A DNA stretch of 64,000 nt from Arthrobacter gandavensis. GTDB lineage: Bacteria > Actinomycetota > Actinomycetes > Actinomycetales > Micrococcaceae. The notes under the pieces are model-generated. The model made no database searches, was not told the origin of the DNA, and saw only the letters and a list, made by a program, of their open reading frames with translations. Shown piece by piece: positions 1-64,000 of this stretch. The position numbers and the translations under genes are program-made. How positions within the stretch are numbered: position 1 is the stretch's first letter; each line of letters begins with the position of its first letter. The stretch covers positions 1,054,001 to 1,118,000 of the forward strand of contig NZ_VTFU01000001.1 in assembly GCF_009192735.1 (NCBI RefSeq), written 5' to 3'.

Positions 1-1981
1 CGGGCAGGAACAGCAGCTCGACGGCGAGGAACCCCTCGCCCTGGCAGGTCTCGCACCGCCCGCCGGCCATGTTGAACGAGAAACGGCCGGCGTTGTAACC
101 GCGTGCCCGGGATTCATCAGTGGCGGCGTAGAGCTTGCGGACGGCGTCGAACAGTCCGGTGTAGGTGGCCAGGTTGGAGCGCGGCGTGCGGCCGATGGGC
201 CGCTGGTCCACCTTCACGAGGCGGTCCAGATGCTCCAGCCCGGCAATGTCGCGCACCGAGGCGCCGGGGTCGACGTCGTCGTCCGCCTCTGTTTCGGGAT
301 CCTCCGCAACTGCCGGGGAACCGTTGACGTGCTCCCCCACCGTTTCGGCCAGGACCTGGCTGACCAGCGTGGATTTTCCTGACCCGGAAACGCCGGTGAC
401 GGCGGTGAGCACGCCCAGCGGAATCTCGGCGTCGAGCTCCTTCAGGTTGTGCCGGGAAATGCCCTTGAGGTTCAGCCACTGCCCGGGAGTGCGCCGGGCG
501 GGGGCGATTTCCTCGGCCTCGCCGAACAGGAAGGGCCGGGTCGCGCTTTCGGCAACATCCGCAAGCCCGGCCACCGGGCCGCTGTACAGCACCGTGCCGC
601 CGCCGTCGCCGGCCTGCGGTCCCACGTCCACGATCCATTCGGCGCTGCGGACCACGTCCATGTTGTGCTCGACGACGAACACCGAGTTCCCGGCGTCCTT
701 CAGCTCCTGCAGCACGGCGAGCAGGGGTTCGGCGTCTGCCGGGTGCAGGCCGGCGGAAGGCTCGTCGAGCACGTAGATGACGCCGAACAGGCCCGAGCGC
801 AGCTGGGTGGCAATCCGCAGCCGCTGCATCTCCCCCGGTGAAAGTGTGGGGGTAGCGCGGGACAGGCTCAGGTAGCCCAGCCCCAGGTCAATGAGCACCT
901 GCAGCCGGGACAGCAGGTCGCGGGTGATCGTGACGGCAACTTCGGTGTCTTCGTTGGAGGCCTTGGCCCGGGAGGCGGTGCCCGCGGCCTTCAGCTCCGC
1001 CGTCGGCCGAATGATGTCCGCGAGCTCACCGAGGGTGGCGCCGTTCAGTTCGGCAATGTTCCGGCCGGCAAAGGTGACGGCGAGCGCTTCGGGACGCAGG
1101 CCGGCGCCGCCGCAGACCGGGCAGGGGCCGGAGACCATGTACTCCAGCACCCGCTTGCGCATCTGCTCGCTGCCGGAATCCGCCAGGGTATGCAGCACGT
1201 AGGACTTCGCGCTCCAGAAGCGGCCCTTGTACGGCTTGGCCACGCGGTCGCGCTGCGGGGTGATCATGACCACGGGCTGCTCGTCGGTGAACAGGATCCA
1301 GTCGCGGTCCTTCTTCGACAGCTTCTTCCACGGCACGTCGACGTCATAGCCGAGCTGGATGAGGATGTCGCGCAGGTTCTTGCCCTGCCAGGCGCCGGGC
1401 CATGCGGCAATGGCGCCGTCGCGGATGCTCAGCTCCGGATTCGGAACCAGCGAATCCTCGGTCACGGTGTGGGCAATCCCCAGGCCGGAGCACTCGCGGC
1501 AGGCACCCGCGGCCGTGTTGGGCGAGAACGCATCCGAGTCCAGGCTGCCCGGTTCGGCATCCGCCGGATAGGTGCCGCCGCGGGAAAACAGCATGCGCAT
1601 GGAGTTCGACAGTGTGGTCAGCGTGCCCACGGTGGAACGGGAACTGGGGGTGCCGCGGCGCTGCTGCAGCGCGACGGCGGGAGGCAGGCCGGTGATCTGC
1701 TCCACCTTGGGCGTGTGACCCTGGGACAGCAGCCGGCGCGCGTAGGGTGCCACGGACTCGAAGTAGCGGCGCTGGGCCTCGGCGTAAATGGTGCCGAAGG
1801 CCAGCGAGGACTTGCCCGAACCGGAGACGCCGGTGAAGGCCACTATCGCGTCCCGTGGGATATCGACGTCGACGTCGCGCAAGTTGTTCTCCTGCGCTCC
1901 GCGCACCCGCACCATGCCGTTGGTGCCGGGATCAGTGCTTTGGTTGCGGGTGTTTTCCGGGGTCAGCTCAGCGATACTCAT
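1..1981 (-). CDS. UvrA-like ABC-ATPase (UvrA paralogue), 3' end outside window
   Basis: About 660 residues are visible, starting at ATG 1981; the rest lies beyond the left edge. The protein shows the UvrA plan: Walker A GVSGSGKS (51-58), a CxxC-type zinc module (CPVCGGAGL), an ABC signature near residue 379, Walker B VLDEPSAGLH, a second Walker A (GVSGSGKST, near 528) and a second zinc module (CETCQGEGF). UvrA proteins scan DNA for damage in nucleotide excision repair. Two features argue for a paralogue instead of housekeeping UvrA: the first signature reads LSPGEMQRL where UvrA has LSGGEAQRI, and no uvrB or uvrC is adjacent. Shorter UvrA-like proteins occur in actinobacteria, some linked to resistance to DNA-binding drugs; that role is inference here. 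The promoter carries a palindrome (2023-2034), so expression may be inducible. Confidence 0.88.
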   Translation of the reverse strand, partial: MSIAELTPENTRNQSTDPGTNGMVRVRGAQENNLRDVDVDIPRDAIVAFTGVSGSGKSSLAFGTIYAEAQRRYFESVAPYARRLLSQGHTPKVEQITGLPPAVALQQRRGTPSSRSTVGTLTTLSNSMRMLFSRGGTYPADAEPGSLDSDAFSPNTAAGACRECSGLGIAHTVTEDSLVPNPELSIRDGAIAAWPGAWQGKNLRDILIQLGYDVDVPWKKLSKKDRDWILFTDEQPVVMITPQRDRVAKPYKGRFWSAKSYVLHTLADSGSEQMRKRVLEYMVSGPCPVCGGAGLRPEALAVTFAGRNIAELNGATLGELADIIRPTAELKAAGTASRAKASNEDTEVAVTITRDLLSRLQVLIDLGLGYLSLSRATPTLSPGEMQRLRIATQLRSGLFGVIYVLDEPSAGLHPADAEPLLAVLQELKDAGNSVFVVEHNMDVVRSAEWIVDVGPQAGDGGGTVLYSGPVAGLADVAESATRPFLFGEAEEIAPARRTPGQWLNLKGISRHNLKELDAEIPLGVLTAVTGVSGSGKSTLVSQVLAETVGEHVNGSPAVAEDPETEADDDVDPGASVRDIAGLEHLDRLVKVDQRPIGRTPRSNLATYTGLFDAVRKLYAATDESRARGYNAGRFSFNMAGGRCETCQGEGFLAVELLFLP

Positions 1982-2011
1982 CCATTCCAGCGTATCGAGG
2001 TGATCCGGGAG

Positions 2012-2040
2012 CGCCTAAATGATAAGCATGCTTACGCCAA
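2012..2040 (-). promoter_or_regulatory. Putative promoter with a 12-bp palindrome in the spacer
   Basis: On the minus strand TTGGCG (2040-2035) and TAGGCG (2017-2012) are 17 bp apart, a plausible -35/-10 pair for the UvrA-like gene. The spacer holds the perfect palindrome TAAGCATGCTTA (2023-2034). An operator there would block polymerase when bound. The size and symmetry suit a MarR- or TetR-type repressor, but no such gene is next to it. Confidence 0.45.
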
Positions 2041-2112
2041 GAGCGTGACGACGCCGGAGCTGTTACGAACCGGGTTCCTCCCGCGCCCGAGCCTCCGCAG
2101 CTCCCCAGCCCC

Positions 2113-2766
2113 CTAGAGGGTGACCCCGTCGGGCAGTTCCGGGGCGTCAAACTTCTGCCGGTCGCACTCCGTGCGCAGCTGCGGATAGGTCTCCGCGATG
2201 AGGTCCAGGATCCGGTTCCGCACCACCAGGTACGCCTCCCCCACGCCCACCACACCCTTGAACTCCTTGAGCTCCTCCTCGTAGGAGGTCTGCTTGTGCC
2301 GCAGGTAGTTCACCGTCAGCCGGTCCAGCCGGGCAGTGGATGTTTTCCGGCTGGCCGGAGACTGGCTGCGGCGGAGCCTGCTGTTGAAGTGTTCGATGGC
2401 CTTATCCTGCATCTGCTGCCACGGCTCGGGCTCGATCCGCAGCTCGAGCGCCTCGGCCGCCGCCACTGCTTCCTTCTTCTTCGCCAGGGCCCTCCCCCGG
2501 GCTGCCAGCTGCCGGGTCCGGGACGCCTCCCGCGCCTTTTGATACTCAGGTGTTGCCTCGATTGCTTCCACCCGCTCCAGGGCATACAGCTTCATGGGAG
2601 CGGCTTTGCGGGAGAAGGGATTGCGGGCCGTTTGGTCCGGTTCCGGCAGGAACGTCTTGATCTGCGTGTCCGTCCAGCCGCGGTCCTTCTTCAGGTCATT
2701 GGCGATCAGCAGACCCTCACTGTTGGCCGGCTTGGGCCGCGGCGGGTGGTGTTTTCCTCGGGACAT
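2113..2766 (-). CDS. Conserved hypothetical protein, helical and charged
   Basis: 217 residues. I chose ATG 2766 over the in-frame upstream start (2811) because GTGGAG lies six bases before it. The N-terminus is basic and proline-rich (MSRGKHHPPRPKP), followed by a segment DRGWTDTQIKTFLPEPDQ and a long charged, probably helical middle (roughly residues 60-170) rich in Lys, Glu, Arg and Ala. No signal peptide, membrane segment or catalytic motif is visible. The WTDTQIKTFLPEPD stretch resembles the openings of small actinobacterial hypotheticals whose function is unknown. It is transcribed alone towards the UvrA-like gene. I do not recognise a function. Confidence 0.6.
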   Translation of the reverse strand: MSRGKHHPPRPKPANSEGLLIANDLKKDRGWTDTQIKTFLPEPDQTARNPFSRKAAPMKLYALERVEAIEATPEYQKAREASRTRQLAARGRALAKKKEAVAAAEALELRIEPEPWQQMQDKAIEHFNSRLRRSQSPASRKTSTARLDRLTVNYLRHKQTSYEEELKEFKGVVGVGEAYLVVRNRILDLIAETYPQLRTECDRQKFDAPELPDGVTL

Positions 2767-3063
2767 GCGGGCTCCACAAATTTCTTTTCCGGCGGTGGGG
2801 AACCTGTCCATTCTAGGGACCGGCGCCGCGGCCCCTGAAAACGAGCCGGCGGCTGCCCCTCCCGCCCCCGTTCACCGGCGGGTATCGTATGCCCCAGTGA
2901 TACTTCATTTTTCCCAGTGACTCATCCTTCATGAGCCGCAGAGACGCCGGCATTTTCCGCCCGCTCCGCAGAGGAGCGGTCCTTTCGCGTGCCCCGGAGG
3001 GGAACTCCCTCAGGAGCTCCCCTCGCCCCCGGCCCGCTGGCAAACCCCTCTCCGGAAGATCAC

Positions 3064-3936
3064 ATGTCCCCTGCCTCAGCTCCTGTTCCTCAGTCCCTGC
3101 CGCCCGCCCAAGAACGGTTGTCGCTGCGTCCTGACTGCGGAAACTGCTTTGCCCTCTGCTGCACCGCTCTTGGTTTTTCCCGGACGGCCGATTTTGCCGT
3201 CGACAAACCCGCCGGCACACCATGCCTCAACCTGTCCGACGACTTCTCCTGCAGCATCCATGACAGCCTCCGCCCGCGGGGATTCAGCGGCTGCACTGTT
3301 TTTGACTGCTTCGGCGCCGGCCAAACCGTCTCGCAGGAAATGTTCGCCGGAAAGAGCTGGCGCGAAAACCCCGGTTCCAGGACCGAAATGTTCTCCGCCT
3401 TCAAGACCGTCCGCCAGCTGAATGAAATGCGATGGCATCTGGCCGAGGCACAGCTGCGGTCGCTTGACCCCGACATCGGGGACCGGGCCTCCCAACTTCG
3501 GTCCATGATGGAGCAGCGAGTGCAGGGTGAACTGCCGGACCTGTTGTCCCTGGACGTGCAGGACCTGCATTCGCAGGTGAAGCAACTGTTGCTGGAGGTC
3601 AGCGAGGAAGTTCGGGCCCGGTACTTTGCCGCCGGGGATGACCATCTTGAACCGGCACTGCACCCCGGAGCAGACCTCATGGGCGGCACGTTCAGGTCCC
3701 GCCAGCTGTGCGGCGCAAACCTGCGCGGCGCGTACCTTATTGCGGCGGACCTGCGCGGCAGTGACCTGACCGGCGCCGACCTCCTCGGAGCTGACCTCCG
3801 CGATGCGCGGCTTGACGGTGCCGATCTGTCGCAGGCCCTGTTCCTGACCCAGCCGCAGGTCAACGCCGCCAGGGGAAACAGCGCCACCGCATTACCGGCG
3901 GAAATCTCCAGGCCAGGGCACTGGCACGCCGGCTAG
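3064..3936 (+). CDS. Cysteine-cluster (YkgJ-like) plus pentapeptide-repeat protein
   Basis: 290 residues from ATG 3064, preceded by a purine-rich CGGAAG; in-frame upstream starts lack a comparable site. Residues 25-33 carry CGNCFALCC, followed by further cysteines in PCLNL, FSCSIH, SGCTVFDC: the spacing of the YkgJ-type zinc/iron cysteine cluster. A helical linker (about 110-195) leads to a pentapeptide-repeat tract near 200-260 (GANLRGAYL, AADLRGSDL, TGADLLGADL, DGADLSQAL), predicted to form a right-handed quadrilateral beta-helix. Pentapeptide proteins of the Qnr/MfpA type mimic DNA and protect gyrase, but the short tract and cysteine domain make that role unproven. It stands alone, convergent with the reductase gene downstream. 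Confidence 0.8.
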   Translation: MSPASAPVPQSLPPAQERLSLRPDCGNCFALCCTALGFSRTADFAVDKPAGTPCLNLSDDFSCSIHDSLRPRGFSGCTVFDCFGAGQTVSQEMFAGKSWRENPGSRTEMFSAFKTVRQLNEMRWHLAEAQLRSLDPDIGDRASQLRSMMEQRVQGELPDLLSLDVQDLHSQVKQLLLEVSEEVRARYFAAGDDHLEPALHPGADLMGGTFRSRQLCGANLRGAYLIAADLRGSDLTGADLLGADLRDARLDGADLSQALFLTQPQVNAARGNSATALPAEISRPGHWHAG

Positions 3937-3971
3937 CCGGGTCCGGCACTCCGGTGACGGTGCTTCGACGC

Positions 3972-4532
3972 CTACCGCTGCACGTCGTAGGTGACCTGGA
4001 CCATTCCGTTGTCGAAGCGGCGTTCGCGGACCAGACGCAGGTCCAGTGACAGTCCTTCGGGGAACACCCTGGTGCCGCCTCCGACAATGGCGGGGCAGAG
4101 CAGGAGTTCGACGACGTCGACCACTCCCAGCCGCAGCGCCGTCGATGCCAGGGTGGGGCCCTCCACTGTGATGTCGCCGGTTGCCTCCGCTTTGGCGCGC
4201 TCAACGGCTTCGAGGGTGAAGGCTGGTTCCAGGCGGGTTCGGGTGGTCCACACCTGGTCCAGGGTGGAGGAGAAAACGACCTTTTCCGTCCGCTGCCAGA
4301 GCCGGGCAAACTTCTCGGATTCCGGCGACTCGTCGGCTGCCGAGGGATCGGTTTCCCACACGGCCATTGTTTCGTACATCCGGCGGCCCATGAGGTAGGT
4401 GCCCACTGATTCCGCATCAGCCGTGAGCGCGGCGACAACCGCTTCATCCGGGAAAGCCCAGGAGAAGTCCCCCGAGGGGCCCGAGTTGTAACCGTCCAGT
4501 GAGGAGGCAACGGAGTAGATGATTCTTGTCAT
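3972..4532 (-). CDS. Dihydrofolate reductase family protein (RibD C-terminal-like)
   Basis: 186 residues. ATG 4532 (MTRIIYSVASSLDGYN) is preferred to an upstream TTG. The opening matches the RibD C-terminal/DHFR-like fold: a first strand, then SSLDGYNSGPSGDFSW. GTYLMGRRMYETM is the usual NADPH-contacting helix region, followed by TLASTALRLGVVDVVELLLCPAIVGGGTRVF, which carries the GGG nucleotide loop typical of the family. Length (180-190) is normal for stand-alone members, which are NADPH-dependent reductases of mostly unknown substrate; true DHFR is a separate family. It is single-gene, convergent with the pentapeptide protein and divergent from the Imm5-like gene. Confidence 0.85.
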   Translation of the reverse strand: MTRIIYSVASSLDGYNSGPSGDFSWAFPDEAVVAALTADAESVGTYLMGRRMYETMAVWETDPSAADESPESEKFARLWQRTEKVVFSSTLDQVWTTRTRLEPAFTLEAVERAKAEATGDITVEGPTLASTALRLGVVDVVELLLCPAIVGGGTRVFPEGLSLDLRLVRERRFDNGMVQVTYDVQR

Positions 4533-4595
4533 GGGCCCACTCAACCGATCCGTGCCGGCACGCGCAAGAGGATTCGGCTATGCAAAGGTGGTGGC

Positions 4596-5153
4596 ATGGT
4601 TTCCCCACAGACGCTCAGTGAATCGGACCGGCGCAGCACCGCGGATTGGGCCGCGGACTGCGCCGAGCGGGTCCTGCCCCTGTTTGAGGCCGAAGCACCA
4701 CAGGACGTGCGTGTCCGTGATGCGATTGACCGCACCCGCGCCTTCGCCCGCGGGGAACTCAGCGCCGCGGGCGAGATCCGGCGGCGTTTCGCGGCCGGAA
4801 GGGCAGCGGGTTCAGCACTATCGCCAGCCGGCGCTGCGGCAGCCAGGGCAGCGGCCCAGGCCTCCGCCGTCGCGCACATGGGAGCCCACGCCCTGGGAGC
4901 CCACGCCCTGGGTGCTGCCGCCTACGCCGCCAAGGCTGCCAGCCTTGCAGCTCCGAATGATCCCGGGGCCCTGAACGAGGAGATCCGCTGGCAGCTGGCG
5001 GCGTTGACCGACCAAACCCGCGCCGCCTTGAAGCTGCTGCCGCCGCTCGGCACGCACCGCAGCGGTCCGCTCGGCCCCGGGCTGCTGGCCTCCGGCGTCC
5101 TGGGAACGGTTATCAGACAGATACAGGCAGAGTTAGATGATGGAGGGCATTAG
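4596..5153 (+). CDS. Imm5-like putative immunity protein
   Basis: 185 residues starting at ATG 4596 behind AAAGGTGGTGG. The segment LSESDRRSTADWAADCAERVLPLFE followed by RVRDAIDRTRAFARGE matches the start of Imm5-type immunity proteins, an all-helical family that often neutralises polymorphic toxins. The middle (about 65-120) is extremely alanine-rich, with a short repeat GAHALGAHALGA. No toxin or secretion gene is nearby, so this is an orphan; such orphans are common in actinobacteria and their role is unknown. The stop codon overlaps the stop of the convergent VOC gene (shared TTAG at 5150-5153). Confidence 0.65.
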   Translation: MVSPQTLSESDRRSTADWAADCAERVLPLFEAEAPQDVRVRDAIDRTRAFARGELSAAGEIRRRFAAGRAAGSALSPAGAAAARAAAQASAVAHMGAHALGAHALGAAAYAAKAASLAAPNDPGALNEEIRWQLAALTDQTRAALKLLPPLGTHRSGPLGPGLLASGVLGTVIRQIQAELDDGGH

Positions 5154-5566
5154 TTGGCAGGAGACAGGAACTCCAGCCGGTTGCCGTTGTTGTCCCTCAG
5201 ATAGAAGCGGCGCATCCCGGGGAAGGCATCATCCCACTCCGGCACGAGACCGTGCCCCTGGACGTGCTGAGCGAAGGCCTCCAGATCCCGGACCAGGATT
5301 CCGGGATGCGACTTTTTCGCAGGCCGGAAATCCGGTTCGACACCGAGATGGATTTCCAGGTTGTCGGCCCGCACCCACAGCCCGCCGCGCGCTGCCAGCA
5401 CCGGAGGCTTCTGCACTTCGGTGAAGCCCAGGACGTCCACCCAGAAACGGCGGCAGTCCTCTTCGGTTCCCGCAGGCATGGACAGCTGGACATGGTGGAG
5501 CCCCAAACCGAACGGAGTGGGTGCATCAGCGGTGTATTCGGCGGCTTGCTGGGTTTGGTGACTCAT
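5150..5566 (-). CDS. VOC family protein (glyoxalase/bleomycin-resistance fold)
   Basis: 138 residues from ATG 5566, with GGGGGAG eight bases upstream. The protein has paired beta-alpha-beta-beta-beta motifs: LHHVQLSMP (His metal ligand near residue 24) with FWVDVLGF, then a second half LVRDLEAF with FYLRDNNGNRLEFL, whose Glu is the usual last metal ligand. VOC proteins include glyoxalases, dioxygenases and antibiotic-sequestering proteins; the sequence does not separate these. It lies alone, with its 3' end interlocked with the Imm5-like gene and a 15-bp tandem repeat upstream. Confidence 0.85.
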   Translation of the reverse strand: MSHQTQQAAEYTADAPTPFGLGLHHVQLSMPAGTEEDCRRFWVDVLGFTEVQKPPVLAARGGLWVRADNLEIHLGVEPDFRPAKKSHPGILVRDLEAFAQHVQGHGLVPEWDDAFPGMRRFYLRDNNGNRLEFLSPAN

Positions 5567-5606
5567 GGCAATACTCCCCCTGCCGCAGAGACCTGCGGCT
5601 TTGCTG

Positions 5607-5666
5607 TTGTGCTGGCCCGTGTTGTGCTGGCCCGTGTTGTTCTGGCCCGTGTTGTTCTGGCCTGCC
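5607..5666. repeat. 15-bp tandem repeat, about four units, ending in a hairpin
   Basis: The unit TTGTGCTGGCCCGTG occurs exactly at 5607-5621 and 5622-5636, with a one-base variant (TTGTTCTGGCCCGTG) at 5637-5651 and a degenerate fourth copy to 5666. An 8-bp inverted repeat CCTGCCCG (5661-5668) / CGGGCAGG (5678-5685) follows. It sits in the upstream region of the VOC gene. The period is a multiple of three, but no gene appears to run through it. Confidence 0.85.
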
Positions 5667-5805
5667 CGTGAGCTTTCCGGGCAGGTGGCTTCAACCTACC
5701 GGGTCCGGCACGCGGTTCCGTCTTCCCGGGCTCGATCGTGTCGTCCCCTGCGGGCTGGATCGTGCAGATCAGGGGCCCTCACGGATTCCTTGGTGAAAGG
5801 ACGGA

Positions 5806-6201
5806 TCAGAACAGCATCAGAAGGAACCCGGCCAGTGTGGAAAGGACCCCGACTGCCGCCAGCGTCCATCCCACAATGAGGACCGGGTTTTCGTTCCGGG
5901 GCGCATCGAGGCCCCATGTCCCGGGATGGCAGGAGTCATAGTGCACGGCAACTTCAGTTCCCGGCTCGAGGCCGCGGGCCTGCTGGGCGGTGTGCAGCGA
6001 TTGGCGGGCAGCGCCTTCGCCATCGGACCAGCGGAGACCCGTGAACCCTCCGGCTTCGAAAACTTCAGCCGTCGTGCTGTTCCAAACGCATCTGCGCCGG
6101 CTGATCAGCCGGCCGATCAGCACCAGCGGGATGCCGGCGGCAAGACCCACCCAGCTCAACACTTCCAGGATGGATCCGATCACGTCTGCGGCTTCCGGCA
6201 T
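5806..6201 (-). CDS. Small two-TM membrane protein, DUF3592-like
   Basis: 131 residues from ATG 6201. A hydrophobic helix near residues 10-33 (EVLSWVGLAAGIPLVLIG) and a second at the C-terminus (about 107-131) frame a soluble domain containing TTAEVFEAG and VAVHYDSCHPG. That layout (helix, small beta domain with an xVxYdPxnP-like motif, helix) is typical of DUF3592 proteins, of unknown function. No Shine-Dalgarno site has usable spacing; a -10-like TAAAAT (6213-6208) ends six bases before the ATG, so the mRNA may be leaderless. It lies downstream of the CorC-type pair but beyond a strong hairpin, so it probably has its own promoter. Confidence 0.7.
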   Translation of the reverse strand: MPEAADVIGSILEVLSWVGLAAGIPLVLIGRLISRRRCVWNSTTAEVFEAGGFTGLRWSDGEGAARQSLHTAQQARGLEPGTEVAVHYDSCHPGTWGLDAPRNENPVLIVGWTLAAVGVLSTLAGFLLMLF

Positions 6202-6207
6202 CCTCAG

Positions 6208-6213
6208 ATTTTA
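6208..6213 (-). promoter_or_regulatory. -10 element TAAAAT for a probably leaderless mRNA
   Basis: On the minus strand TAAAAT is followed by six bases and ATG 6201, placing the likely transcription start at the start codon. Confidence 0.4.
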
Positions 6214-6238
6214 CGTCCCAAAAGCCTATTAAAGCGCC

Positions 6239-6275
6239 GATGCCGCCGGCTGCCCGAGGGGCGGCCGGCGGCATC
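6239..6275 (-). terminator. Long hairpin after the CorC-type gene pair
   Basis: A 17-bp arm GATGCCGCCGGCTGCCC (6239-6255) pairs with 6259-6275 with one G-T wobble across a 3-base loop. On the minus strand it is followed by GGCGCTTTAATAGG, a weak T-stretch. It lies 48 bp after the stop at 6323 and probably ends the operon. Confidence 0.7.
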
Positions 6276-6322
6276 GGTGTCGGTGTTGGTGTTAGGAACC
6301 TGTTGGCTGGAAGCAGAAACGC

Positions 6323-7363
6323 CTACACGGTGGTGGCGTCCTGGACCTCGCCCACGAGTTCCTCAATGATGTCCTCCAGGAACAATACGCCGGTGGTGTT
6401 GCCGTCGGCGTCGAACACCCTCGCCACGTGGGCGCCGGTGCGGCGCATGATGGCCAGGGCATCCTCGAGCTCGCTGCCCCGGAACGCCGAGGCCAGGCGC
6501 CGGATGCGCTTGGCCGGAACGACGGCGGTGAACTTCTCCGGCGCCGTCAGGTCCATGACGTCCTTCAGGTGCAGGTAGCCGCTGGGCACGCCGTCGTCGT
6601 CCGTCAGGATGTAGCGGGAGTAGCCGTGGCGCCCCACCGCTTCCTGGATGTCCGCCGGAGTGGCCGTCTCGGGCAGGAGCACCATGCCCGAGATCGGAAC
6701 TTCGACGTCCGCCACGGTCTTGTTCGTGAACTCGAAGGCCGCGCTGAGCGTGCCGCTGGCATCGGCCAGCATGCCCTCACGCGTGGACTGTTCCACAATG
6801 TTGGCCACCTCATCCATGGTGTAGGCACTGGTTGCCTCATCCTTGGGCTCCACCTTGAACAGGCGCAGGATCCCGTTGGCGATGCCGTTCAGTGACCAGA
6901 TGACCGGCTTGAAAATCCGGGCCACCATCACCAGCGGCGGCGCCAGGATCAGCGCGGCACGGGTCGGCACGGAGAAGGAGATGTTCTTCGGCACCATTTC
7001 GCCAATGACCACGTGCAGGAACGTCACGAGGAGCAGCGCGACGGCGAACGCGATGATGCTGATCATTTCGGCTGACAGCGAGGTGAGCCCCAGCGGGATT
7101 TCCAGCAGGTGGTGGATGGCCGGTTCGGAGACATTCAGGATCAGCAGCGAACAGACCGTAATGCCCAGCTGGGCCGTGGCCAGCATGAGCGTGGCGTGTT
7201 CCATGGCCCACAGGGTGGTTTTCGCGGCCTTGGAACCGGCGTCGGCCTTGGGCTCGATCTGGGAGCGGCGGGCGGAAATAACGGCAAATTCAGCGCCCAC
7301 AAAGAACGCGTTCACGGCCAGCAGGACAAAAAGCCAGATTATTCCGGGAAGATATTCACTCAT
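6323..7363 (-). CDS. CNNM/CorC-type membrane protein (hemolysin family), second gene of pair
   Basis: 346 residues. The N-terminal DUF21/CNNM membrane domain spans about 1-180 with three or four hydrophobic helices and the family motif HVVIGEMVPKNISF. Two CBS domains follow (about 200-330; e.g. GYSRYILTDDDGVPSGYLHLKDVMDL and a second ending DIIEELVGEVQD). There is no C-terminal CorC/HlyC domain, unlike the upstream partner. Related CNNM/CorC proteins support Mg2+ export and resistance; the old name hemolysin is misleading. Its ATG overlaps the stop of the upstream gene (ATGA at 7360-7363), so translation is coupled and the two proteins may form a heteromer. Confidence 0.92.
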   Translation of the reverse strand: MSEYLPGIIWLFVLLAVNAFFVGAEFAVISARRSQIEPKADAGSKAAKTTLWAMEHATLMLATAQLGITVCSLLILNVSEPAIHHLLEIPLGLTSLSAEMISIIAFAVALLLVTFLHVVIGEMVPKNISFSVPTRAALILAPPLVMVARIFKPVIWSLNGIANGILRLFKVEPKDEATSAYTMDEVANIVEQSTREGMLADASGTLSAAFEFTNKTVADVEVPISGMVLLPETATPADIQEAVGRHGYSRYILTDDDGVPSGYLHLKDVMDLTAPEKFTAVVPAKRIRRLASAFRGSELEDALAIMRRTGAHVARVFDADGNTTGVLFLEDIIEELVGEVQDATTV

Positions 7364-8709
7364 GCCAGGTCCTTCGTGAGCTCGTCAACAATCTGGTCAT
7401 GGGTGCTCGGCAGCGAACCCTCAGTCGGGGTGTAGCGCAGCCGTTCCACATGCGTTCCCACGACGCGCTCCACGCGCAGGACGCCGGTGTTCACGGGCAC
7501 TTCATCGCCCAGCTCCGGAATCCGGTCCAGCCGGTCGGTGACGAAACCGGCCAGCGTGTCGTACTCCTCGCCGTCGGGCACCACCACGCCGGTCCGCTCG
7601 CGCAGTTCATCCGGACGCAGCGACGCGTCGAAAGTGAGCGAGCGTCCGCTGCGGACCACACCCACCCGGGCGCGGTCGTGCTCATCTTCCAACTCGCCGA
7701 CAATTTCTTCGACGAGGTCTTCCAGCGTCACAATGCCGGCGGTTCCGCCGTGCTCGTCAGAGACGACGGCTACCTGAAGGCCCTGTTGGCGCAGGAGGCC
7801 CAGCAGTGAGTCCACGCCCATTGACTCCGGAACACGGAGAGCCTCGACCATGAGGTCCGCCGCGGTAATGCGTGTGCGCTCCGCAAGGGATACGGCAAAT
7901 GCCTGCTTGACGTGCAGCACGCCCAGGATGTCGTCGGAGTCGCGGCCGATGACCGGAAACCGTGAATAGCCGGTGGTGACGGCCAGTTCGACAACCTGCT
8001 CGGCGGTGTCGCCGGCAGCCACTGTGCGCATCCGCACGCGGGGAGTCATAACGTCAGCGGCAGTGTGGTCGGAAAACCGCAGGGTGCGGCTGAGCAGCTG
8101 CGCGTGGTCCTGGTCCAGGACCCCCGCCAGGGCTGACCGGCGGACCAGGGAACTGAGTTCCTCGGCGCTGCGGGCTCCGGAAAGCTCTTCCTTCGGTTCG
8201 ATGCCGAAGGAACGAATAATCGCATTGGCGGTGTTGTTGAACAGCAGAATGACGGGCTTGAAGACCGCTGTGAACACGGCCTGGAACGGCACCACCACTT
8301 TGGCGGTGGCCAGGGGAAGCGCCAGGGCGAAGTTCTTGGGCACCAGTTCACCAATGATCATCGAGAACACCGTGGCCAGGAAAATACCGATAATTGCGCC
8401 GGCTCCGCCGACAAAGGCTTCGGGCAGTCCAAGCGACAGCATCGGCTCCCGCAGCAATGAGCTGATTGCGGGCTCAAAGGTGTAACCGGTCAGCAGCGTC
8501 GTGAGGGTAATGCCCAGCTGTGCACTCGAAAGGTGCGTGGACGTAATCTTTAGGGCTTTAATCGTGGGGCCGAGGCGTTTTTCGCCTTGGGCCTGACGGG
8601 CCTCCAGGTCATTGCGGTCAAGATTGACCAGCGCAAATTCCGAGGCAACGAACAGCCCGGTGCCGACCGTAAGAATGAGGCCAACCGCGAGCATGATCAG
8701 CTCATACAT
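7360..8709 (-). CDS. CNNM/CorC-type membrane protein with C-terminal CorC domain, first gene of pair
   Basis: 449 residues from ATG 8709. It has the DUF21/CNNM membrane domain (about 1-190, motif SMIIGELVPKNFAL), a CBS pair (about 215-345; GYSRFPVIGRDSDDILGVLHVK, ending VTLEDLVEEIVGELEDEHD) and a C-terminal CorC/HlyC transporter-associated domain (about 350-430). It is the fuller member of the tandem pair; the second, shorter gene starts within its stop codon. Paired genes of one long and one short member are common in actinobacteria. Likely role: divalent cation (Mg2+ or Co2+) homeostasis at the inner membrane, by family inference. Confidence 0.92.
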   Translation of the reverse strand: MYELIMLAVGLILTVGTGLFVASEFALVNLDRNDLEARQAQGEKRLGPTIKALKITSTHLSSAQLGITLTTLLTGYTFEPAISSLLREPMLSLGLPEAFVGGAGAIIGIFLATVFSMIIGELVPKNFALALPLATAKVVVPFQAVFTAVFKPVILLFNNTANAIIRSFGIEPKEELSGARSAEELSSLVRRSALAGVLDQDHAQLLSRTLRFSDHTAADVMTPRVRMRTVAAGDTAEQVVELAVTTGYSRFPVIGRDSDDILGVLHVKQAFAVSLAERTRITAADLMVEALRVPESMGVDSLLGLLRQQGLQVAVVSDEHGGTAGIVTLEDLVEEIVGELEDEHDRARVGVVRSGRSLTFDASLRPDELRERTGVVVPDGEEYDTLAGFVTDRLDRIPELGDEVPVNTGVLRVERVVGTHVERLRYTPTEGSLPSTHDQIVDELTKDLA

Positions 8710-8923
8710 TGGGGCGCCCCTCTCTGGTTGCGGCCGGTAATCCGGTCAGAGCGTGGAGGGGCAAGGGTTTATGTGAAGGGGGGTCATCCATAGTTAGACG
8801 ATAGTACGTGGAAAAACTAGGAAATGGCTGGGAACCCTGACGTTCGCTCACGGAGAAGAGGATCAAGCCTCCGCCGTCAGAGGCGTTCGGTAGTCTCGAC
8901 GAAAGATCCGCTGCTTGCAGGCT

Positions 8924-8943
8924 ATGTTACTGGCGAGTAACAT
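8924..8943. promoter_or_regulatory. Perfect palindrome upstream of the fatty-acid oxidation operon
   Basis: ATGTTAC-TGGCGA-GTAACAT has 7-bp perfect arms and lies 48 bp before the GTG start at 8991. It overlaps a possible -10 box TATGTT (8923-8928). The size and symmetry fit a TetR-family operator; TetR regulators sensing acyl-CoA commonly control beta-oxidation operons, so derepression by fatty acids is a reasonable inference. Confidence 0.6.
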
Positions 8944-8990
8944 CAGTGGCCGGACAGTGTTCCGTTTCATATCTCAAAGAGGAGTTGTAC

Positions 8991-10238
8991 GTGAGCCCAC
9001 AAAGCCGAGCACGGCAGATCAGGGACGTTGTTTTTGTTGACGGAGTACGGACTCCCTTCGGCAAGGCCGGCGAGAAGGGCATGTATGCCGGGATGCGCGC
9101 CGATGACCTGGTGGTCAAATGCATCCGTGAACTGATGCGCCGCAACCCCTCCCTTCCCCCGGCACGCATCGACGAAGTCGCCATTGCCGCCACCACACAG
9201 ACGGGCGACCAGGGCCTGACCATCGGCCGCACCGCCGCACTGCTGGCGGGACTGCCGCAGTCGGTGCCCGGCTTCGCGATTGACCGCATGTGCGCCGGCG
9301 CCATGACGGCGGTGACCACCACCGCCTCCGGCATTGGGTTCGGCGCCTACGACGTCGTCATCGCCGGCGGTGTGGAGCACATGGGCAATCACCCCATGGG
9401 CCAGGACGCCGATCCGAATCCCCGCTTTGTCACCGAGCGCATCGTCGACCCGGCAGCCCTGAACATGGGCAACACCGCCGAGAACCTGCACGACCGCTTC
9501 CCGGCGATCACCAAGGAGCGCACCGATGCCTACGCCGCGGCCAGCCAGGAACGGCTCGCCAAGGCCTACGCCAACAACCAGATCCAGCCGGACCTGGTTC
9601 CGGTTGCCTCCAAAAAGCCCGGCAAGGGCTGGACGCTGAACTCCGTGGACGAAGGGCCCCGTCCGGGCACCACCGTGGAGGACCTCGCCGGACTCCGTAC
9701 TCCCTTCCGTGCCCATGGCCGCGTCACCGCCGGCAACGCGTCGGGCCTGAACGACGGCGCCACCACCGCGCTGCTGGCCTCGGCCGACGCTGCAGAGGAA
9801 CTGGGCCTGCCCGTGAAAATGCGCCTGGTCGGGTATGCCTTTGCCGGCGTCGAGCCCGAGGTCATGGGTTACGGACCGGTTCCGGCCACTGAGAAGGCCC
9901 TGAAGCAGGCCGGACTGTCCATCGAGGACATCGGCCTGTTCGAAATCAACGAGGCCTTCGCCGTGCAGGTGCTCTCCTTCCTGGACTTCTACGGCATCGC
10001 CGACGACGACCCCCGGGTCAACCGCTACGGCGGGGCAATCGCCGTCGGACACCCGCTGGCGTCCTCGGGCGTGCGCCTGATGAACCAGCTGGCCCGCCAG
10101 TTCGAGGAAGACCCGAGCGTGCGTTACGGCATGACCACCATGTGCATCGGGCTGGGCATGGGCGGGACCATCATTTGGGAAAACCCGAACCACCCCGACT
10201 ACAACACCGACACCGAGTCCACGGAGGCCACAAAGTAA
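8991..10238 (+). CDS. fadA: Thiolase (acetyl-CoA acyltransferase) of beta-oxidation
   Basis: 415 residues. I chose GTG 8991 because AAAGAGGAG lies six bases upstream; an earlier in-frame ATG has no such site. The enzyme splits 3-ketoacyl-CoA with CoA, giving acetyl-CoA and a shortened acyl-CoA. The nucleophile is Cys101 in DRMCAGAMTAV; the other active-site motifs are EINEAFAVQ, GGAIAVGHPLASSG (His base) and TTMCIGLGMGG (second Cys). Length is normal for FadA. Its stop overlaps the start of the FadB-like gene (TAATG), so the pair is translationally coupled and probably forms the trifunctional complex. The operon sits behind the palindrome at 8924-8943. Confidence 0.95.
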   Translation: MSPQSRARQIRDVVFVDGVRTPFGKAGEKGMYAGMRADDLVVKCIRELMRRNPSLPPARIDEVAIAATTQTGDQGLTIGRTAALLAGLPQSVPGFAIDRMCAGAMTAVTTTASGIGFGAYDVVIAGGVEHMGNHPMGQDADPNPRFVTERIVDPAALNMGNTAENLHDRFPAITKERTDAYAAASQERLAKAYANNQIQPDLVPVASKKPGKGWTLNSVDEGPRPGTTVEDLAGLRTPFRAHGRVTAGNASGLNDGATTALLASADAAEELGLPVKMRLVGYAFAGVEPEVMGYGPVPATEKALKQAGLSIEDIGLFEINEAFAVQVLSFLDFYGIADDDPRVNRYGGAIAVGHPLASSGVRLMNQLARQFEEDPSVRYGMTTMCIGLGMGGTIIWENPNHPDYNTDTESTEATK

Positions 10239-12379
10239 TGACTGCAAGCGATTACCAGCGGCTGGCCGCCCACTTCCCCACCGAGGTTGTCACCCACTCC
10301 TACGTCTCGGACATTGAGCTGCCCGGCGGCGCCGGCACCTTTGCGCTGATCACCCTGGACAACGACGTCGACCACTCCCGTCCCACCACCCTGGGCCCGA
10401 ACACCCTGCTGGAACTCGGTGCGGTGCTGGATTCCCTGCAGGCACGGGCAGCAGCCGGCGAGATCGTTGGCGTGGGCGTCACGGGCAAGCCGCACTACCT
10501 GGTGGCCGGCGCTGACCTGTCCGCGACGCAGAAGCTGGCCTCCTACGAGGACGGCCTCGCCATGGCACGGCTGGGCCACGAGGTGTACGGCAAGCTGAAT
10601 ACCCTGGGCGTGCCCAGTTTCGCCTTTATCAACGGCGTTGCCCTGGGCGGCGGGCTGGAAGTGGCCCTGCAGTCCAACTACCGCACGGTCTCCACCGGCG
10701 CCGGTGCGCTGGCCCTCCCAGAGGCCTTCATTGGCCTGGTTCCGGGCTGGGGCGGCGTGTACATCCTGCCGCGCCTGATCGGACCCGAGAACGCCGTCCA
10801 GGTGATGATCGAGAACCCGCTGAGCAACAACCGCACGCTCTCCGGACCAGCGGCCTTCAAGCTCGGCATTGCCGACGCAATGTTCGAACCGGCCGATTTT
10901 GTGGAGCAGTCCCTGGCCTGGGCCGCCCGCGTCATCACCGGCGAGGAAACCGTGTCCCGCCCCAATGCCGCCGATCCGGCCGAATCCCCCGAAGCGTGGG
11001 AGGCTGCCGTGGCCAAGGGCCGCGCAATTGTGGAGGCCCGCACGTCCAACGCCGCTCCGGCGCCCGCGAAGGTGCTGGACTTGATGGAAGCGGGCATTCA
11101 CTGGACCGCCGAGCAGTCCCGCGAGGCTGAGTGCGAGGCCCTGGCCGAGCTGATGCAGACCCCGCAGTTCCACTCCACCGTCTACGCGTTCCTGGACCTG
11201 GTCCAGAAGCGCGGCAAGCGCCCGGCCGGCGCACCGGACAAGAAACTGGCCCGTCCGGTGGGCAAGGTCGGCGTGGTCGGCGCCGGCCTGATGGCCAGCC
11301 AGCTCGCCCTGCTGTTCGCCCGCCAGCTCAAGGTCCCAGTGGTCATGACCGACATCGATCAGGCGCGCGTGGACAAGGGCGTGGGCTACGTGCACGCCGA
11401 GGTGGACAAGCTCGTGGCCAAACGGCGCATCTCCCCCGACGCGGCGAACCGCACCAAGGCGCTCGTCACCGGTTCCGTGTCCAAGCAGGCATTCTCCGAC
11501 GCCGACTTCGTCATTGAAGCCGTCTTCGAGGAACTGTCCGTCAAAAAGCAGGTGTTTGCCGAGGTGGAGGCCGTGGTCTCCCCCGAGTGCATCCTCGCCA
11601 CCAACACCTCGTCGCTGTCCGTGACCGAAATGGCGGCGGACCTGCAGCACCCCGAACGCGTGGTGGGCTTCCACTTCTTCAACCCGGTGGCCGTCATGCC
11701 GCTGCTGGAAATTGTGCGCGCGCCCAAGACCGACGACGCCGTGCTGGCCACCGCGTTTGTCCTCGCCAAGGCGCTGAAGAAGACGGCCGTGCTGGTCAAG
11801 GACGACGCCGCGTTTGTGGTCAACCGGATCCTGGGCCGCATGTTCGGGGAAATCACCGCTGTGTTTGACGAGGGCACCGACGCCGAAACGGCCGACAACG
11901 CACTGCGCCCGATGGGCCTGCCGATGTCGCCGTTCACCCTGCTGGCCCTGGTGGGTCTTCCGGTGGGACAGCATGTGCAGGAATCCCTGCATGCTGCCTT
12001 CGGCGAACGGTTCTGGCTCTCGGAGAACTCGCAGAAGATCATCGACGCCGGCATTAAGTCGCTGTGGCAGAAGGACGAAAACGGGAAGCAGTACATCCCG
12101 GAGGAAACCCTGGCGCTGCTGTCCTTCGGCAACACACCGTCCACCTCCGAGGAAGTGCTGCGCCGCACCCAGGACGCCCTGGCCGAGGAGATCGGCCTGA
12201 TGCTGAACGAAGGCGTTGTCGCCGGACCCGAGGACATCGATCTGTGCATGATCCTCGGCGCCGGTTGGCCGATGCACCTGGGCGGCATCACGCCGTACCT
12301 GGACCGCGTCGGTGCCTCCGAGCGGGTCAACGGCAAGAAGTTCCACGCTGAGAAGGAGCCGGCGCAGGCCGCTTCCTAG
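10238..12379 (+). CDS. fadB: Fatty-acid oxidation complex alpha subunit (enoyl-CoA hydratase / 3-hydroxyacyl-CoA dehydrogenase)
   Basis: 713 residues; ATG 10238 shares one base with the thiolase stop. The N-terminal hydratase domain (about 1-290) has the oxyanion-hole region NGVALGGGLEVAL and the segment PEAFIGLVPGWGG. An NAD-binding 3-hydroxyacyl-CoA dehydrogenase domain begins near residue 340 with VGVVGAGLMASQLALL, where MA replaces the more usual MG, then continues ATNTSSLSVTEMA and VVGFHFFNPVAVMPL, whose His is catalytic. Two C-terminal helical domains follow. It converts 2-enoyl-CoA to 3-ketoacyl-CoA for the thiolase next door. A hairpin terminator follows immediately. Confidence 0.95.
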   Translation: MTASDYQRLAAHFPTEVVTHSYVSDIELPGGAGTFALITLDNDVDHSRPTTLGPNTLLELGAVLDSLQARAAAGEIVGVGVTGKPHYLVAGADLSATQKLASYEDGLAMARLGHEVYGKLNTLGVPSFAFINGVALGGGLEVALQSNYRTVSTGAGALALPEAFIGLVPGWGGVYILPRLIGPENAVQVMIENPLSNNRTLSGPAAFKLGIADAMFEPADFVEQSLAWAARVITGEETVSRPNAADPAESPEAWEAAVAKGRAIVEARTSNAAPAPAKVLDLMEAGIHWTAEQSREAECEALAELMQTPQFHSTVYAFLDLVQKRGKRPAGAPDKKLARPVGKVGVVGAGLMASQLALLFARQLKVPVVMTDIDQARVDKGVGYVHAEVDKLVAKRRISPDAANRTKALVTGSVSKQAFSDADFVIEAVFEELSVKKQVFAEVEAVVSPECILATNTSSLSVTEMAADLQHPERVVGFHFFNPVAVMPLLEIVRAPKTDDAVLATAFVLAKALKKTAVLVKDDAAFVVNRILGRMFGEITAVFDEGTDAETADNALRPMGLPMSPFTLLALVGLPVGQHVQESLHAAFGERFWLSENSQKIIDAGIKSLWQKDENGKQYIPEETLALLSFGNTPSTSEEVLRRTQDALAEEIGLMLNEGVVAGPEDIDLCMILGAGWPMHLGGITPYLDRVGASERVNGKKFHAEKEPAQAAS

Positions 12380-12387
12380 TCTGCTGG

Positions 12388-12424
12388 AAGGAGGGCTTTC
12401 GCCGGTTCGGCGGGAGCCCTCCTT
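12388..12424 (+). terminator. Rho-independent-type hairpin after fadB
   Basis: The outer stem AAGGAGGGCT (12388-12397) / AGCCCTCCTT (12415-12424) encloses an inner stem CGCCG-gtt-CGGCG. A short CTTG follows instead of a long T-run. It starts nine bases after the fadB stop. Confidence 0.8.
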
Positions 12425-12473
12425 CTTGTCCGCACCGCGCTGTCCGCACCGGGCTTGTCCGCACCGGGCGCGA

Positions 12474-12542
12474 CCGGAACGGCGGCAACGAAAATCCCTA
12501 GCTCGCAGAGCTCGCAGGGATTATTAAAGCCGCCTAACCCGG
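12474..12542 (+). repeat. 69-bp hairpin element, copy A
   Basis: This segment is nearly identical to the reverse complement of 14812-14880: same length, same ends (CCGGAACGGCGGCAACG outside, TTATTAAAGCCGCCTAACC inside), with differences confined to the central hairpin. Here the stem is AATCCCT/AGGGATT (7 bp) around AGCTCGCAGAGCTCGC. It belongs to no gene. Together with copy B it brackets about 2.3 kb in inverted orientation. Confidence 0.9.
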
Positions 12543-12607
12543 TCCGTCCGGCGCTGTGGGGTTAAACCCGGTTCCAGCCGGCGGACTACCCCGGTCCGTC
12601 CGGCGCT
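12538..12607. repeat. Direct repeats adjoining copy A
   Basis: CCCGGTCCGTCCGGCGCT occurs exactly at 12538-12555 and 12590-12607 (period 52), with related GGGTTAA / GGGTTAAG tails. A comparable but different tandem array adjoins copy B on its inner side. Confidence 0.85.
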
Positions 12608-12709
12608 TTCGGGTTAAGTCACCGGATGCGACCCGGTGCGCCTCACTAGCGTCACCAGGTGGCACTCCGGTACGTTCCTGTCACCAGAACCAGAAACGAA
12701 GGACACGCC

Positions 12710-13000
12710 ATGTCATTCCAGGCCTACCTCGACGCCATCGAAGACAAAACCGGCCTTACGCCCCGTCAGCTTCTTCAGATCGCGGAGGACAAGGGTTTTG
12801 ATGCCCCCGATGTGAAAGCCGGTGAAATCCTCGAATGGCTCACAACGGATTACGGTCTGGGACACGGCCACGGCATGGCTCTGGTGCAAGTCATCAAAAA
12901 GGGTCCCGGTATAGATGCGAAGCACGTGGGGACGGCAGGCCCACACCGGGATGATTCCGATGTCCTGTGGCTCGACGGAAAAGACAACAAGCCCTCCTGA
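12710..13000 (+). CDS. DUF4287 domain protein
   Basis: 96 residues from ATG 12710, preceded by GAAGGA. The opening FQAYLDAIEDKTGLTPRQLLQIAEDKGF and the later ILEWLTTDYGLGHGHGMALVQVIK are the hallmarks of DUF4287, a small helical domain found alone or fused to DUF5655 in soil bacteria. The C-terminal tail is polar and probably disordered. Function is unknown. It stands alone, between the repeat cluster and a convergent regulator gene. Confidence 0.88.
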   Translation: MSFQAYLDAIEDKTGLTPRQLLQIAEDKGFDAPDVKAGEILEWLTTDYGLGHGHGMALVQVIKKGPGIDAKHVGTAGPHRDDSDVLWLDGKDNKPS

Positions 13001-13031
13001 GCGCCCCGGGCGCGCGATTTTGCTGCAGGGG

Positions 13032-13334
13032 TTATGGATCGAGCTGATCTACGGCAGCGGCCAGTTTGCGGAGTTCATTGACGTGGGCCTTGAAGGCGTT
13101 CTGACCCGGCTTGGTCAAAGAAACCCAGGTCCGGGTGCGTCCGTTGACGGAGCCCTTGCGCAGCTTGGCGAAGCCGGCCTGCTCGAGGACTTTGATGTGC
13201 TTACTCAACACCGAGTCGCTCAGGGACAATGCATCCCGCAGCACTCCAAACTCAGCTTCACCCACCTCGGCCAGAATCGAGCAGATCCGCAGCCGGGTCG
13301 GCACGTGGATGATCTCGTTGAAGCCGTCGCTCAT
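13032..13334 (-). CDS. Winged-helix transcriptional regulator
   Basis: 100 residues. The whole protein is one winged-helix domain: IHVPTRLRICSILAEVGEAEFGVLRDALSLSDSVLSKHIKVLEQAGF (recognition helix DSVLSKHIKVLEQ) then the wing LRKGSVNGRTRTWVSLT. This is the ArsR/MarR-like form usually found with a small membrane protein in actinobacteria. Its ATG overlaps the stop of the membrane-protein gene (ATGA at 13331-13334), so the two are one transcription unit. Autoregulation through the paired palindromes at 13818-13860 is likely but inferred. Confidence 0.88.
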   Translation of the reverse strand: MSDGFNEIIHVPTRLRICSILAEVGEAEFGVLRDALSLSDSVLSKHIKVLEQAGFAKLRKGSVNGRTRTWVSLTKPGQNAFKAHVNELRKLAAAVDQLDP

Positions 13335-13804
13335 GGATGGCTGTTCCGCAGCGACTGTTCAAGGCGTGCCTCCATCGCCGGTCCCATGAAGAGGGTCAGG
13401 ATCAGTGACAGGGCTGCGGCAACAAAAGCTATCCAGTTCCAGGAGTAGAGCGAATACAGCACCAGGGCAGTGACAGCGGTCAGGACAAACGCCGTGACAT
13501 AGACGAGTGCAAGCTTGCGGCTCCCCTGATGCGTGTACACATCCACGACTACGCGGCCGCGGGCCTGGAGCAGCGGCAGCAGGCAGAAGAACACTGCCGC
13601 AACTGCCAGGAGGCTCGAACCCCATCCGTTCTCCTTGGAGAAGACAAGGCCGAGAACGAACAGCCCCATTCCCAGCCCCTGAAGCGGATACATCCACCGC
13701 GGCGACCGTACATAACCGGCAAGGGCGTGCTTCGATTCGGAGACCGTTTCCAGTGCCCGTCTGGCTTCCTCGGCGCCCGGCCGCGCACCCTGATTGCTTG
13801 TCAT
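13331..13804 (-). CDS. Four-helix membrane protein cotranscribed with the winged-helix regulator
   Basis: 157 residues from ATG 13804. After a polar N-terminus (about 1-38) come four hydrophobic segments, near 40-56, 64-82, 97-115 and 121-142 (YPLQGLGMGLFVLGLVF, SLLAVAAVFFCLLPLL, LVYVTAFVLTAVTALVLY, WIAFVAAALSLILTLF). No enzymatic motif is seen. It precedes and overlaps the winged-helix gene, a common regulator/membrane-protein couple. There is no Shine-Dalgarno site; TAGGCT ends six bases before the ATG, which suggests a leaderless mRNA. Confidence 0.8.
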   Translation of the reverse strand: MTSNQGARPGAEEARRALETVSESKHALAGYVRSPRWMYPLQGLGMGLFVLGLVFSKENGWGSSLLAVAAVFFCLLPLLQARGRVVVDVYTHQGSRKLALVYVTAFVLTAVTALVLYSLYSWNWIAFVAAALSLILTLFMGPAMEARLEQSLRNSHP

Positions 13805-13810
13805 GGTGCG

Positions 13811-13860
13811 AGCCTAGACTTTCCACAGCGGAAAGGGAAGACTTTCCGTAACGGAAAAAC
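13811..13860 (-). promoter_or_regulatory. Leaderless promoter with twin operator palindromes
   Basis: On the minus strand TAGGCT (13816-13811) is six bases from ATG 13804. Upstream lie two inverted repeats: ACTTTCC-acagc-GGAAAGG (13818-13836) and ACTTTCCGTAACGGAAAAAC (13841-13860). With transcription starting at 13804 they cover roughly -15 to -33 and -38 to -57, where a repressor would block polymerase. The cotranscribed winged-helix protein is the obvious candidate ligand. Confidence 0.65.
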
Positions 13861-13864
13861 TGGG

Positions 13865-14560
13865 TCAGGCACCCGGCGCGGCGCCCTGCCGGCGGACAAT
13901 TTCCGTGATCCACACCGGGGCATACGGGGAAGTGCAGCCCCGCGGAGTGGGGTAGTCCTTCAGGACTTCGAGCCGTTCCCCGATGGCCAGCGCCCGTGCC
14001 CGATACTCCGGATGGGCTATCCCAATCTGGGCCAGGCAGGTGTTCATGGCCCACTGAAGCCGGTCCGGGGAGTCCTTCATATCCGCCTCGATGGTGTCCA
14101 GCAGTCCCGGCAGATCCAATCCGTCCGGATCCTTTACCACCCGTTCGCTGGTCAGCGCCCAGCCGGCACTGGCGACGACGGGATCCGGGTCATCGAACCA
14201 CGCACCACGCAGCGCCTCGGCATGCGGACTCTTTTTCACCACATAGCTGATAAGCCAGTCATGCACCTTGGGAACGCGTGCCTCCCGCAGCATTGCATCC
14301 AGCTCGCTGAGCTCAAATGATCTGGGCCGGCAGACCAGCAGGGCGAGCAGCCGCGCTGCTGTGTCCCCCGACGCCCACAGCTCCCGGGACAGCTCATGCT
14401 GTGTCTTCAGCCGCTTGGCGACGGCCCGGAGCTTGCCGAGGTTCACACCGTGGTCATCGCCGTGTCTCTCATTCACGGCCCGCGCTTTCGGGTCCTCCAG
14501 CGCGGCCAGTTCCGCCATCACCTCAGCGACGGTGGTGCTTGTCATTGATGCCTGAGCCAT
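13865..14560 (-). CDS. DNA alkylation repair protein (AlkD-like HEAT-repeat family)
   Basis: 231 residues. ATG 14560 is favoured because AGGAG lies at good spacing (AGGAGCGCGACATG). The protein is all-helical, with repeated HEAT-like pairs: LGKLRAVAKRLKTQHELSRELWASGDTAARLLALLV, KVHDWLISYVVKKSP, DPVVASAGWALTSERV. That is the layout of the PF08713 family. AlkD relatives excise N3/N7-alkylated purines by gripping the backbone; whether this member keeps glycosylase activity cannot be judged from motifs. It follows the membrane/regulator promoter head-to-tail, inside the block bounded by the two hairpin elements. Confidence 0.88.
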   Translation of the reverse strand: MAQASMTSTTVAEVMAELAALEDPKARAVNERHGDDHGVNLGKLRAVAKRLKTQHELSRELWASGDTAARLLALLVCRPRSFELSELDAMLREARVPKVHDWLISYVVKKSPHAEALRGAWFDDPDPVVASAGWALTSERVVKDPDGLDLPGLLDTIEADMKDSPDRLQWAMNTCLAQIGIAHPEYRARALAIGERLEVLKDYPTPRGCTSPYAPVWITEIVRRQGAAPGA

Positions 14561-14770
14561 GTCGCGCTCCTGTTGACGGGATGAATCAGCTCAATCAGCC
14601 TACTCGCTGACGTTTCCGCCGCCGAGGGACGTCGATATTGTTCAGGTCGCACCTCTCCGGCACGGGTTCCCAGTCTTTGTTACCTCGTGGGGCTGCTGTG
14701 ACCCCACAGGCCTCAGGTGCCACAAGGGGTGGGAACCTGTGTTCGCGCGTGCTTGTGTGCGGCGCGAACC

Positions 14771-14823
14771 GACGGTGGGTCCGGGTTAGGCGATGTGACC
14801 AGACGGAGGGTCCGGGTTAGGCG
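14771..14823. repeat. 31-bp-period tandem repeat adjoining copy B
   Basis: Two 22-bp units differing at one base (GACGGTGGG versus GACGGAGGG, each followed by TCCGGGTTAGGCG) lie at 14771-14792 and 14802-14823. The second runs into the inner end of the hairpin element. Confidence 0.85.
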
Positions 14824-14880
14824 GCTTTAATAATCCTTCGCGAGCTCTGCGAGCGAGGATTTTCGTTGCCGCCGTTCCGG
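14812..14880 (-). repeat. 69-bp hairpin element, copy B (inverted)
   Basis: Reverse-complement partner of 12474-12542. The central stem is AATCC-TCGC paired with GCGA-GGATT with one bulged T. Compared with copy A the two arms have changed together, so pairing is kept although the bases differ. Confidence 0.9.
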
Positions 14881-14915
14881 ACCCTCCACCCGCCATAGGC
14901 CTGGTGGAACGAGGA

Positions 14916-15893
14916 CTAAAACAAAGCAACCTTCGGCGTCTGCGGGAAGATCCGGTCCAGCTCCTCGAGATCCTTCTCGGACGGCTCCCAGGACGCCGCC
15001 GCAGCGTTCTGCCGCACCTGTTCCACTGTGGTGGCACCGGCAATGACGGAGGAAACGGCAGGCTGGGCGGCCAGCCAGGAGAACGCCACCTGCACTTCGG
15101 TGAGGCCGCGGTCCTTGGCGAACACACCGAACTCGGCGAGCTGGTCGAAGTCGGCCTTGTCCAGCAGGTTCTGCCGGGAGTGCGTCAGGCGGCTGCCCTC
15201 GGGAGCCGAGCCGGAGCTGTACTTGCCGGTGAGCAGGCCGTTGGCCAGCGGGAAATACGGCAGGATGCCCAGGCCGTAAGCCTCTGCCGCCGGGACCACT
15301 TCAAGTTCGGCTCGGCGGTCCAGCAGGTTGTAGTGGTTCTGTGCCGAAATGAACGGTGTGTAGCCGCCCATCCGCGCGGTGAACTCGGCCTCGGCGATTT
15401 GCCAGCCGGTGCGGTTTGAATGGCCGATGTAGCGCACCTTGCCGCTGGTCACCAGGTCGTCCAGGGCCGCCAGCGTCTCCTCGATCGGCGTCAGCGGATC
15501 CGGTGTGTGGAACTGGTAAAGGTCAATCCAATCGGTGCCCAGCCGGCGCAGGGACGCCTCCGCTGCCTTGACGATGTACCGGCGGGATCCCCTGGCATCA
15601 AAGTCCCGGCCGTTGACACCCTTCATGTCCATGCCGAACTTGGTGGCCAGCACGACGTCGTCGCGGCGGCTGCCCAGCGCCTTTCCCAGCCGTTCCTCAC
15701 TCAGGCCCGGGACCGCGCCGTAGGTGTCAGCAACGTCAAAAAGCGTAATGCCGGCGTCGATGGCCGCGTTCACGACGGCGTCGGTGCCGGCCTGCTCTTC
15801 GGTCTTGGTTCCGGAACGTCCAAGGTTGTTGCAGCCCAAACCCACGGTGGAAACGGTCAGGCCTGATGTGCCGAGTCTGTTGTATGAAGTCAT
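14916..15893 (-). CDS. Aldo/keto reductase
   Basis: 325 residues from ATG 15893. The opening NRLGTSGLTVSTVGLGCNNLG is typical of the AKR voltage-gated-channel-beta/YghZ-like group. The catalytic tetrad is visible: Asp53 and Tyr58 (FDVADTYG), Lys85 (VLATKFG) and His129 (DLYQFHTPD). NADPH contacts include GHSNRTGWQ and, near the C-terminus, SSVIAGATTVEQVRQN. It reduces aldehydes or ketones of unknown identity in the cytoplasm. The gene is single; a -10-like TAGCGT ends seven bases before the ATG with no Shine-Dalgarno site, so the mRNA may be leaderless. Confidence 0.93.
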   Translation of the reverse strand: MTSYNRLGTSGLTVSTVGLGCNNLGRSGTKTEEQAGTDAVVNAAIDAGITLFDVADTYGAVPGLSEERLGKALGSRRDDVVLATKFGMDMKGVNGRDFDARGSRRYIVKAAEASLRRLGTDWIDLYQFHTPDPLTPIEETLAALDDLVTSGKVRYIGHSNRTGWQIAEAEFTARMGGYTPFISAQNHYNLLDRRAELEVVPAAEAYGLGILPYFPLANGLLTGKYSSGSAPEGSRLTHSRQNLLDKADFDQLAEFGVFAKDRGLTEVQVAFSWLAAQPAVSSVIAGATTVEQVRQNAAAASWEPSEKDLEELDRIFPQTPKVALF

Positions 15894-15900
15894 GGTGCCT

Positions 15901-15906
15901 ACGCTA
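15901..15906 (-). promoter_or_regulatory. -10 element TAGCGT for a probably leaderless aldo/keto reductase mRNA
   Basis: TAGCGT on the minus strand is seven bases from ATG 15893; AGGCACC between them is too close to serve as a ribosome binding site. Confidence 0.4.
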
Positions 15907-15963
15907 CCGAATCAGCGCCGGTGATGTGGCCAGGGCCACTCCCCCGATGAGCCTCAGCATCGC

Positions 15964-16281
15964 TCAGCTGGTGAAGGGAAACGGGTTGGTATTGGGTCCC
16001 GGAGCCTTGTCAGTTTCCAAAATGTACTGAATCGGGATTGGCCCGGTGGGCTGCACTCCCTCGTAGACCCGTTCAGAATGCCGCCGCGCTTCGGGTATGC
16101 CGGCGTCCCGCAGGGCACCGTAGAAATTCTGCACCGAGGCAGGAACCAGGCCGCCGTTTTCGCACCAGATGATGTACATGCCGTAGAGGTCGGCGGCCGG
16201 CACGGCTTCCGACTCCTCGAGGCCGCCCAGGGTGCATTCTTCAAGGAACAGGCTCACGTGATCAGGATTAAGCTCAGACAT
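15964..16281 (-). CDS. Small protein resembling the C-terminal domain of phage/plasmid primases
   Basis: 105 residues; ATG 16281 (MSELNPDHVSLFLEECT) is chosen over an upstream in-frame start because TAGGCT (16294-16289) ends seven bases before it. The pattern VSLFLEECTLGGLEESEAVPAADLYGMYIIWCENGGLVPASVQNFYGALRDAGI resembles the winged-helix tail that follows D5/P4-type helicase-primases (FLxECC..., ..LYxxYxxWCxxxG.., ..F...L...G). No helicase part is present. It could be a remnant or a domesticated DNA-binding domain. The tail is proline-rich. It stands alone between the reductase and SDR genes. Confidence 0.6.
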   Translation of the reverse strand: MSELNPDHVSLFLEECTLGGLEESEAVPAADLYGMYIIWCENGGLVPASVQNFYGALRDAGIPEARRHSERVYEGVQPTGPIPIQYILETDKAPGPNTNPFPFTS

Positions 16282-16288
16282 GTAACCG

Positions 16289-16294
16289 AGCCTA
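16289..16294 (-). promoter_or_regulatory. -10 element TAGGCT for a probably leaderless mRNA
   Basis: TAGGCT on the minus strand lies seven bases from ATG 16281, with no purine-rich site between. Confidence 0.4.
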
Positions 16295-16362
16295 GGCAAA
16301 AATCGCTGCCCCGGGAATACGAAGTGCGGAAACTTGCCTCTGTTTGTAGCCTGACTTGGGGC

Positions 16363-17208
16363 TTAGCGGTGTTTCAGGTACTCTTCCAGCCCTGTTGGCG
16401 GAGCCCCGGTCAGCCGTTCAACGTCGGTGCTGACCTCCGCCATCAGGCCCTGCGCGATAGCGGTGTAGGTGCTCACCCACGCCTCGATCTGCCAGTGCTC
16501 CACTCCGCTGAGCCGCCTCGACGCCACAGCTTCCTCGCTGGTTTCGTTGTAATAGCTCACGGTGGATCCCGTGACGCGGGTCAGGATTCCGGCGATCTCT
16601 TCGAAGGACAGTGCCTGCGGACCGGTGAGCGTATACACCCGGCTCTCATGTTCCCGGGGTGCTTCGAGGATCCGGGTCGCTGCGCGGGCGACGTCGGCCC
16701 GCGCCACCGCTGCCAGCCGGCCGGATCCCGCGGGACCGCGGATCACGCCGTCGCGCCCCACAAAAGACGGCAGGACATCCTGGTACAGGCAGTCCCTCAG
16801 GAACGTGTACGCCAGGCCGGTGGACTTAATGTGCTCCTCGGTGTCCCAGTGGTCCCGGGCCAGGGTGAATTCCGCATCCGGTGCCGCGCCCATAAATGAC
16901 GTGTAGACAATGTGCCGCACGCCGGCCTCCACGGCGGCATCGACAAACGTACGGTGGTCCTTTTGGCGGTACGGGCTTTCATGGGCGGAGACCATGAACA
17001 GTGTCTGGGCGCCCTCCAGCGCCCGGACTGCGTGTTCACGGTCCGAGTACGCCGCCGCATACACGGGTGTCCCCAGCTCCGGAAGCTTCGCCGTGTGCCG
17101 GGCGAGCAGCCGCTGCGAGACCCCGGCGTCAGCCAACAAACGGGCAACGGCACCGCCCAGGGCACCCGTGGCACCGGTGACAGCCACTACTGGTTGCTCT
17201 TCTGCCAT
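16363..17208 (-). CDS. NmrA/QorB-like NAD(P)-binding SDR protein
   Basis: 281 residues from ATG 17208, with GGAAGGA upstream. The N-terminal Rossmann motif is VAVTGATGALGGAVARLL (about 8-25), followed by ALEGAQTLFMVSAHE and VRHIVYTSFMGAAPD. No classical YxxxK catalytic pair is placed as in ordinary SDRs; this is typical of atypical SDRs (NmrA-like, NAD(P)H:quinone reductase QorB group). The C-terminal half contains TLTGPQALSFEEIAGILTRVTG, the usual substrate-binding region. Possible redox sensor or quinone reductase. It follows dxs on the same strand, 51 bp after the dxs stop, and may be read through from it. Confidence 0.87.
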   Translation of the reverse strand: MAEEQPVVAVTGATGALGGAVARLLADAGVSQRLLARHTAKLPELGTPVYAAAYSDREHAVRALEGAQTLFMVSAHESPYRQKDHRTFVDAAVEAGVRHIVYTSFMGAAPDAEFTLARDHWDTEEHIKSTGLAYTFLRDCLYQDVLPSFVGRDGVIRGPAGSGRLAAVARADVARAATRILEAPREHESRVYTLTGPQALSFEEIAGILTRVTGSTVSYYNETSEEAVASRRLSGVEHWQIEAWVSTYTAIAQGLMAEVSTDVERLTGAPPTGLEEYLKHR

Positions 17209-17259
17209 GGTGTTTCCTTCCCTGTGTCCCGCCGCCGGTCCCAGCCCGGCTGCCGGAGC

Positions 17260-19233
17260 CTACTGGATTTTCGGGATCTGGCCGGTGGGCATGTCCTGGC
17301 CGGGCAGGGGCCGGGCGAACGGAACCTTGGTGCCCAGGACCTGGGCGACGACGTCGTTTGCCACCTGGCGTGCCGTGAGGCCCACGCGCTCCAAGACCTC
17401 GGCACGGGTGCCGTGGTCCAGGAACTCGACCGGCAGGCCAACCTCGTTCAGGGCGGTGTCTACACCGGCGGCACGCATTTCCTGCCGGATCCGGGAACCG
17501 ACACCACCGGCGCGCACGCCATCCTCGATCACAATGACAATGCGGTGTTCGGCGGCCATGCGGATGATCGACCGTGGAACGGGCAGGACCCAGCGCGGAT
17601 CCACCACGGTGGAGCTGATTCCCTGGTCCCCCAGCCGGCTGGCCACCTGCAGCGCCATTTCGGCCATGGCGCCCACACTGACGATCAGGACGTCGTTGGA
17701 CTTCTCATCCGACGGGCGACGGGCCAGGATGTCGACGCCGTCAGCCGTCCGCTCAATGGCGTTGACGTCGGGCCCGACCGTTCCCTTGGAAAAACGCACC
17801 ACGCTGGGGGCATCATTGATGGCAACGGCCTCGCGGAGTTCCTCCTTGAGGCGGGTGGCGTCGCGGGGCGCGGAAAGGTGCAGCCCTGGCACGATCTGCA
17901 GCATGGACATGTCCCACATGCCGTGGTGGCTGGCTCCGTCGGGGCCGGTCACGCCGGCCCGGTCCAGCACGATCGTCACGCCGGCCTTGTGCAGCGCCAC
18001 GTCCATCAGCAGCTGGTCAAAGGCACGGTTCAGGAAGGTGGCATAGAGCGCAACGACGGGGTGCAGCCCGCCAAAGGCCATGCCGGCCGCCGAGGTGAGG
18101 GCATGCTGTTCGGCAATGCCGACGTCGAACACACGCTCGGGGTGCTTTTCGGCGAACCGGTGCAGCCCCACGGGAATCAGCATGGCGCCGGTGATGCCAA
18201 CAATGTCTTCACGCTCATCGGCGATGTCGGCAATTTCAGTGGCAAAAACCGAAGTCCAGGACTGCTTGCTGCCCGGTTCCACGGCCTTGCCCGTTTCCGG
18301 GTCGATAACGCCAACGGCGTGGAACTGGTCGGCAACGTTGGCGCGGGCCGGGGCGTAACCGCGGCCCTTTTCCGTCATCGCATGGACCAGAACCGGGCCG
18401 TTGTAGTTGCGCGCCTTGATCAGTGCCCGCTCCACGGCTGCCATGTCGTGGCCGTCAATGGGACCGATGTACTTCAGGCCCAGGTCTTCGAACAGCCCCT
18501 GCGGCGCCCACCAGTCCTTGATGCCGCGCTTGGCGGCGTGCAGGCTGTGGTACGTGAAGCGGCCCACGGGTCCGCCGTCCTGCAGGCGCTGCTTCCACCA
18601 CCCGAGTGTCTTTTCATACACCTGGTGGGTGCGCACGGTGTCCAGGGTGGGACGCATGGACGCGAGGTAATCGGCAACGCCGCCGATGGTTGGGGCGTAG
18701 GAGCGGCCGTTGTCGTTGACCACAATGACGACTCGGCGCCGCTGGTCAGCGGCAATGTTGTTCAGCGCCTCCCAGGCCATGCCGCCGGTCAGGGCGCCGT
18801 CGCCCACCATCACCACGGTGTAGCGGTCCCCTTCTCCGGTCAGCTGCCGGGCGCGGGAGATACCGTCCGCCCAGGACAGGGAGGAGGAAGCATGCGAGGA
18901 CTCGACAATGTCATGCACCGATTCGGCCCTCGACGGATAGCCGGACATTCCGCCCTGCTGCCGGAGGGTGGAGAAGTCCTGGCGGCCGGTGAGGATCTTG
19001 TGCACGTAGGACTGGTGCCCGGTGTCAAAGACAATACTGTCCCGGGGCGAGTCGAAGACCCGATGGATCCCCACGGTCAGCTCCACGACACCCAGGTTGG
19101 GGCCGAGATGGCCGCCGGTCTGGGCCACATTGCTGATGAGGAACGACCGGATTTCGCCGGACAAGCGTTCCAACTGCTCCGTGGTGAGTTTGCTCAGGTC
19201 CCGCGGATCACGGATGGTTTCCAGAAGTCCCAA
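17260..19233 (-). CDS. dxs: 1-deoxy-D-xylulose-5-phosphate synthase
   Basis: 657 residues. The start is TTG 19233 ([13 protein letters not shown]) because GGGAGG lies seven bases upstream; the upstream in-frame ATG lacks a site. The enzyme condenses pyruvate and glyceraldehyde-3-phosphate with thiamine diphosphate, the entry step of the MEP isoprenoid pathway. Seen motifs: [12 protein letters not shown] (His near residue 70), the TPP/Mg2+ motif [16 protein letters not shown], and in the Pyr domain [13 protein letters not shown] with the conserved Glu. The C-terminal transketolase domain ends near residue 650. Length is normal. It lies downstream of acnA on the same strand, behind a hairpin terminator. 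Confidence 0.96.
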
Positions 19234-19331
19234 CGGGCGCCTCCCTGCTTCAGGCAACGGCACTGCACACCGTCACAACGGTTTAACTCTAACGCTTGGC
19301 GGCGGGCACCCGGTTCCGCGACAGGCAAAGA

Positions 19332-19368
19332 GCCCCGCCCGCCGAGTCGGAAACTCAGCGGACGGGGC
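19332..19368 (-). terminator. Hairpin between acnA and dxs
   Basis: Arms GCCCCGCCCGCCGAGT (19332-19347) and ACTCAGCGGACGGGGC (19353-19368) pair with two mismatches or wobbles around a 5-base loop. On the minus strand CTCTTTG follows. It lies 59 bp after the acnA stop. Confidence 0.8.
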
Positions 19369-19426
19369 CCTTGGTCCTCAAGGCCGATCAGTGGCCCTGC
19401 GAACTCAGCACTGCTGCGTGCTCAGC

Positions 19427-22252
19427 CTACTTAGCGGTGATCTGGCGCAGCACGTACTGCAGGATGCCGCCGTTGCGGTAGTAATCGGCTTCACCCGGGG
19501 TGTCGATGCGCAGCACGGCCTCGAAGGTGATGGCCTCGCCGTTCTCCGGCGTCGCCGTGACCGTGACGGTCTTGGGCGTGTTGCCGTTGTTCAGCTCGGT
19601 CACACCGGAAACCGCGAAGGTCTCCGTGCCGGTCAGGCCCAGCGACTCGGCGTTGACGCCGGCCGGGTACTGCAGCGGAAGGACGCCCATGCCGATGAGG
19701 TTGGAGCGGTGGATACGCTCGTAGCTTTCGGCGATGACGGCCTTGACGCCCAGCAGTGCGGTGCCCTTGGCAGCCCAGTCACGCGAGGAACCGGAACCGT
19801 ATTCCTTGCCCGCCAGGACAACCAGCGGAATGCCGGCGGCCTGGTAGTTGACCGAAGCGTCGTAGACGGCAGCCTGCGGTGCGTCAGCCTGGCTGAAGTC
19901 GCGGGTAAAGCCGCCTTCAACGCCGTCGAGCAGCTGGTTCTTGATGCGGATGTTCGCGAACGTGCCGCGGATCATCACTTCGTGGTTGCCGCGGCGGGAG
20001 CCGTAGGAGTTGAAGTCCTTGCGCTCCACACCGTGCTCCAGCAGGTAGCGGCCTGCCGGGGTGTCGGACTTGAAGGAACCGGCCGGGGAGATGTGGTCGG
20101 TGGTGACCGAATCGCCGAGCTTCAGCAGGACGCGGGCGCCCTCGATGTCGGAGACCGGTTCCGGCTGTGCCTTCATGCCCTCGAAGTACGGGGGCTTCCG
20201 GACGTACGTGGATTCCGTATCCCACTCGAAGGTTGCGCCTTCGGGGGTGGGCAGGGACTTCCAGCGGTCATCGCCTTCGAAGATGGTGTCGTAGCTGTTG
20301 CTGAACATCTCCTTGTTGATGGAGGCGTCGATGATTTCCTGGACCTCAACCGGGTTCGGCCAGATGTCCTTCAGGAAAATGTCGTTGCCGGCTTCGTCCT
20401 GGCCCAGCGGGTCATTTTCGAAGTCGAAGTCCATGGTGCCAGCCAGGGCGTAGGCAACCACCAGGGGCGGGGACGCCAGGTAGTTCATCTTCACGTCCGG
20501 GTTGATCCGGCCTTCGAAGTTGCGGTTACCGGAAAGCACTGCCGTGACCGCGAGGTCGGCTTCCTGGATGGCCGTGGAGATTTCCTCTTCCAGCGGGCCC
20601 GAGTTACCGATGCAGGTGGCGCAGCCGTAACCGACAACGAAGAAGCCGAGCTTCTCCAGGTACGGAATCAGGCCGGACTTCTCGTAGTAGTCGGTGACCA
20701 CCTTGGAACCCGGAGCAACGGAGGTCTTGACCCACGGCTTGGAGGCGAGGCCCTTTTCGACGGCGTTGCGGGCCAGCACGGCCGCCGCCATCATCACCGA
20801 CGGGTTGGACGTGTTGGTGCAGGAGGTGATCGACGCGATCGACACTGCACCGTGGTCCAGCTCGAAGCTGCGGCCGTCGGCCATGGTCACCGGAACCGAG
20901 TTGGAGGCGCGGTCCGCGGGAGCATCGGCTTCCTTGACGAGGTCGTGCTCCTTGTCCTCGATCTTGGTGCTGCCTTCAGTGAAGGAAGGAGCGTCCGAAG
21001 CGGGGAAGGTTTCTTCCAGGGCCTCGTCCACGGTGCCGTTCTCGGCCTCAACCGTTTCGTGCACGTAGTTCTTGAGGTCCTTGCGGAACTGCGCCTTGGC
21101 GTTGGTCAGTTCCACGCGGTCCTGCGGACGCTTCGGTCCGGCGATGGAGGAGACCACGGTGGACAGGTCCAGTTCCAGGTACTCGGAGTACTGCACGTCA
21201 ACGGACGGATCGTGCCACAGGCCCTGCTCCTTGGCGTAAGCCTCAACGAGGTCCACGCTCTCGGCGGAGCGGCCGGTCAGGCGCAGATAATCCAGCGTCA
21301 CGTCATCGATCGGGAACATGGCGGCCGTGGAACCGAATTCCGGGCTCATGTTGCCGATGGTGGCGCGGTTGGCCAGCGGAACGGCCCCGACGCCTTCTCC
21401 GTAGAACTCGACGAACTTGCCGACGACACCGTGCTTGCGCAGCATTTCGGTGATGGTCAGCACGACGTCGGTGGCGGTGGCGCCGGCGGGGATTTCACCG
21501 GTGAGCTTGAAGCCGACAACGCGCGGGATGAGCATGGAGACGGGCTGGCCGAGCATGGCTGCTTCGGCCTCGATGCCGCCAACGCCCCAACCGAGCACGC
21601 CCAGGCCGTTGACCATGGTGGTGTGGGAGTCGGTGCCGACGCAGGTGTCCGGGTAGGCACGCAGGACGCCGTCAACTTCGCGGGTCATGACCGTGCGGGC
21701 CAGGTACTCGATGTTGACCTGGTGGACAATGCCCATGCCCGGGGGAACAACCTTGAAGTCGTCAAAGGCCGTCTGGCCCCAGCGGAGGAACTGGTACCGC
21801 TCGCCGTTGCGCTGGTACTCAATCTCCATGTTGCGCTCGAGGGCGCCGGCGTTACCGAAGGCATCGATCTGGACGGAGTGGTCAATGACCATTTCGGCCG
21901 GGGCGAGGGGGTTGACCCGCTTGGGGTCTCCGCCCAGTTCCGCCACTGCTTCACGCATGGTTGCCAGGTCCACAATGCAGGGAACACCGGTGAAGTCCTG
22001 CATGATCACCCGAGCGGGGGTGAACTGGATTTCGGTGCTGGGCTCTGCATTGGCATCCCACTGCGCCAGGGCGCGCACGTGGTCTGCGGTGATGTTGGCA
22101 CCGTCTTCGGTGCGCAGCAGGTTCTCCAGCAGGACCTTGAGGCTGAACGGAAGGCTCTTGGCGCCTTCGACGGAATTCAACCGGAAAATTTCATATTCGT
22201 TTCCACCGACGTTTAGTACGCCTTTGGAACCGAAGCTGTCCACATTAGTCAT
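19427..22252 (-). CDS. acnA: Aconitate hydratase (AcnA type)
   Basis: 941 residues from ATG 22252, with AGAGGAG eight bases upstream. It interconverts citrate and isocitrate in the TCA cycle using a [4Fe-4S] cluster. Cluster ligands are visible in SCTNTSNPS and [10 protein letters not shown]. Other family motifs are [37 protein letters not shown] and, in the swivelling domain, [18 protein letters not shown] segment near 385-450 ([23 protein letters not shown]) is acidic and apparently an actinobacterial insertion. It is monocistronic; a palindrome at 22308-22323 in the leader may bind a regulator. Confidence 0.97.
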
Positions 22253-22634
22253 AATAGGACTCCTCTCGCCACCGTTTTATCTTTGTCCAGCGGTCCGCGG
22301 CGTGCCAGTTAGGACTCCCTAACCGGCCGCCACGGGGGACGGCGCAGAAAATGGTGGACTATTTTCGCTGCCGGGACACCCCCTGCCGAACGAAAAACTT
22401 TCCCCGCCCTAAAGCAGGCGAAGTCTCCCCAACACGGCGCGGATCTGCACAACTGCTCTTATACTATCCGTTACACGCCCGTGTGACCTCAGAAGCCACC
22501 CCGCGAGACGCGCGGCACAATGCCCCGCCGTCATCCAGCGGCAGCCCGGCAGGCCACACGCCGGCCGCACGGCTCCAGGCCGTGTCCGCAGCAGCGGCCG
22601 GCCCGGCACGTCCGCTGCGAGGGCGGGCAAGCCG
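22253..22634 (-). promoter_or_regulatory. acnA upstream region with 16-bp palindrome (22308-22323)
   Basis: The 380-bp gap holds no supportable gene. GTTAGG-actc-CCTAAC (22308-22323) is a perfect palindrome 56 bp before the acnA start. A cluster of TA-rich steps near 22460 (TATACTAT on the plus strand) could hold the acnA -10. The half-sites resemble those in iron-responsive (DtxR/IdeR) boxes, but the spacing is not the classical one. Confidence 0.45.
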
Positions 22635-23960
22635 TTATTCGCCGGTCTGTTCCCCGCGTGTCAGGACCGCAAAGGACTCCATGTGGTGGGTATGGGGGTA
22701 CAGGTCGAAGACCCGCAGCGAGTCCAGCTGCCAGCCGAGTTCCTGGAAGTAGGCCAGGTCGCGGGCGAAGGATGCCGGGTCGCAGGAAACGTAGCCGACG
22801 GCGCGGGGAGCGGCGGCATGAATCTGGCCCACCACGTCCTTTCCGGCCCCGACGCGCGGCGGATCCAGCAGGACGACGTCGAGCCGGCCCTCGTACGCGG
22901 ACAGCGCCTTGTCGACGCGCCCCTGCAGGATTTCCACCTGGGGTGCTGCGAAGAGGTTCTTGCGGGCGTCCCGGCTGGCGCCCGGGGAGGCCTCAACCGA
23001 GAGCACGCGTCCCTGTTCTCCCGCGGCGTCGGCCAGCGGGGCGGTGAACAGGCCGGCGCCGGCGTACAGGTCGGCAACCTGTTCCCCGGGCTTTATCCGC
23101 AGTCCGTCCATGACTGCTTCCACCAGCGTGGCGGGCGCGCTGCGGTGGATCTGCCAGAAGCCGGCACCGGTGACCCGGTAGTCATGGCCTGCCGCGCTTT
23201 CGGAAACCCAGGTGCGTCCGCGCAGGCGGTTCAGCGTCCCGGATTTCGGCTCCCAGGAGGCAATGGAGATGCCGGCCGGCAGGGCCGATGCGATCCGCCC
23301 CAGCGCCTTGGGATGCGCTCCCTCAGCGGGAATCAGCAGAACCAGGGGCGCGCCGTTGGCGGGCGCTGCCACCTCCACCCGGGAAACACCGCTGAAGTCG
23401 ACGTCCCAGAGCTGCAGGTCGTTGATGGCTTCGACGGCAAGCGGCATGCGCTGGACCGGAATGAGCTCATCGGAGCGGTGGGCGTGCATGGCGAGCCGGC
23501 CGCCCGGGGCCACTGAGAAGCTTGCGCGGGTCCGCCAGTGCAGTCCGTCGGCGCGTTCTTCGGCAGCGGGCTCAACGGTGATGTCCCGCTCCACCTTGGC
23601 AAGACGACGCAGCTGCTCGGCAAAGATGTCAGCTTTAAGCGTGCGCTGGGTGGCGAGATCGATGTGGCCGAACTCGGCCCCTCCCACCGGCAGCCGTCCC
23701 CGGGATGCCGCGCGGAGCGCATCCGCTTCGGGCCAGAAGTGCTCCACCCGTCCCGGAGCCGGCTCCAGCACCTCGGTGACGTCGGCACGCCAGAAGCTGG
23801 CGCCGTCGGCCGCTTCCGTCAGCCGGGCACGGACGCGTTCACCCGGCAGGGCATGGCGGACAAAGACCACTCGCCCTTCGTGGCGGGCCACAAAATGGCC
23901 GCCGTGGGCGGGCGCGCCGATGGTGAGTTCGATCTCGGATGTGGTGGTGTCGGTCGTCAT
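22635..23960 (-). CDS. Class I SAM-dependent RNA methyltransferase (RumA/TrmA-like, TRAM domain)
   Basis: 441 residues from ATG 23960. An N-terminal TRAM-type OB domain (about 8-65; LTIGAPAHGGHFVARHEGRVVFVRHALPGE) precedes the catalytic domain: SAM motif DLYAGAGLFTAPLA near 295, LLDPPRVGAGKDV near 365 and the nucleophile loop YVSCDPASFARDL near 390, with the catalytic Cys. This family makes 5-methyluridine in 23S rRNA or tRNA. The four N-terminal cysteines of E. coli RumA that bind an Fe-S cluster are not obvious. It is divergent from the TrkA genes, an order I recall in other Arthrobacter. Confidence 0.92.
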   Translation of the reverse strand: MTTDTTTSEIELTIGAPAHGGHFVARHEGRVVFVRHALPGERVRARLTEAADGASFWRADVTEVLEPAPGRVEHFWPEADALRAASRGRLPVGGAEFGHIDLATQRTLKADIFAEQLRRLAKVERDITVEPAAEERADGLHWRTRASFSVAPGGRLAMHAHRSDELIPVQRMPLAVEAINDLQLWDVDFSGVSRVEVAAPANGAPLVLLIPAEGAHPKALGRIASALPAGISIASWEPKSGTLNRLRGRTWVSESAAGHDYRVTGAGFWQIHRSAPATLVEAVMDGLRIKPGEQVADLYAGAGLFTAPLADAAGEQGRVLSVEASPGASRDARKNLFAAPQVEILQGRVDKALSAYEGRLDVVLLDPPRVGAGKDVVGQIHAAAPRAVGYVSCDPASFARDLAYFQELGWQLDSLRVFDLYPHTHHMESFAVLTRGEQTGE

Positions 23961-24112
23961 AGTGCCGGATACTTCCTGATGGAGCCTAAAAGACCATCAC
24001 ACCATGCCTGGACGCCGGTGCATATTCGCCGGTCCCGCAGCCGGGCGCCTGCGGGGTCTATGCTGGCGCTTTGACTTTTTTCGTTATCGATCATCAGAAA
24101 CCGAGGTAGCAG

Positions 24113-24787
24113 GTGGCCCACTACGTCATCATGGGGTGCGGACGCGTTGGTGTGTCCCTGGCCCACACGCTGGACAATGCCGGCCATACCGTGGCCGTCA
24201 TTGACCAGGATGAAAGGGCCTTCCGGCGCCTGCGTTCGACCTTCAGCGGCCGGAAAGTCACCGGCGTCGGCTTTGACCGGACCACGCTGACCGAGGCCGG
24301 CATCAAAGAGGCCTATGCCTTCGCCGCCGTTTCCTCAGGTGATAATTCCAACATCCTTGCCACGCGCGTGGCCCGGGAAACCTTCCATGTTCCGCACGTC
24401 GTGGCACGGATCTATGATCCCGGCCGCGCCGAAATCTATCAGCGGCTCGGTATTCCCACGGTCGCCGCGGTCCGCTGGAGCGCTGACCAGGTCCTGCGCC
24501 GCATCCTGCCCGAGCAGAGCATCAACGGAGACTTCCGTGAATCCTCCGGCCGGCTCATCCTGGGCGAACTGTCGCTCCATGAGGGCTGGCTCGGTTCAAC
24601 GCTCAGCGCCGTTGAGCAGGCGGCGCGTGTCCGCATTGCTTATTTGACCCGTTTCGGCGAGGGAACGCTTCCGCGCCCGGACACCAGCTACCAGCAGGGG
24701 GATGTCCTGCACGCCATGATGAACGTGGACCGGACGAGCGAAATCAGCCGTATCCTCTCCACACCACCCGTCAAGGAGAACCAGTGA
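24113..24787 (+). CDS. TrkA-family potassium uptake regulator, first of pair
   Basis: 224 residues from GTG 24113, with GAGG upstream. The N-terminal RCK domain starts HYVIMGCGRVGVSLAHTLDNAGHTVAVIDQD, an NAD(H)-binding Rossmann fold with GxGxxG and an acidic residue after the second strand. The C-terminal TrkA_C part (about 140-215) includes LILGELSLHEGWLGSTLSAVEQAA. Such proteins gate Trk/Ktr potassium channels from the cytoplasm. No channel gene lies in the window. The stop overlaps the start of the second TrkA gene (GTGA), so the two are coupled, like ceoB/ceoC of mycobacteria. Confidence 0.93.
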   Translation: MAHYVIMGCGRVGVSLAHTLDNAGHTVAVIDQDERAFRRLRSTFSGRKVTGVGFDRTTLTEAGIKEAYAFAAVSSGDNSNILATRVARETFHVPHVVARIYDPGRAEIYQRLGIPTVAAVRWSADQVLRRILPEQSINGDFRESSGRLILGELSLHEGWLGSTLSAVEQAARVRIAYLTRFGEGTLPRPDTSYQQGDVLHAMMNVDRTSEISRILSTPPVKENQ

Positions 24788-25470
24788 AAGTCGTGATTGC
24801 CGGAGCGGGCAGCGTCGGTTCGTCCATTGCCAAGGAACTCCTGTCCCACGGCCACCAGGTGCTCCTCATCGATGAAAAGCCCGAGGTTGAAGGCCGAAGC
24901 GAGCTCGTGGGCGCAAGGTGGCTCATCGGTGACGCCTGCGAACTGACCACCCTCAAGGACGCCAGCCTGGACCAGGCCGACGTCGTGGTCTCCGCAACAG
25001 GCGATGACAAGGTCAACCTGGTGGTCTCACTGCTGGCCAAGAGCGAATTTGGCGTGGCCCGCACCGTGGGCCGGGTCAACAACCCCAAGAATGACTGGAT
25101 GTTCGACGACTCGTGGGGGGTGGACGTTGCGGTGAACACGCCCCGGCTCATGACCGCCCTGGTCGAAGAGGCGGTGGAGGTGGGCGATCTGGTGCGGCTG
25201 CTGACCCTGCAGGGCGGCGTGGCGTCCATGGTGGAGTTCACCGTCCCGCTCGATTCGCCGCTGACCGGCCGGACGCTTGGTTCCATCAACTGGCCGATGG
25301 ACACCACGGTGACGGCGATCCTGCGCGACGATGCTCCCATTACCCCCAGCGTGGACGACGTCATCGAACCCGGTGACGAGCTCTTCTTCATCTGCACCAT
25401 TGCCGCTGAGGATGACCTGCGCGCGGTGCTGCTCCCGGAACGCCCGCAGCCTGCGCCGGAGCGCAGCTAG
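24784..25470 (+). CDS. TrkA-family potassium uptake regulator, second of pair
   Basis: 228 residues from GTG 24784, inside the stop of the previous gene. KVVIAGAGSVGSSIAKELLSHGHQVLLIDEKPE is the nucleotide-binding RCK start; the TrkA_C domain lies at about 140-220 (SPLTGRTLGSINWPMDTTVTAILRDD, EPGDELFFICTIAAEDDLRAVL). The two TrkA-like proteins probably form a hetero-oligomeric gating ring for a Trk channel elsewhere. Its stop (TAG 25468-25470) interlocks with the stop of the convergent DUF3159 gene in the shared CTAG. Confidence 0.93.
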   Translation: MKVVIAGAGSVGSSIAKELLSHGHQVLLIDEKPEVEGRSELVGARWLIGDACELTTLKDASLDQADVVVSATGDDKVNLVVSLLAKSEFGVARTVGRVNNPKNDWMFDDSWGVDVAVNTPRLMTALVEEAVEVGDLVRLLTLQGGVASMVEFTVPLDSPLTGRTLGSINWPMDTTVTAILRDDAPITPSVDDVIEPGDELFFICTIAAEDDLRAVLLPERPQPAPERS

Positions 25471-26249
25471 GGTTCGGTGACGGGCAGCGGACGGGAAACC
25501 ATCCATGCCAGCCACAGGCCCAGGGCGTACAGCGGAACGCCCATGGCCAGGCGCATGGTGCCCAGCGCGGCCACGTTGTCGGCCAAGTACAGCGGCAGCT
25601 GGACTCCCAGGCGCAGGGCGAACACGGCGATGATGATCCAGGTGGCCACGGCATAGGCGCGGATCCGCTTCCGGTCCGCGTGCCAGTCCAGGTTCTCGCC
25701 TCGGATAAAGCCGAACAGCAGTCCGGCAACTGGCCAGCGCACAATGATGGAAACGATGAACGCCAGGATGTAGCCGGCGTTCAGGAAGAAACCGGGCAGG
25801 AAGAATTCCGTGCCGCTTCCGCTGCGCAGCGCCACGACTGCACAGATGACGACGCCGAGCACCCCGGTGAGGGACTGCATCAACGGGCGTTTCTGGACCA
25901 GGTTGGCCACGGAGAACACCGCCGCCGAGGCCACGGCCGCCCCAAGGGATACGTACAGCCCGGACGTCAGCGTGAAGATCAGGGTGAACAGCAGCCCGGG
26001 AACGATGGCCTCGGCAAGCCCGCGCACTCCCCCCACGGATTTCAGCACGTCGATTTGGCCGTCGTCCCGGCGTTCCACTCCCGCCTTGGCCGCATAGGCG
26101 CCGGCAACATCACCGAACGTCGGCTGCTCCGGTTCGGGGGACGACGGCGGGTTGTGGGCTGCCGGGCTGCCGGGGTCGATGCCCTGCCCCGCCGCAGGCT
26201 TCGCTGGCCGCCGGGATTCGGGCAGCTCGCTGCCGGGTCGCTCACTCAT
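25467..26249 (-). CDS. DUF3159 multi-pass membrane protein
   Basis: 260 residues from ATG 26249. The first 70 residues are polar and proline-rich; then come about six hydrophobic helices (about 80-255), e.g. AEAIVPGLLFTLIFTLTSGLYVSLGAAV, LTGVLGVVICAVVALRSGSG and AYAVATWIIIAVFALRLGVQLPLYLAD. The KSVGGVRGLAEAIVPG start of the membrane part is characteristic of DUF3159. Unknown function, perhaps transport. It is the last gene of the dut-DUF3710-OB-DUF3159 set and overlaps the OB-fold gene by ATGA (26246-26249). Confidence 0.9.
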   Translation of the reverse strand: MSERPGSELPESRRPAKPAAGQGIDPGSPAAHNPPSSPEPEQPTFGDVAGAYAAKAGVERRDDGQIDVLKSVGGVRGLAEAIVPGLLFTLIFTLTSGLYVSLGAAVASAAVFSVANLVQKRPLMQSLTGVLGVVICAVVALRSGSGTEFFLPGFFLNAGYILAFIVSIIVRWPVAGLLFGFIRGENLDWHADRKRIRAYAVATWIIIAVFALRLGVQLPLYLADNVAALGTMRLAMGVPLYALGLWLAWMVSRPLPVTEP

Positions 26250-26605
26250 GTCTCGTTCTCCGGACGTCCGATGATTTCGTAGCGTGGATTGTAAATGGTG
26301 GGATAGCTGTCCACGGTGCTGACCATGCCTTCAAAAGCCAGGCGGGTGCCGGCGACAACCCCGGGAACACGGCGCTGGCCCACCCACACGAGGCGCACGC
26401 GGGGGTGGGGTTTCCGGGACGGTGCCTCACGGCGCGCCGAATCCATGTCCTCCACCATGGCGGTGAACCGCGGCGGGTCCGTTGCCGGGACCACGGTGAT
26501 GGACTGCACGTACCCGCCGCTGTACACGCGGCCGCGCTGGGGAAGGGAGCCGAGGGGCACCGGGTTTTCCCGATTCCCCGGAGCTGCCGGTCGGTTGAGG
26601 GGCAC
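26246..26605 (-). CDS. OB-fold nucleic acid-binding domain protein
   Basis: 119 residues. The start is GTG 26605, four bases after the DUF3710 stop; longer in-frame readings run through the DUF3710 gene in another frame. The body (about 20-118) is predicted beta-rich: GRVYSGGYVQSITVVPATDPPRFTAMVEDM, then RVRLVWVGQRRVPGVVAGTRLAFEGMV and YNPRYEII, the typical five-strand OB layout of the small proteins found at this locus. Function unproven; single-strand nucleic acid binding is a family inference. Translation is coupled to both neighbours. Confidence 0.85.
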   Translation of the reverse strand: MPLNRPAAPGNRENPVPLGSLPQRGRVYSGGYVQSITVVPATDPPRFTAMVEDMDSARREAPSRKPHPRVRLVWVGQRRVPGVVAGTRLAFEGMVSTVDSYPTIYNPRYEIIGRPENET

Positions 26606-26609
26606 CTGA

Positions 26610-27341
26610 TTAGCCGATGGTCGTAATCTCGGGTCCGCGTTCCGGCGGCGTTGGGCGGGCGGGATTTGCGGCAGGGCGCGCCAGCGGGGAGGCGTCGCGC
26701 GGCAGGCGCAGCTGCAGGAGGTCGCGCGGCGGCAGCGGCTGTTCGCCGCGGACCACCACGACGCTGCGAAAGACGTCCTCGAGCGGAGCGGCTGCCTGGG
26801 GATCCAGGGCCGCGGGACCGCCGAACACGCCGCGCAGGAACCAGCGGGGGCCGTCGACGCCGACAAACCGCGCCACCCGGTAGCCCTTGGAGCCGTCCTG
26901 GGCCTGGGCCGGAACCTTGGCCAGCAGCTCGGTCCCGAACACTCCTTCAAGCTCATCCACGGTGCCGCCCTGGGAGCCGACGGACTTGCCGATCTGGTCC
27001 CGGATGTCATCCCACAGGGTTTCGGAACGCGGTGCGGCAAAGGCCTGCAGCTGCAGGCTGGATCCGTTCAGGTCAAGAGTCACTGCCACCACGCGCTGGG
27101 TCTTTTCTTCAACCTCGAGGCGAAGCTGGAGTCCCTCGGCCGCTGCGATGCGCAGTGCACCCAGGTCCACGTAGCCTTCCTCGGACGGCTTGTCGGCCGC
27201 GTCCCAAGGGCCCGCCGCGGGAGCCGTGCCGCCGTCGTCGGCCGCCGTTTCGGCGCCGGAAGCCGGCTCGGTGCCGTCCTGATCCGGCTCGCCCTGCTCA
27301 TGCTTGTCTTGCTTGTTCTTCCTCAGTCGCCCAAATGCCAT
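26610..27341 (-). CDS. DUF3710 protein
   Basis: 243 residues from ATG 27341 (MAFGRLRKNKQDKHEQ). The N-terminus (1-65) is charged, acidic and low in complexity; the globular part contains GYVDLGALRIAAAEGLQLRLEVEE, AFAAPRSETLWDDIRDQIGKSV and PRWFLRGVFGGPAALDPQAAAPLEDVFRSVVVVRG, the signature strings of DUF3710. No catalytic motif is known. It follows dut and precedes the OB-fold gene in an order widely kept in actinobacteria, suggesting a shared, still unknown process linked to nucleotide pools or DNA. Confidence 0.92.
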   Translation of the reverse strand: MAFGRLRKNKQDKHEQGEPDQDGTEPASGAETAADDGGTAPAAGPWDAADKPSEEGYVDLGALRIAAAEGLQLRLEVEEKTQRVVAVTLDLNGSSLQLQAFAAPRSETLWDDIRDQIGKSVGSQGGTVDELEGVFGTELLAKVPAQAQDGSKGYRVARFVGVDGPRWFLRGVFGGPAALDPQAAAPLEDVFRSVVVVRGEQPLPPRDLLQLRLPRDASPLARPAANPARPTPPERGPEITTIG

Positions 27342-27401
27342 GACCGGGTTCCTCTCTCTCATAGGGAGGGCCGCACGCTGCTGACCCCCCGGACAGCCGC
27401 T

Positions 27402-27872
27402 CTAGGCAGGCAGTGCAGTAAAACCGCCGGTGGAACCGAAACCGCCGGTGCCGCGGACGGAATCGGACAATTCATCCACCAGTTCAAAAGACGCCGTCTC
27501 CACCCGCTGGATCACCATCTGCGCGATCCGGTCACCCCGGGAGAGGGTGATCGGGCGGGACTTATCGGTATTGAGCAGGGTAACGCTGATTTCGCCGCGG
27601 TAGCCGGCGTCGACCGTTCCCGGCGCGTTCACGACCGTCAGGCCGTGCTTTGTGGCCAAGCCGGAGCGCGGGTGAATGAATGCCGCGTAGCCAAAGGGAA
27701 GGGCCAGGGCCACACCGGTGGGAACGAGCATCCGCTCTCCCGGCCCGAGTTCAACATCGATCCGGGTGCGGAGGTCGGCGCCTGCGTCACCGGGATGCGC
27801 GTACGACGGCGGTTCCAGTCCGTCGTCAAGCATTTTCAGCTGCACGGCCATGGTGGGCCCTGATTCAAGCAC
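27402..27872 (-). CDS. dut: Deoxyuridine 5'-triphosphate nucleotidohydrolase (dUTPase)
   Basis: 156 residues if GTG 27872 is used (GGAG seven bases upstream), or 149 from ATG 27851. It hydrolyses dUTP to dUMP, keeping uracil out of DNA and feeding dTMP synthesis. All five trimeric-dUTPase motifs are present: motif 1 HPGDAGADL, motif 2 PRSGLA, motif 3 NAPGTVDAGYRGEI (catalytic Asp, base-discriminating Tyr), motif 4 RGDRIAQMVI and motif 5 RGTGGFGSTG. Length is normal. It opens the dut-DUF3710-OB-DUF3159 operon and is divergent from the DUF3093 gene. Confidence 0.96.
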   Translation of the reverse strand: MLESGPTMAVQLKMLDDGLEPPSYAHPGDAGADLRTRIDVELGPGERMLVPTGVALALPFGYAAFIHPRSGLATKHGLTVVNAPGTVDAGYRGEISVTLLNTDKSRPITLSRGDRIAQMVIQRVETASFELVDELSDSVRGTGGFGSTGGFTALPA

Positions 27873-28078
27873 CGGTTTTCTCCGACTTCCCTCGAGTGAT
27901 CCTTACTGCATCCGCACCACAGCCCGTTCAGGGGCGCGTGCGTGCCCCGGAAGCTTCCCGGGAATACCGCACTTCACTTTAGCGCGTTTTCCTGACGCTT
28001 CTCCGTATGCGGTAAAGCCGCTTTTCCGCAGCTGCTTCCCAAGATGAAATACCGGCGGAAAGGTGCCAAGCTGGAAGC

Positions 28079-28543
28079 ATGTCATCCCCCTCTGCCCAGA
28101 CTTCCCCCGATACCGTGCTGTACTCCGAGCGGCTTCTTCCGTCGTTTGGGATCTGGGCGCTTGTCCTCTTCGGTTCCTGCGCATGCATTTTCGTGTTTGT
28201 GCCGATCAGCATTGAAGCCGGAATCATCGCGGCGGTGGTCGCAGCCATCATCATCACGACCATGCTGCTGATCAATACGCCGGTCATCCGCGTAACCCGG
28301 GACACGCTCCAAGTGGGCCGGGCGCAGATTGAACGCCGGTTTGTGGGCACGGTGGAGGCTTACCGCGGAGATGACGCAACGTTCCAGCGCGGCCGGGGGC
28401 TCAACGCCACTGCATTCATGTGCTTCCGCGGCTGGATTTCACCGGTGGTCCGGATCGAAATCACCGATCCCGCCGACCGGACGCCGTACTGGATCACGTC
28501 CACGCGCCACCCGGAAGATCTGGTCCGCGCCCTCAGCAGCTGA
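28079..28543 (+). CDS. DUF3093 membrane-anchored protein
   Basis: 154 residues from ATG 28079. Two hydrophobic helices (about 24-42 and 46-66) are followed by a soluble C-terminal domain: TPVIRVTRDTLQVGRAQIERRFVG, then RGLNATAFMCFRGWISPVVRIEITDPADRTPYWITSTRHPEDLVRAL, diagnostic for DUF3093. The PYWITSTRHP string is nearly invariant in the family. Unknown role; it is almost always near dut in actinobacteria, as here. Convergent with DUF4193. Confidence 0.92.
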   Translation: MSSPSAQTSPDTVLYSERLLPSFGIWALVLFGSCACIFVFVPISIEAGIIAAVVAAIIITTMLLINTPVIRVTRDTLQVGRAQIERRFVGTVEAYRGDDATFQRGRGLNATAFMCFRGWISPVVRIEITDPADRTPYWITSTRHPEDLVRALSS

Positions 28544-28575
28544 CGCCGGCCAACGACCCGACTGGACGCGGCTGT

Positions 28576-28878
28576 TCAGCCTTCACAGTCGATGCAATAG
28601 GCCAGTCCATCCTTCTCCAGTGCGATCTGGGACCGGTGCCGGACCAGGAAACACGAAGCGCAGGTGAATTCATCCGCCTGCGCCGGCAGCACCCGCACCA
28701 GCAGCTCCTCGCCGGAAAGGTCCGCTCCGGGGAGTTCGAAGCTGTCAGCGGTTTCGGTTTCATCCTCATCCACCACCGCTGACTGGGTACCCGCAGTCCT
28801 GCGGGTCTTGAGTTCCTCCAGGGATTCTTCGCTGATGTCCTCGTCTGTCTTACGCGGAGCATCATAATCTGTTGCCAT
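28576..28878 (-). CDS. DUF4193 protein with C-terminal four-cysteine motif
   Basis: 100 residues; ATG 28878 (MATDYDAPRKTDEDISEESLEELKTRR) matches the invariant family start, so the longer in-frame reading is rejected. The middle is very acidic; the C-terminus carries FTCASCFLVRHRSQIA and YCIDCEG, two CxxC pairs likely to bind zinc. The family is restricted to actinobacteria and its function is unknown; it resembles RNA polymerase-binding zinc-ribbon proteins in size. Divergent from sepH, separated by about 340 bp. Confidence 0.93.
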   Translation of the reverse strand: MATDYDAPRKTDEDISEESLEELKTRRTAGTQSAVVDEDETETADSFELPGADLSGEELLVRVLPAQADEFTCASCFLVRHRSQIALEKDGLAYCIDCEG

Positions 28879-29215
28879 AATTCTTACTCTCACCGTCCGG
28901 TCGAGTGTTTGGTTGGATGAGCCGAACCGGTAGCTAGGCCGGCTTACTTCTTTGGCTCGGAGGTATCAACGCAACGGCGTTCCCGTTTGTGCCCGTAATC
29001 CAGAGATTTTTGCTGAGGGTGGAGGAAATTGCCACACCGGAACCCGCAGCGGCACTCCGCCCGGCCAAGGTTGTTGGCCGCGGGTCGGTTCCGGCGAAAA
29101 AAATATGGTTCCCCACAGCAGCTGATCCGCGCCACACCCTTGCAAACAGTAGGCTTTCGGGCTTCCGGATGGCATTGTTTCCAGAAGGAATTGCTATCGG
29201 GTGGAGGATTGGTTC
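28879..29215. other. Gap between DUF4193 and sepH, no clear gene
   Basis: About 340 bp with lower GC than its surroundings (including a run of seven A at 29098-29104). Only a weak 67-codon frame is open on the minus strand (28934-29137, GTG start); it has poor GC bias at third codon positions and no recognisable motif. The stretch must hold the divergent promoters of DUF4193 and sepH. GGTGGAGG at 29200-29207 is the sepH ribosome binding site. Confidence 0.5.
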
Positions 29216-30643
29216 ATGCAGGATCTACGTCTCGTGGGTGTCCATGAGGGTGGCGAGCATTTGCTGCTCAGCGGCAAGGGTGGGGAAACGTTCCAGCTTC
29301 GCATGGACGAAGCGCTCAGGGTTGCCGTATCCCGCTCCGTACACCGCTCCACCTCAGCGCCGGAAAGGCCCGAGGGCCCTGCCATGACTCCGCGCGACAT
29401 CCAGGCCCGCATCAGGTCCGGTGCCAGCGCTGAGGAAGTTGCTGAGATTTCCGGACTAGATCTGGCACACATCCGCCGCTATGAGGGGCCCGTCCGCGCT
29501 GAACGCGATTACGTGGCCCGCCAGGCCCAGGCGGTGGAGGTTGCTGCCCCGCTTTCGGCAACTCATGATGGTTACCGCAGCGCCTTCGGCGACAGCCCGG
29601 TCAACTTAGGCGACATGGTCAACCACCGCCTCAAGGCCTTCGGAGTGGACCCCGACAGCGTCGAATGGGACGCCTGGCGCCGTCCGGACTCAACCTGGGA
29701 CGTTGTGGCACGTTTCGAACTGGGAAACGACTCCCAGGTCTCGGTCGGCGAGGAACCCCCGGCCCGCTGGACTTTCAGCCCGCTGCGCAAGAGCGTCTCC
29801 AATGCCAACCGGTGGGCCCAGCTGCTGAGCGAGCTGGAACCGCTCGATTCACCCGTCCCGTCCCGCCGGCTCACTGCGGTTGCAGACCGCGTTTTTGATT
29901 TCGAAGCCGTTGCTCCGGCTGAAGACGGTACACCCGCCGACGGCGACGAGGACACCGACAACCTGCTCGAAGTCCTGCGTTCACGCCGCGGCCAGCGACT
30001 CGGCGCCGACGAGGACGGCGATGACGCGCTGGCGGCCCTGCTGGCCAAGGGCAGTATCCCGGCCGCCCATCCCCGCGATGGGCACACTGAACTCGATGAC
30101 CCTGCGTCCCCCCGTCCGCGCACCGGTCGCCTGTCGCTGGCCCCGGTAACCCCCGATGACTCGCAAGCCCCGGACGCACCTGATTCACTGCGCTTGTCCG
30201 ACGGCGTCAGCCCGGGAACGCGCGAGATCAGCGTGCTGGCCCGACCGTTCCGCCGGCGCGGCGACACAGCGGGAGCACCCGCCGCAGAAGCCACCGCCCC
30301 CGGAAACGGCAGGACCCCGGAGAGCAGCACCAGGGAAGAGTCCGGCGCCAAGGCAGCGGATCCCCAGCCTTCAGCAGTGTCCGGTGAGGAAGCCGACCAG
30401 ACCGCAGCAACTCCCGATGCCGGTTCCGCTGTGGCGGGCCGGAGCAAAGCCAAGCCAGCCGGCCGGAAGGCGGGGCGCACCGACTTTCCTTGGGACCGCA
30501 TGAACGCCGGTACTCCGCGCAATGATGTTACCGGGGATGCGGCCGCGAAGGGCGAGGATCCCGCTGACAAACGGCCCATCAAGCCAAAGCGCTCGTCGGT
30601 TCCCAGCTGGGATGAAATCGTGTTTGGGACCAAGGGCGACTAG
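29216..30643 (+). CDS. sepH: Septation protein SepH (DUF3071 domain)
   Basis: 475 residues; ATG 29216 (MQDLRLVGVHEGGEHLLL) matches the family start and follows GGAGG. The N-terminal DUF3071 domain (about 1-165) contains TPRDIQARIRSGASAEEVAEISGLDLAHIRRYEGPVRAERDYVARQA, with a helix-turn-helix-like unit, and the EWDAWRRPDSTWDVVARF motif. The rest is long and disordered, rich in Ala, Asp, Pro and Glu, ending in a basic patch KRPIKPKRSSVPSWDEIVFGTKGD that is conserved in the family. SepH binds FtsZ and stimulates its assembly in Streptomyces. It is monocistronic. Confidence 0.94.
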   Translation: MQDLRLVGVHEGGEHLLLSGKGGETFQLRMDEALRVAVSRSVHRSTSAPERPEGPAMTPRDIQARIRSGASAEEVAEISGLDLAHIRRYEGPVRAERDYVARQAQAVEVAAPLSATHDGYRSAFGDSPVNLGDMVNHRLKAFGVDPDSVEWDAWRRPDSTWDVVARFELGNDSQVSVGEEPPARWTFSPLRKSVSNANRWAQLLSELEPLDSPVPSRRLTAVADRVFDFEAVAPAEDGTPADGDEDTDNLLEVLRSRRGQRLGADEDGDDALAALLAKGSIPAAHPRDGHTELDDPASPRPRTGRLSLAPVTPDDSQAPDAPDSLRLSDGVSPGTREISVLARPFRRRGDTAGAPAAEATAPGNGRTPESSTREESGAKAADPQPSAVSGEEADQTAATPDAGSAVAGRSKAKPAGRKAGRTDFPWDRMNAGTPRNDVTGDAAAKGEDPADKRPIKPKRSSVPSWDEIVFGTKGD

Positions 30644-30647
30644 CCGG

Positions 30648-30674
30648 GATTGGCGGGCCTTGGTCCCGCCAATC
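30648..30674. terminator. Shared hairpin between sepH and the XRE gene
   Basis: GATTGGCGGG (30648-30657) pairs perfectly with CCCGCCAATC (30665-30674) across a 7-base loop. It begins four bases after the sepH stop and overlaps the stop of the convergent regulator gene. No T-run follows on either side. Confidence 0.65.
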
Positions 30675-30867
30675 ACTCGTCGGGGATAAACAGTTCCTCG
30701 ATGGTGGTGTCGAAAAGTGCTGCCAGCCGAAAGGCCAGCGGCAGGGACGGGTCGAATCTGCCGCGTTCAATGGATATGACGGTTTGCCGGGATACACCCA
30801 GCTCATCCGCTAGGTGCTGTTGTGACCATTCACGGTGGGTGCGGAACTCTTTGACCAGATTCCTCAC
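30673..30867 (-). CDS. Small XRE-family HTH regulator
   Basis: 64 residues, essentially one Cro/C1-type helix-turn-helix: RNLVKEFRTHREWSQQHLADELGVSRQTVISIERGRFDPSLPLAFRLAALFDTTIEELFIPDE. The WSQQHLADELGVSRQTVISIE core is the standard recognition unit. Minimal XRE proteins of this size usually control the membrane protein encoded beside them. The ATG lies one base after the membrane-protein stop, so the two are cotranscribed and coupled. The GCTTTACA direct repeats upstream of the operon are the likely binding sites. Confidence 0.93.
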   Translation of the reverse strand: MRNLVKEFRTHREWSQQHLADELGVSRQTVISIERGRFDPSLPLAFRLAALFDTTIEELFIPDE

Positions 30868-30868
30868 G

Positions 30869-31336
30869 TCAGCCCTTGCGTTTCAGCAGCAGATAGCGCA
30901 GCCCAAAGGACAAGGCGCAGGCCACCAGCACTGCGGACAGCACCAGCTTCAGGTCGACGAGGATTTCTGTGGGCAGAAACGCCAGGATAGCCGCAGTGGC
31001 ACCAAGCATCAGGAGCAGATCCGTGAAAGAGCTGGATGCTGCTTTGTTATACCACCCGGCTTCAATCGAATCATCGGGGCGATCCACCGCACCCTCCATC
31101 GTGGTGCGGTCTACGACAACCGCATACACGAGTAAGACCGCGGGGCTGGTGAGGCAGGCCGCGAAGACCCAAAAGCCGACCAAGGGGTTCTGCCCTGAGA
31201 CGCCCGTGACAACGGACAGCCATCCTCCGAATGCCCCGAAGATTAATCCTCCGGGAAAAGCAATAGCCATGGCCGGTAGTCGGCCGGCGCCGAACTTGGT
31301 GCGTCCCCATTTGGTGCGTGGCTGCTCCTGCGTCAT
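30869..31336 (-). CDS. Four-helix membrane protein cotranscribed with the XRE regulator
   Basis: 155 residues from ATG 31336, with AAGGGGACGGT before it. Hydrophobic segments lie near 22-42 (AMAIAFPGGLIFGAFGGWLSVV), 52-75, 105-122 and 128-148. A polar loop (about 76-100, RTTMEGAVDRPDDSIEAGWYNKAASS) separates the halves. The arrangement matches the uncharacterised membrane partners of small XRE regulators (DUF2178-like layout), though the family is not certain. It may be a sensor or a transport protein. Confidence 0.75.
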   Translation of the reverse strand: MTQEQPRTKWGRTKFGAGRLPAMAIAFPGGLIFGAFGGWLSVVTGVSGQNPLVGFWVFAACLTSPAVLLVYAVVVDRTTMEGAVDRPDDSIEAGWYNKAASSSFTDLLLMLGATAAILAFLPTEILVDLKLVLSAVLVACALSFGLRYLLLKRKG

Positions 31337-31362
31337 ACCGTCCCCTTAGCCATGTCTAGTTC

Positions 31363-31388
31363 GCTTTACATGTACAGGGTGCTTTACA
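31363..31388 (-). promoter_or_regulatory. Direct repeat GCTTTACA, probable operator
   Basis: GCTTTACA occurs at 31363-31370 and 31381-31388, 18 bp apart and 27-52 bp upstream of the membrane-protein start. The extended half-sites read CATGTAAAGC and CATGTGTAAAGC on the minus strand. Binding by the cotranscribed XRE protein is inferred. Confidence 0.5.
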
Positions 31389-31453
31389 CATGAGTTACTG
31401 TCAAGCAGGCAGTTAGCCGCTGCTGACTATGCATCCTTGAAACCTGAGCGGCC

Positions 31454-32200
31454 TCAGCGGAAGCGCGGATGCACTGCGCACACATCCAGGTCCGCAGCTG
31501 CCTCGGTCGCCACTTGGGAGATGGCCCGGGCTTTGTGGGCCGTGACGCGGCGCATATAGTGCCGGCGGCACAGCGTCTCGTAACCGACGACCGGCGCGGT
31601 TTCCACTGCTTCAGCGGCAAAGAGCGGCTCTTCCGTAACATCGGCCGCAGCCCCAGCTGCGGGAGCATGCTTGCCCACATCACCCACCACCACCTGGTCA
31701 CCTTCCACCACCATGACACCGTCCACGGTCCGGGCGTTATGGGTGGCCCGGCGGCCGCACCAGCACAGGGCCCGGACCTGAAGCACCTCGGTCCGGTCAG
31801 CAAGTTCAATCAGGCGCTGGGAACCGGGAAAGAGACGTGTCCGGAAATCCGAGGTGATGCCAAAGGCAAACACGTCAACACACAGCTCATCCACCACACG
31901 GGCCAACTGCTCCACCTGTTCGGCGGAGTAGAACTGGGCTTCGTCGCAAATGAGGTAGTCCACAGCGAAGCCGGTTCCGCGGCGGTCCGTCACTTCATCC
32001 CAGAAATCGGTACCGTCAGTGACCTCAACGGCAGGAGTTCGCAGGCCAAGACGGGAGGAGATCACGGAATCCCCGGCCCGGTCATTGCGGCTGAAGAGAA
32101 TACCTCCGCGCCCGCGGGCACTGTGGTTGTAGTTCATCTGCAGTGCGAGGGTCGATTTGCCACTGTCCATGGTGCCGGAAAAGAAGACGAGCTCAGCCAC
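31454..32200 (-). CDS. tdk: Thymidine kinase (TK1 type)
   Basis: 248 residues from GTG 32200, two bases after the stop of the phosphodiesterase gene, with AAAGGAAAG upstream. It phosphorylates thymidine in pyrimidine salvage. Walker A is GTMDSGKS (9-16); DYLICDEAQF (81-90) holds the catalytic Glu87; the zinc lobe has ALCWCGRRATHNAR and ETLCRRHY. Relative to the usual roughly 190-200 residues it is long: an acidic/alanine-rich insertion (about 180-205, AAGAAADVTEEPLFAAEAVE) sits inside the lasso region, and a C-terminal extension follows the last zinc ligands. Last gene of the DUF5998-phosphodiesterase-tdk operon. Confidence 0.92.
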   Translation of the reverse strand: MAELVFFSGTMDSGKSTLALQMNYNHSARGRGGILFSRNDRAGDSVISSRLGLRTPAVEVTDGTDFWDEVTDRRGTGFAVDYLICDEAQFYSAEQVEQLARVVDELCVDVFAFGITSDFRTRLFPGSQRLIELADRTEVLQVRALCWCGRRATHNARTVDGVMVVEGDQVVVGDVGKHAPAAGAAADVTEEPLFAAEAVETAPVVGYETLCRRHYMRRVTAHKARAISQVATEAAADLDVCAVHPRFR

Positions 32201-32202
32201 CG

Positions 32203-33429
32203 CTATTTCTTTCCTTTACCCTGCGAACCTGGACTGCGTTTGGAAGCCGGTGCTGCCAATTGCAGCAGCGGAACTTCGCGCTCCGCGCGGGTCAGCGACC
32301 CGTGCTGGCCCACCACTTCCAGGGACGAAGCCTTCATGCGGCGCAGGTCGTATAGTGCGATCGGCTCGCGGGCCAGGATCAGCACGTCACCGATCCGCGG
32401 CAGCACCGACTCCGTCACCACAGGTCCGAAGTACCCCGCTTCAATGGCCTCTTCACGGGTGGCAACCCACACCTTGGCCCCATAGGCTGCGCGCCATGCC
32501 GCGGCCAGGGCATCCCGCCCGCTGTCGCCGGCATCGGGTTCCAGGTACAGGTGGACCATGCGCGGCTCCCCCGCCGTGTGCCGCACGCCGGCAATGAGTG
32601 CCGGGTCTTCGGAGAAGTCATATCGGTGTTCCGGAGCGATGTCCACCATGCCGTGATCCGCGGTCAGCAGCAGCAGGGTGTCTGCCGGCAGGCGCGCGGC
32701 CAGCAGTTTCATGGCGCTGTCCAGCTCCTCGAGCTGATAGCCCCACTGCGCCGACTGGGCGCCGTGCTTGTGGCCGGCCTTGTCCAATTCGTTCCAGTAC
32801 AGGTACATCAGCATCCGCGGCGAGCCCGCCAGGGCCTCGACGGCGGCCGCCACCCGTGCGTGGACGCCCGTGGCCCCGATGAAGGTGCCGCCGCGCAGGG
32901 CGGCCCGGGTCATGGCCGAGTCGGCGAACCGGGGCAGGCTCACCGATGCCACGGGAAGATGTTCGGCTGCCTGTTCCAGCACCGTGGGGTACGGCTGCCA
33001 GCGCTGCGGATCCACGCCCGCATCCCAGTTGCCGAGCATGTTGACAACTTTGTCCTGCTCCGGATCCAGGACGTCATAACCCACCATGCCGTGCTCTCCC
33101 GGCGGCAGGCCGGTTCCCAGGGAGCCGAGCGATGCCGCCGTCGTGGTGGGAAAGGCTGCCGTCAGGACGCGGCCCGACGGCATGAAACCGCGCAGGAACG
33201 GAGCGTGCCCGCCACGCTGCTTCAGCAGTGACCAACCCAGCCCATCCACCATGACCACGCAGACACGCTTGGCTGCCGGGAGTTTCAGGGAGTTTTCGAA
33301 GCCGGGCACACCAAGGACTGCCGCGGAACTCGTCAGGACGTCGGCAACACTGCTGCGTCCGTACTCGGGTGCGGGAGGCAGCCGCTCGGCGGACGCGGAA
33401 CTGGAATCTGTGCCGGAAGGCGAACTCAT
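32203..33429 (-). CDS. Nucleotide pyrophosphatase/phosphodiesterase family protein (alkaline-phosphatase fold)
   Basis: 408 residues from ATG 33429 with AAGGGG upstream. Metal ligands and nucleophile are visible: Asp in CVVMVDGLGW, the Thr cluster FPTTTAASLGSLGTG (nucleophile Thr), then YWNELDKAGHKHG and LLLTADHGMVDI (Asp/His pairs). This is the NPP/PglZ-like arrangement binding two zinc ions. No signal peptide is apparent, so it is probably cytoplasmic. It hydrolyses a phosphodiester or nucleotide substrate not identifiable from sequence. It sits six bases after DUF5998 and just before tdk; the last eight residues are basic (SQGKGKK). Confidence 0.9.
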   Translation of the reverse strand: MSSPSGTDSSSASAERLPPAPEYGRSSVADVLTSSAAVLGVPGFENSLKLPAAKRVCVVMVDGLGWSLLKQRGGHAPFLRGFMPSGRVLTAAFPTTTAASLGSLGTGLPPGEHGMVGYDVLDPEQDKVVNMLGNWDAGVDPQRWQPYPTVLEQAAEHLPVASVSLPRFADSAMTRAALRGGTFIGATGVHARVAAAVEALAGSPRMLMYLYWNELDKAGHKHGAQSAQWGYQLEELDSAMKLLAARLPADTLLLLTADHGMVDIAPEHRYDFSEDPALIAGVRHTAGEPRMVHLYLEPDAGDSGRDALAAAWRAAYGAKVWVATREEAIEAGYFGPVVTESVLPRIGDVLILAREPIALYDLRRMKASSLEVVGQHGSLTRAEREVPLLQLAAPASKRSPGSQGKGKK

Positions 33430-33435
33430 GGCCCC

Positions 33436-34104
33436 TTACCGCTGGTGGTGGCTGCGGTTGAAGCGGCTGCCGATGCCCGGCACCCGGCGGGCATCGCCGG
33501 ATTCGAGCGGCCGAACGTTCACGGTGTCGGTGTTGACCTTGCGCAGTGCCCGTGCAAAGTCCTTGGCGTTCTGCACGGCCTGGACTCCGTCAGCTTCGGC
33601 GCTGACCCGAAGCACAATGTCCTCCTGGGCAATGGTGCCGGTGTAGCCGTGGTCGGCGTCGCACTGCGGGTCGGCGCATCCCGCCGGGCCCATGTCCAGG
33701 CGCTGGCCGCCGGACCATGCAATGGCCAGCGTGAGTTCGCGGGCCTGGTCCGAGGGCTTGTAATCCTGCGGCTGCGCGTACATGTAGCCCAGGACCACGG
33801 ACCGGATCTGCGTCACCGGAACCGACTCAGTGGAAACCTGGGCCATCATCTGCTCCCCGGCTTCGTCCAGCTGCTGGTCGTCCACGTGCGTGATGACCAG
33901 CATGTCCTCGGTCAGCACCAGCACGGTGATGTGCCGGTGCACCTCGGTGCGCTCAAAGTGGGTTTCCAAATGGATGATGTGGGACAGCGGTTCACGGCCA
34001 TCCAGGGCATCGTGAACCACGTCTGCCAAAAGGGTGGGGTAAAAGCCGGCCCGCTCCATGGAAGCGTCCAGGCTGCGGCGTTCAGCGGAAAGTAACGGCG
34101 ACAT
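33436..34104 (-). CDS. DUF5998 protein
   Basis: 222 residues from ATG 34104. It opens RRSLDASMERAGFYPTLLADVVHDAL and contains HLETHFERTEVHRHITVLVLTEDMLVITHVDDQ and GPAGCADPQCDADHGYTGTIAQEDIVLRVSAEADG, strings typical of the actinobacterial DUF5998 family. The CADPQC...H set might bind a metal. A soluble, mixed alpha/beta protein without membrane segments. Function is unknown. First gene of a tight three-gene operon with the phosphodiesterase and thymidine kinase. Confidence 0.9.
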   Translation of the reverse strand: MSPLLSAERRSLDASMERAGFYPTLLADVVHDALDGREPLSHIIHLETHFERTEVHRHITVLVLTEDMLVITHVDDQQLDEAGEQMMAQVSTESVPVTQIRSVVLGYMYAQPQDYKPSDQARELTLAIAWSGGQRLDMGPAGCADPQCDADHGYTGTIAQEDIVLRVSAEADGVQAVQNAKDFARALRKVNTDTVNVRPLESGDARRVPGIGSRFNRSHHQR

Positions 34105-34165
34105 GCTTCCAGTTTCCCTCAGAGAGCGCCCCAGTACCTAAATGGCGCGCGGGAACAGCCAATAC

Positions 34166-36868
34166 TTAGTCCCGCATCGCCCGCCGTGCGCTGTCCGTCC
34201 GCTGGCGGGGATTTCCGAGCCGGACGTCCGCGCTGAGCACGGTGACCCCGGTGGTGGACACCAGGACCGGGTTAATTTCCAGCAGGGCAATCTCGGGGTG
34301 CTCGTCCTTGAGCAGGGCCAGCCGGGAAATCAGGTCCTCCAGGGCGGCCACGTTGGCCTTGGGCAGCCCCTGGTAACCGAAGAGCTTCCCGGAGGCCCGC
34401 GGCGCCCGGACCAGGTCGGCCACATCGGTGTCCGTCAGCGGCGGAATGCCGTGCGCCCAGTCGTCCAGGAGGTTCACCGCGTCTCCGGCCAGGCCAAAGG
34501 ACAGCACCGGCCCCAGCAGCGGATCCTCGATGGCCCGCACCGTGCAGCCCTGCCCCGACGGCGCCATGGACTGCACCTCGAGTTCAAAGCTGCCGTAGGG
34601 TTCCAGCGACTGCTTCATCTGGGCGATGTTGCTGCGCAGCTCCTCCGGGGTGGAAATGTTCAGCCGGACACCGCCAAGGTCCAGACGGTGCCTCAGATGC
34701 TCGTCCATGGTTTTGATGACCACCGGCCAGCCGAGGGAGTCGGCCGCTGCAACCGCCTCGTCCCCGGTGGTGAAGGGCAGCGACGGCAGCAGCTCCACTC
34801 CGTAGAAGCCCAGCAGCCGGGCGGTTTCCGCGGACGACAGCCGCATCAAACCGTCTCCGGCCACCCGGGACATCAGCCCTTCCAGGAAGGCGTGTGCGCC
34901 GTCGGGGTCGGCACCGGCGGGCTGGATGAAATGCCCGTGGTCCCGGGCCGACCACTCCGTGTAACGGACCAGCGATGCGAGCGCCGCGACGGCGGCGCCC
35001 GGACTGGAGAAGCACGGCAGCCCGGGCTGGCGCCCGGCGCCATCCCCCGTACCGGCTCCGGAGGTCAGGAGTCCCTCCACATGGGCACCGGGGTCCATGA
35101 TCCCGGTAAACGCCGCCACCACGGGCTTGCCGGTCTCAACGGCACACTCCTGCAGGCACTCGCCGATCTTCTCCATCGTCAGCCCCGGCGAGGGCAGCAG
35201 CGTGACGACGGCGGCGTGGATGGTGTCGTCGGCCAGCGTTTTGGTGACGGCGGCACGCAGCAGCGGCAGCGCAACGCTCATTCCCGTGTCCAGGACCAAG
35301 TCGGTCTGCAGGCTGCCCAGTTCCAGGTCCAGGCTGAGGGCAGCATCGGCAATCACGCGGCCCAGCGCATTATTGTTGCTGAACACCGCCAGTGAGCGGC
35401 CGGCCGGCAGCGGCTGGCTGACGGCAATCTGCGCCACGTCCATCAGCTGTTCGTTGGTGTTGACCCGGATGACGCCGGACTGGCGGAGCATGGCATCCAA
35501 AGCCCCGGCAGGCGCCTGCGTGGTCCGCACCGCGTGCCCCGGCGGCAGCTTCAGGCCGGTGACATCCGATTTGGCAACGATCACCGGTTTGGAGGTGGCG
35601 AGGCGGCGCGCGATCCGGGAGAACTTGCGCGGGTTACCCACGGACTCCAGGTACATGCCCACCACCCGGGTGTCGGTGTCATCCTCCCAATACTGCATGG
35701 CATCGTTGCCGGACACGTCCGCCCGGTTGCCGGCCGAAATGGTCGATGACAGGCCCAGGCCGCGGCGCTGGGCCGCGGCATACAGCAGGACGCCGATGCC
35801 CGCGGACTGGCTGAACAGGCCCAGTCCCCCGCGCACGGGCATGGACGGGGCCATGGAGGCGTTCAGGGACACCTCGGGGCGGGTGTTGATCAGGCCCAGC
35901 GACGCCGGCCCGACCACGCGCATGCCGTTGGCGCGGGCGTGGCGCACCAGGCGGCGCTGGCGGGCCAGGCCGCGTTCGCCGTCGTCCGCGAACCCGGCGG
36001 TGGCAACGAGCAGTTCCTTGACCCCGGCGCGGGCGCATTCCTCGGCGACGGTGAGCACCTGGTCATACGGCACGGCAATGATGGCCAGCTGGACCTGCTC
36101 CGGCACATCGCCGATCCGGGCGTGCGAGACCATGCCGGCCAGCTCGAAGGCTTCGGGATTGACGGCGTAGACCGATCCGGTGAAACCGCCCTCGATGATG
36201 TGCTCGAGCAGCTGGTAGCCCACGGTTCCCCACTCGCGGCTGGCACCAATCACGGCAACCGACGACGGCGACAGCAGGTCCGCGACGCTGCGGGCCTCGG
36301 CGCGGTGCTCGCGGGCTTCCATCACCGCCCGTGACTTCTCGGTGGGGTCAATGTTGAAATCGAGGGCGATGACGCCGTCGTCGAAATGCCGGCGGACCTC
36401 GTAGCCGGCATCGGCGAAGACGCCGATCATCTTCCGGTTCTCGGGCAGCACCTCGGCGGAGAACCGGCGGATGCCGTTTTCCCGTGCCGCGGCGGCAAGG
36501 TGCTCCAGCAGGATGGACCCCAGGCCCCGGCCCTGGTGTCCGTCGGCGATGTTGAACGCCACCTCGGCCTCGGTGGGATCATCCAGGCGGTCATAGCGGC
36601 CAATGCCGATGATTTCCGAACCGATGGTGATGACAAAGGCCACCCGGTCCCGGTAATCGACGTTGGTGAAGCGGGCCAGTTCCTTGTTGCTCAGTTTGGC
36701 CTTGTAGGTGAAGAACCGCAGGTAGATGGAGCTTTGCGACTGCTTCATGTGGAAATCCTGCAGGGCCGGCGCATCCTCCGGCGTGACCGGTCTGAGATGC
36801 CCGGTGCCGCCGTCCCGCAACACCACGTCAGCTTCCCAATATTCGGGGTAATGTCCCTGCTCCGCCAT
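34166..36868 (-). CDS. GNAT acetyltransferase fused to an acyl-CoA synthetase (NDP-forming)
   Basis: 900 residues from ATG 36868 (MAEQGHYPEYWEADVVLRDGG). The GNAT domain is N-terminal (about 15-190; acetyl-CoA loop GRGLGSILLEHL). Then come a CoA-binding domain (SVAVIGASREWGTVGYQLLEHI), a succinyl-CoA-ligase-like middle (FSQSAGIGVLLYAAAQRRGLGL), and a C-terminal ATP-grasp domain (LPFTTGDEAVAAADSLGWPVVIKTM). E. coli/Salmonella Pat has the reverse order, with GNAT at the C-terminus. Pat-type enzymes acetylate lysines, famously acetyl-CoA synthetase. Whether the synthetase half is active is unclear. Divergent from parC. Confidence 0.92.
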   Translation of the reverse strand: MAEQGHYPEYWEADVVLRDGGTGHLRPVTPEDAPALQDFHMKQSQSSIYLRFFTYKAKLSNKELARFTNVDYRDRVAFVITIGSEIIGIGRYDRLDDPTEAEVAFNIADGHQGRGLGSILLEHLAAAARENGIRRFSAEVLPENRKMIGVFADAGYEVRRHFDDGVIALDFNIDPTEKSRAVMEAREHRAEARSVADLLSPSSVAVIGASREWGTVGYQLLEHIIEGGFTGSVYAVNPEAFELAGMVSHARIGDVPEQVQLAIIAVPYDQVLTVAEECARAGVKELLVATAGFADDGERGLARQRRLVRHARANGMRVVGPASLGLINTRPEVSLNASMAPSMPVRGGLGLFSQSAGIGVLLYAAAQRRGLGLSSTISAGNRADVSGNDAMQYWEDDTDTRVVGMYLESVGNPRKFSRIARRLATSKPVIVAKSDVTGLKLPPGHAVRTTQAPAGALDAMLRQSGVIRVNTNEQLMDVAQIAVSQPLPAGRSLAVFSNNNALGRVIADAALSLDLELGSLQTDLVLDTGMSVALPLLRAAVTKTLADDTIHAAVVTLLPSPGLTMEKIGECLQECAVETGKPVVAAFTGIMDPGAHVEGLLTSGAGTGDGAGRQPGLPCFSSPGAAVAALASLVRYTEWSARDHGHFIQPAGADPDGAHAFLEGLMSRVAGDGLMRLSSAETARLLGFYGVELLPSLPFTTGDEAVAAADSLGWPVVIKTMDEHLRHRLDLGGVRLNISTPEELRSNIAQMKQSLEPYGSFELEVQSMAPSGQGCTVRAIEDPLLGPVLSFGLAGDAVNLLDDWAHGIPPLTDTDVADLVRAPRASGKLFGYQGLPKANVAALEDLISRLALLKDEHPEIALLEINPVLVSTTGVTVLSADVRLGNPRQRTDSARRAMRD

Positions 36869-36979
36869 AGACTCAGAGTAGTGGGATTTTTTCTCCACTG
36901 CCTGCAGGGCGCTCCGGCCGCCGCGCCTCCGTCCCCTGCACCCCCGTTTACTCCCTAACTGCAAGGACCCGACAACAGC

Positions 36980-39505
36980 ATGGCCCGGCGCCAAACCGTC
37001 TCCAAGACAGCACCCGGCGAGATCATCGCCGAGAACATCATCGACATTGATGTCACCACCGAGATGGAAGGTTCCTTCCTCGAGTACGCGTACTCGGTGA
37101 TCTATTCGCGCGCCCTCCCCGATGCCCGTGACGGGCTGAAGCCTGTCCAGCGGCGCATCCTGTACATGATGGCGGACATGGGGCTGCGGCCGGACCGCGG
37201 CCATGTGAAGTCCGCCCGCGTGGTGGGCGAGGTGATGGGCAAGCTCCATCCCCACGGCGACTCCGCGATTTACGACGCCATGGTGCGCATGGCCCAGAGC
37301 TGGGCGCTGCGCCTGCCGCTGATCGACGGGCACGGCAACTTTGGCTCGCTCGACGACGGCCCCGCCGCGGCGCGGTACACCGAAGCCCGGCTGGCGGCTC
37401 CCGCGCTGACGCTGACGGATCATCTGGACGAAGACGTGGTGGACTTCGTTCCCAACTACGACAACCAGCTGATGCAGCCCGAGGTGCTCCCCGCGGCCTT
37501 CCCCAACCTGCTCGTCAACGGCGCCACGGGCATTGCCGTGGGCATGGCGACGAACATGGCGCCGCACAACCTCGGCGAGGTGATTGCCGCCACCCAGCAC
37601 CTGATCGCGAACCCCGACGCGTCGCTCGATGAGCTAATGCGGTTCATCCCAGGCCCTGACCTGCCCAGCGGCGGACGGATCGTGGGCCTGGACGGCATCC
37701 GCGATGCCTACGCCTCGGGGCGCGGATCCTTCAAGACCCGCGCCAAGGTGGAGGTTGAGCAGCTGACCGCCCGGCGCACCGGCCTGGTGGTCACCGAGCT
37801 GCCGTACATGGTGGGCCCGGAAAAGGTCATCGAGAAAATCAAGGACGCGGTCACGTCCAAGAAGCTGCAGGGCATCTCCGACATCGTGGACCTGACCGAC
37901 CGCAGCCACGGCCTGCGCCTGGTGATTGAGCTCAAGAACGGGTTCAACCCGAACGCGGTGCTGGCCCAGCTCTACAAGTACACCCCCATGGAAGATTCCT
38001 TCGGAATCAACAACGTCACGCTCGTGGACGGCCAGCCACGGACCCTGGGACTGGTGGAGCTGCTGCAGGTGTACGTGGCGCACCGCCTCGGCGTCGTCCG
38101 CCGGCGCACCGCCTACCGGCTGCGCCGGAAGCAGGAGCGGCTGCACCTGGTTGAGGGCCTGCTGATTGCCATTGTGGACATTGACGAGGTCATCCAGATC
38201 ATCCGGTCCTCGGATGAAACGGCCCAGGCACGTGAGCGCCTGATGGCCATCTACGACCTCACCGAGATCCAGGCCAACCACATCCTGGAGCTGCGGCTGC
38301 GCCAGCTCACCAAGTACTCGCGGATCGAGCTGGAAAAGGAACGGGACGAGCTGGAACTGGCCATCAAGGAACTCGAGGCCATCCTGGACTCCGAGCCGCG
38401 CCTGCGGGCCCTGGTCTCCGATGAACTCGGCGAAGTCGCCGCGAAATACGCTACGCCGCGGCGGACCGTACTCCTGGAATCAGAGGCCGCCTCTCCCCTG
38501 AAGGGCGTGGCCGCGGCTCCCGCGGCCACCGGCAAGGGCGCCAAGGCAGCCCTTCCGCTGGAGATTGCCGATGACCCGTGCTGGGTCATCCTGACCACCT
38601 CCGGGCAGCTGGCCCGCACCGCGAATCAGGAGCCGCTCACCGAGGCCGGCCAGCGGGTGCGGCACGATGTGTTCCGGTCTGTGGTGAAAACGACGGCGCG
38701 CGGCGAGATCGGGGCCGTGACGTCGTCGGGCCGGATGGTCCGCGTCCAGGTCCTGGACATGCCGGCACTGCCGCCGACGTCGGGCCTGCCCAACATGGCA
38801 GGCGGCGTTCCGGTCAAGGACTTCATGACCCTGTCCAAGGGCGAAAAGCTGGTCGGCCTGGTGCCGCTGAACGAGATCGTGGCCCTGGGCACCCGCAACG
38901 GCGTGGTCAAGCGGGTCAACCCCGACTATCCGCTCAACCGCGATGATTGGGAAGCGATCACGCTCAAGCCCAAGGACGAAGTGGTGGGCGTGGGAGTGGC
39001 GCAGCAGGACACCGACGAACTGGTGTTCATCACCGAACAGGCCCAGCTGCTGCGGTTCAGCGCATCCCTGGTCCGGCCGCAGGGCCGCACGGCGGGCGGA
39101 GTTGCCGGCATCAAGCTGGGCGCCGATGACCGGGTGCTGTTCTTCGGTGTGGTGGCGCAGAACGATCCGGCCGCCGTCGTCGTCACCGTCTCGACCGGCA
39201 GCGAGACCATCCCGGGCACGCCCGGCGGTTCCGTGAAGGTGACCGAGTTTGCCGAGTATCCAGTCAAGGGCCGGGCCACGGGCGGGGTGCGCGCGCACCG
39301 GTTCCTGAAGGGCGAGGATGCCCTGGCGGTGGCGTGGGCCGGGCACGGTCCAGCGAAGGCCGCGGCCGCCAATGGCGTGGTGCGGGCCCTGCCGACCGAA
39401 CACGGGCGGCGGGACGGCTCCGGCATTCCGCTGACCAATGCGGTGGATCAGGTGGGGCCGAGTAACACCCCGGTGGAGCCCGGCGAGGACCCGGCGGAGG
39501 ACTGA
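36980..39505 (+). CDS. parC: DNA topoisomerase IV subunit A
   Basis: 841 residues from ATG 36980. The winged-helix and tower domains follow the GyrA/ParC plan: [18 protein letters not shown], then [19 protein letters not shown], with wild-type-like Ser95 and Asp99 at the quinolone-target positions, and the catalytic Tyr133 ([10 protein letters not shown]). The C-terminal beta-pinwheel (about 530-830) lacks a recognisable GyrA box, which favours ParC. It decatenates sister chromosomes together with ParE, encoded at 53.3-55.4 kb, so the two genes are separated by about 14 kb and are in opposite orientation. A very strong terminator follows. Confidence 0.93.
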
Positions 39506-39528
39506 GTCCCCGAACTCCTCGGAACAGG

Positions 39529-39577
39529 CGAAAGGCCGGGCGGACCGTTATGGTCCGCCCGGCCTTTCGTTTGTTTC
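39529..39577. terminator. Strong hairpin terminator after parC
   Basis: An 18-bp perfect stem (CGAAAGGCCGGGCGGACC, 39529-39546, with 39552-39569) has a 5-base loop GTTAT and is followed by TTTGTTTC. It lies between the convergent parC and copA ends; the T-run favours parC. Confidence 0.95.
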
Positions 39578-39620
39578 TCCCGGGAGGTCCGGGAGCACGC
39601 TTCGTGCCAGTGCCTTCGCG

Positions 39621-42071
39621 CTAGTTCGCGGGGAGGGCCTGGTCCGTCTTCCCGAAGCGGCGCAGCCGCAGCGAGTTCCCGACCACCAGCACGGAGCTGG
39701 CGGCCATCGCGGCGCCGGCGATCATCGGGTTCAGCAGCCCCAGGGCCGCAACCGGAATACCGATCGCGTTGTAGAAGAACGCCCAGAACAGGTTCGTCTT
39801 GATGGTGCGCAGGGTCCGCCGGGACAGTTCGATGGCGGTGGCCACCTGGCCGAGGTCGTTGCCCATCACGGTCAGGTCGGCCGCTTCAATGGCGACGTCG
39901 GTGCCCGACCCCATGGCAATGCCCAAATCGGCCTGTGCCAGCGCCGGCGCGTCGTTCACCCCGTCACCGGCCATGGCCACGGTGGCACCCTGCGCCTGGA
40001 AGCGCTTGACGGCCTCCACTTTGCCTTCGGGGCGCACATCCGCGAGCACATCCCCGGGGGCAATGCCGACGGCGTCCGCCACGCGGGCGGCCACCACGGC
40101 GTTGTCTCCGGTCAGCAGCACCGGCCGCAGGCCCAGGGCGCGGAGCCGGGTTATGGCGGCCACGGAACCGGGCTTGAGGTTGTCCTGCAGGCTGATGATT
40201 CCGGCGGCGCGTCCGTCCACCGCCACCAGGATCGCGGTGGAACCGGCTTCCTGCTCGGTCCGGAGCACGTTCCGGACATCATCCGGCAGTGAAACTCCGT
40301 TCTCTTCGAGCCACCCCGGCCGGCCGGCGACGACGGTGCGGGCTTCCACCGTGCCGCGGACACCTCCGCCCGGTGCTGAGTCGAAGTCCGTCACCGGAGC
40401 CAGGACAGGCCCGTTCCCGGCGTCCTGTTCAGCGGCCTCAGTGGCCGCTGCGGCAATGGCGACGGCGATGGGGTGCTCCCCCGCCGCTTCAACGGAGCCG
40501 GCGAGGCGGAGCAGCGCGGCCTCATCCCGGTCCGGATCAAAGCTCACGGTCCGCACCACCGACAGGCGCCCGTCGGTGACCGTTCCGGTCTTGTCCAGGA
40601 CGATGGTGTCCACGGTCCGCGTATCCTCCAGCACCTGCGGGCCCTTGATCAGGATGCCCAGCTGGGCGCCGCGTCCGGTACCGGTCAGCAGGCCAACGGG
40701 GGTGGCCAGGCCCAGGGCACAGGGGCAAGCGATCACCAGCACCGCGACGGCGGCGGTGAAGGCGCCCTGCAGATCGCCGCTGAAGATCATCCACAGCACA
40801 AAGGTCAGCACTGCGATTCCCAGGACAATGGGGACGAAGACGGCGCTGATCCGGTCCGCCAGCCGGGCAATCGGCGCCTTGCCCGTTTGCGCGGCGCTCA
40901 CCATCCGGCCCATCTGGGCCAGGGTGGTTTCACTGCCGACCCGCGTGGCGCGGACCAGCAGCCGGCCAGAAGCGTTCACCGTGGCGCCGGTGACGGCGTC
41001 GCCGGGTCCCACCTCCACCGGCACAGACTCGCCGGTGATCAGCGATGCGTCGACGGCGGAGCGCCCCTCGGTGACCACGCCGTCGGCCGCGATCTTCTCA
41101 CCGGGGCGGACGACGATCACGTCGCCAACCTGCAGCTGGTCGGCCGGGACACGGACCTCGGAGCCATTGCGCAGAATGGTTGCGTCCTTGGCGCCCAGGC
41201 TCAGCAGCGCCTTCAGGGCATCACCCGCGCGGGCCTTCGCCTTGGCCTCCAAATAGCGGCCCAGGAGCAGGAAGGTGACGACGACGGCGGCCACCTCGAA
41301 GTACAGGTTGGCGTGGCCGGAATCCGCCTCCGCCATGCCGGCCATTCCGGTGTGCGCGGTCAGCGACGGATCCGCGGCCAGGGTCACGAGCGAGAACAGA
41401 TAGGACGCGGTCACGCCGATGGACACCAGGGTGTCCATCGTCGAGGCGAAGTGACGGGCATTAATAGCGGCAGCGCGGTGGAACGGCCAGGCAGACCACG
41501 TGACAACCGGCAGGGACAGCACCGCGGCAAACCAGCCCCAGTTGCTGAACTGCAGGGCCGGCAGCATGGACACGAGGAACACCGGAACGGTCAGCACCGC
41601 GGCCAGGATCAACCGCGGGCGCAGGGCGGCGGCGGTTCCGCCGTGGGACATGTGATCCTCGCCGTGGCCTTCGCCGTCGCCGTGGTCAGAGCCGGTTCCG
41701 CCGTGGGCCAGATGATCCGCACCTGCGTCTTCATGCATGGCGTGCGCCGTGCCGCCGTCGTGAGTGCTGCCGCCGCGGGAGGCGCCGGCAGGGACTTCGC
41801 GGGCAGGGCGGAGGCTGGTGGATCCCGCCGGCCGCACCACGCGTGCCTTGTACCCGGCGGAATCAACGGTCCGCACAATCTCGTCGTCGGTAACGCCTTC
41901 GGGGACGGTCACCTGCGCGGATTCCAGCGGAAGGTTGACCGTGGCCTCGACGCCGTCGAGCTTTCCGAGTTTGCGTTCCACCCGGCCGACGCAGGAAGCG
42001 CAGGTCATCCCCTCAATCTTCAGGTTGATGACCCGCGACTGCGGCTGCTGAAGCAGATCTTCGGTACTCAT
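39621..42071 (-). CDS. copA: Copper-translocating P1B-type ATPase
   Basis: 816 residues from ATG 42071, with AAGGAC upstream. One heavy-metal-associated domain (GMTCASC, Cys24/Cys27) is followed by a His/Asp-rich stretch (about 105-165, with DHLAHGG and DHMSHGG units), transmembrane helices, the ion-path CPC motif near 450 ([12 protein letters not shown]), the phosphorylation site DKTGT near 491, the HP motif EHPIAVAIA and [12 protein letters not shown] near 700. It exports Cu(I) at ATP cost. The His-rich loop is placed between the HMA domain and the first helix, which is more like CopB-type N-termini. Third gene of csoR-copZ-copA. Confidence 0.95.
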
Positions 42072-42123
42072 AACTGCTGTCCTTCCGGGAATTGCTGTGC
42101 GGTGCCGGGCGAAACGCCGGCGG

Positions 42124-42345
42124 TTAGGCTGAGGCTTCCACCACGAGGTAGCCCGCCTCGGCCACGGCTTCGCCGAGCTCGGCGGGAGCGAGGGCACGGC
42201 TCGAGGTGACAACGGCGGTTGAGACCCCTCCGGCGTTCAGGTCAACGTTGACCGACTCGACGCCGTCAAGGGCTTCGAGTTCCTCGGTAACGGATGCCAC
42301 GCAGTGGCCGCAGGTCATGCCGGAAATGTTGAGTGTGGTTTCCAT
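42124..42345 (-). CDS. copZ: Copper chaperone, heavy-metal-associated domain
   Basis: 73 residues from ATG 42345 with GGAG nine bases upstream. A single ferredoxin-like HMA domain: [35 protein letters not shown], with the CGHC metal site (Cys12, Cys15). It carries Cu(I) to CopA and to CsoR in the cytoplasm. Standard length. It lies between csoR and copA on the same strand. Confidence 0.95.
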
Positions 42346-42426
42346 GGGGTTCGCTCCTGGTTGGTTGTGGGTTGATGTTCGGTGTTGGTTCGGGTGGGTC
42401 GCCCGACTCGGTGAGCGCAGGGGTGT

Positions 42427-42822
42427 TCAGCGCAGGAGGCGGCCGATGGCGTCAGTGGCTTCCTGGACCTTGGCCTGAACCAGGTCCGGGTTGCCCGTGG
42501 CGTCGGCCTCCCGCGCAGCATCCACCACGCAGTGGGACATGTGGTCCTGCACCAGTCCGAGGCTTACGGCATGCAGCGCCTTATTGATCGCTGCAACTTG
42601 GGTCAGGATGTCGATGCAGTACTTGTCGTCCTCCACCATGCGGGCGATCCCGCGGACCTGTCCCTCAATCCGGCGCAGCCGCTTGAGGTAGGCCTCCTTG
42701 TCGCTTGCGTACCCGTGGGGGCCGTCGTGCGGGCCAGGTGAAGCGTCCGGGGCCGGTGTTACCGTGCCGGGCTGGTTACGGTGGGCATTTTCCGCGTGGA
42801 CATGTTCCGTTGCTGCACTCAT
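42427..42822 (-). CDS. csoR: Copper-sensing repressor CsoR
   Basis: 131 residues from ATG 42822 (GGGAGAGC upstream). The DUF156/CsoR four-helix fold is clear: YLKRLRRIEGQVRGIARMVEDDKYCIDILTQVAAINKAL. The Cu(I) ligands fit exactly: Cys69, His94 and Cys98, spaced 25 and 4 as in CsoR of Mycobacterium (Cys36, His61, Cys65). The His-rich N-terminal tail (first 40 residues) is an extension. Copper binding releases it from DNA. It heads the operon csoR-copZ-copA, and the two palindromes upstream are its probable operators. Confidence 0.95.
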   Translation of the reverse strand: MSAATEHVHAENAHRNQPGTVTPAPDASPGPHDGPHGYASDKEAYLKRLRRIEGQVRGIARMVEDDKYCIDILTQVAAINKALHAVSLGLVQDHMSHCVVDAAREADATGNPDLVQAKVQEATDAIGRLLR

Positions 42823-42858
42823 GGCTGCTCTCCCTAGCTGGTCGATCTGCAGCCAATG

Positions 42859-42900
42859 TATACCCCTATGGGGTATAGCGTCAAGTACCCCCAGGGGGTA
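42859..42900 (-). promoter_or_regulatory. Twin CsoR operator palindromes
   Basis: TATACCCCTATGGGGTATA (42859-42877) and TACCCCCAGGGGGTA (42886-42900) are perfect or near-perfect inverted repeats 37-78 bp upstream of csoR. They match the GC-flanked TACCCC...GGGGTA form of known CsoR sites and contain a -10-like TATACC/TATAGC. Confidence 0.85.
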
Positions 42901-43014
42901 TATCCGGCGGAGCTTTTCCCCGCCGGAGTTGCTGCCGGGCCCACCCTGCCGCTGGCCCGCCGCGGCCGGACGCACGCCGGACACACGGCGGCTCCGGGGC
43001 AAGTGCCTCTCACG

Positions 43015-43027
43015 TAGGCTTGAGGGG
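43015..43027 (+). promoter_or_regulatory. -10 element TAGGCT for a probably leaderless GTG start
   Basis: TAGGCT (43015-43020) is six bases from GTG 43027. The intervening TGAGGG is too close to act as a Shine-Dalgarno sequence. Confidence 0.5.
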
Positions 43028-43707
43028 TGGGTACCAATCAGCTTTCAGCCGCATCCGAGGACTACCTCAAGGTCATCTGGACCGCACAGGAGTGGACGGA
43101 TGCTCCAGTGACCGTTTCTGCATTGTCCGCGCACGTGGGCAATTCGCCGTCGTCGGTCTCCGAGGCGGTGAAGAAGCTGACGGCACAGGGTCTGTTGACC
43201 CACGCACGCTATGGGTCAATCACCCTCACGGAAGCCGGGACGCGCGAGGCCGTGGCCATGGTGCGCCGCCACCGGCTGATCGAGACATTCCTGGTGGAGT
43301 ATCTGGACTACGGCTGGGATGAAGTCCACGACGAAGCCGAGCACCTCGAGCATGCGGTCTCCGACAAGATGGTGAACGCCCTCGACCGGCGGCTGGGCTA
43401 TCCGGTCCGGGATCCGCACGGTGACCCGATTCCTTCCCGGGACGGCAGCTTTCCGCCGCTGGCCGCCGTGCGGCTGAGCGCGTGCGAGGCCGGCACCTCC
43501 GCAACCATCGCACGGGTCTCGGACACCGACCCGGAGCTGCTGCGTTACCTGGCCAATCTGGGGCTGCACCTGGATGTGCAGGTGCAGGTGCTGCAGCGCC
43601 AGGCCTACGCGGGCACGCTGACGCTGGCAGCCTCAGGCGAACGCCTGGAACTGGGCCTCCCCGCCGCCCAGTCGATCTGGGTCCTGCCCGGCAGCGTCGA
43701 AGAATAG
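43027..43707 (+). CDS. DtxR/MntR-family metal-dependent transcriptional regulator
   Basis: 226 residues from GTG 43027. The N-terminal winged helix (about 8-65: SAASEDYLKVIWTAQEWTDAPVTVSALSAHVGNSPSSVSEAVKKLTAQGLL) and dimerisation domain with metal ligands (EHAVSDKMVNALDRRLG, HDEAEHLEH) are standard; the C-terminal FeoA-like SH3 domain is present (about 150-220). Full-length members respond to Mn(II) or Fe(II). MntR-like versus IdeR/DtxR-like cannot be settled from this sequence. It neighbours the copper operon on the other strand. The next gene starts 10 bases after its stop. Confidence 0.92.
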   Translation: MGTNQLSAASEDYLKVIWTAQEWTDAPVTVSALSAHVGNSPSSVSEAVKKLTAQGLLTHARYGSITLTEAGTREAVAMVRRHRLIETFLVEYLDYGWDEVHDEAEHLEHAVSDKMVNALDRRLGYPVRDPHGDPIPSRDGSFPPLAAVRLSACEAGTSATIARVSDTDPELLRYLANLGLHLDVQVQVLQRQAYAGTLTLAASGERLELGLPAAQSIWVLPGSVEE

Positions 43708-43717
43708 CGGGACCGCC

Positions 43718-44293
43718 GTGCACCCGGGCCGGCTGCAGCTGTGGTGGCTGCCGGTCGGCGCCGGCGGCCACGTCGTCAAACACACCAGCCGCTGGTGGGA
43801 GCTGGCACAGGCCCGGCGCAACCACCGCCGGCCGCAGCCGCTGTTCCACAGTGCCTTGATTGTCAGCGTGAACGATGTCGACCACGTCATCGAAATGGCC
43901 CCGGCCTGGGGACGGAACGATCCTGCCCGCCGAGTTGTCGCCACCGGACCCGTCGGCCTGCGGCAGTTGGGGCGCTTCCGGCTGTTCCGCTATGAGGTCC
44001 GGTGCTGGCCCAATGGAATCCTGCCCGACCGGCGGTACGCTGCCGGCAGACCGGTGGAGTTCACATTGGCCCCCGGCGAGGCCTCCGCACTGATCGACCG
44101 GGTTGCCGCGGTGCCGCGCTGCGTTTGGGGGCGGGACCTGCCAGGCTCCGGGGACATGTGGAACTCCAACTCACTTATCTCTTGGCTGCTCCAGGGTGCC
44201 GGAATCGATGCCGCCGCCCTCCGTCCCCCGCACGGCGGCCGGGCCCCGGGATGGGACGCGGGCATAACGGCGGCCCTGGCCGGGGCGGATTAG
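43718..44293 (+). CDS. Conserved hypothetical protein
   Basis: 191 residues from GTG 43718, ten bases after the regulator stop, so probably coupled. It contains LQLWWLPVGAGGHVVKHTSRWWELAQARRNHRRPQPLFHSALIV, VIEMAPAWG, VGLRQLGRFRLFRYEVRCWPNGILPD and MWNSNSLISWLLQGAGID...PHGGRAPGWDAGI. The His in FHSALIV followed later by a WNSNSLISWLL helix recalls permuted papain-like (NlpC/P60-type) folds in which His precedes Cys, but the nucleophile position is Ser/Asn here, so activity is doubtful. The stop interlocks with that of the convergent GNAT gene (shared TTAG, 44290-44293). Confidence 0.65.
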   Translation: MHPGRLQLWWLPVGAGGHVVKHTSRWWELAQARRNHRRPQPLFHSALIVSVNDVDHVIEMAPAWGRNDPARRVVATGPVGLRQLGRFRLFRYEVRCWPNGILPDRRYAAGRPVEFTLAPGEASALIDRVAAVPRCVWGRDLPGSGDMWNSNSLISWLLQGAGIDAAALRPPHGGRAPGWDAGITAALAGAD

Positions 44294-45288
44294 CCCTCCG
44301 GCAGCACCTGCAGGTCGAAAACGACCTCGCGGTAGGTTGGCACGTAGCCGAGGCGCTCATACAGGCCCAGGGCGCCGGACGGGTTTTCAGTGTCGACGCC
44401 GAGCCCGGCGTTTTCCATGCCTGAAGCCTTGTACCGGCGCATGGCCTCGCCGAGCATGGCGGGAGCCAGACCCAAGCCGCGCCAGTTGCGGCGCACGCCG
44501 AGCAGTTCGGTGTAGCCCTCGGTGTACCCGTGCAGCTTTTTGCCCTCCGGGTCGAAGGAGGCAATGTTGTAACCGGCAATCTCCCCGGCGGCCGTGTCCA
44601 TCACCACGAAGGTCCAGTCCGGCCGGAAGTGAGGATGCTCGACGTTGTGCTGCCAGCGCTCGGTATCGCGTTCCTCGCTGCCCCAATGGTCCTGGAAGAC
44701 TTCGTTGTGCGCCTGCCGCAGCGCCTCCGAGATCTCCTGGTTGAAGGTCACGTATTCCATCCCCTCCGGGAGGGGAACATCGGGAATGCCGGCATCCAGC
44801 GGGCGGGTCATCTCGGTGAAGTAGCGCACCACCTTGGCTCCGGCCGCGTGGAACAGCGCGACATGCGAGGCGTTGTCCTCCTCGGCCATGCAGCGCAGCA
44901 GGCCCGCCTCCACGCCCGACTCCGCCAGGCGCTCCCGGGAACGCTGCACCTGCCAGCGCAGCACCGCCGTACCGATGCCGCGGCGGCGCCACTGCGGGTC
45001 CACTCCCCCGGATCCGTGGATCTTGTCCGATCCTTCGGTCCGGACAAGGCTGGCGTACGCCCGCGGAATGCCGTCCCGGTCCAGGCCCAGCAGGGTGTCG
45101 CGTGCCGGGTTGTCGGAACTCGAGGACAGGGTGTGCTCCAGATCCGCTCGCTGCTCCACATAGCCGGGCTTGTCCACGGCAGCGATGCGGCGAATCAGCT
45201 CTAGCCAGCCATCAATGTCCTCTGCCGTGATGGCCCGCCAGCGCAGGCCGGTGGTCGGTGCGGGAACTTCAGGAGGTGGTGTCGTCAT
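44290..45288 (-). CDS. Tandem GNAT acetyltransferase, mycothiol synthase-like layout
   Basis: 332 residues with two GNAT domains: first (about 15-160, acetyl-CoA loop QWRRRGIGTAVLRW), second (about 175-330, RRNWRGLGLAPAMLGEAMR). Both P-loops look usable (RRRGIG and WRGLGL). Two-domain GNATs of this size include mycothiol synthase MshD, but MshD-specific residues cannot be checked here, so the substrate is left open. TAGGCT ends six bases before the ATG and no Shine-Dalgarno site is present, so translation is probably leaderless. Confidence 0.88.
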   Translation of the reverse strand: MTTPPPEVPAPTTGLRWRAITAEDIDGWLELIRRIAAVDKPGYVEQRADLEHTLSSSSDNPARDTLLGLDRDGIPRAYASLVRTEGSDKIHGSGGVDPQWRRRGIGTAVLRWQVQRSRERLAESGVEAGLLRCMAEEDNASHVALFHAAGAKVVRYFTEMTRPLDAGIPDVPLPEGMEYVTFNQEISEALRQAHNEVFQDHWGSEERDTERWQHNVEHPHFRPDWTFVVMDTAAGEIAGYNIASFDPEGKKLHGYTEGYTELLGVRRNWRGLGLAPAMLGEAMRRYKASGMENAGLGVDTENPSGALGLYERLGYVPTYREVVFDLQVLPEG

Positions 45289-45294
45289 TTTTCC

Positions 45295-45300
45295 AGCCTA
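45295..45300 (-). promoter_or_regulatory. -10 element TAGGCT for a probably leaderless GNAT mRNA
   Basis: TAGGCT on the minus strand, then six bases (GGAAAA) and ATG 45288. Confidence 0.45.
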
Positions 45301-45322
45301 GAACACCCGGCCGGGACGCTTC

Positions 45323-48300
45323 CTAACCCTGTGACGCAGCACATACTCCATACCCCAGTGCCAGGCTCCGGTCGCACCACGCGGCGTCGGCCGGGTTGTG
45401 GGTGACTACGACGACGGACTTGCCGCGCAATCCGGCGGTGAGGTCGGCCATCAGCTGCTCTCCCGCCTCGGCGTCCAGATGGGCGGTGGGTTCATCCAGC
45501 AGCACGACGTCGGCTTCGGTCAGGAGGGCGCGCGCCACTGCGAGGCGCTGGCGCTGTCCGCCCGAGAGGAAGTGTCCGCCGCCGCCCACCCGGGTGTCCA
45601 GACCGTCCGGAAGCCCGGCGAGGAAGGGACCAAGCCCGACGGCTTCGAGGGCCGCAGTCATTTCCGCATCGTCCGGCGCGTGCCGGCGGTCACGGGCCAG
45701 CAGCAGGTTCCCGCGGAGCGTTGAGTCGAACAGATGGGCTTCCTGCGGGCACCAGGCCATCCGCCGGGCCGCTGCCGGAAGGTCGGCGGCGGGAGTGCCG
45801 TTGATAAGGAAGGATCCCTGCTGCGGCACCAGGAAGCCGAGCAGGACGCCCAGGAGCGTGGATTTTCCGCTGCCGGACGGCCCGGTGACGGCAAGCCAGC
45901 TGCCGGGGTACAGGTCCAGGTCCAGGTCCTTGAAGACCGGGGTTGCCTGGCCGGGATAGCTGTAGCTGACACCGCGCAGCTGCACGGTTTCCACGGGACG
46001 CGCATCGGCGGCGGCTTTCGTGCCCGCCGTTTCGCTGTCCGGGGTTTCCGCCGTTTCGCTGTCCAAGGTTTCCAGCGGCTCGACGTCATCGGTTCCGAGG
46101 TCAGGCAGCACCTTATCGCCAAGCGTGCGCCAGGCCGTGAACTGCTGGATGGAACCGTTGACCGCCACGAAGGCTTCGATGAGGGCAAGCTGCATCAGGA
46201 CAACGACGGCAGCAACGGTGGCCGGCACTGAATGTGCCACCGTCAGGACGTACAGCGCTCCGAGCGAGCAGGCCAGCGCGGTCACGGCATTGGCCAGTCC
46301 CTGGGCCCAGGCGCTGCGCCGTACTGCGGCGGAGGCGCGGGCATCCAGTTCCTGCTGCCGCGCAAAGACCTCCGGCGCACTGCTGTTGGCCGTCAGGTCA
46401 GGAGCGGCGGAGAGCAGCCGGGCCATGGCTGACATGGACCGGGACTGCAGCCGCACGGTTGCCGCACGTGCCGCGGCATCGGCACCGTGGGCCATTAGGG
46501 GTGCAATGACGAGGCCGACCACGCAGACCGCAATCTGCACCGGAAGCGCCTCGGGCAACAGCAGGCCGGTGGCGATGCAGGCGGCAACGGCCGTGAAGAA
46601 CCCGGTCAGCGGGGCGAAGACGACGCGCGGAGCGATATCCCGCAGTTCGTCGACGTCGCCAACCAGGCGCTCCAGGGCGCCGCCGCCGCGGGCCAGGCGG
46701 CGCCAGCCCTCGGGACGCTGCAGCAGGCCGTTCCACAACCGGATGCGGATGGAGTTGGTGGCGCGGAAGACGGCGTCGTGCAGCTGCAGCCGTTCAAGGT
46801 AACGCAGAACGGAGCGGCCGATGCCGAAGAACCGGACACCGACGATCGCGGCAAGCAGCAGCAGGATGGGCGGCTGCTCGAAGGCGCGCACAATGAGCCA
46901 GCCCGAGAGCGAGGTGAGAGCCACGGCAAAGAGCGTTGCTCCGGTGCCCAGCAACAGTGCCAGGAGGAACTGCCTGCTCCACGGGCGCAGGACCACGAGA
47001 TTCTTCCACAGCGGCTGGTGCTCCGGGTGGGTTTCAACCTCCGCAAGCTCCTCCTGCCAGCGGACAGATGCCGGTTGGGCGGCATGCAGGGTGCCGGGAG
47101 TCGGCGCCGGGGCTTCAGGGCCGGAGGCCGGGCCGGAATCAGGGCCGAAACTGGCCTCGGCCGCGGTCTGCGCCGCTGTGGAACCGGAAGCGGACGGCAG
47201 CGGCTGCGGCAGGCCCGCACCGGCGTCGTGTCCGCAGTCCACCGGAATCACGCGGTCGGCGATGGAGGCTGCGGCCTGATCATGGGCCACCAGCAGGACG
47301 GTGACCGAACCGCGCAGGCTGTTCAGGGCCCGGATCACGGCGCCGGCGCTGCTGGAGTCCAAATGAGCCGTGGGCTCGTCGGCAAGCAGCAGGCGCACCT
47401 GGGGCTGGGAGTCAACCCGGGCCAGGGCACGGGCGACCGCAACACGGCGCTGCTCCCCCGGGCTCAGGTCAGCCGTGCGGGTGTCCAGCAGGTGCAGGGC
47501 ATCAATGGCCGTCAGCGCCGCCACGGCTGCCTGCCGGCCTTCTTCTCCGTTCAGCCCGGAATACAGGGCAATCTCGGCTGCCGTGGTCTCCTCGACCAGC
47601 ACCGGGTGCTGGGGGATCCAGGCAATGCCGGCCCGCTCGATGCCGGTGACGGAGCCTTCGATCGTGGTGCCGCCGCCGCTGCGGCGCAAACCGGCGAGCG
47701 CCTCCAGCACTGAGGTCTTGCCGGTGCCGGACGCACCGGTCAGGGCAGCGATGCTGCCGGCGGGCACGCTGAAACTGAGATTGGCGACGGCGGGCTTCGG
47801 GCGTCCGGCATACCGGATGGTCAACCCCGAAACTGTAACTGCTGTTCCGGCCGGGAAACCCGGACCTGCCGGAAGTGAGGCCTTCTCCGGAACCAGTGCC
47901 ACTGCGGCGGGAGCATCAAGAACGGAGTTGGTGCGTTTCAGGGCCTCCAGGCCGTCTTCGCTCGCGTGGTGTGCGGTGCCCAGGTCGCGCAGCGGCTGAT
48001 AGCACTCCGGCGCCAGGATCAGGGCCAGCAGGCCCAGCTCCAGGGACATGGAACCGTTGACCAGCCGCACACCGATGACCACGGCCACGAGTGCCACCGA
48101 AATAGTGGCGATGAGCTCCAGCGCCAGGGAGGACAGGAAGGCCACACGCAGGGTTTCCAGCGTACGGACGCGGTAGTTGTCGGCCACATCGCGCAGCGCC
48201 CGGGTCTGGGCGCGGGCACGGCCCAGGCCCACGAGGACCGGCAGCCCCCTGGCGAGCTCGAGCATGTTGTCGGACAGGCGGTTCAGGGCGTCAACAGCTG

Positions 48301-48838
48301 CCGCGGTCTTGTCGCCGGTGTGCAGGCCGATGAGGATCATGAACACCGGGATCAGCGGCACGGTCAGGACCACCACCAGTGCGCTGAGCCAGTCCGCCGA
48401 CAGGATGCGCAGGCCCACCAGCAAAGGTACGACGGCGCAGGTCACCAGGGCGGGCAGGTATTTGGCGTAGTAGTTGTCCAGACCGTCCAGTCCACGGGTG
48501 ATCAGCACGCTCAGCGCGCCGCTGCCCATGCCGGGCACGCTGCCGCCGTCCTCCAGCGCCCGGGAGGTCAGCGATGCGCGCAGCTCCTCCTTGACGCCCG
48601 CGGCAGCCCGCTGGGAAACCGTATCGGTGCCCCAGACGGCGAGCGAACGCAGCACCGCACCGGCAATTCCGTTGGCCAGCACCCAGCGCCAGTCCGGCCC
48701 ACCGGTGGCCAGCCCGGCCACACCGGCGGCAACGCCGGTGGCCAGCAGCACCAGGCCCGCCGCCTTGACCGCGGCGAGGAGTCCCAGGAGGTACAGCGCG
48801 CGCCGGCTGGCCGCGCTGACCGGAAGCACCGGTTTCAT
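45323..48838 (-). CDS. cydDC: Fused CydD-CydC thiol reductant ABC exporter
   Basis: 1171 residues from ATG 48838, overlapping the cydB stop (ATGA). Two ABC half-transporters are joined in one chain. The first has a membrane domain (about 10-300) and NBD (about 340-545; Walker A TGASGTGKTS, signature LSPGEQRRVAVA, LLLADEPTAHLD). The second has its own membrane domain (about 640-920) and NBD (about 955-1160; TGPSGSGKST, LSGGQRQRLAVA, VLLDEPTAHLD). CydDC exports glutathione/cysteine or cycles haem for cytochrome bd assembly. In E. coli the two halves are separate genes; the fusion is common in actinobacteria. Last gene of cydA-cydB-cydDC. Confidence 0.94.
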   Translation of the reverse strand: MKPVLPVSAASRRALYLLGLLAAVKAAGLVLLATGVAAGVAGLATGGPDWRWVLANGIAGAVLRSLAVWGTDTVSQRAAAGVKEELRASLTSRALEDGGSVPGMGSGALSVLITRGLDGLDNYYAKYLPALVTCAVVPLLVGLRILSADWLSALVVVLTVPLIPVFMILIGLHTGDKTAAAVDALNRLSDNMLELARGLPVLVGLGRARAQTRALRDVADNYRVRTLETLRVAFLSSLALELIATISVALVAVVIGVRLVNGSMSLELGLLALILAPECYQPLRDLGTAHHASEDGLEALKRTNSVLDAPAAVALVPEKASLPAGPGFPAGTAVTVSGLTIRYAGRPKPAVANLSFSVPAGSIAALTGASGTGKTSVLEALAGLRRSGGGTTIEGSVTGIERAGIAWIPQHPVLVEETTAAEIALYSGLNGEEGRQAAVAALTAIDALHLLDTRTADLSPGEQRRVAVARALARVDSQPQVRLLLADEPTAHLDSSSAGAVIRALNSLRGSVTVLLVAHDQAAASIADRVIPVDCGHDAGAGLPQPLPSASGSTAAQTAAEASFGPDSGPASGPEAPAPTPGTLHAAQPASVRWQEELAEVETHPEHQPLWKNLVVLRPWSRQFLLALLLGTGATLFAVALTSLSGWLIVRAFEQPPILLLLAAIVGVRFFGIGRSVLRYLERLQLHDAVFRATNSIRIRLWNGLLQRPEGWRRLARGGGALERLVGDVDELRDIAPRVVFAPLTGFFTAVAACIATGLLLPEALPVQIAVCVVGLVIAPLMAHGADAAARAATVRLQSRSMSAMARLLSAAPDLTANSSAPEVFARQQELDARASAAVRRSAWAQGLANAVTALACSLGALYVLTVAHSVPATVAAVVVLMQLALIEAFVAVNGSIQQFTAWRTLGDKVLPDLGTDDVEPLETLDSETAETPDSETAGTKAAADARPVETVQLRGVSYSYPGQATPVFKDLDLDLYPGSWLAVTGPSGSGKSTLLGVLLGFLVPQQGSFLINGTPAADLPAAARRMAWCPQEAHLFDSTLRGNLLLARDRRHAPDDAEMTAALEAVGLGPFLAGLPDGLDTRVGGGGHFLSGGQRQRLAVARALLTEADVVLLDEPTAHLDAEAGEQLMADLTAGLRGKSVVVVTHNPADAAWCDRSLALGYGVCAASQG

Positions 48839-49854
48839 TGGGCGTTCACCGTGTGGGCCGCCGGGATGGCTTCAGCCGTGATGCGCTTGCGGAACACCCA
48901 GTAGGTCCACCCCTGGTAGAGCACCACCACGGGCAGGCCGAAGAGGGAGACCCAGGAGATCACGGTCAGCGTGTAGTCCGAGGATGATGCGTTGTCGACG
49001 GTCAGGCTCCAGGCCGGATCCAGAGTTGACGGCAGCACGTTCGGGTACAGCGAGGCGAAAATCGTGAAGACGCCGGCCACCAGGAACAGGCCCATGTAGA
49101 TGAAGCTCCAGCCGTCGCGTCCGCGGCGCGCCATGGTCCAGGACAGAACCACGGCAACCACGGCCAGCACCAGCGGGATCAGGGTCAGCGCCTTGCCGTT
49201 CTGCAGCTGCACCACAATGGCCCAGGCAGCCATGGGCAGCACGCCCAGGGGCAGCCAGCGGACGACGGCGCGGCGGGCCCGCACTTCAATGTCGCCGCGG
49301 GTCTTCAGCGCCAGGAACACGCAGGCATGGACCAGGCAGAAGGCCACAACGGCCAGACCGCCCAGGACGGCGTAACCGTTGAACCATGCGAAGGCTCCGC
49401 CCACCCGGTCGCCGTTCTCGTTCAGCGGCAGGCCGGTGGTGGTCAGCGCCAGCGCGGCCCCAACACCGAAGGCCGAGACGAAGGAGCCAAGCGCCATGGC
49501 CCAGTCCCAGCGGCTGCGCCAGCGGTCGTCGTTGTGCTTGCCGCGGTACTCGATGGCCACGGCCCGGAAGATCAGGCCCAGCAGGACCAGGACCAGCGGA
49601 AGGTACAGGGCCGAGAACAGTGCGGCATACCAGAGCGGGAAGGTGGCAAACGTCATGGCTCCGGCGGTGATGAGCCAGACCTCATTGCCGTCCCAGACCG
49701 GGCCGATCGTGTTGAGCATGACCCGGCGGTCCTTCTCGCTGCGGCCCATGAGCTTCATGAGCATGCCGACACCGAGATCGAATCCTTCCAGGAACAGGTA
49801 TCCGGTCCAGAGGAAGGCCAGGAGGATGAACCAAAGGGTGGGTAGCGAAATCAC
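48835..49854 (-). CDS. cydB: Cytochrome bd oxidase subunit II
   Basis: 339 residues from GTG 49854 (MISLPTLWFILLAFLWTGYLFLEGFDLGVGML). Eight or so membrane helices; the FLEGFDLGVGML opening and VWDGNEVWLITAGAMTFATFP are family signatures. With CydA it forms the quinol oxidase that reduces O2 to water in the membrane, with high oxygen affinity and resistance to cyanide. Normal length. Its stop overlaps the start of cydDC. GGAG nine bases upstream supports the GTG start. Confidence 0.96.
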   Translation of the reverse strand: MISLPTLWFILLAFLWTGYLFLEGFDLGVGMLMKLMGRSEKDRRVMLNTIGPVWDGNEVWLITAGAMTFATFPLWYAALFSALYLPLVLVLLGLIFRAVAIEYRGKHNDDRWRSRWDWAMALGSFVSAFGVGAALALTTTGLPLNENGDRVGGAFAWFNGYAVLGGLAVVAFCLVHACVFLALKTRGDIEVRARRAVVRWLPLGVLPMAAWAIVVQLQNGKALTLIPLVLAVVAVVLSWTMARRGRDGWSFIYMGLFLVAGVFTIFASLYPNVLPSTLDPAWSLTVDNASSSDYTLTVISWVSLFGLPVVVLYQGWTYWVFRKRITAEAIPAAHTVNAQ

Positions 49855-49874
49855 TTCTGTGTGCTCCAGATCGC

Positions 49875-51518
49875 TTAGTAGGCAAAGCCGAGGACGTCGT
49901 CGGGCTGCTTGGTCTTGGTGCCGGTGCCGGCGTCACTGTCACTGCCCGTTCCGTCGTCGCCGCCGGCGGAATCCAGGCCGCCGGAGGAACCGCCGTCGTG
50001 CCCTTCACCGTGCAGCAGTTCAGGCATGGCGGACGGGACGCCGCCGCGGGTGAACTTGAACAGCAGCCGCACCTCCACGATCAGCAGCGCCAGGTAGACC
50101 AGGACGAAGGCGGCCAGGGAGAACAGCAGCTCGGCCCGTGAGACTCCCGGTGACACGGCAGCGGCGGTGAACATGAACACCTGGTCGATGCCGGTGAAGC
50201 TGGGGTTGGGTGCCACGACAAACGGCTGGCGGCCCATTTCGGTGAAGATCCAGCCGGCGCTGTTGGCGCCGAAGGGTGCCAGGATGCCGAACACGGCCAG
50301 GCGCATGAGCCACTTGGACTGCGGCACGGTGCCCTTGCGGGTGATCCAGAGGGCCACAGCCGCGGCGGCCGCGGCAATGGCGCCGAAGCCGATCATGATG
50401 CGGAAGCCCCAGTAGGTCACGGACATCACGGGAAGGTAGTCGATTTCGGTGCCGGCCTGGTCCCCGTACTTGGGGTCGTCCGGGATGTGTGTTCCGTAGG
50501 CTTCCTGGTACTCAGGGATCAGGGTGTTGACGCCTTTGACGTCGGTGTTGAAGTCGCCGTTCGCCAGGAACGACAGGACCCCGGGAACCTCAATGACCGC
50601 CGTGACGTCGTCGCAGTTCTTCGCTCCGACGTCGCCGATGGAGAGGATGGAGAAGGACGTGCCGTCATGGCAGGCCGCTTCCGCTGCCGCCATCTTCATG
50701 GGCTGCTGGTCGAACATGAGCTTGCCCTGCAGGTCACCGGTGACGGCCGTGCCCGCGAAGGAAATCATGGCGATGACGGCGCCGATGCGCAGCGACTTGA
50801 TCCACACACTGTGGTCCGCCTTGTCGCGGCCGATCTCCGGGCGGGAACCAACGTTGACGGTGCCGTCCTCGTTGACGGTGTCAATGCCGTCCCTGCGCCG
50901 CTTCCAGAGGTGGTACCAGGCGATGCCCAGCAGGAATCCGCCGGCCACGGACAGGGCTGCGGTGATTTGGTGCGGGAAGGCCACCAGCAGCGTGTTGTTG
51001 GTCAGCACTGCCCAGATGTCGGTGAGCACGGGGCGGCCGTCGACCATTTCCACGCCGACGGGGTGCTGCATCCAGGAGTTGGCCGCCAGGATGAAGTAGG
51101 CGGAGAGCACCGAGGCCAGCGTGGCGATCCAGATGGACGCGAGGTGGAGCTTCTTGGGCAGCCTGTCCCAGCCGAAGATCCACAGGCCCAGGAACACGGA
51201 CTCCGTGAAGAAGGCCAGGAGTGATTCCAGGGCCAGCGGGGCCCCGAACACGTCACCGACGAAACGGCTGTATTCGCTCCAGGCCATGCCGAACTGGAAC
51301 TCCTGCACCAGGCCGGTGGCGACGCCCATGATGAAGTTGATCAGGAAGAGCTTGCCCCAGAACTTGGTCATGCGCAGGTATTCGTCTTTACCCGTCCGGA
51401 CCCACATCGTCTGGAGAGTTGCAACCACCAGTCCCAGGCCGATGGTCAGCGGCACCATGAGGAAGTGATAAACGGTGGTGATGCCGAACTGCCAGCGGGC
51501 AATATCGAGTGCTTCCAA
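49875..51518 (-). CDS. cydA: Cytochrome bd oxidase subunit I
   Basis: 547 residues from TTG 51518 (MEALDIARWQFGITTVYHFLMVPLTIGLG), with AGGAAG eight bases upstream. Haem ligand His19 sits in TVYHFLMV; EMGRQPFVVAPNP is the GRQP motif of the quinol-oxidation face. About nine helices, and a short Q-loop type as in actinobacteria. The last 60 residues are soluble, acidic and Gly/Ser-rich (GGSSGGLDSAGGDDGTGSD), an unusual tail. First gene of the cyd operon; its promoter region is shared with the divergent blaI-M56 pair and carries two palindromes. Confidence 0.96.
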   Translation of the reverse strand: MEALDIARWQFGITTVYHFLMVPLTIGLGLVVATLQTMWVRTGKDEYLRMTKFWGKLFLINFIMGVATGLVQEFQFGMAWSEYSRFVGDVFGAPLALESLLAFFTESVFLGLWIFGWDRLPKKLHLASIWIATLASVLSAYFILAANSWMQHPVGVEMVDGRPVLTDIWAVLTNNTLLVAFPHQITAALSVAGGFLLGIAWYHLWKRRRDGIDTVNEDGTVNVGSRPEIGRDKADHSVWIKSLRIGAVIAMISFAGTAVTGDLQGKLMFDQQPMKMAAAEAACHDGTSFSILSIGDVGAKNCDDVTAVIEVPGVLSFLANGDFNTDVKGVNTLIPEYQEAYGTHIPDDPKYGDQAGTEIDYLPVMSVTYWGFRIMIGFGAIAAAAAAVALWITRKGTVPQSKWLMRLAVFGILAPFGANSAGWIFTEMGRQPFVVAPNPSFTGIDQVFMFTAAAVSPGVSRAELLFSLAAFVLVYLALLIVEVRLLFKFTRGGVPSAMPELLHGEGHDGGSSGGLDSAGGDDGTGSDSDAGTGTKTKQPDDVLGFAY

Positions 51519-51545
51519 GGGACGCTTCCTTTACTCGGACCAGAA

Positions 51546-51619
51546 TTCTACAGAGCGTAGAAGTTCATTCTTAATTTGATCGTAGAGCACTTTCCGCGAC
51601 TTTTCTACGTGATGTAGAA
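51546..51619. promoter_or_regulatory. Two TTCTAC-N5-GTAGAA operators between cydA and blaI
   Basis: TTCTAC-agagc-GTAGAA (51546-51562) and TTCTAC-gtgat-GTAGAA (51603-51619) have identical 6-bp arms and 5-bp centres, with start points 57 bp apart. A half-site CGTAGAG lies between (51581-51587). The first lies about 30 bp before the cydA start; a -10-like TACGAT (51584-51579) on the minus strand would put it just downstream of the cydA transcription start. The second lies near the cydA -35 and upstream of a TACATT (51638-51643) that may serve blaI. The dyads are typical of BlaI/MecI/CopY operators. Confidence 0.75.
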
Positions 51620-51747
51620 CCAACGCCGAAAAGCCTGTACATTAGACACACCACACCTCCTCCGTGCGGGTCGGCAGTGCTGATGCACGCCGGCCGCAGC
51701 AACGAGGGGAGGTTTTTGATTTGTGTGATGCGAAGGACGGAACAAGG

Positions 51748-52125
51748 ATGGCCACCCTCGGCGAGCTGGAACGGGCAACAATGGACCTCCTGTGGGAGTC
51801 TCCGGAAGCCGCCAGCGCAAATGAACTGCGTGAAAAACTGGCCCAGGCCAACCCTGAGGCAGGCACGGGGACCGGCAAGGGCCTGGCCGTGACCACCATC
51901 CTCACCGTGCTCTCACGGCTGGAAAAGAAGGGCCTGGTGGAACGGGAACGGAACATCCGCCCCCACCGCTACCGCGCCGTCACCACCAAGGCCGAGCACA
52001 CCGCCGAACTGATGCATGAAGTCCTCGGCTCGGTGAGTGACCGCGAGGCCGTGCTGGCCCGGTTCATCGGCTCCGTGTCGGTCACGGAGGCCGAGACGCT
52101 GCGGCGACTGCTCGGCGGCTCCTGA
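51748..52125 (+). CDS. blaI: BlaI/MecI/CopY-family transcriptional repressor
   Basis: 125 residues from ATG 51748 (MATLGELERATMDLLWESPEAASANELREKL); the longer in-frame start is rejected because this matches the family start, with GAAGGA upstream. The winged helix runs to about residue 75 (TILTVLSRLEKKGLVERERNIRPHRYRAV), and the C-terminal helices dimerise. In staphylococci such repressors are cleaved by the BlaR/MecR sensor protease. Here the M56 peptidase gene follows 29 bp later. The two palindromes upstream are its likely targets, and cydA is divergent from it. Confidence 0.93.
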   Translation: MATLGELERATMDLLWESPEAASANELREKLAQANPEAGTGTGKGLAVTTILTVLSRLEKKGLVERERNIRPHRYRAVTTKAEHTAELMHEVLGSVSDREAVLARFIGSVSVTEAETLRRLLGGS

Positions 52126-52154
52126 TCCGGTAGCCCCACCTACTTTCCGCCGCG

Positions 52155-53129
52155 GTGTTTTGGGCCTCATATTGCCTAGCTGCGCTGGCTCTTGTGCTGG
52201 CGTGGCCGGTTCCCATTGCCCTCTCCCGGGCCAAGTGGCCGGCCCGTTCGCCCTTCACGGCCATGGTGCTGTGGCAGGCGATCGCCCTCGCCGGCGGCCT
52301 GTCCATGATCGGGGCCATGCTGACCTGGGGTCTTGAACCCATTGGCGACAACCTTGTGTCCGCGCTGCACGGATTGTGGAACATCCTGCTGTACGGCGCA
52401 CCGGCCACGACACTGGGCCTGGTGCATGTCTTCGCCCTCAGTGCCGCCCTGCTGCTGACCATCCATCTGGTGTTCACGCTGCTGCTGACCTACTACCGGA
52501 TCCGCCGCGGCCGCCGCCGGCACCGCGGCATGCTGACCCTGCTGAGTTCCCCTTCCGACAGCAGGCCGGCCACAGTGGTGATCAACCATCCCACGCCGGT
52601 GGCGTACTGCCTGCCGGGCGGCGCGCGGTCCGTCACTGTCCTGTCCGACGGGCTCCTGGAGATGCTCTCGGATGACGAACTCTCCGCGGTCCTGATCCAC
52701 GAAAAAGCCCACCTGTCCCAGCGCCATCACCTGCTGCTGTGGGCTTTTGCCGCTTGGCGCGCCGCCCTGCCGTGGCTGCCGACCTCCCAATTGGCGCAGC
52801 AGTCCGTGAATGAGCTCATCGAAATGCTCGCCGACGACGAGGCCCTGCGCGAGGTGGAGCCCGAGACGCTGATCCGGGCAGTGGCGATCGTGGGAACCGG
52901 CGCACAGCCGGCCGAGGACGGCCTTCAGCGCGCCGCGGCAAAAGCCCAGGGAGCATCACTGCTGGCCAATCCGGACGAGCAGGAGCAGCTCGGCACGGTG
53001 CGGCGCCTCAGCCGGCTGCTGACGCCCCTGCCGCCGCTGCCGGGCTGGCAGCGGTGGGCTGTGCTGATGGCATCCGTGCTGCTGCTGGCCGTCCCCACCG
53101 TCCTGCTGATTGCCCCGGGGATGCTGTAG
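52155..53129 (+). CDS. M56-family membrane metallopeptidase (BlaR1-like, no sensor domain)
   Basis: 324 residues from GTG 52155. Helices near 3-20, 36-56, 68-80 and 88-112 precede a zinc protease domain with HEKAH (182-186, HExxH form) and a downstream acidic ligand region (NELIEMLADDEAL); a final helix lies near 300-318. The penicillin-binding sensor of BlaR1/MecR1 is absent, as in most actinobacterial members, so the activating signal is unknown. It probably inactivates BlaI, thereby relieving repression of itself and, by the operators, of the cyd operon. Confidence 0.92.
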   Translation: MFWASYCLAALALVLAWPVPIALSRAKWPARSPFTAMVLWQAIALAGGLSMIGAMLTWGLEPIGDNLVSALHGLWNILLYGAPATTLGLVHVFALSAALLLTIHLVFTLLLTYYRIRRGRRRHRGMLTLLSSPSDSRPATVVINHPTPVAYCLPGGARSVTVLSDGLLEMLSDDELSAVLIHEKAHLSQRHHLLLWAFAAWRAALPWLPTSQLAQQSVNELIEMLADDEALREVEPETLIRAVAIVGTGAQPAEDGLQRAAAKAQGASLLANPDEQEQLGTVRRLSRLLTPLPPLPGWQRWAVLMASVLLLAVPTVLLIAPGML

Positions 53130-53223
53130 CGGTTCAAGCCGCTGCCAGACGCCCGGCAGGTCCAGGCGCGCCTACTGCCCCTGCGGCTGGACCTGCAAGA
53201 CTCCGGCCATGCAGGACCCAGGC

Positions 53224-53255
53224 CCTGTAGGACTCTGGACCTGTAGGACTCTGGA
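53224..53255. repeat. 16-bp direct repeat, two units
   Basis: CCTGTAGGACTCTGGA occurs at 53224-53239 and 53240-53255, followed by CCTG. It lies in the 140-bp convergent gap between the M56 and parE genes. Confidence 0.9.
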
Positions 53256-53270
53256 CCTGCACTAGCCGTG

Positions 53271-55382
53271 CTACGCGTCGATGCGGTCCCGGTCCAGCAT
53301 GGCCGCGCCGGCCACGATGAAGTCCTTGCGCGGCGCCACGTCACTGCCCATCAGCAGCTCGAAAGCGCGCTCGGCATCCGCCGCCTGATCGATGCGCACC
53401 CGGCGCAGCGTCCGGTGGCGGGGGTCCATGGTCGTTTCGGCCAGCTGGTCAGCGTCCATTTCACCCAGGCCCTTGTACCGCTGGATGGGTTCCTTGTAGT
53501 TCTTTCCGTCCTTTTGCAGCTTTGCCAGCAGGACGTGCAGCTCCTTTTCGCTGTAGGTGTAGATCATCTCGTTGGCCTTGGAGCCGTGGTTGATGACCTC
53601 CACCCGGTGCAGCGGCGGAACGGCTGCGTACACCCGTCCGGCCTCCACAAGCGGACGCATGTAGCGGAAGAACAGGGTGAGCAGCAGGGTGCGGATGTGC
53701 GCGCCGTCGACGTCGGCGTCAGTCATGAAGATGACTTTTCCGTAGCGCGCGGCGTCGAGCTGGAAGCTGCGGCCGGACCCGGCACCCACCACCTGGATCA
53801 GGGCGGCGCACTCGGCGTTGGAGAGCATGTCGGCCACCGATGCCTTCTGCACGTTCAGGATTTTGCCGCGGATCGGCAGCAGTGCCTGGTAGTCCGAGGA
53901 GCGGGCCAGTTTGGCGGTGCCCAAGGCACTGTCACCCTCGACAATAAACAGTTCGGACCGTTCACTGTCGTCGATCCGGCAATCCGCCAGCTTGGCGGGC
54001 ATGGAGGAGGTTTCCAGGGCATTCTTGCGGCGCTGGGTTTCCTTGTGCTGGCGGGCGGAGATGCGTGATTTCATCTCCGAGACGACCTTTTCCAGCAGCA
54101 GGGCCGACTGGGCCTTGTCAGCCCGGGCGCTGGAGTTCAGCTTGGCGGTGATCTCCTTGTCCACCACCTTGGCGACGATCGCCCGGACAGCCGACGTACC
54201 GAGGATTTCCTTGGTCTGGCCCTCGAACTGGGGCTCGGCAAGCCGAACAGTCAGGACGGCCGTGAGTCCGGCGAAGACATCGTCTTTTTCGATCTTGTCA
54301 TTGCCGGCCTTCAGCTTCCGGGCGTTGGCCTCGATCACCTTCCGGAAGGTCTTGAGCAGTGCCTGTTCAAATCCGGCCTGGTGCGTGCCGCCCTTGGGCG
54401 TGGAAATGATGTTGACGAAGCTGCGGATATTGGTTTCGTAGCCAATGCCCCAGCGCAGCGCAATGTCCACCTCGCACTCGCGCTCAACTTCGGCGATCTT
54501 GCTGTGCCCGGAGTCATCCAGCACCGGAACGGATTCCTTGAATTTTCCGCTGCCCTGCAGCCGCCAGATATCCGTGACCGGTGCGTCGGCGGCCAGGAAT
54601 TCGACAAACTCGGTGATGCCCCCGTCATGCTGGAACACTTCCTCGATCGGGCCGGCCTCGCCGGGGGTGCCCGGCAGCCGCCGCTCGTCACGCAGAGTGA
54701 TGCGCAGGCCCGGCACCAGGAAGGAGGTCTGGCGGGCACGCGCCTGCAGCTCGGTGTAGGAGAACTTCGCGTCGGGCGTGAAGATCTGCCGGTCCGCCCA
54801 GTACCGGATCCTTGTGCCGGTTACCCCGCGCTTGGCCTTGCCGACCACTTCCAGCTTCGAGCTTTCCAGGAAGGGTGAGAACTTTGCCTCGGGGTTCGGG
54901 GACTTGCCGGTATCGGCGAAGTGTCCGGGTTCGCCGCGGCGGAAATTCATTTGGTATGTCTTGCCCGCCCGGTCCACCTGAACGTCCAGGCGGGAGGACA
55001 GCGCGTTGACCACGGAGGCGCCGACGCCGTGCAGGCCGCCGGACGCGGCGTAGGAGCCGCCGCCAAACTTGCCGCCGGCGTGGAGTTTGGTGAAGACCAC
55101 TTCGACGCCGGAGAGCCCGGTTTTGGGCTCGATGTCAACGGGGATGCCGCGGCCGTCATCGTGGATTTCAACAGAGCCGTCGGGATGCAGGATGATCTTG
55201 ATGCTCTGCCCGTATCCAGCCAGGGCCTCATCCACGGAGTTGTCGATAATCTCCCACAGGCAGTGCATGAGTCCACGGGAGTCCGTGGAACCGATGTACA
55301 TGCCCGGACGCTTACGGACGGCTTCGAGCCCTTCCAGGACGGAAAGGTGGCGGGCGTTGTACTCAGTGTTCGGGGGCGCCAC
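53271..55382 (-). CDS. parE: DNA topoisomerase IV subunit B
   Basis: 703 residues from GTG 55382, with GAGGAG ten bases before it. GHKL ATPase: EIIDNSVDEALAGYG, DDGRGIPV, HAGGKFGGGSYAASGGLHGVGASVVNALS. TOPRIM: FIVEGDSALGTAKL and MTDADVDGAHIRTLLLTLFFRYM. Length and the closing QRYKGLGEMDADQLAETTMDP fit ParE/GyrB; with parC in the same window topoisomerase IV is the better call. It supplies ATP-driven strand passage with ParC for chromosome decatenation. It lies alone, divergent from the DUF7455 gene and convergent with the M56 gene. Confidence 0.94.
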   Translation of the reverse strand: MAPPNTEYNARHLSVLEGLEAVRKRPGMYIGSTDSRGLMHCLWEIIDNSVDEALAGYGQSIKIILHPDGSVEIHDDGRGIPVDIEPKTGLSGVEVVFTKLHAGGKFGGGSYAASGGLHGVGASVVNALSSRLDVQVDRAGKTYQMNFRRGEPGHFADTGKSPNPEAKFSPFLESSKLEVVGKAKRGVTGTRIRYWADRQIFTPDAKFSYTELQARARQTSFLVPGLRITLRDERRLPGTPGEAGPIEEVFQHDGGITEFVEFLAADAPVTDIWRLQGSGKFKESVPVLDDSGHSKIAEVERECEVDIALRWGIGYETNIRSFVNIISTPKGGTHQAGFEQALLKTFRKVIEANARKLKAGNDKIEKDDVFAGLTAVLTVRLAEPQFEGQTKEILGTSAVRAIVAKVVDKEITAKLNSSARADKAQSALLLEKVVSEMKSRISARQHKETQRRKNALETSSMPAKLADCRIDDSERSELFIVEGDSALGTAKLARSSDYQALLPIRGKILNVQKASVADMLSNAECAALIQVVGAGSGRSFQLDAARYGKVIFMTDADVDGAHIRTLLLTLFFRYMRPLVEAGRVYAAVPPLHRVEVINHGSKANEMIYTYSEKELHVLLAKLQKDGKNYKEPIQRYKGLGEMDADQLAETTMDPRHRTLRRVRIDQAADAERAFELLMGSDVAPRKDFIVAGAAMLDRDRIDA

Positions 55383-55644
55383 GTGTTTGAAACTCCTCAG
55401 GCCTTGGGACCGTTAGTCGACAGGTCCGGTCGGCGGATCGCGGACCGGCTGCAGCCCGGACGGGCCGGGACTACTTCAAGGTTAATGCCCACCGGTGACA
55501 CTGCCCGCCAGCGACTCAGTTCCAGTGAAGTACCTCACGGCCGAACGCCCGGTTGGTACGCGTAGAGCGAAAGGGGGGCCCGGGTGCGAAGACTGGGGCG
55601 GTAAAGATGGTTATATGAAGTATCAACACCCTTAGGAGGCTTTC

Positions 55645-55869
55645 ATGACAGCAGCAGTAGCTACTCGTGAACTGAATACGCTGGACCGCTGCGACCGCTG
55701 CGGCGCGCAGGCGTACGTACGTGCGGTACTGGAATCCTCGGGTGGGGAGCTGCTCTTCTGCGGCCACCATGCACGGGCGGTGGAGGCCAATCTCCGCCCC
55801 CTGACTTCGGAATGGCAGGACGAGACTTCCCGCCTGACGACGAAGGCCGCGGCAGTCCCCGCAGACTAG
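55645..55869 (+). CDS. DUF7455 zinc-ribbon-like small protein
   Basis: 74 residues from ATG 55645, with AGGAGG upstream. The family strings are LDRCDRCGAQAYVRAVLESSGGELLFCGHHARAVE: a CxxC and a CxxH pair that should hold zinc. This small protein is nearly universal in actinobacteria, usually beside rpoD/sigA, as here. Function unknown. A strong hairpin terminator follows about 50 bp later. Confidence 0.93.
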   Translation: MTAAVATRELNTLDRCDRCGAQAYVRAVLESSGGELLFCGHHARAVEANLRPLTSEWQDETSRLTTKAAAVPAD

Positions 55870-55922
55870 CGCCGCGTCAGCGAACCTGCCCGCACATCCG
55901 GGCAGTTCCAACAGCTTGAAAA

Positions 55923-55952
55923 GGCTCCTCCCCCAGCGGGAGGAGCCTTTTT
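55923..55952 (+). terminator. Rho-independent terminator after DUF7455
   Basis: GGCTCCTCCC (55923-55932), loop CCAGC, GGGAGGAGCC (55938-55947), then TTTTT. It is an ideal terminator for the plus strand. Confidence 0.95.
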
Positions 55953-56051
55953 CATGTCCGGTTATCTTCAACCCGGCGTGTTTTGCTTCCGGTTCTCACT
56001 GGTCCGGAGCTGAAAACGCCCTCGAACGCACAACCAGGGCGCGTTAACGCA

Positions 56052-56092
56052 AAAACACCTCCGATCCGCAGCAGCGGGATCGGAGGTGTTTT
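56052..56092 (-). terminator. Rho-independent terminator after rpoD
   Basis: AAAACACCTCCGATCC (56052-56067) pairs fully with GGATCGGAGGTGTTTT (56077-56092) across a 9-base loop. On the minus strand the 3' arm ends in a T-run (TTTTTGCG). It is 35 bp after the rpoD stop. Confidence 0.95.
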
Positions 56093-56126
56093 GCATATTC
56101 CGCGGCGGCCTGCGGACCGCTCACTG

Positions 56127-57416
56127 CTAGTCCAGGTAGTCGCGCAGAACCTGTGAGCGTGACGGGTGGCGCAGCTTCGACATGGTCTTGGATTCGATCT
56201 GGCGGATCCGCTCACGGGTGACCCCGTAAACCTTTCCAATCTCGTCCAGGGTCTTGGGCTGTCCATCAGTCAGGCCGAAGCGCATGGCCACTACGCCCGC
56301 TTCGCGCTCGGAGAGCGTGTCCAGCACCGAGTGGAGCTGTTCCTGCAGCAGCGTGAAGCTGACGGCGTCTGCCGGAACAACAGCCTCGGAATCCTCGATG
56401 AGGTCACCGAACTCGGAGTCTCCGTCTTCACCCAGCGGGGTGTGCAGGGAGATGGGCTCGCGGCCGTATTTCTGCACCTCCACGACCTTTTCAGGGGTCA
56501 TGTCCAGTTCCAGGGCCAGTTCTTCGGGCGCGGGCTCGCGGCCCAGGTCCTGAAGCATCTGGCGCTGGACGCGGGCCAGCTTGTTGATGACCTCGACCAT
56601 GTGCACCGGAATACGGATGGTGCGGGCCTGGTCGGCCATGGCGCGGGTAATGGCCTGGCGGATCCACCAGGTTGCATAGGTGGAGAACTTGAAGCCCTTC
56701 GTGTAGTCGAACTTCTCGACTGCGCGGATCAGGCCCAGGTTTCCTTCCTGGATGAGGTCCAGGAAGAGCATGCCGCGGCCGGTGTAGCGCTTGGCCAGCG
56801 AGACCACGAGCCGGAGGTTGGCCTCCAGCAGGTGGTTCTTGGCGCGCTTGCCGTCGTGGACGATGAACTCCAGCTCGCGCTTGAGCTTGGGGTCCATGTT
56901 CGGATCGGCGGCGAGCTTCTCTTCGGCGAAGAGTCCCGCTTCGATGCGCAGGGCAAGATCGACTTCCTGCTCTGCGTTCAGCAGGGCAACCTTGCCGATC
57001 TGCTTCAGATAATCCTTGACCGGGTCTGCGGTGGCACCGGCGGAAACGACCTGCTGGGCAGGTGCGTCATCGTCGTCGGCATCCGAGTACACAAACCCTG
57101 AACCGGTCGGCGCTGCTTCAGGTGCGTCTGCGGCATCAAGGTCCGGCTCAGCGGGCTCGGAATCGGTCTGCTGCTCATCCTCTTCAGCAGCTGCGGCAGC
57201 CTTGGCCGTCTTTGCTGTCTTCGCGGCGGTTTTGCGGCCGGCTGCAGTAGTAGCTGACTTGGCTGCGGCAGGCTTCCGCACTGCGGGCTTGCGGACTGTC
57301 TTCACCGCGGTCTTTTCGCCGGCAGCGGATTCCATCGAAGCCGAAGCTTCGTCTGCGGCAGTGCGCTTGCTTGCAGTGTCAGTCTCTTCGACTGCAGTTG
57401 TCTTTCTCGGCGACAC
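56127..57416 (-). CDS. rpoD: Principal RNA polymerase sigma factor (SigA/HrdB)
   Basis: 429 residues from GTG 57416, with GAAAGG six bases upstream. The first 110 residues are lysine/alanine-rich with AAAK-type repeats, then acidic; this long low-complexity N-terminus is normal in actinobacteria. Region 1.2 starts near [25 protein letters not shown], region 2 has [46 protein letters not shown], and region 4.2 [31 protein letters not shown]. It directs housekeeping transcription. The gene is monocistronic, with its own terminator (56052-56092). Confidence 0.97.
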
Positions 57417-57734
57417 AGAAAACCTTTCATACGGCGGGCTGTGGAATCGCCATTGGGGGCAACACCACTATGACCCTGTCAAGTCCGTGCTTGATTTCAA
57501 GCGATCCCTCCACTGCGGTGTCCTCAATGGAACACTCGCGCGGCGGTTTCTGTTCCCTCTGCGCAAGCGCAAAAGGCCCAAAAGCGATACTTGATACACG
57601 AACCCGACCGGGTCTCGGTTCCCATTGTCTCACGATTTCGTCCAGCCGACAGCACTGCACGTGCCATTACTGGGTCGGTGCCCTGCGCTGCGCGCGCTTT
57701 GCCCGGGTCCCGGACCCCACCCATCGGCTGCCGT
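57417..57734 (-). promoter_or_regulatory. rpoD upstream region, no gene seen
   Basis: 318 bp between rpoD and the DUF4192 gene. A TTGACA hexamer lies on the minus strand at 57482-57477, but no good -10 box sits 16-18 bp after it, so the rpoD promoter is not assigned. It also contains the 3' flank of DUF4192. No open frame with coding character was found. Confidence 0.4.
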
Positions 57735-59171
57735 TTACGTTCGGGCACCACCGGGATGCCGCTCCGCCGCCGCTCTCCAGGCGGTTCCGGCTTTCCGGGC
57801 CCACACTGGAAACATGCCGGTCACCAGGAGCTCCTCCAGCAGTTCGGCCAACCGGTACCCCGGACAGGTCTCCAGGCAACGGCCCAGATATACCTGCGCC
57901 CTTGATCCCCTCCCCCTGGCCCATTCGATCCAGGCCAGCAGGGTGAGCAGTGCTGCGGCCGCTTCCTGATCGGCTTCAACATCGCTGTCGCCGCCGAGCC
58001 CTGATGCCGCAAGCAGTTCCGAGAACACCGCAAAGGCGGCATCCATGCGGGACCAGTCCGGTTTGCCGGCATATTGGCCGATCAGCACCTCACGGAAGAC
58101 CTGTTCGTCATCAGGGCCTTTCCGCCGGGAATCGCCGCCCTGCCCTAAACCGGTTGCCGGCCCTGCTGAACCGGCGGCCCGACATCCTGGCGAACCCGCA
58201 GCCGGGCCGTCCCGCCCGGGCAGGGGCGGCACCGGGAGTTGCGTGCCGCCCGGAGCAGGCAGCAGAGGCGGACCTTCGTCCACTGAGAGGAGCCCGCAGG
58301 CCTCGGCCCCGCCCAGGGCTCTTGCACTGCCCAGGGCAGCTGCCACCAAGAGCGTGTCGCGCACCGGACGGGCATGCAGGCTGGCCAACAGGAAACCTGC
58401 AGCCTCGGGGTCGGAGCGCAGCTGCGGGCAGCCCCTCCGCTGAGCTTCAGGGTTCTCAGGTCCGCCTGCCCCGCGGGACCGCGGCTCTTCATCTTCGGGT
58501 GCTGCGCTGTTCATAAACGCATTCCAGACCGCCAGCGTGCCCGCGAACTGGGAGCTCCCGCACCAGTTGCCCTGGATCCGACGGCTGTAGCGGGCACGAT
58601 GCAGCAGCTGTTGTCCGCCCTCCCACACCGGTGGCAGATCCTGTCCGACCGCTTCCTCCAGCGAGGAGGCGTAGGCACTGCCCCGGAACACCATTTCGGC
58701 GCTCAGGGTGCTGTCCCCAATTTGGCTCAGCGGACGGCCCGGCCACGGACAACAGCCGCTGTCCGTGCAGAAATACTCCCGCCAGGCACTGTCCGACACC
58801 AGCCACCCGTCGCGGAGAGGAAGACCTGCATCGGCCAAATGCCGGCCAAGCTGGTTGACCAGCTTGCGGTAGGGAGGAACGCCCGGCTTCTTCCACTTCC
58901 GGTCCGTGTACAGGGCCATGAGGACCCCGTTGGCAGCCCGGTCCGAGCGCAGCAGTTCAGTGACCCGGACCGCAAAGTCCGAGTAGTCGACGGCCGCAGC
59001 GGGCAGGTCCAGCCGCAGGGTGGCGCCAAGGCGCGAGGAATCCATGGTCATGAGGACCAGTGACTCCTGCGGCACAAAGCCCAGGCTGTGGGGAATGAAC
59101 GCCAGGATGTCCACGGGTCCGCTGACGGGGAAGGGATCCTGTGCGCCGGGGCGGCTGGGGAGGTTCGTCAT
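57735..59171 (-). CDS. DUF4192 protein
   Basis: 478 residues from ATG 59171. The family core is clear in the N-terminal half: VDILAFIPHSLGFVPQESLVLMTMDSSRLGATLRLDLPA, RKLVNQLGRHLADAGLPLRDGWLVSDSAWREYFC, with CPWPGRPLSQIGDSTLSAEMVFRGSAYASS, and the C-terminal ALLTLLAWIEWARGRGSRAQVYLGRCLETCPGYRLAELLEELL. Between them a Gly/Pro/Arg-rich stretch (about 230-345) makes it longer than usual. The function of DUF4192 is unknown. It sits between rpoD and an MFS gene in an order common in Arthrobacter. Confidence 0.9.
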   Translation of the reverse strand: MTNLPSRPGAQDPFPVSGPVDILAFIPHSLGFVPQESLVLMTMDSSRLGATLRLDLPAAAVDYSDFAVRVTELLRSDRAANGVLMALYTDRKWKKPGVPPYRKLVNQLGRHLADAGLPLRDGWLVSDSAWREYFCTDSGCCPWPGRPLSQIGDSTLSAEMVFRGSAYASSLEEAVGQDLPPVWEGGQQLLHRARYSRRIQGNWCGSSQFAGTLAVWNAFMNSAAPEDEEPRSRGAGGPENPEAQRRGCPQLRSDPEAAGFLLASLHARPVRDTLLVAAALGSARALGGAEACGLLSVDEGPPLLPAPGGTQLPVPPLPGRDGPAAGSPGCRAAGSAGPATGLGQGGDSRRKGPDDEQVFREVLIGQYAGKPDWSRMDAAFAVFSELLAASGLGGDSDVEADQEAAAALLTLLAWIEWARGRGSRAQVYLGRCLETCPGYRLAELLEELLVTGMFPVWARKAGTAWRAAAERHPGGART

Positions 59172-59333
59172 GGATCGAGCCTCGTGCCTGCGCAGTCACG
59201 GGCCCACCAGGCAGGGTCCGGCTGTGGACACAGGGCTGACGGTCCGGTCGATGCTGTACCGGTGGAGGAAGGGTCAGCTCGTCTGCACGCGCGTCCTGGG
59301 GGACACTCGCTATCCCCCGGCCGATCCCGACCC

Positions 59334-59425
59334 GGCGGACCCCTTAGCCGGCGTCGTCGGCGGCGTCGGCGTCGGCGTCGGCGGACCCCTTAGCCGGCGG
59401 TGTCGGCGGCGTCGGCGTCGGCGGC
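59334..59425. repeat. 46-bp tandem duplication over the MFS stop codon
   Basis: The unit GGCGGACCCCTTAGCCGGCG begins at 59334 and again at 59380 (period 46), each continuing with GTCGGCG-type triplets. The second copy contains the MFS stop codon (59390-59392) and the Ala/Asp-rich C-terminal codons; the first is a non-coding echo with its own in-frame stop. Confidence 0.85.
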
Positions 59426-60823
59426 GGCGGCGGGCCCGGCATCGGAGCCGGCATCGGAGCCGGTTCCCGCCCCGCGGTTCGGAGTGCGGGCAGCCTGCCG
59501 GGACCTGCGGGCCGCCTGCTTGGCCTGGCGTTCCCGGGCGATCGCCTCCCGCAGCGGAGGCAGCCGCAGGCCGTCGTCGGCCATGCGTGCGCGCACCCGG
59601 CTGCGCGTGCGGAGAATTCCCGCGACGCCCACGGCCATCACCGCGAATTGAACCGCAAAGGCGATCCGGAAGGAGTCCAGTGCGTACAGGTCTCCCCCGG
59701 AGAAGCCCGTTGAGTTCAGTACATCCAGCACCACGCCAATCAGGTACATGGACACCAGCGACGCAATGAAGCCGCCAATGTTCACAATGCCGGTGGCGGT
59801 GCCTAGACGGTGCCCGGGGTTGTAGGTCCGGGCGAAATCAAAGCCGATCATCGATCCGGGACCGCCAATCGCCAGCACCGCCACCAGCACGGCGAGCAGC
59901 CACAGCGGCGCCGGGCCGGGGTACAGCAGCACGGCCAGCCACGCGCCGGCCATGGCCGCGGCAATCAGGAGCACCATGGTGGACCGGCGCAGCGGATGGC
60001 GGCCCACCCAGGAACCCAGCCACGGGCCGCAGAGGATTGCAACCAGGACAAAGAGCGTCATCAGTGCCGATGCCCGGGACGATTCCACCCCTTCAGCGCT
60101 CACCAGGTACGGGAAACCCCACATCATGACAAACACCGTGCCGGGGAACTGGATGGTGAAGTGTGTCCACATGCCCAGCCGGGTTCCGGGCTGCCTCCAT
60201 GCCTCCGCCAGCGTTGTGGCGGTCTGGCGCAGGGGCAGCAGCGGGGGCGCCTGGGAACCCGCCGGCCGGTTGCGCACCAGGAGAAGGGTGAGCACGAGAA
60301 CAAGGACGGACAGGGACGCCGCCGACACGAACGCGGTGTTCCAGCCGTATTTGTGCAGGACAAAGGCAAACGGAACCGCGCTGACAATTTGCCCCAGCTG
60401 GCCCACTATTCCGGTCCACTGCGTGAGGACGGGAATATGCCGGCCGGAAAACCACGCCGGCAGCAGCCGCAGCACGCTGATAAAGGTCAGGGCATCGCCG
60501 GCGCCGACCAGGGAACGTCCGAGGATGCCGCCTCCCACCGATTCGGCGGTGGCCAGCTGAAACTGTCCGGCAACCATCAGGGCCGCACCGCCGGCGATCA
60601 GGAGCCGCGGACCGAACCGGTCCACGAGCACACCAACGGGAATCTGCAGTCCGGCATAGACCAGCAGCTGCACCACCGTGAAGACGGAAAGGATGGATGC
60701 CGTGGCACCAAAGCGCTCAGTGGCTTCCAGCCCGGCAACACCAAAAGTGGTGCGCTGAGTTACCGCGGACAGGTAGGCAAGGACACTGATTCCCCAAACG
60801 ACCCAGGCGCGCGAAGACCTCAC
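59390..60823 (-). CDS. Major facilitator superfamily transporter
   Basis: 477 residues; about twelve hydrophobic helices between residues 8 and 405. The A-motif-like LVDRFGPRLLIAGGA between helices 2 and 3 and GRSLVGAGDALTFISVLRLLPAWF are typical of MFS proteins. The C-terminus (about 410-477) is a cytoplasmic basic stretch (RERQAKQAARRSRQAAR) followed by a low-complexity Ala/Asp/Gly tail produced by the tandem repeat at the 3' end. Substrate unknown. It is cotranscribed with or follows the PAC2 gene (18-bp gap). Confidence 0.9.
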   Translation of the reverse strand: MRSSRAWVVWGISVLAYLSAVTQRTTFGVAGLEATERFGATASILSVFTVVQLLVYAGLQIPVGVLVDRFGPRLLIAGGAALMVAGQFQLATAESVGGGILGRSLVGAGDALTFISVLRLLPAWFSGRHIPVLTQWTGIVGQLGQIVSAVPFAFVLHKYGWNTAFVSAASLSVLVLVLTLLLVRNRPAGSQAPPLLPLRQTATTLAEAWRQPGTRLGMWTHFTIQFPGTVFVMMWGFPYLVSAEGVESSRASALMTLFVLVAILCGPWLGSWVGRHPLRRSTMVLLIAAAMAGAWLAVLLYPGPAPLWLLAVLVAVLAIGGPGSMIGFDFARTYNPGHRLGTATGIVNIGGFIASLVSMYLIGVVLDVLNSTGFSGGDLYALDSFRIAFAVQFAVMAVGVAGILRTRSRVRARMADDGLRLPPLREAIARERQAKQAARRSRQAARTPNRGAGTGSDAGSDAGPAAAADADAADTAG

Positions 60824-60841
60824 CGGCGCACCTCCGGACGG

Positions 60842-61897
60842 TTACTCCCGGGGAAAGTCCCGCGGCCCCGTCCCGGACTCCCGGCCGGCCTGTCCCGTCG
60901 TGTCAGTATTGCCACCAGTTTCAGTTTCCTCCGTTGAGCTTTCATGATCGTCCGGATGGTTCTCCGGCCACAGCGCCTCGGATTCCTCTTCAGCCTGCGG
61001 GCTGGCCAAATACGCCTCGACAGCCGCACCGAGTTCCTCGGCATCGGCAAGCTCGTCATTGTCCTTCACCAGCAGAGAGCGGCGCACGCTGCTTTCCGTG
61101 TACTCGTCGTAGCGCTTTTCCAGCGTGGCCACCACGCCCTTGACCTCAGCCGATGCCTCCACCTGTTCGGCGATCTGGCGTTCCACGTCGCGGCCGGCCT
61201 CCCTGAGCCGGTCCGTGGGCAGCACCAGAGACGCAGCCGCTCCCAAGTATTCCAGACCAGCAACTGCCGCTGGCGGGAACTCGGCTTCCGCGAGGTAATG
61301 AGGTACGTGCATGGCATGGCCGACGACGTCGATCCCGGCCTGGGTGAGCCGCAGTTCCAGGATGTGTCCCACGGCGGCCTGGATCTGGGCGCTCGGCCGC
61401 CAGGTGCTGATGCCGGCCATCAGGTCCGGCCGGTTACCGTGGACGGTCACGCCGACCGGACGGGTGTGAGGCACCGGCATGGGAATCGAATGGATCCAGT
61501 TCACCTGCTGCACGTCAAAGGTCTTCGCCAAATGCACGACAGCGGCGGCGAAACGTTCCCACTGCACATCCGGTTCAAAGCCGGTCAGGAACAGGAAGGG
61601 CTCACCCAGCCCGTCGTAGAGCCGGTAGAGGTTGAGCAGCGGCGGCTCGTAGTCCGTCAGGTGGTCCTCGACGAAGAAAATCTGGGGCCGGCGGGCGCGG
61701 TAGTCAATGAGCTGATCGGCGTCGAACGACGCAACCAGGTCATGCTCCAGCGTTTCCAGCAGCTCGTCACGGATCTGGGACACCACGTGTCCTGCCTCGG
61801 CAAAGCCGGTGAAGCCCACCAGAAGCTGCAATCCGTTCAGGTCGGCGTCGCCGGCAACTTCCGGATTCAAGTTAAACAGGGTCAGCGGATCAAGCAT
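60842..61897 (-). CDS. PAC2-family protein (proteasome assembly chaperone-like)
   Basis: 351 residues; ATG 61897 (MLDPLTLFNLNPEVAGDADLNGLQLLVGFTGFAEAG) is chosen because GGGGAAG precedes it, and the longer frame is rejected. The PAC2 core (about 20-250) includes FVEDHLTDYEPPLLNLYRLYDGLGEPFLFLTGFEPDVQWERFAAAV and WIHSIPMPVPHTRPVGVTVHGNRPDL. The C-terminal 100 residues are helical then strongly acidic. Eukaryotic PAC2 assists proteasome assembly; actinobacteria also have proteasomes, but a link is not shown. Upstream of the MFS gene. Confidence 0.92.
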   Translation of the reverse strand: MLDPLTLFNLNPEVAGDADLNGLQLLVGFTGFAEAGHVVSQIRDELLETLEHDLVASFDADQLIDYRARRPQIFFVEDHLTDYEPPLLNLYRLYDGLGEPFLFLTGFEPDVQWERFAAAVVHLAKTFDVQQVNWIHSIPMPVPHTRPVGVTVHGNRPDLMAGISTWRPSAQIQAAVGHILELRLTQAGIDVVGHAMHVPHYLAEAEFPPAAVAGLEYLGAAASLVLPTDRLREAGRDVERQIAEQVEASAEVKGVVATLEKRYDEYTESSVRRSLLVKDNDELADAEELGAAVEAYLASPQAEEESEALWPENHPDDHESSTEETETGGNTDTTGQAGRESGTGPRDFPRE

Positions 61898-62204
61898 GTC
61901 TTCCCCTTCTGTGCTTCCATGTGCTTCGGTCTCCCGAGGTGTGCGGAGTGTTCCCGATTCGGTCTGCGGAGTCATTTCCGCCAAACGGCCGGGGCGGCGC
62001 AGGTGCGCGCTGTTTACTCAAGGGTAAACGCCGCCTCCCCCGCGTTTCATTCCCGTCCGCCGAGGGCGCACTCCCGCTTCGCAAACCTCGGCAGCGGCGG
62101 CAAGAGACTACGATCTGTACAGAGGCGCCGCTCCGTACTGTGCGGGACGCGGGGGAAAAGCGGCACCAGCCAACCAATTCATGAATAGGTAAGGAAGAAA
62201 CTTC
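61898..62204. other. Divergent gap between PAC2 and pepA genes
   Basis: About 300 bp. It must hold both promoters. A TACGAT hexamer (62109-62114) on the plus strand could serve pepA; no convincing -35 is 17 bp away. AAGGAAG (62190-62196) is the pepA ribosome binding site. No gene or palindrome stands out. Confidence 0.4.
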
Positions 62205-63737
62205 GTGGTCAAAACGAACGAGCCAAATCTGTCGGTGGTCTCCCGGGACGTGCAGAAAGTACCGGCCCAGGCATTGGTGGTAGGGATTGGCCAGACGTCC
62301 GGCGGCCCCGTTCTTGTTGAGAGTCCGCTGAGCCCGAAGGCGGCTTCCGCCCTCGCCGCGTCCCTGCCCCTGCTCGGCGTCACCGGTGCCGCCGACGAGG
62401 TCCACCGCCTGCCCGGGCTGCCCGAAATGGAAGCCCAGATGCTGGTCCTGGCCGGAGTCGGCAAGGTCACCGCCGGGGTTCCGCTCACTGAGGAGGCCCT
62501 GCGCCGCGCCGCCGGCTCCGCCGTCCGCCAGCTCGCCGGAACCGAGTCCGTTGCCCTGGCCCTGCCTGCCGCCACCGTGGCCGACGCCGCCGCCGTCGCC
62601 GAGGGCGCCCTCTTCGGCGCCTACAGCTACACCGAACACCGCACCGACAAGGGCACCGCAGCCAAGAATCCCGTCAGCAGCATCATCGTTGTCACTCCCG
62701 CCGCCGAGGAGAAGGCGCTCAAGCCGGCACTGGAACGCGCCCGCATCCTGGGCCGCGCCGTCAATGCCACCCGGACGCTGGTGAACCAGCCCCCGAGCCA
62801 CCTCTACCCGGAAACCTTCGCCGCCGCCGCCAAGGATTTGGCCAAGCCCCTCTCGTCCAAGGTCAAGGTGACCGTTATGGACGAAAAGAAGCTGGAGCGT
62901 GACGGCTTCGGCGGCCTGATGGGCGTGGGCAAGGGTTCCTCCCGCCCGCCGCGCATGGTCAAGGTGGAATACGCGCCGCAGCGCGCCAAGGCCAAGCTGG
63001 CCCTGGTGGGCAAGGGCATCACCTTTGACTCCGGCGGACTGTCGCTGAAGCCTGCCGCGGGCATGCAGACCATGAAGTGCGACATGGGCGGGGCCGCCGT
63101 CGTGCTCAACGCGCTGCTTGCCATCGCGGATCTGGGCCTGCCCGTCAAGGTCACCGCCTGGCTGTGCCTTGCGGAGAACATGCCCTCGGGCACCGCCCAG
63201 CGCCCCGGCGACGTCATGACGACCTACGGCGGCCGGACCGTTGAGGTGCTCAACACCGACGCCGAGGGCCGCCTGGTCATGGCCGACGGCCTCGTTGCCG
63301 CTTCCGAGGAAGCCCCTGATGTGCTGATCGACGTCGCCACCCTCACCGGCGCCCAGATGATCGCCCTGGGCAACCGCGTCTCGGCCGTCATGGGCGAGGA
63401 GGGCGTGCGCGACGCCGTGAAGGCCGCCGCGGACCGTGCCGGAGAACTCTTCTGGCCGATGCCCATTCCGGAGGAGCTGCGCGCCAGCCTGGACTCGCAG
63501 GTTGCCGACATCGCCAACCACGGCGAGCGGTTTGGCGGCATGATGACGGCGGCAACATTCCTGCGGGAGTTTGTCGGCGAAGTTGACGGCGTCAAGATCC
63601 CCTGGGCCCATCTGGACATTGCCGGTCCCGCCTTCAACGAAGGCTCGCCGTACGGCTACACGCCCAAGGAGGGCACCGGCGTCGCCGTCCGCACGCTGGT
63701 GGCCTACGCGGAAGACGTCGTCTCCCGCTCCGCCTAA
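62205..63737 (+). CDS. pepA: Leucyl aminopeptidase (M17)
   Basis: 510 residues from GTG 62205 with AAGGAAG upstream. The N-terminal domain (about 1-180) is the variable M17 cap; the catalytic domain carries KGITFDSGGLSLKP (near 269, first Lys and Asp metal ligands), MKCDMGGAAVVL and NTDAEGRLVMADGL (near 350, Asp, Glu and Arg). It removes N-terminal residues, often Leu, from peptides using two divalent metals, as a hexamer in the cytoplasm. Normal length. Followed by the lpd gene on the same strand. Confidence 0.96.
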   Translation: MVKTNEPNLSVVSRDVQKVPAQALVVGIGQTSGGPVLVESPLSPKAASALAASLPLLGVTGAADEVHRLPGLPEMEAQMLVLAGVGKVTAGVPLTEEALRRAAGSAVRQLAGTESVALALPAATVADAAAVAEGALFGAYSYTEHRTDKGTAAKNPVSSIIVVTPAAEEKALKPALERARILGRAVNATRTLVNQPPSHLYPETFAAAAKDLAKPLSSKVKVTVMDEKKLERDGFGGLMGVGKGSSRPPRMVKVEYAPQRAKAKLALVGKGITFDSGGLSLKPAAGMQTMKCDMGGAAVVLNALLAIADLGLPVKVTAWLCLAENMPSGTAQRPGDVMTTYGGRTVEVLNTDAEGRLVMADGLVAASEEAPDVLIDVATLTGAQMIALGNRVSAVMGEEGVRDAVKAAADRAGELFWPMPIPEELRASLDSQVADIANHGERFGGMMTAATFLREFVGEVDGVKIPWAHLDIAGPAFNEGSPYGYTPKEGTGVAVRTLVAYAEDVVSRSA

Positions 63738-63754
63738 GCCCGGCCTATAGCACC

Positions 63755-63771
63755 GGCCCCGTTCAGGGGCC
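63755..63771 (+). terminator. Short hairpin after pepA
   Basis: GGCCCC-gttca-GGGGCC, 18 bp after the stop and without a T-run. A second inverted pair, CCCGCCGG (63805-63812) and CCGGCGGG (63851-63858), lies further down. Weak termination or an mRNA-end structure. Confidence 0.45.
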
Positions 63772-63941
63772 ACCGGTAACGACCGTTGTGACTGGTGTTT
63801 CTCATTACACTTCCCGCCGGCGGGCCTTCATCGAGTGGATGGAGTCCTGCCGGCGGGATAGTGTGAGAGACAATCACGACCGCCCAAATCACTAAAACGA
63901 CGCGCCCATGTGCGTCACCGATTACGCGAGGGAGCGTCCAA

Positions 63942-64000
63942 GTGGCCGAAAAGGCAACTGCGCAAGAATTCGACATCCTGATCCTTGGAGGAGGAAGCGG
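63942..64000 (+). CDS. lpdA: Dihydrolipoyl dehydrogenase, 5' end only
   Basis: Only 19 full codons are in the window. GTG 63942 is preceded by GAGGGAG. The translation MAEKATAQEFDILILGGGS (next G also implied) has the FAD-binding GGGSG of pyridine nucleotide-disulphide oxidoreductases. The location right after pepA matches the usual Arthrobacter order pepA-lpd-odhB. It would be the E3 component of 2-oxo acid dehydrogenase complexes. The call rests on this short start and context. Confidence 0.7.
   Translation, partial: MAEKATAQEFDILILGGGS

Follow-up and report, generated by a model that had tools for sequence, protein, structure and literature searches.

BlaI-BlaR pairs have been studied mostly as resistance switches. 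In the BlaI-BlaR1 and MecI-MecR1 systems of Staphylococcus aureus, a repressor is paired with an M56-type membrane protease, the target is divergently transcribed, and the operators are palindromes with the core TACA-N2-TGTA. In Mycobacterium tuberculosis, BlaI (Rv1846c) is reported at the cytochrome bd and ATP-synthase promoters besides that of blaC, and BlaR (Rv1845c) is sensor-less (PMC5473688); a 2025 report adds that BlaI binds the promoter of the first gene of the atp operon and that its overexpression lowers the transcript (PMC12565901). For M. tuberculosis, the cue sensed by the sensor-less BlaR is described as an open question (PMC5473688, PMC9834060).

The locus analyzed here, from Arthrobacter gandavensis, has the repressor, the M56-type protease, the divergent target, and the palindromic operators of the S. 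aureus systems, but its putative operator is TTCTAC-N5-GTAGAA, its protease carries no penicillin-binding sensor, and its divergent target is an oxidase rather than a beta-lactamase. It resembles the M. tuberculosis pair in its sensor-less BlaR and in having both cyd and atp promoters as candidate targets. It differs in that blaI adjoins cyd, in that blaC is a target there whereas the two beta-lactamase-like genes here have no dyad, and, compared with the reported M. tuberculosis targets only, in that the dyads reach haem synthesis, bc1-aa3, cytochrome c maturation, and globins. A similar range of functions is reported for HrrSA of Corynebacterium glutamicum, which regulates haem synthesis, the respiratory chain, and terminal-oxidase choice (PMC7337898) but is a haem-responsive two-component system in which no repressor is removed by proteolysis; Rex of Streptomyces avermitilis likewise regulates genes of aerobic metabolism (PMC5355995), although as an NADH-responsive repressor with its own ROP operator sequences.

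The features of the locus lie in a 64-kb window (the whole stretch of DNA that was analyzed) and are listed below; the names cydA, cydB, and cydDC were assigned from sequence.

45323..48838, minus strand: cydDC, fused CydD-CydC ABC exporter of 1171 aa (open reading frame)
48835..49854, minus strand: cydB, cytochrome bd oxidase subunit II (open reading frame; adjoins cydA in relatives)
49875..51518, minus strand: cydA, cytochrome bd oxidase subunit I, TTG start (open reading frame; homologues in 26 of 30 family genomes)
51545..51574, minus strand: predicted cydA promoter TTAAGA-N18-TAGAAT (consensus scan; overlaps dyad 1)
51546..51562, strand not applicable: putative operator dyad 1 (exact match; kept in aligned relatives; overlaps the predicted cydA -10)
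51571..51587, strand not applicable: apparently decayed middle dyad (offset +25; overlaps the predicted cydA -35)
51603..51619, strand not applicable: putative operator dyad 3 (exact match; upstream of blaI)
51748..52125, plus strand: blaI, 125-aa BlaI/MecI-type winged-helix repressor (Pfam PF03965)
52155..53129, plus strand: M56/BlaR1-like membrane zinc protease of 324 aa (HEKAH at 182-186, EMLAD at 223-227)

The original prediction described cydA and blaI as divergent across a 229-bp gap that holds two palindromes with identical arms and a half-site, and the open reading frames and exact matches bear this out: cydA starts with TTG at 51518 on the minus strand, blaI starts with ATG at 51748 on the plus strand, and dyads 1 (TTCTACAGAGCGTAGAA) and 3 (TTCTACGTGATGTAGAA) both fit TTCTAC-N5-GTAGAA. 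These two are the sole matches in the window even when two mismatches are allowed, and 100 shuffles of the 64 kb at the same tolerance gave a mean of 0.35 matches, with 3 of the 100 reaching two. The half-site (GTAGAG, 51582-51587) is present as well and proves to be the right arm of the middle one of three dyads found in relatives. That middle dyad is exact in L050, L053, L056, and L061, whereas L047 and L048, the two closest relatives, show 3 and 4 mismatches in it, respectively, and A. gandavensis shows 5; judged from this alignment, the half-site is what is left of a dyad that other relatives still have in full. The scan for a cydA promoter returned one candidate against 0.2 in shuffles, a consensus match only and thus a predicted promoter. 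Beyond the end of dyad 3, 18 bp lead to a -10-like TACATT at 51638-51643 (read by eye; similar in most aligned relatives), and no terminator-like site occurs in 51480-51780.

The blaI product matches PF03965 (Penicillinase_R) over residues 4-122 (E value of 4e-19; 69.4 bits against a cut-off of 22.6), and its sole match among PDB sequences is 2g9w (E value of 2e-14), titled "conserved hypothetical protein," which we take to be M. tuberculosis BlaI (Rv1846c). The family trait of palindromic operators at the repressor's own and its target promoters appears to be present, judged by sequence and conservation. Phe106 is invariant in all 81 aligned BlaI proteins and, in an alignment made only by eye, falls at the site where S. 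aureus BlaR1 is reported to cleave BlaI, between Asn101 and Phe102 (PMC9834060); the S. aureus repressor likewise has Phe at this position.

The adjoining protease had been described as an M56 protein without a penicillin-binding sensor, a description that stands: the protein ends at 324 aa, it aligns with residues 3-293 of BlaR1 only, and neither the sequence nor the structure model contains the C-terminal, extracellular penicillin-binding sensor domain. The HExxH motif occurs in 80 of 80 orthologues and E223/D227 in 81 of 81 aligned sequences, so that the gluzincin residues H182, E183, H186, E223, and D227 are invariant in the 81. Its predicted structure (pLDDT of 89.5) contains long helices, and in this model the best match among solved structures is S. 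aureus BlaR1 (8exs, Z score of 10.8, rmsd of 6.1, 215 aligned residues, model residues 7-279), followed by the M48 protease ZMPSTE24 (Z score of 9.7, model residues 103-291), with the rows below BepA at Z scores of 5.7 or less; Foldseek matches the model to BlaR1 with an E value of 8e-4 and a TM-score of just 0.32. Because the protein scores below the cut-off of the Pfam M56 profile (26.7 bits against 31) and above that of the M48 profile PF01435 (40.6 bits against 20.3), "BlaR1-like membrane gluzincin" is the safe name.

The arrangement is widely conserved. A search for BlaI with one genome per species yielded 80 loci, of which 34 (L047 to L080) belong to genera of the Micrococcaceae, one more (L083) lies in a bin labeled Acidobacteria, and the rest come mainly from genera of the Microbacteriaceae (Cryobacterium, Agromyces, Leifsonia, Agreia, and Glaciibacter). 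The M56 gene follows blaI in all 80, cydA is divergent from blaI in 75 (the exceptions being L070, L071, L075, L078, and L079), and every one of the 80 has a dyad with at most one mismatch no more than 300 bp upstream of blaI. There is one dyad in 14 of these loci, two in 41, and three in 25, mostly spaced by 21-25 or 32-34 bp where in tandem; a motif profile of the dyads was built from sites selected for the motif. In G004 and G035, blaI-M56 and cydA are at separate places, each with its own dyads, and altogether eight loci (the five exceptions plus L147, L150, and L157) have a dyad upstream of blaI without an adjoining cydA.

Apart from the two cyd/blaI dyads, the remainder of the A. gandavensis genome (3.72 Mb) contains three exact dyads, for a total of 5 at four places, against 0.03 expected by base composition and 2 exact matches to a control pattern with the letters reversed. 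One-mismatch dyads number 9 against about 1.5 expected. At up to two mismatches, the reversed pattern is the commoner (139 against 65 dyads), and therefore only exact and one-mismatch sites carry weight. The third exact dyad lies 46 bp upstream of hemQ, and the remaining two precede two small membrane-protein genes. One-mismatch dyads occur upstream of ctaE-qcr (and, on the other strand, trpD), of an ABC transporter gene followed by a ctaA-like gene (opposite the sufR/sufB region), of resA-ccdA, of atpI-atpB, of a CopD-CtaG gene, of sucC, of a gntR gene near nrdH, of a 96-aa membrane protein gene, and of a divergent pair encoding uncharacterized proteins; the sucCD, gntR/nrdH, and 96-aa protein sites are known from this genome alone. 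The claim that the bd oxidase is the only other visible target thus holds for the 64-kb window and fails for the genome, where dyads stand at other promoters. The genome also has two class A beta-lactamase-like genes (PF13354; G000 C6:179247 and C4:87223), neither with a dyad of up to two mismatches within 35 kb, and a beta-lactamase under the same operator, as in the bla and mec systems, is absent as judged on the PF13354 genes only.

Gene labels at these sites differ in their basis. HemQ and CtaE score above their NCBIfam cut-offs, and the CtaA of L010 and the CtaG of L015 score below theirs, CtaG being above its Pfam cut-off; qcrC, trpD, sucB, ccdA, purF, atpI, sufR, and the Rrf2-like genes were named by eye, and "truncated haemoglobin" is likewise a reading of the sequence by eye. 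No Pfam family was found for the membrane proteins of 115, 142, and 96 aa, the atpI frame, the two L017 proteins, the 196-aa protein of L008, the globin-like protein of L158, or the 86-aa protein of L138.

Scanning the relatives for the dyad and its gene neighbors, as had been proposed, gave 283 exact dyads in 61 genomes of the family, against 27 for the pattern with its letters read backwards, and the neighbors are recurrently respiratory and haem genes. Chance palindromes were rejected at all three scales, the window (2 sites against 0.35), the genome (5 exact against 0.03), and these 61 genomes. An exact dyad is present in 56 of the 61. Close BlaI proteins (E value of 2e-22 or better) occur in 53, six genomes have none at 1e-5, and two have a divergent BlaI only. 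The 53 genomes with close BlaI hold 280 exact dyads (control, 25), and the eight without it hold 3 (control, 2), including one in the BlaI-less G059 that lies away from the promoters tested below.

Where every exact dyad was listed, in 12 genomes (G000, G009, G039, G058, G032, G004, G035, G031, G057, G047, G019, and G046; the others were left out of this count), merging dyads no more than 300 bp apart gave 57 places, which fall into 12 gene groups, each in at least two genomes: cyd/blaI (14 places), hemQ (11), a 142-aa membrane protein (7), hmp (5), a 115-aa membrane protein (5), a pyridoxamine-oxidase-like gene (3), and, with 2 each, truncated haemoglobin, qcrC, the resA operon, ABC-ctaA, an 86-aa gene, and an uncharacterized membrane protein termed L17b (L164 and L152). 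Respiratory, haem, or globin genes account for 38 of the 57 and recurrent genes without a recognized role for the other 19; no recognized cell-wall gene is among the 57, those 19 having no recognized role. For these assignments, the cyd/blaI places of G039, G046, G047, G058, and G032 were identified via BlaI coordinates, all places of G019 from L027 and the promoter tables of the 30-genome set described below, L130 and L134 by a resA gene in the same orientation some 700 bp further downstream, and L152 by eye (an adjoining DUF1775 gene). Exact dyads were also viewed in a larger collection of 69 loci, made up of one per genome plus further, partly overlapping sets; 64 have the start of a reference gene within 450 bp of the dyad, the exceptions being L130, L134, and L152, assigned as just stated, and L029 and L040, which were left without an assignment.

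The co-occurrence of promoter dyads with BlaI was examined in 30 family genomes, of which 22 have a close BlaI, 6 lack BlaI, and 2 have a divergent BlaI only (no row was dropped). With at most one mismatch, dyads upstream of hemQ, of atpI-atpB, and of ABC-ctaA each occur in 15 of the 22 BlaI-positive genomes, in none of the 6 BlaI-less ones, and in neither divergent one; the figures for ctaE-qcrC are 10/22, 0/5, and 0/2, and those for the 115-aa protein are 4/19, 0/5, and 0/2 (a second homologue in G003 being included among the 19). The cydA promoter has a dyad in 21/21, 0/3, and 2/2, so that operator-like sites are found at both of the respiratory promoters, cyd and atp, reported as BlaI targets in M. 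tuberculosis. Shuffles of the BlaI-positive class gave expectations of 0.02 or less at one mismatch for atp, ABC, and ctaE, and of 0.04 for hemQ and 0.16 for cydA at two. BlaI-positive genomes without such a dyad number 7 of 22 each for hemQ, atp, and ABC-ctaA and 12 of 22 for ctaE-qcr. In the two genomes with only a divergent BlaI (G011 and G041), cydA is the sole tested promoter with a dyad, which is exact and may serve a distant paralogue or some other factor; the BlaI-less G033 has a two-mismatch site upstream of atpB.

The sites are also graded. All 21 BlaI-positive cydA sites are exact, as are 12 of 15 at hemQ, 4 of 15 at ABC-ctaA, 1 of 10 at ctaE, and 1 of 15 at atp, and cydA has two or more dyads in 18 of the 21. 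Departures recur, with the same change to TTCTAT at atp in 10 of 15 genomes and ATCTAC at ctaE in 6 of 10, and such weak sites are presumably kept by selection or descent. The atp sites usually lie about 840-990 bp upstream of atpB (299 and 167 bp in G001 and G012). Because the promoter dyads follow BlaI, and because separated blaI and cydA loci both keep dyads, BlaI is the likely ligand of the dyads. The central claim of the original prediction, that BlaI is wired to the cytochrome bd operon, thereby gains strong support from sequence, since the arrangement and its dyads are conserved in the loci of two families, separated loci keep their dyads, and the dyads are gone without BlaI; what changes is that cyd becomes one of many candidate targets, and the link has a precedent in M. 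tuberculosis.

The explanation that we consider quite probable is that BlaI represses an oxidative-phosphorylation and haem regulon, most tightly at cyd, and that the M56 protein lifts this repression on a respiratory or haem cue. We infer the steps (binding, repression, cleavage, signal, and order of derepression) from the dyads, their positions, their conservation, and their co-occurrence with blaI. BlaI would bind the TTCTAC-N5-GTAGAA dyads, of which usually two or three in tandem over the cydA and blaI promoter regions would repress cyd tightly, and blaI-M56 would be autoregulated through the dyads of the divergon. Single, often imperfect dyads would exert weaker control over hemQ, ctaE-qcr, ABC-ctaA/suf, resA-ccdA, and atp and, in some genomes, over hemE, the flavohaemoglobin gene hmp, a globin, and a few small uncharacterized membrane proteins. 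Once active, the membrane M56 protein would cut BlaI, probably before Phe106, and so relieve repression. With no sensor domain outside the membrane, the protease is probably activated by a state of the membrane or respiratory chain, such as oxidase inhibition, haem shortage, or NO, and such a cue would fit the targets better than an antibiotic signal. We would predict that, as BlaI falls, atp and bc1-aa3 are released before cyd.

It is unlikely, in our judgment, that BlaI controls its own divergon with cyd only, with the other dyads bound weakly or not at all or belonging to another regulator. In the BlaI-positive genomes tested, no site but that at cyd/blaI is present throughout (21/21, with at least two dyads in 18), the others being patchier, but those at hemQ, atp, ABC-ctaA, and ctaE stand far above shuffles in BlaI-positive genomes and never come within one mismatch in the eight genomes without close BlaI, and the exact dyads of the 12 genomes fall at recurrent gene groups. 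The same co-occurrence bears on whether the dyads belong to some other regulator that senses haem, NO, or redox state and meets blaI at the cyd promoter by coincidence. We see only a very slight chance of this: genomes that lack blaI also lack the promoter dyads, and in the eight loci named above that have no adjoining cydA a dyad still precedes blaI, even though hmp, hemQ, and cyd are typical targets of NO and haem sensors and the cydA dyad persists in G011 and G041 without close BlaI.

The suggestion that the pair couples an antibiotic signal to respiration found nothing in its support in these genomes, and a classical antibiotic response, in which beta-lactams or envelope damage would activate the M56 protein and respiration would be retuned as a side branch of resistance, strikes us as highly improbable. 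The M56 protein has no sensor domain, the two PF13354 genes have no dyad within 35 kb, and the 57 exact-dyad places include no recognized cell-wall gene (19 being without a recognized role); set against these points are the BlaR1-like character of the protease and the reported rise of blaI-blaR and cydAB in M. tuberculosis under amoxicillin-clavulanate (PMC5473688). According to the same source, cydAB goes up and atp goes down under beta-lactam, a pattern that simple common derepression would not predict.

Regulation of this kind is already known from the cyd and atp precedent in M. tuberculosis. Within the literature searched, the haem- and respiration-wide target set, the operator code, the co-loss with blaI, and the missing beta-lactamase target are undescribed for these bacteria: no report of the regulon in Arthrobacter or relatives is among the literature matches listed, which include few subscription papers, and a term search did not find the word BlaI in a review of how Gram-positive bacteria regulate haem (PMC10991733). 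The proposed BlaI regulon may be a means by which these bacteria coordinate their respiratory chain with the supply of haem, and conserved haem, oxidase, and ATP-synthase targets that can be read from one operator point to the kind of signal and make it testable in harmless soil bacteria.

Beyond the family, 19 of 148 genomes of the class have an exact dyad (2 in f1, 4 in f4, 10 in f20, and 3 others), and f21 has one in 1 of 10 genomes. At 1e-8, no BlaI was found in 11 of 47 genomes of distant families. In f20, dyads spaced by 19 bp stand at a distant cydA-like gene (26-31% identity; at most one mismatch in L255, L260, L262, and L267), with blaI-M56 adjoining in some; of 9 loci, 5 have blaI divergent from this gene and 8 have a dyad ahead of blaI. 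Single dyads (at most one mismatch) occur there at resA (L256), the 115-aa protein (L258), and hemE (L259 and L263), ctaG lies only at a greater distance from the dyad in L261 and L266, and the dyads of L257, L264, and L265 adjoin no cydA-like, resA, 115-aa, or hemE gene. In f19, cydA is not beside blaI in any of 5 loci and a dyad with up to two mismatches is present in 3, and the blaI-M56 loci of f6 (three) and f2 (one) have neither cydA nor a dyad.

More tentatively, it is possible that BlaI and a membrane protease without an outside sensor make up an ancient respiratory switch of the Actinomycetia that works by proteolysis. One operator code would then set haem synthesis, both terminal oxidases, cytochrome maturation, and ATP synthase, the number and quality of sites (tandem and perfect at cyd, TTCTAT at atp) would fix the order of release, and control of beta-lactamase would be a later recruitment. 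In f22, blaI is flanked by cydA and the M56 gene and divergent from cydA in all 6 loci, and the dyad arms have drifted to TAC(T/G)AC in 5 of them; the one locus in f29 also has blaI-M56 divergent from cydA. Because these two families keep the divergent cydA, mostly with drifted arms, the link of BlaI-M56 with the bd oxidase seems, on sequence comparison, older than the present operator.

Exact copies of the TTCTAC-N5-GTAGAA dyad, the putative BlaI operator, lie upstream of the flavohaemoglobin gene hmp in eight loci (L032, L033, L041, L128, L133, L151, L159 and L166), in several of which an Rrf2/NsrR-like gene, named by eye, adjoins the hmp dyad; this arrangement suggests that the putative regulon has a nitric-oxide branch.

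Another exact dyad occurs in the source genome (G000), 62 bp upstream of the gene for a 115-aa membrane protein for which no Pfam family was found:

Contig C4, 1121294-1121310 (locus L006, position 5295): exact dyad, 3.3 kb beyond the window end.

Homologues of this protein in some relatives also have a dyad, as does the one in the distant family f20 (L258).

In two genomes, blaI-M56 (repressor and BlaR1-like membrane zinc protease) and cydA are at two distinct places, with dyads at each (L147 and L229, respectively, in G004; L150 and L023 in G035). G041 and G011, whose sole BlaI is divergent, each retain a single exact dyad upstream of cydA (L248 and L250, respectively), at a distance of 132-133 bp; the remaining targets tested have none. 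Near the BlaI-M56 pairs of L410, L415, L416, L418 and L420, neither cydA nor a dyad (≤2 mismatches) was detected. In L419 (G071, family f15), a resA-like gene, not cydA, adjoins a BlaI-M56 pair.

Downstream of cydAB in the window, cydDC (45323-48838, minus strand) is a single 1171-aa reading frame, a CydD-CydC fusion.
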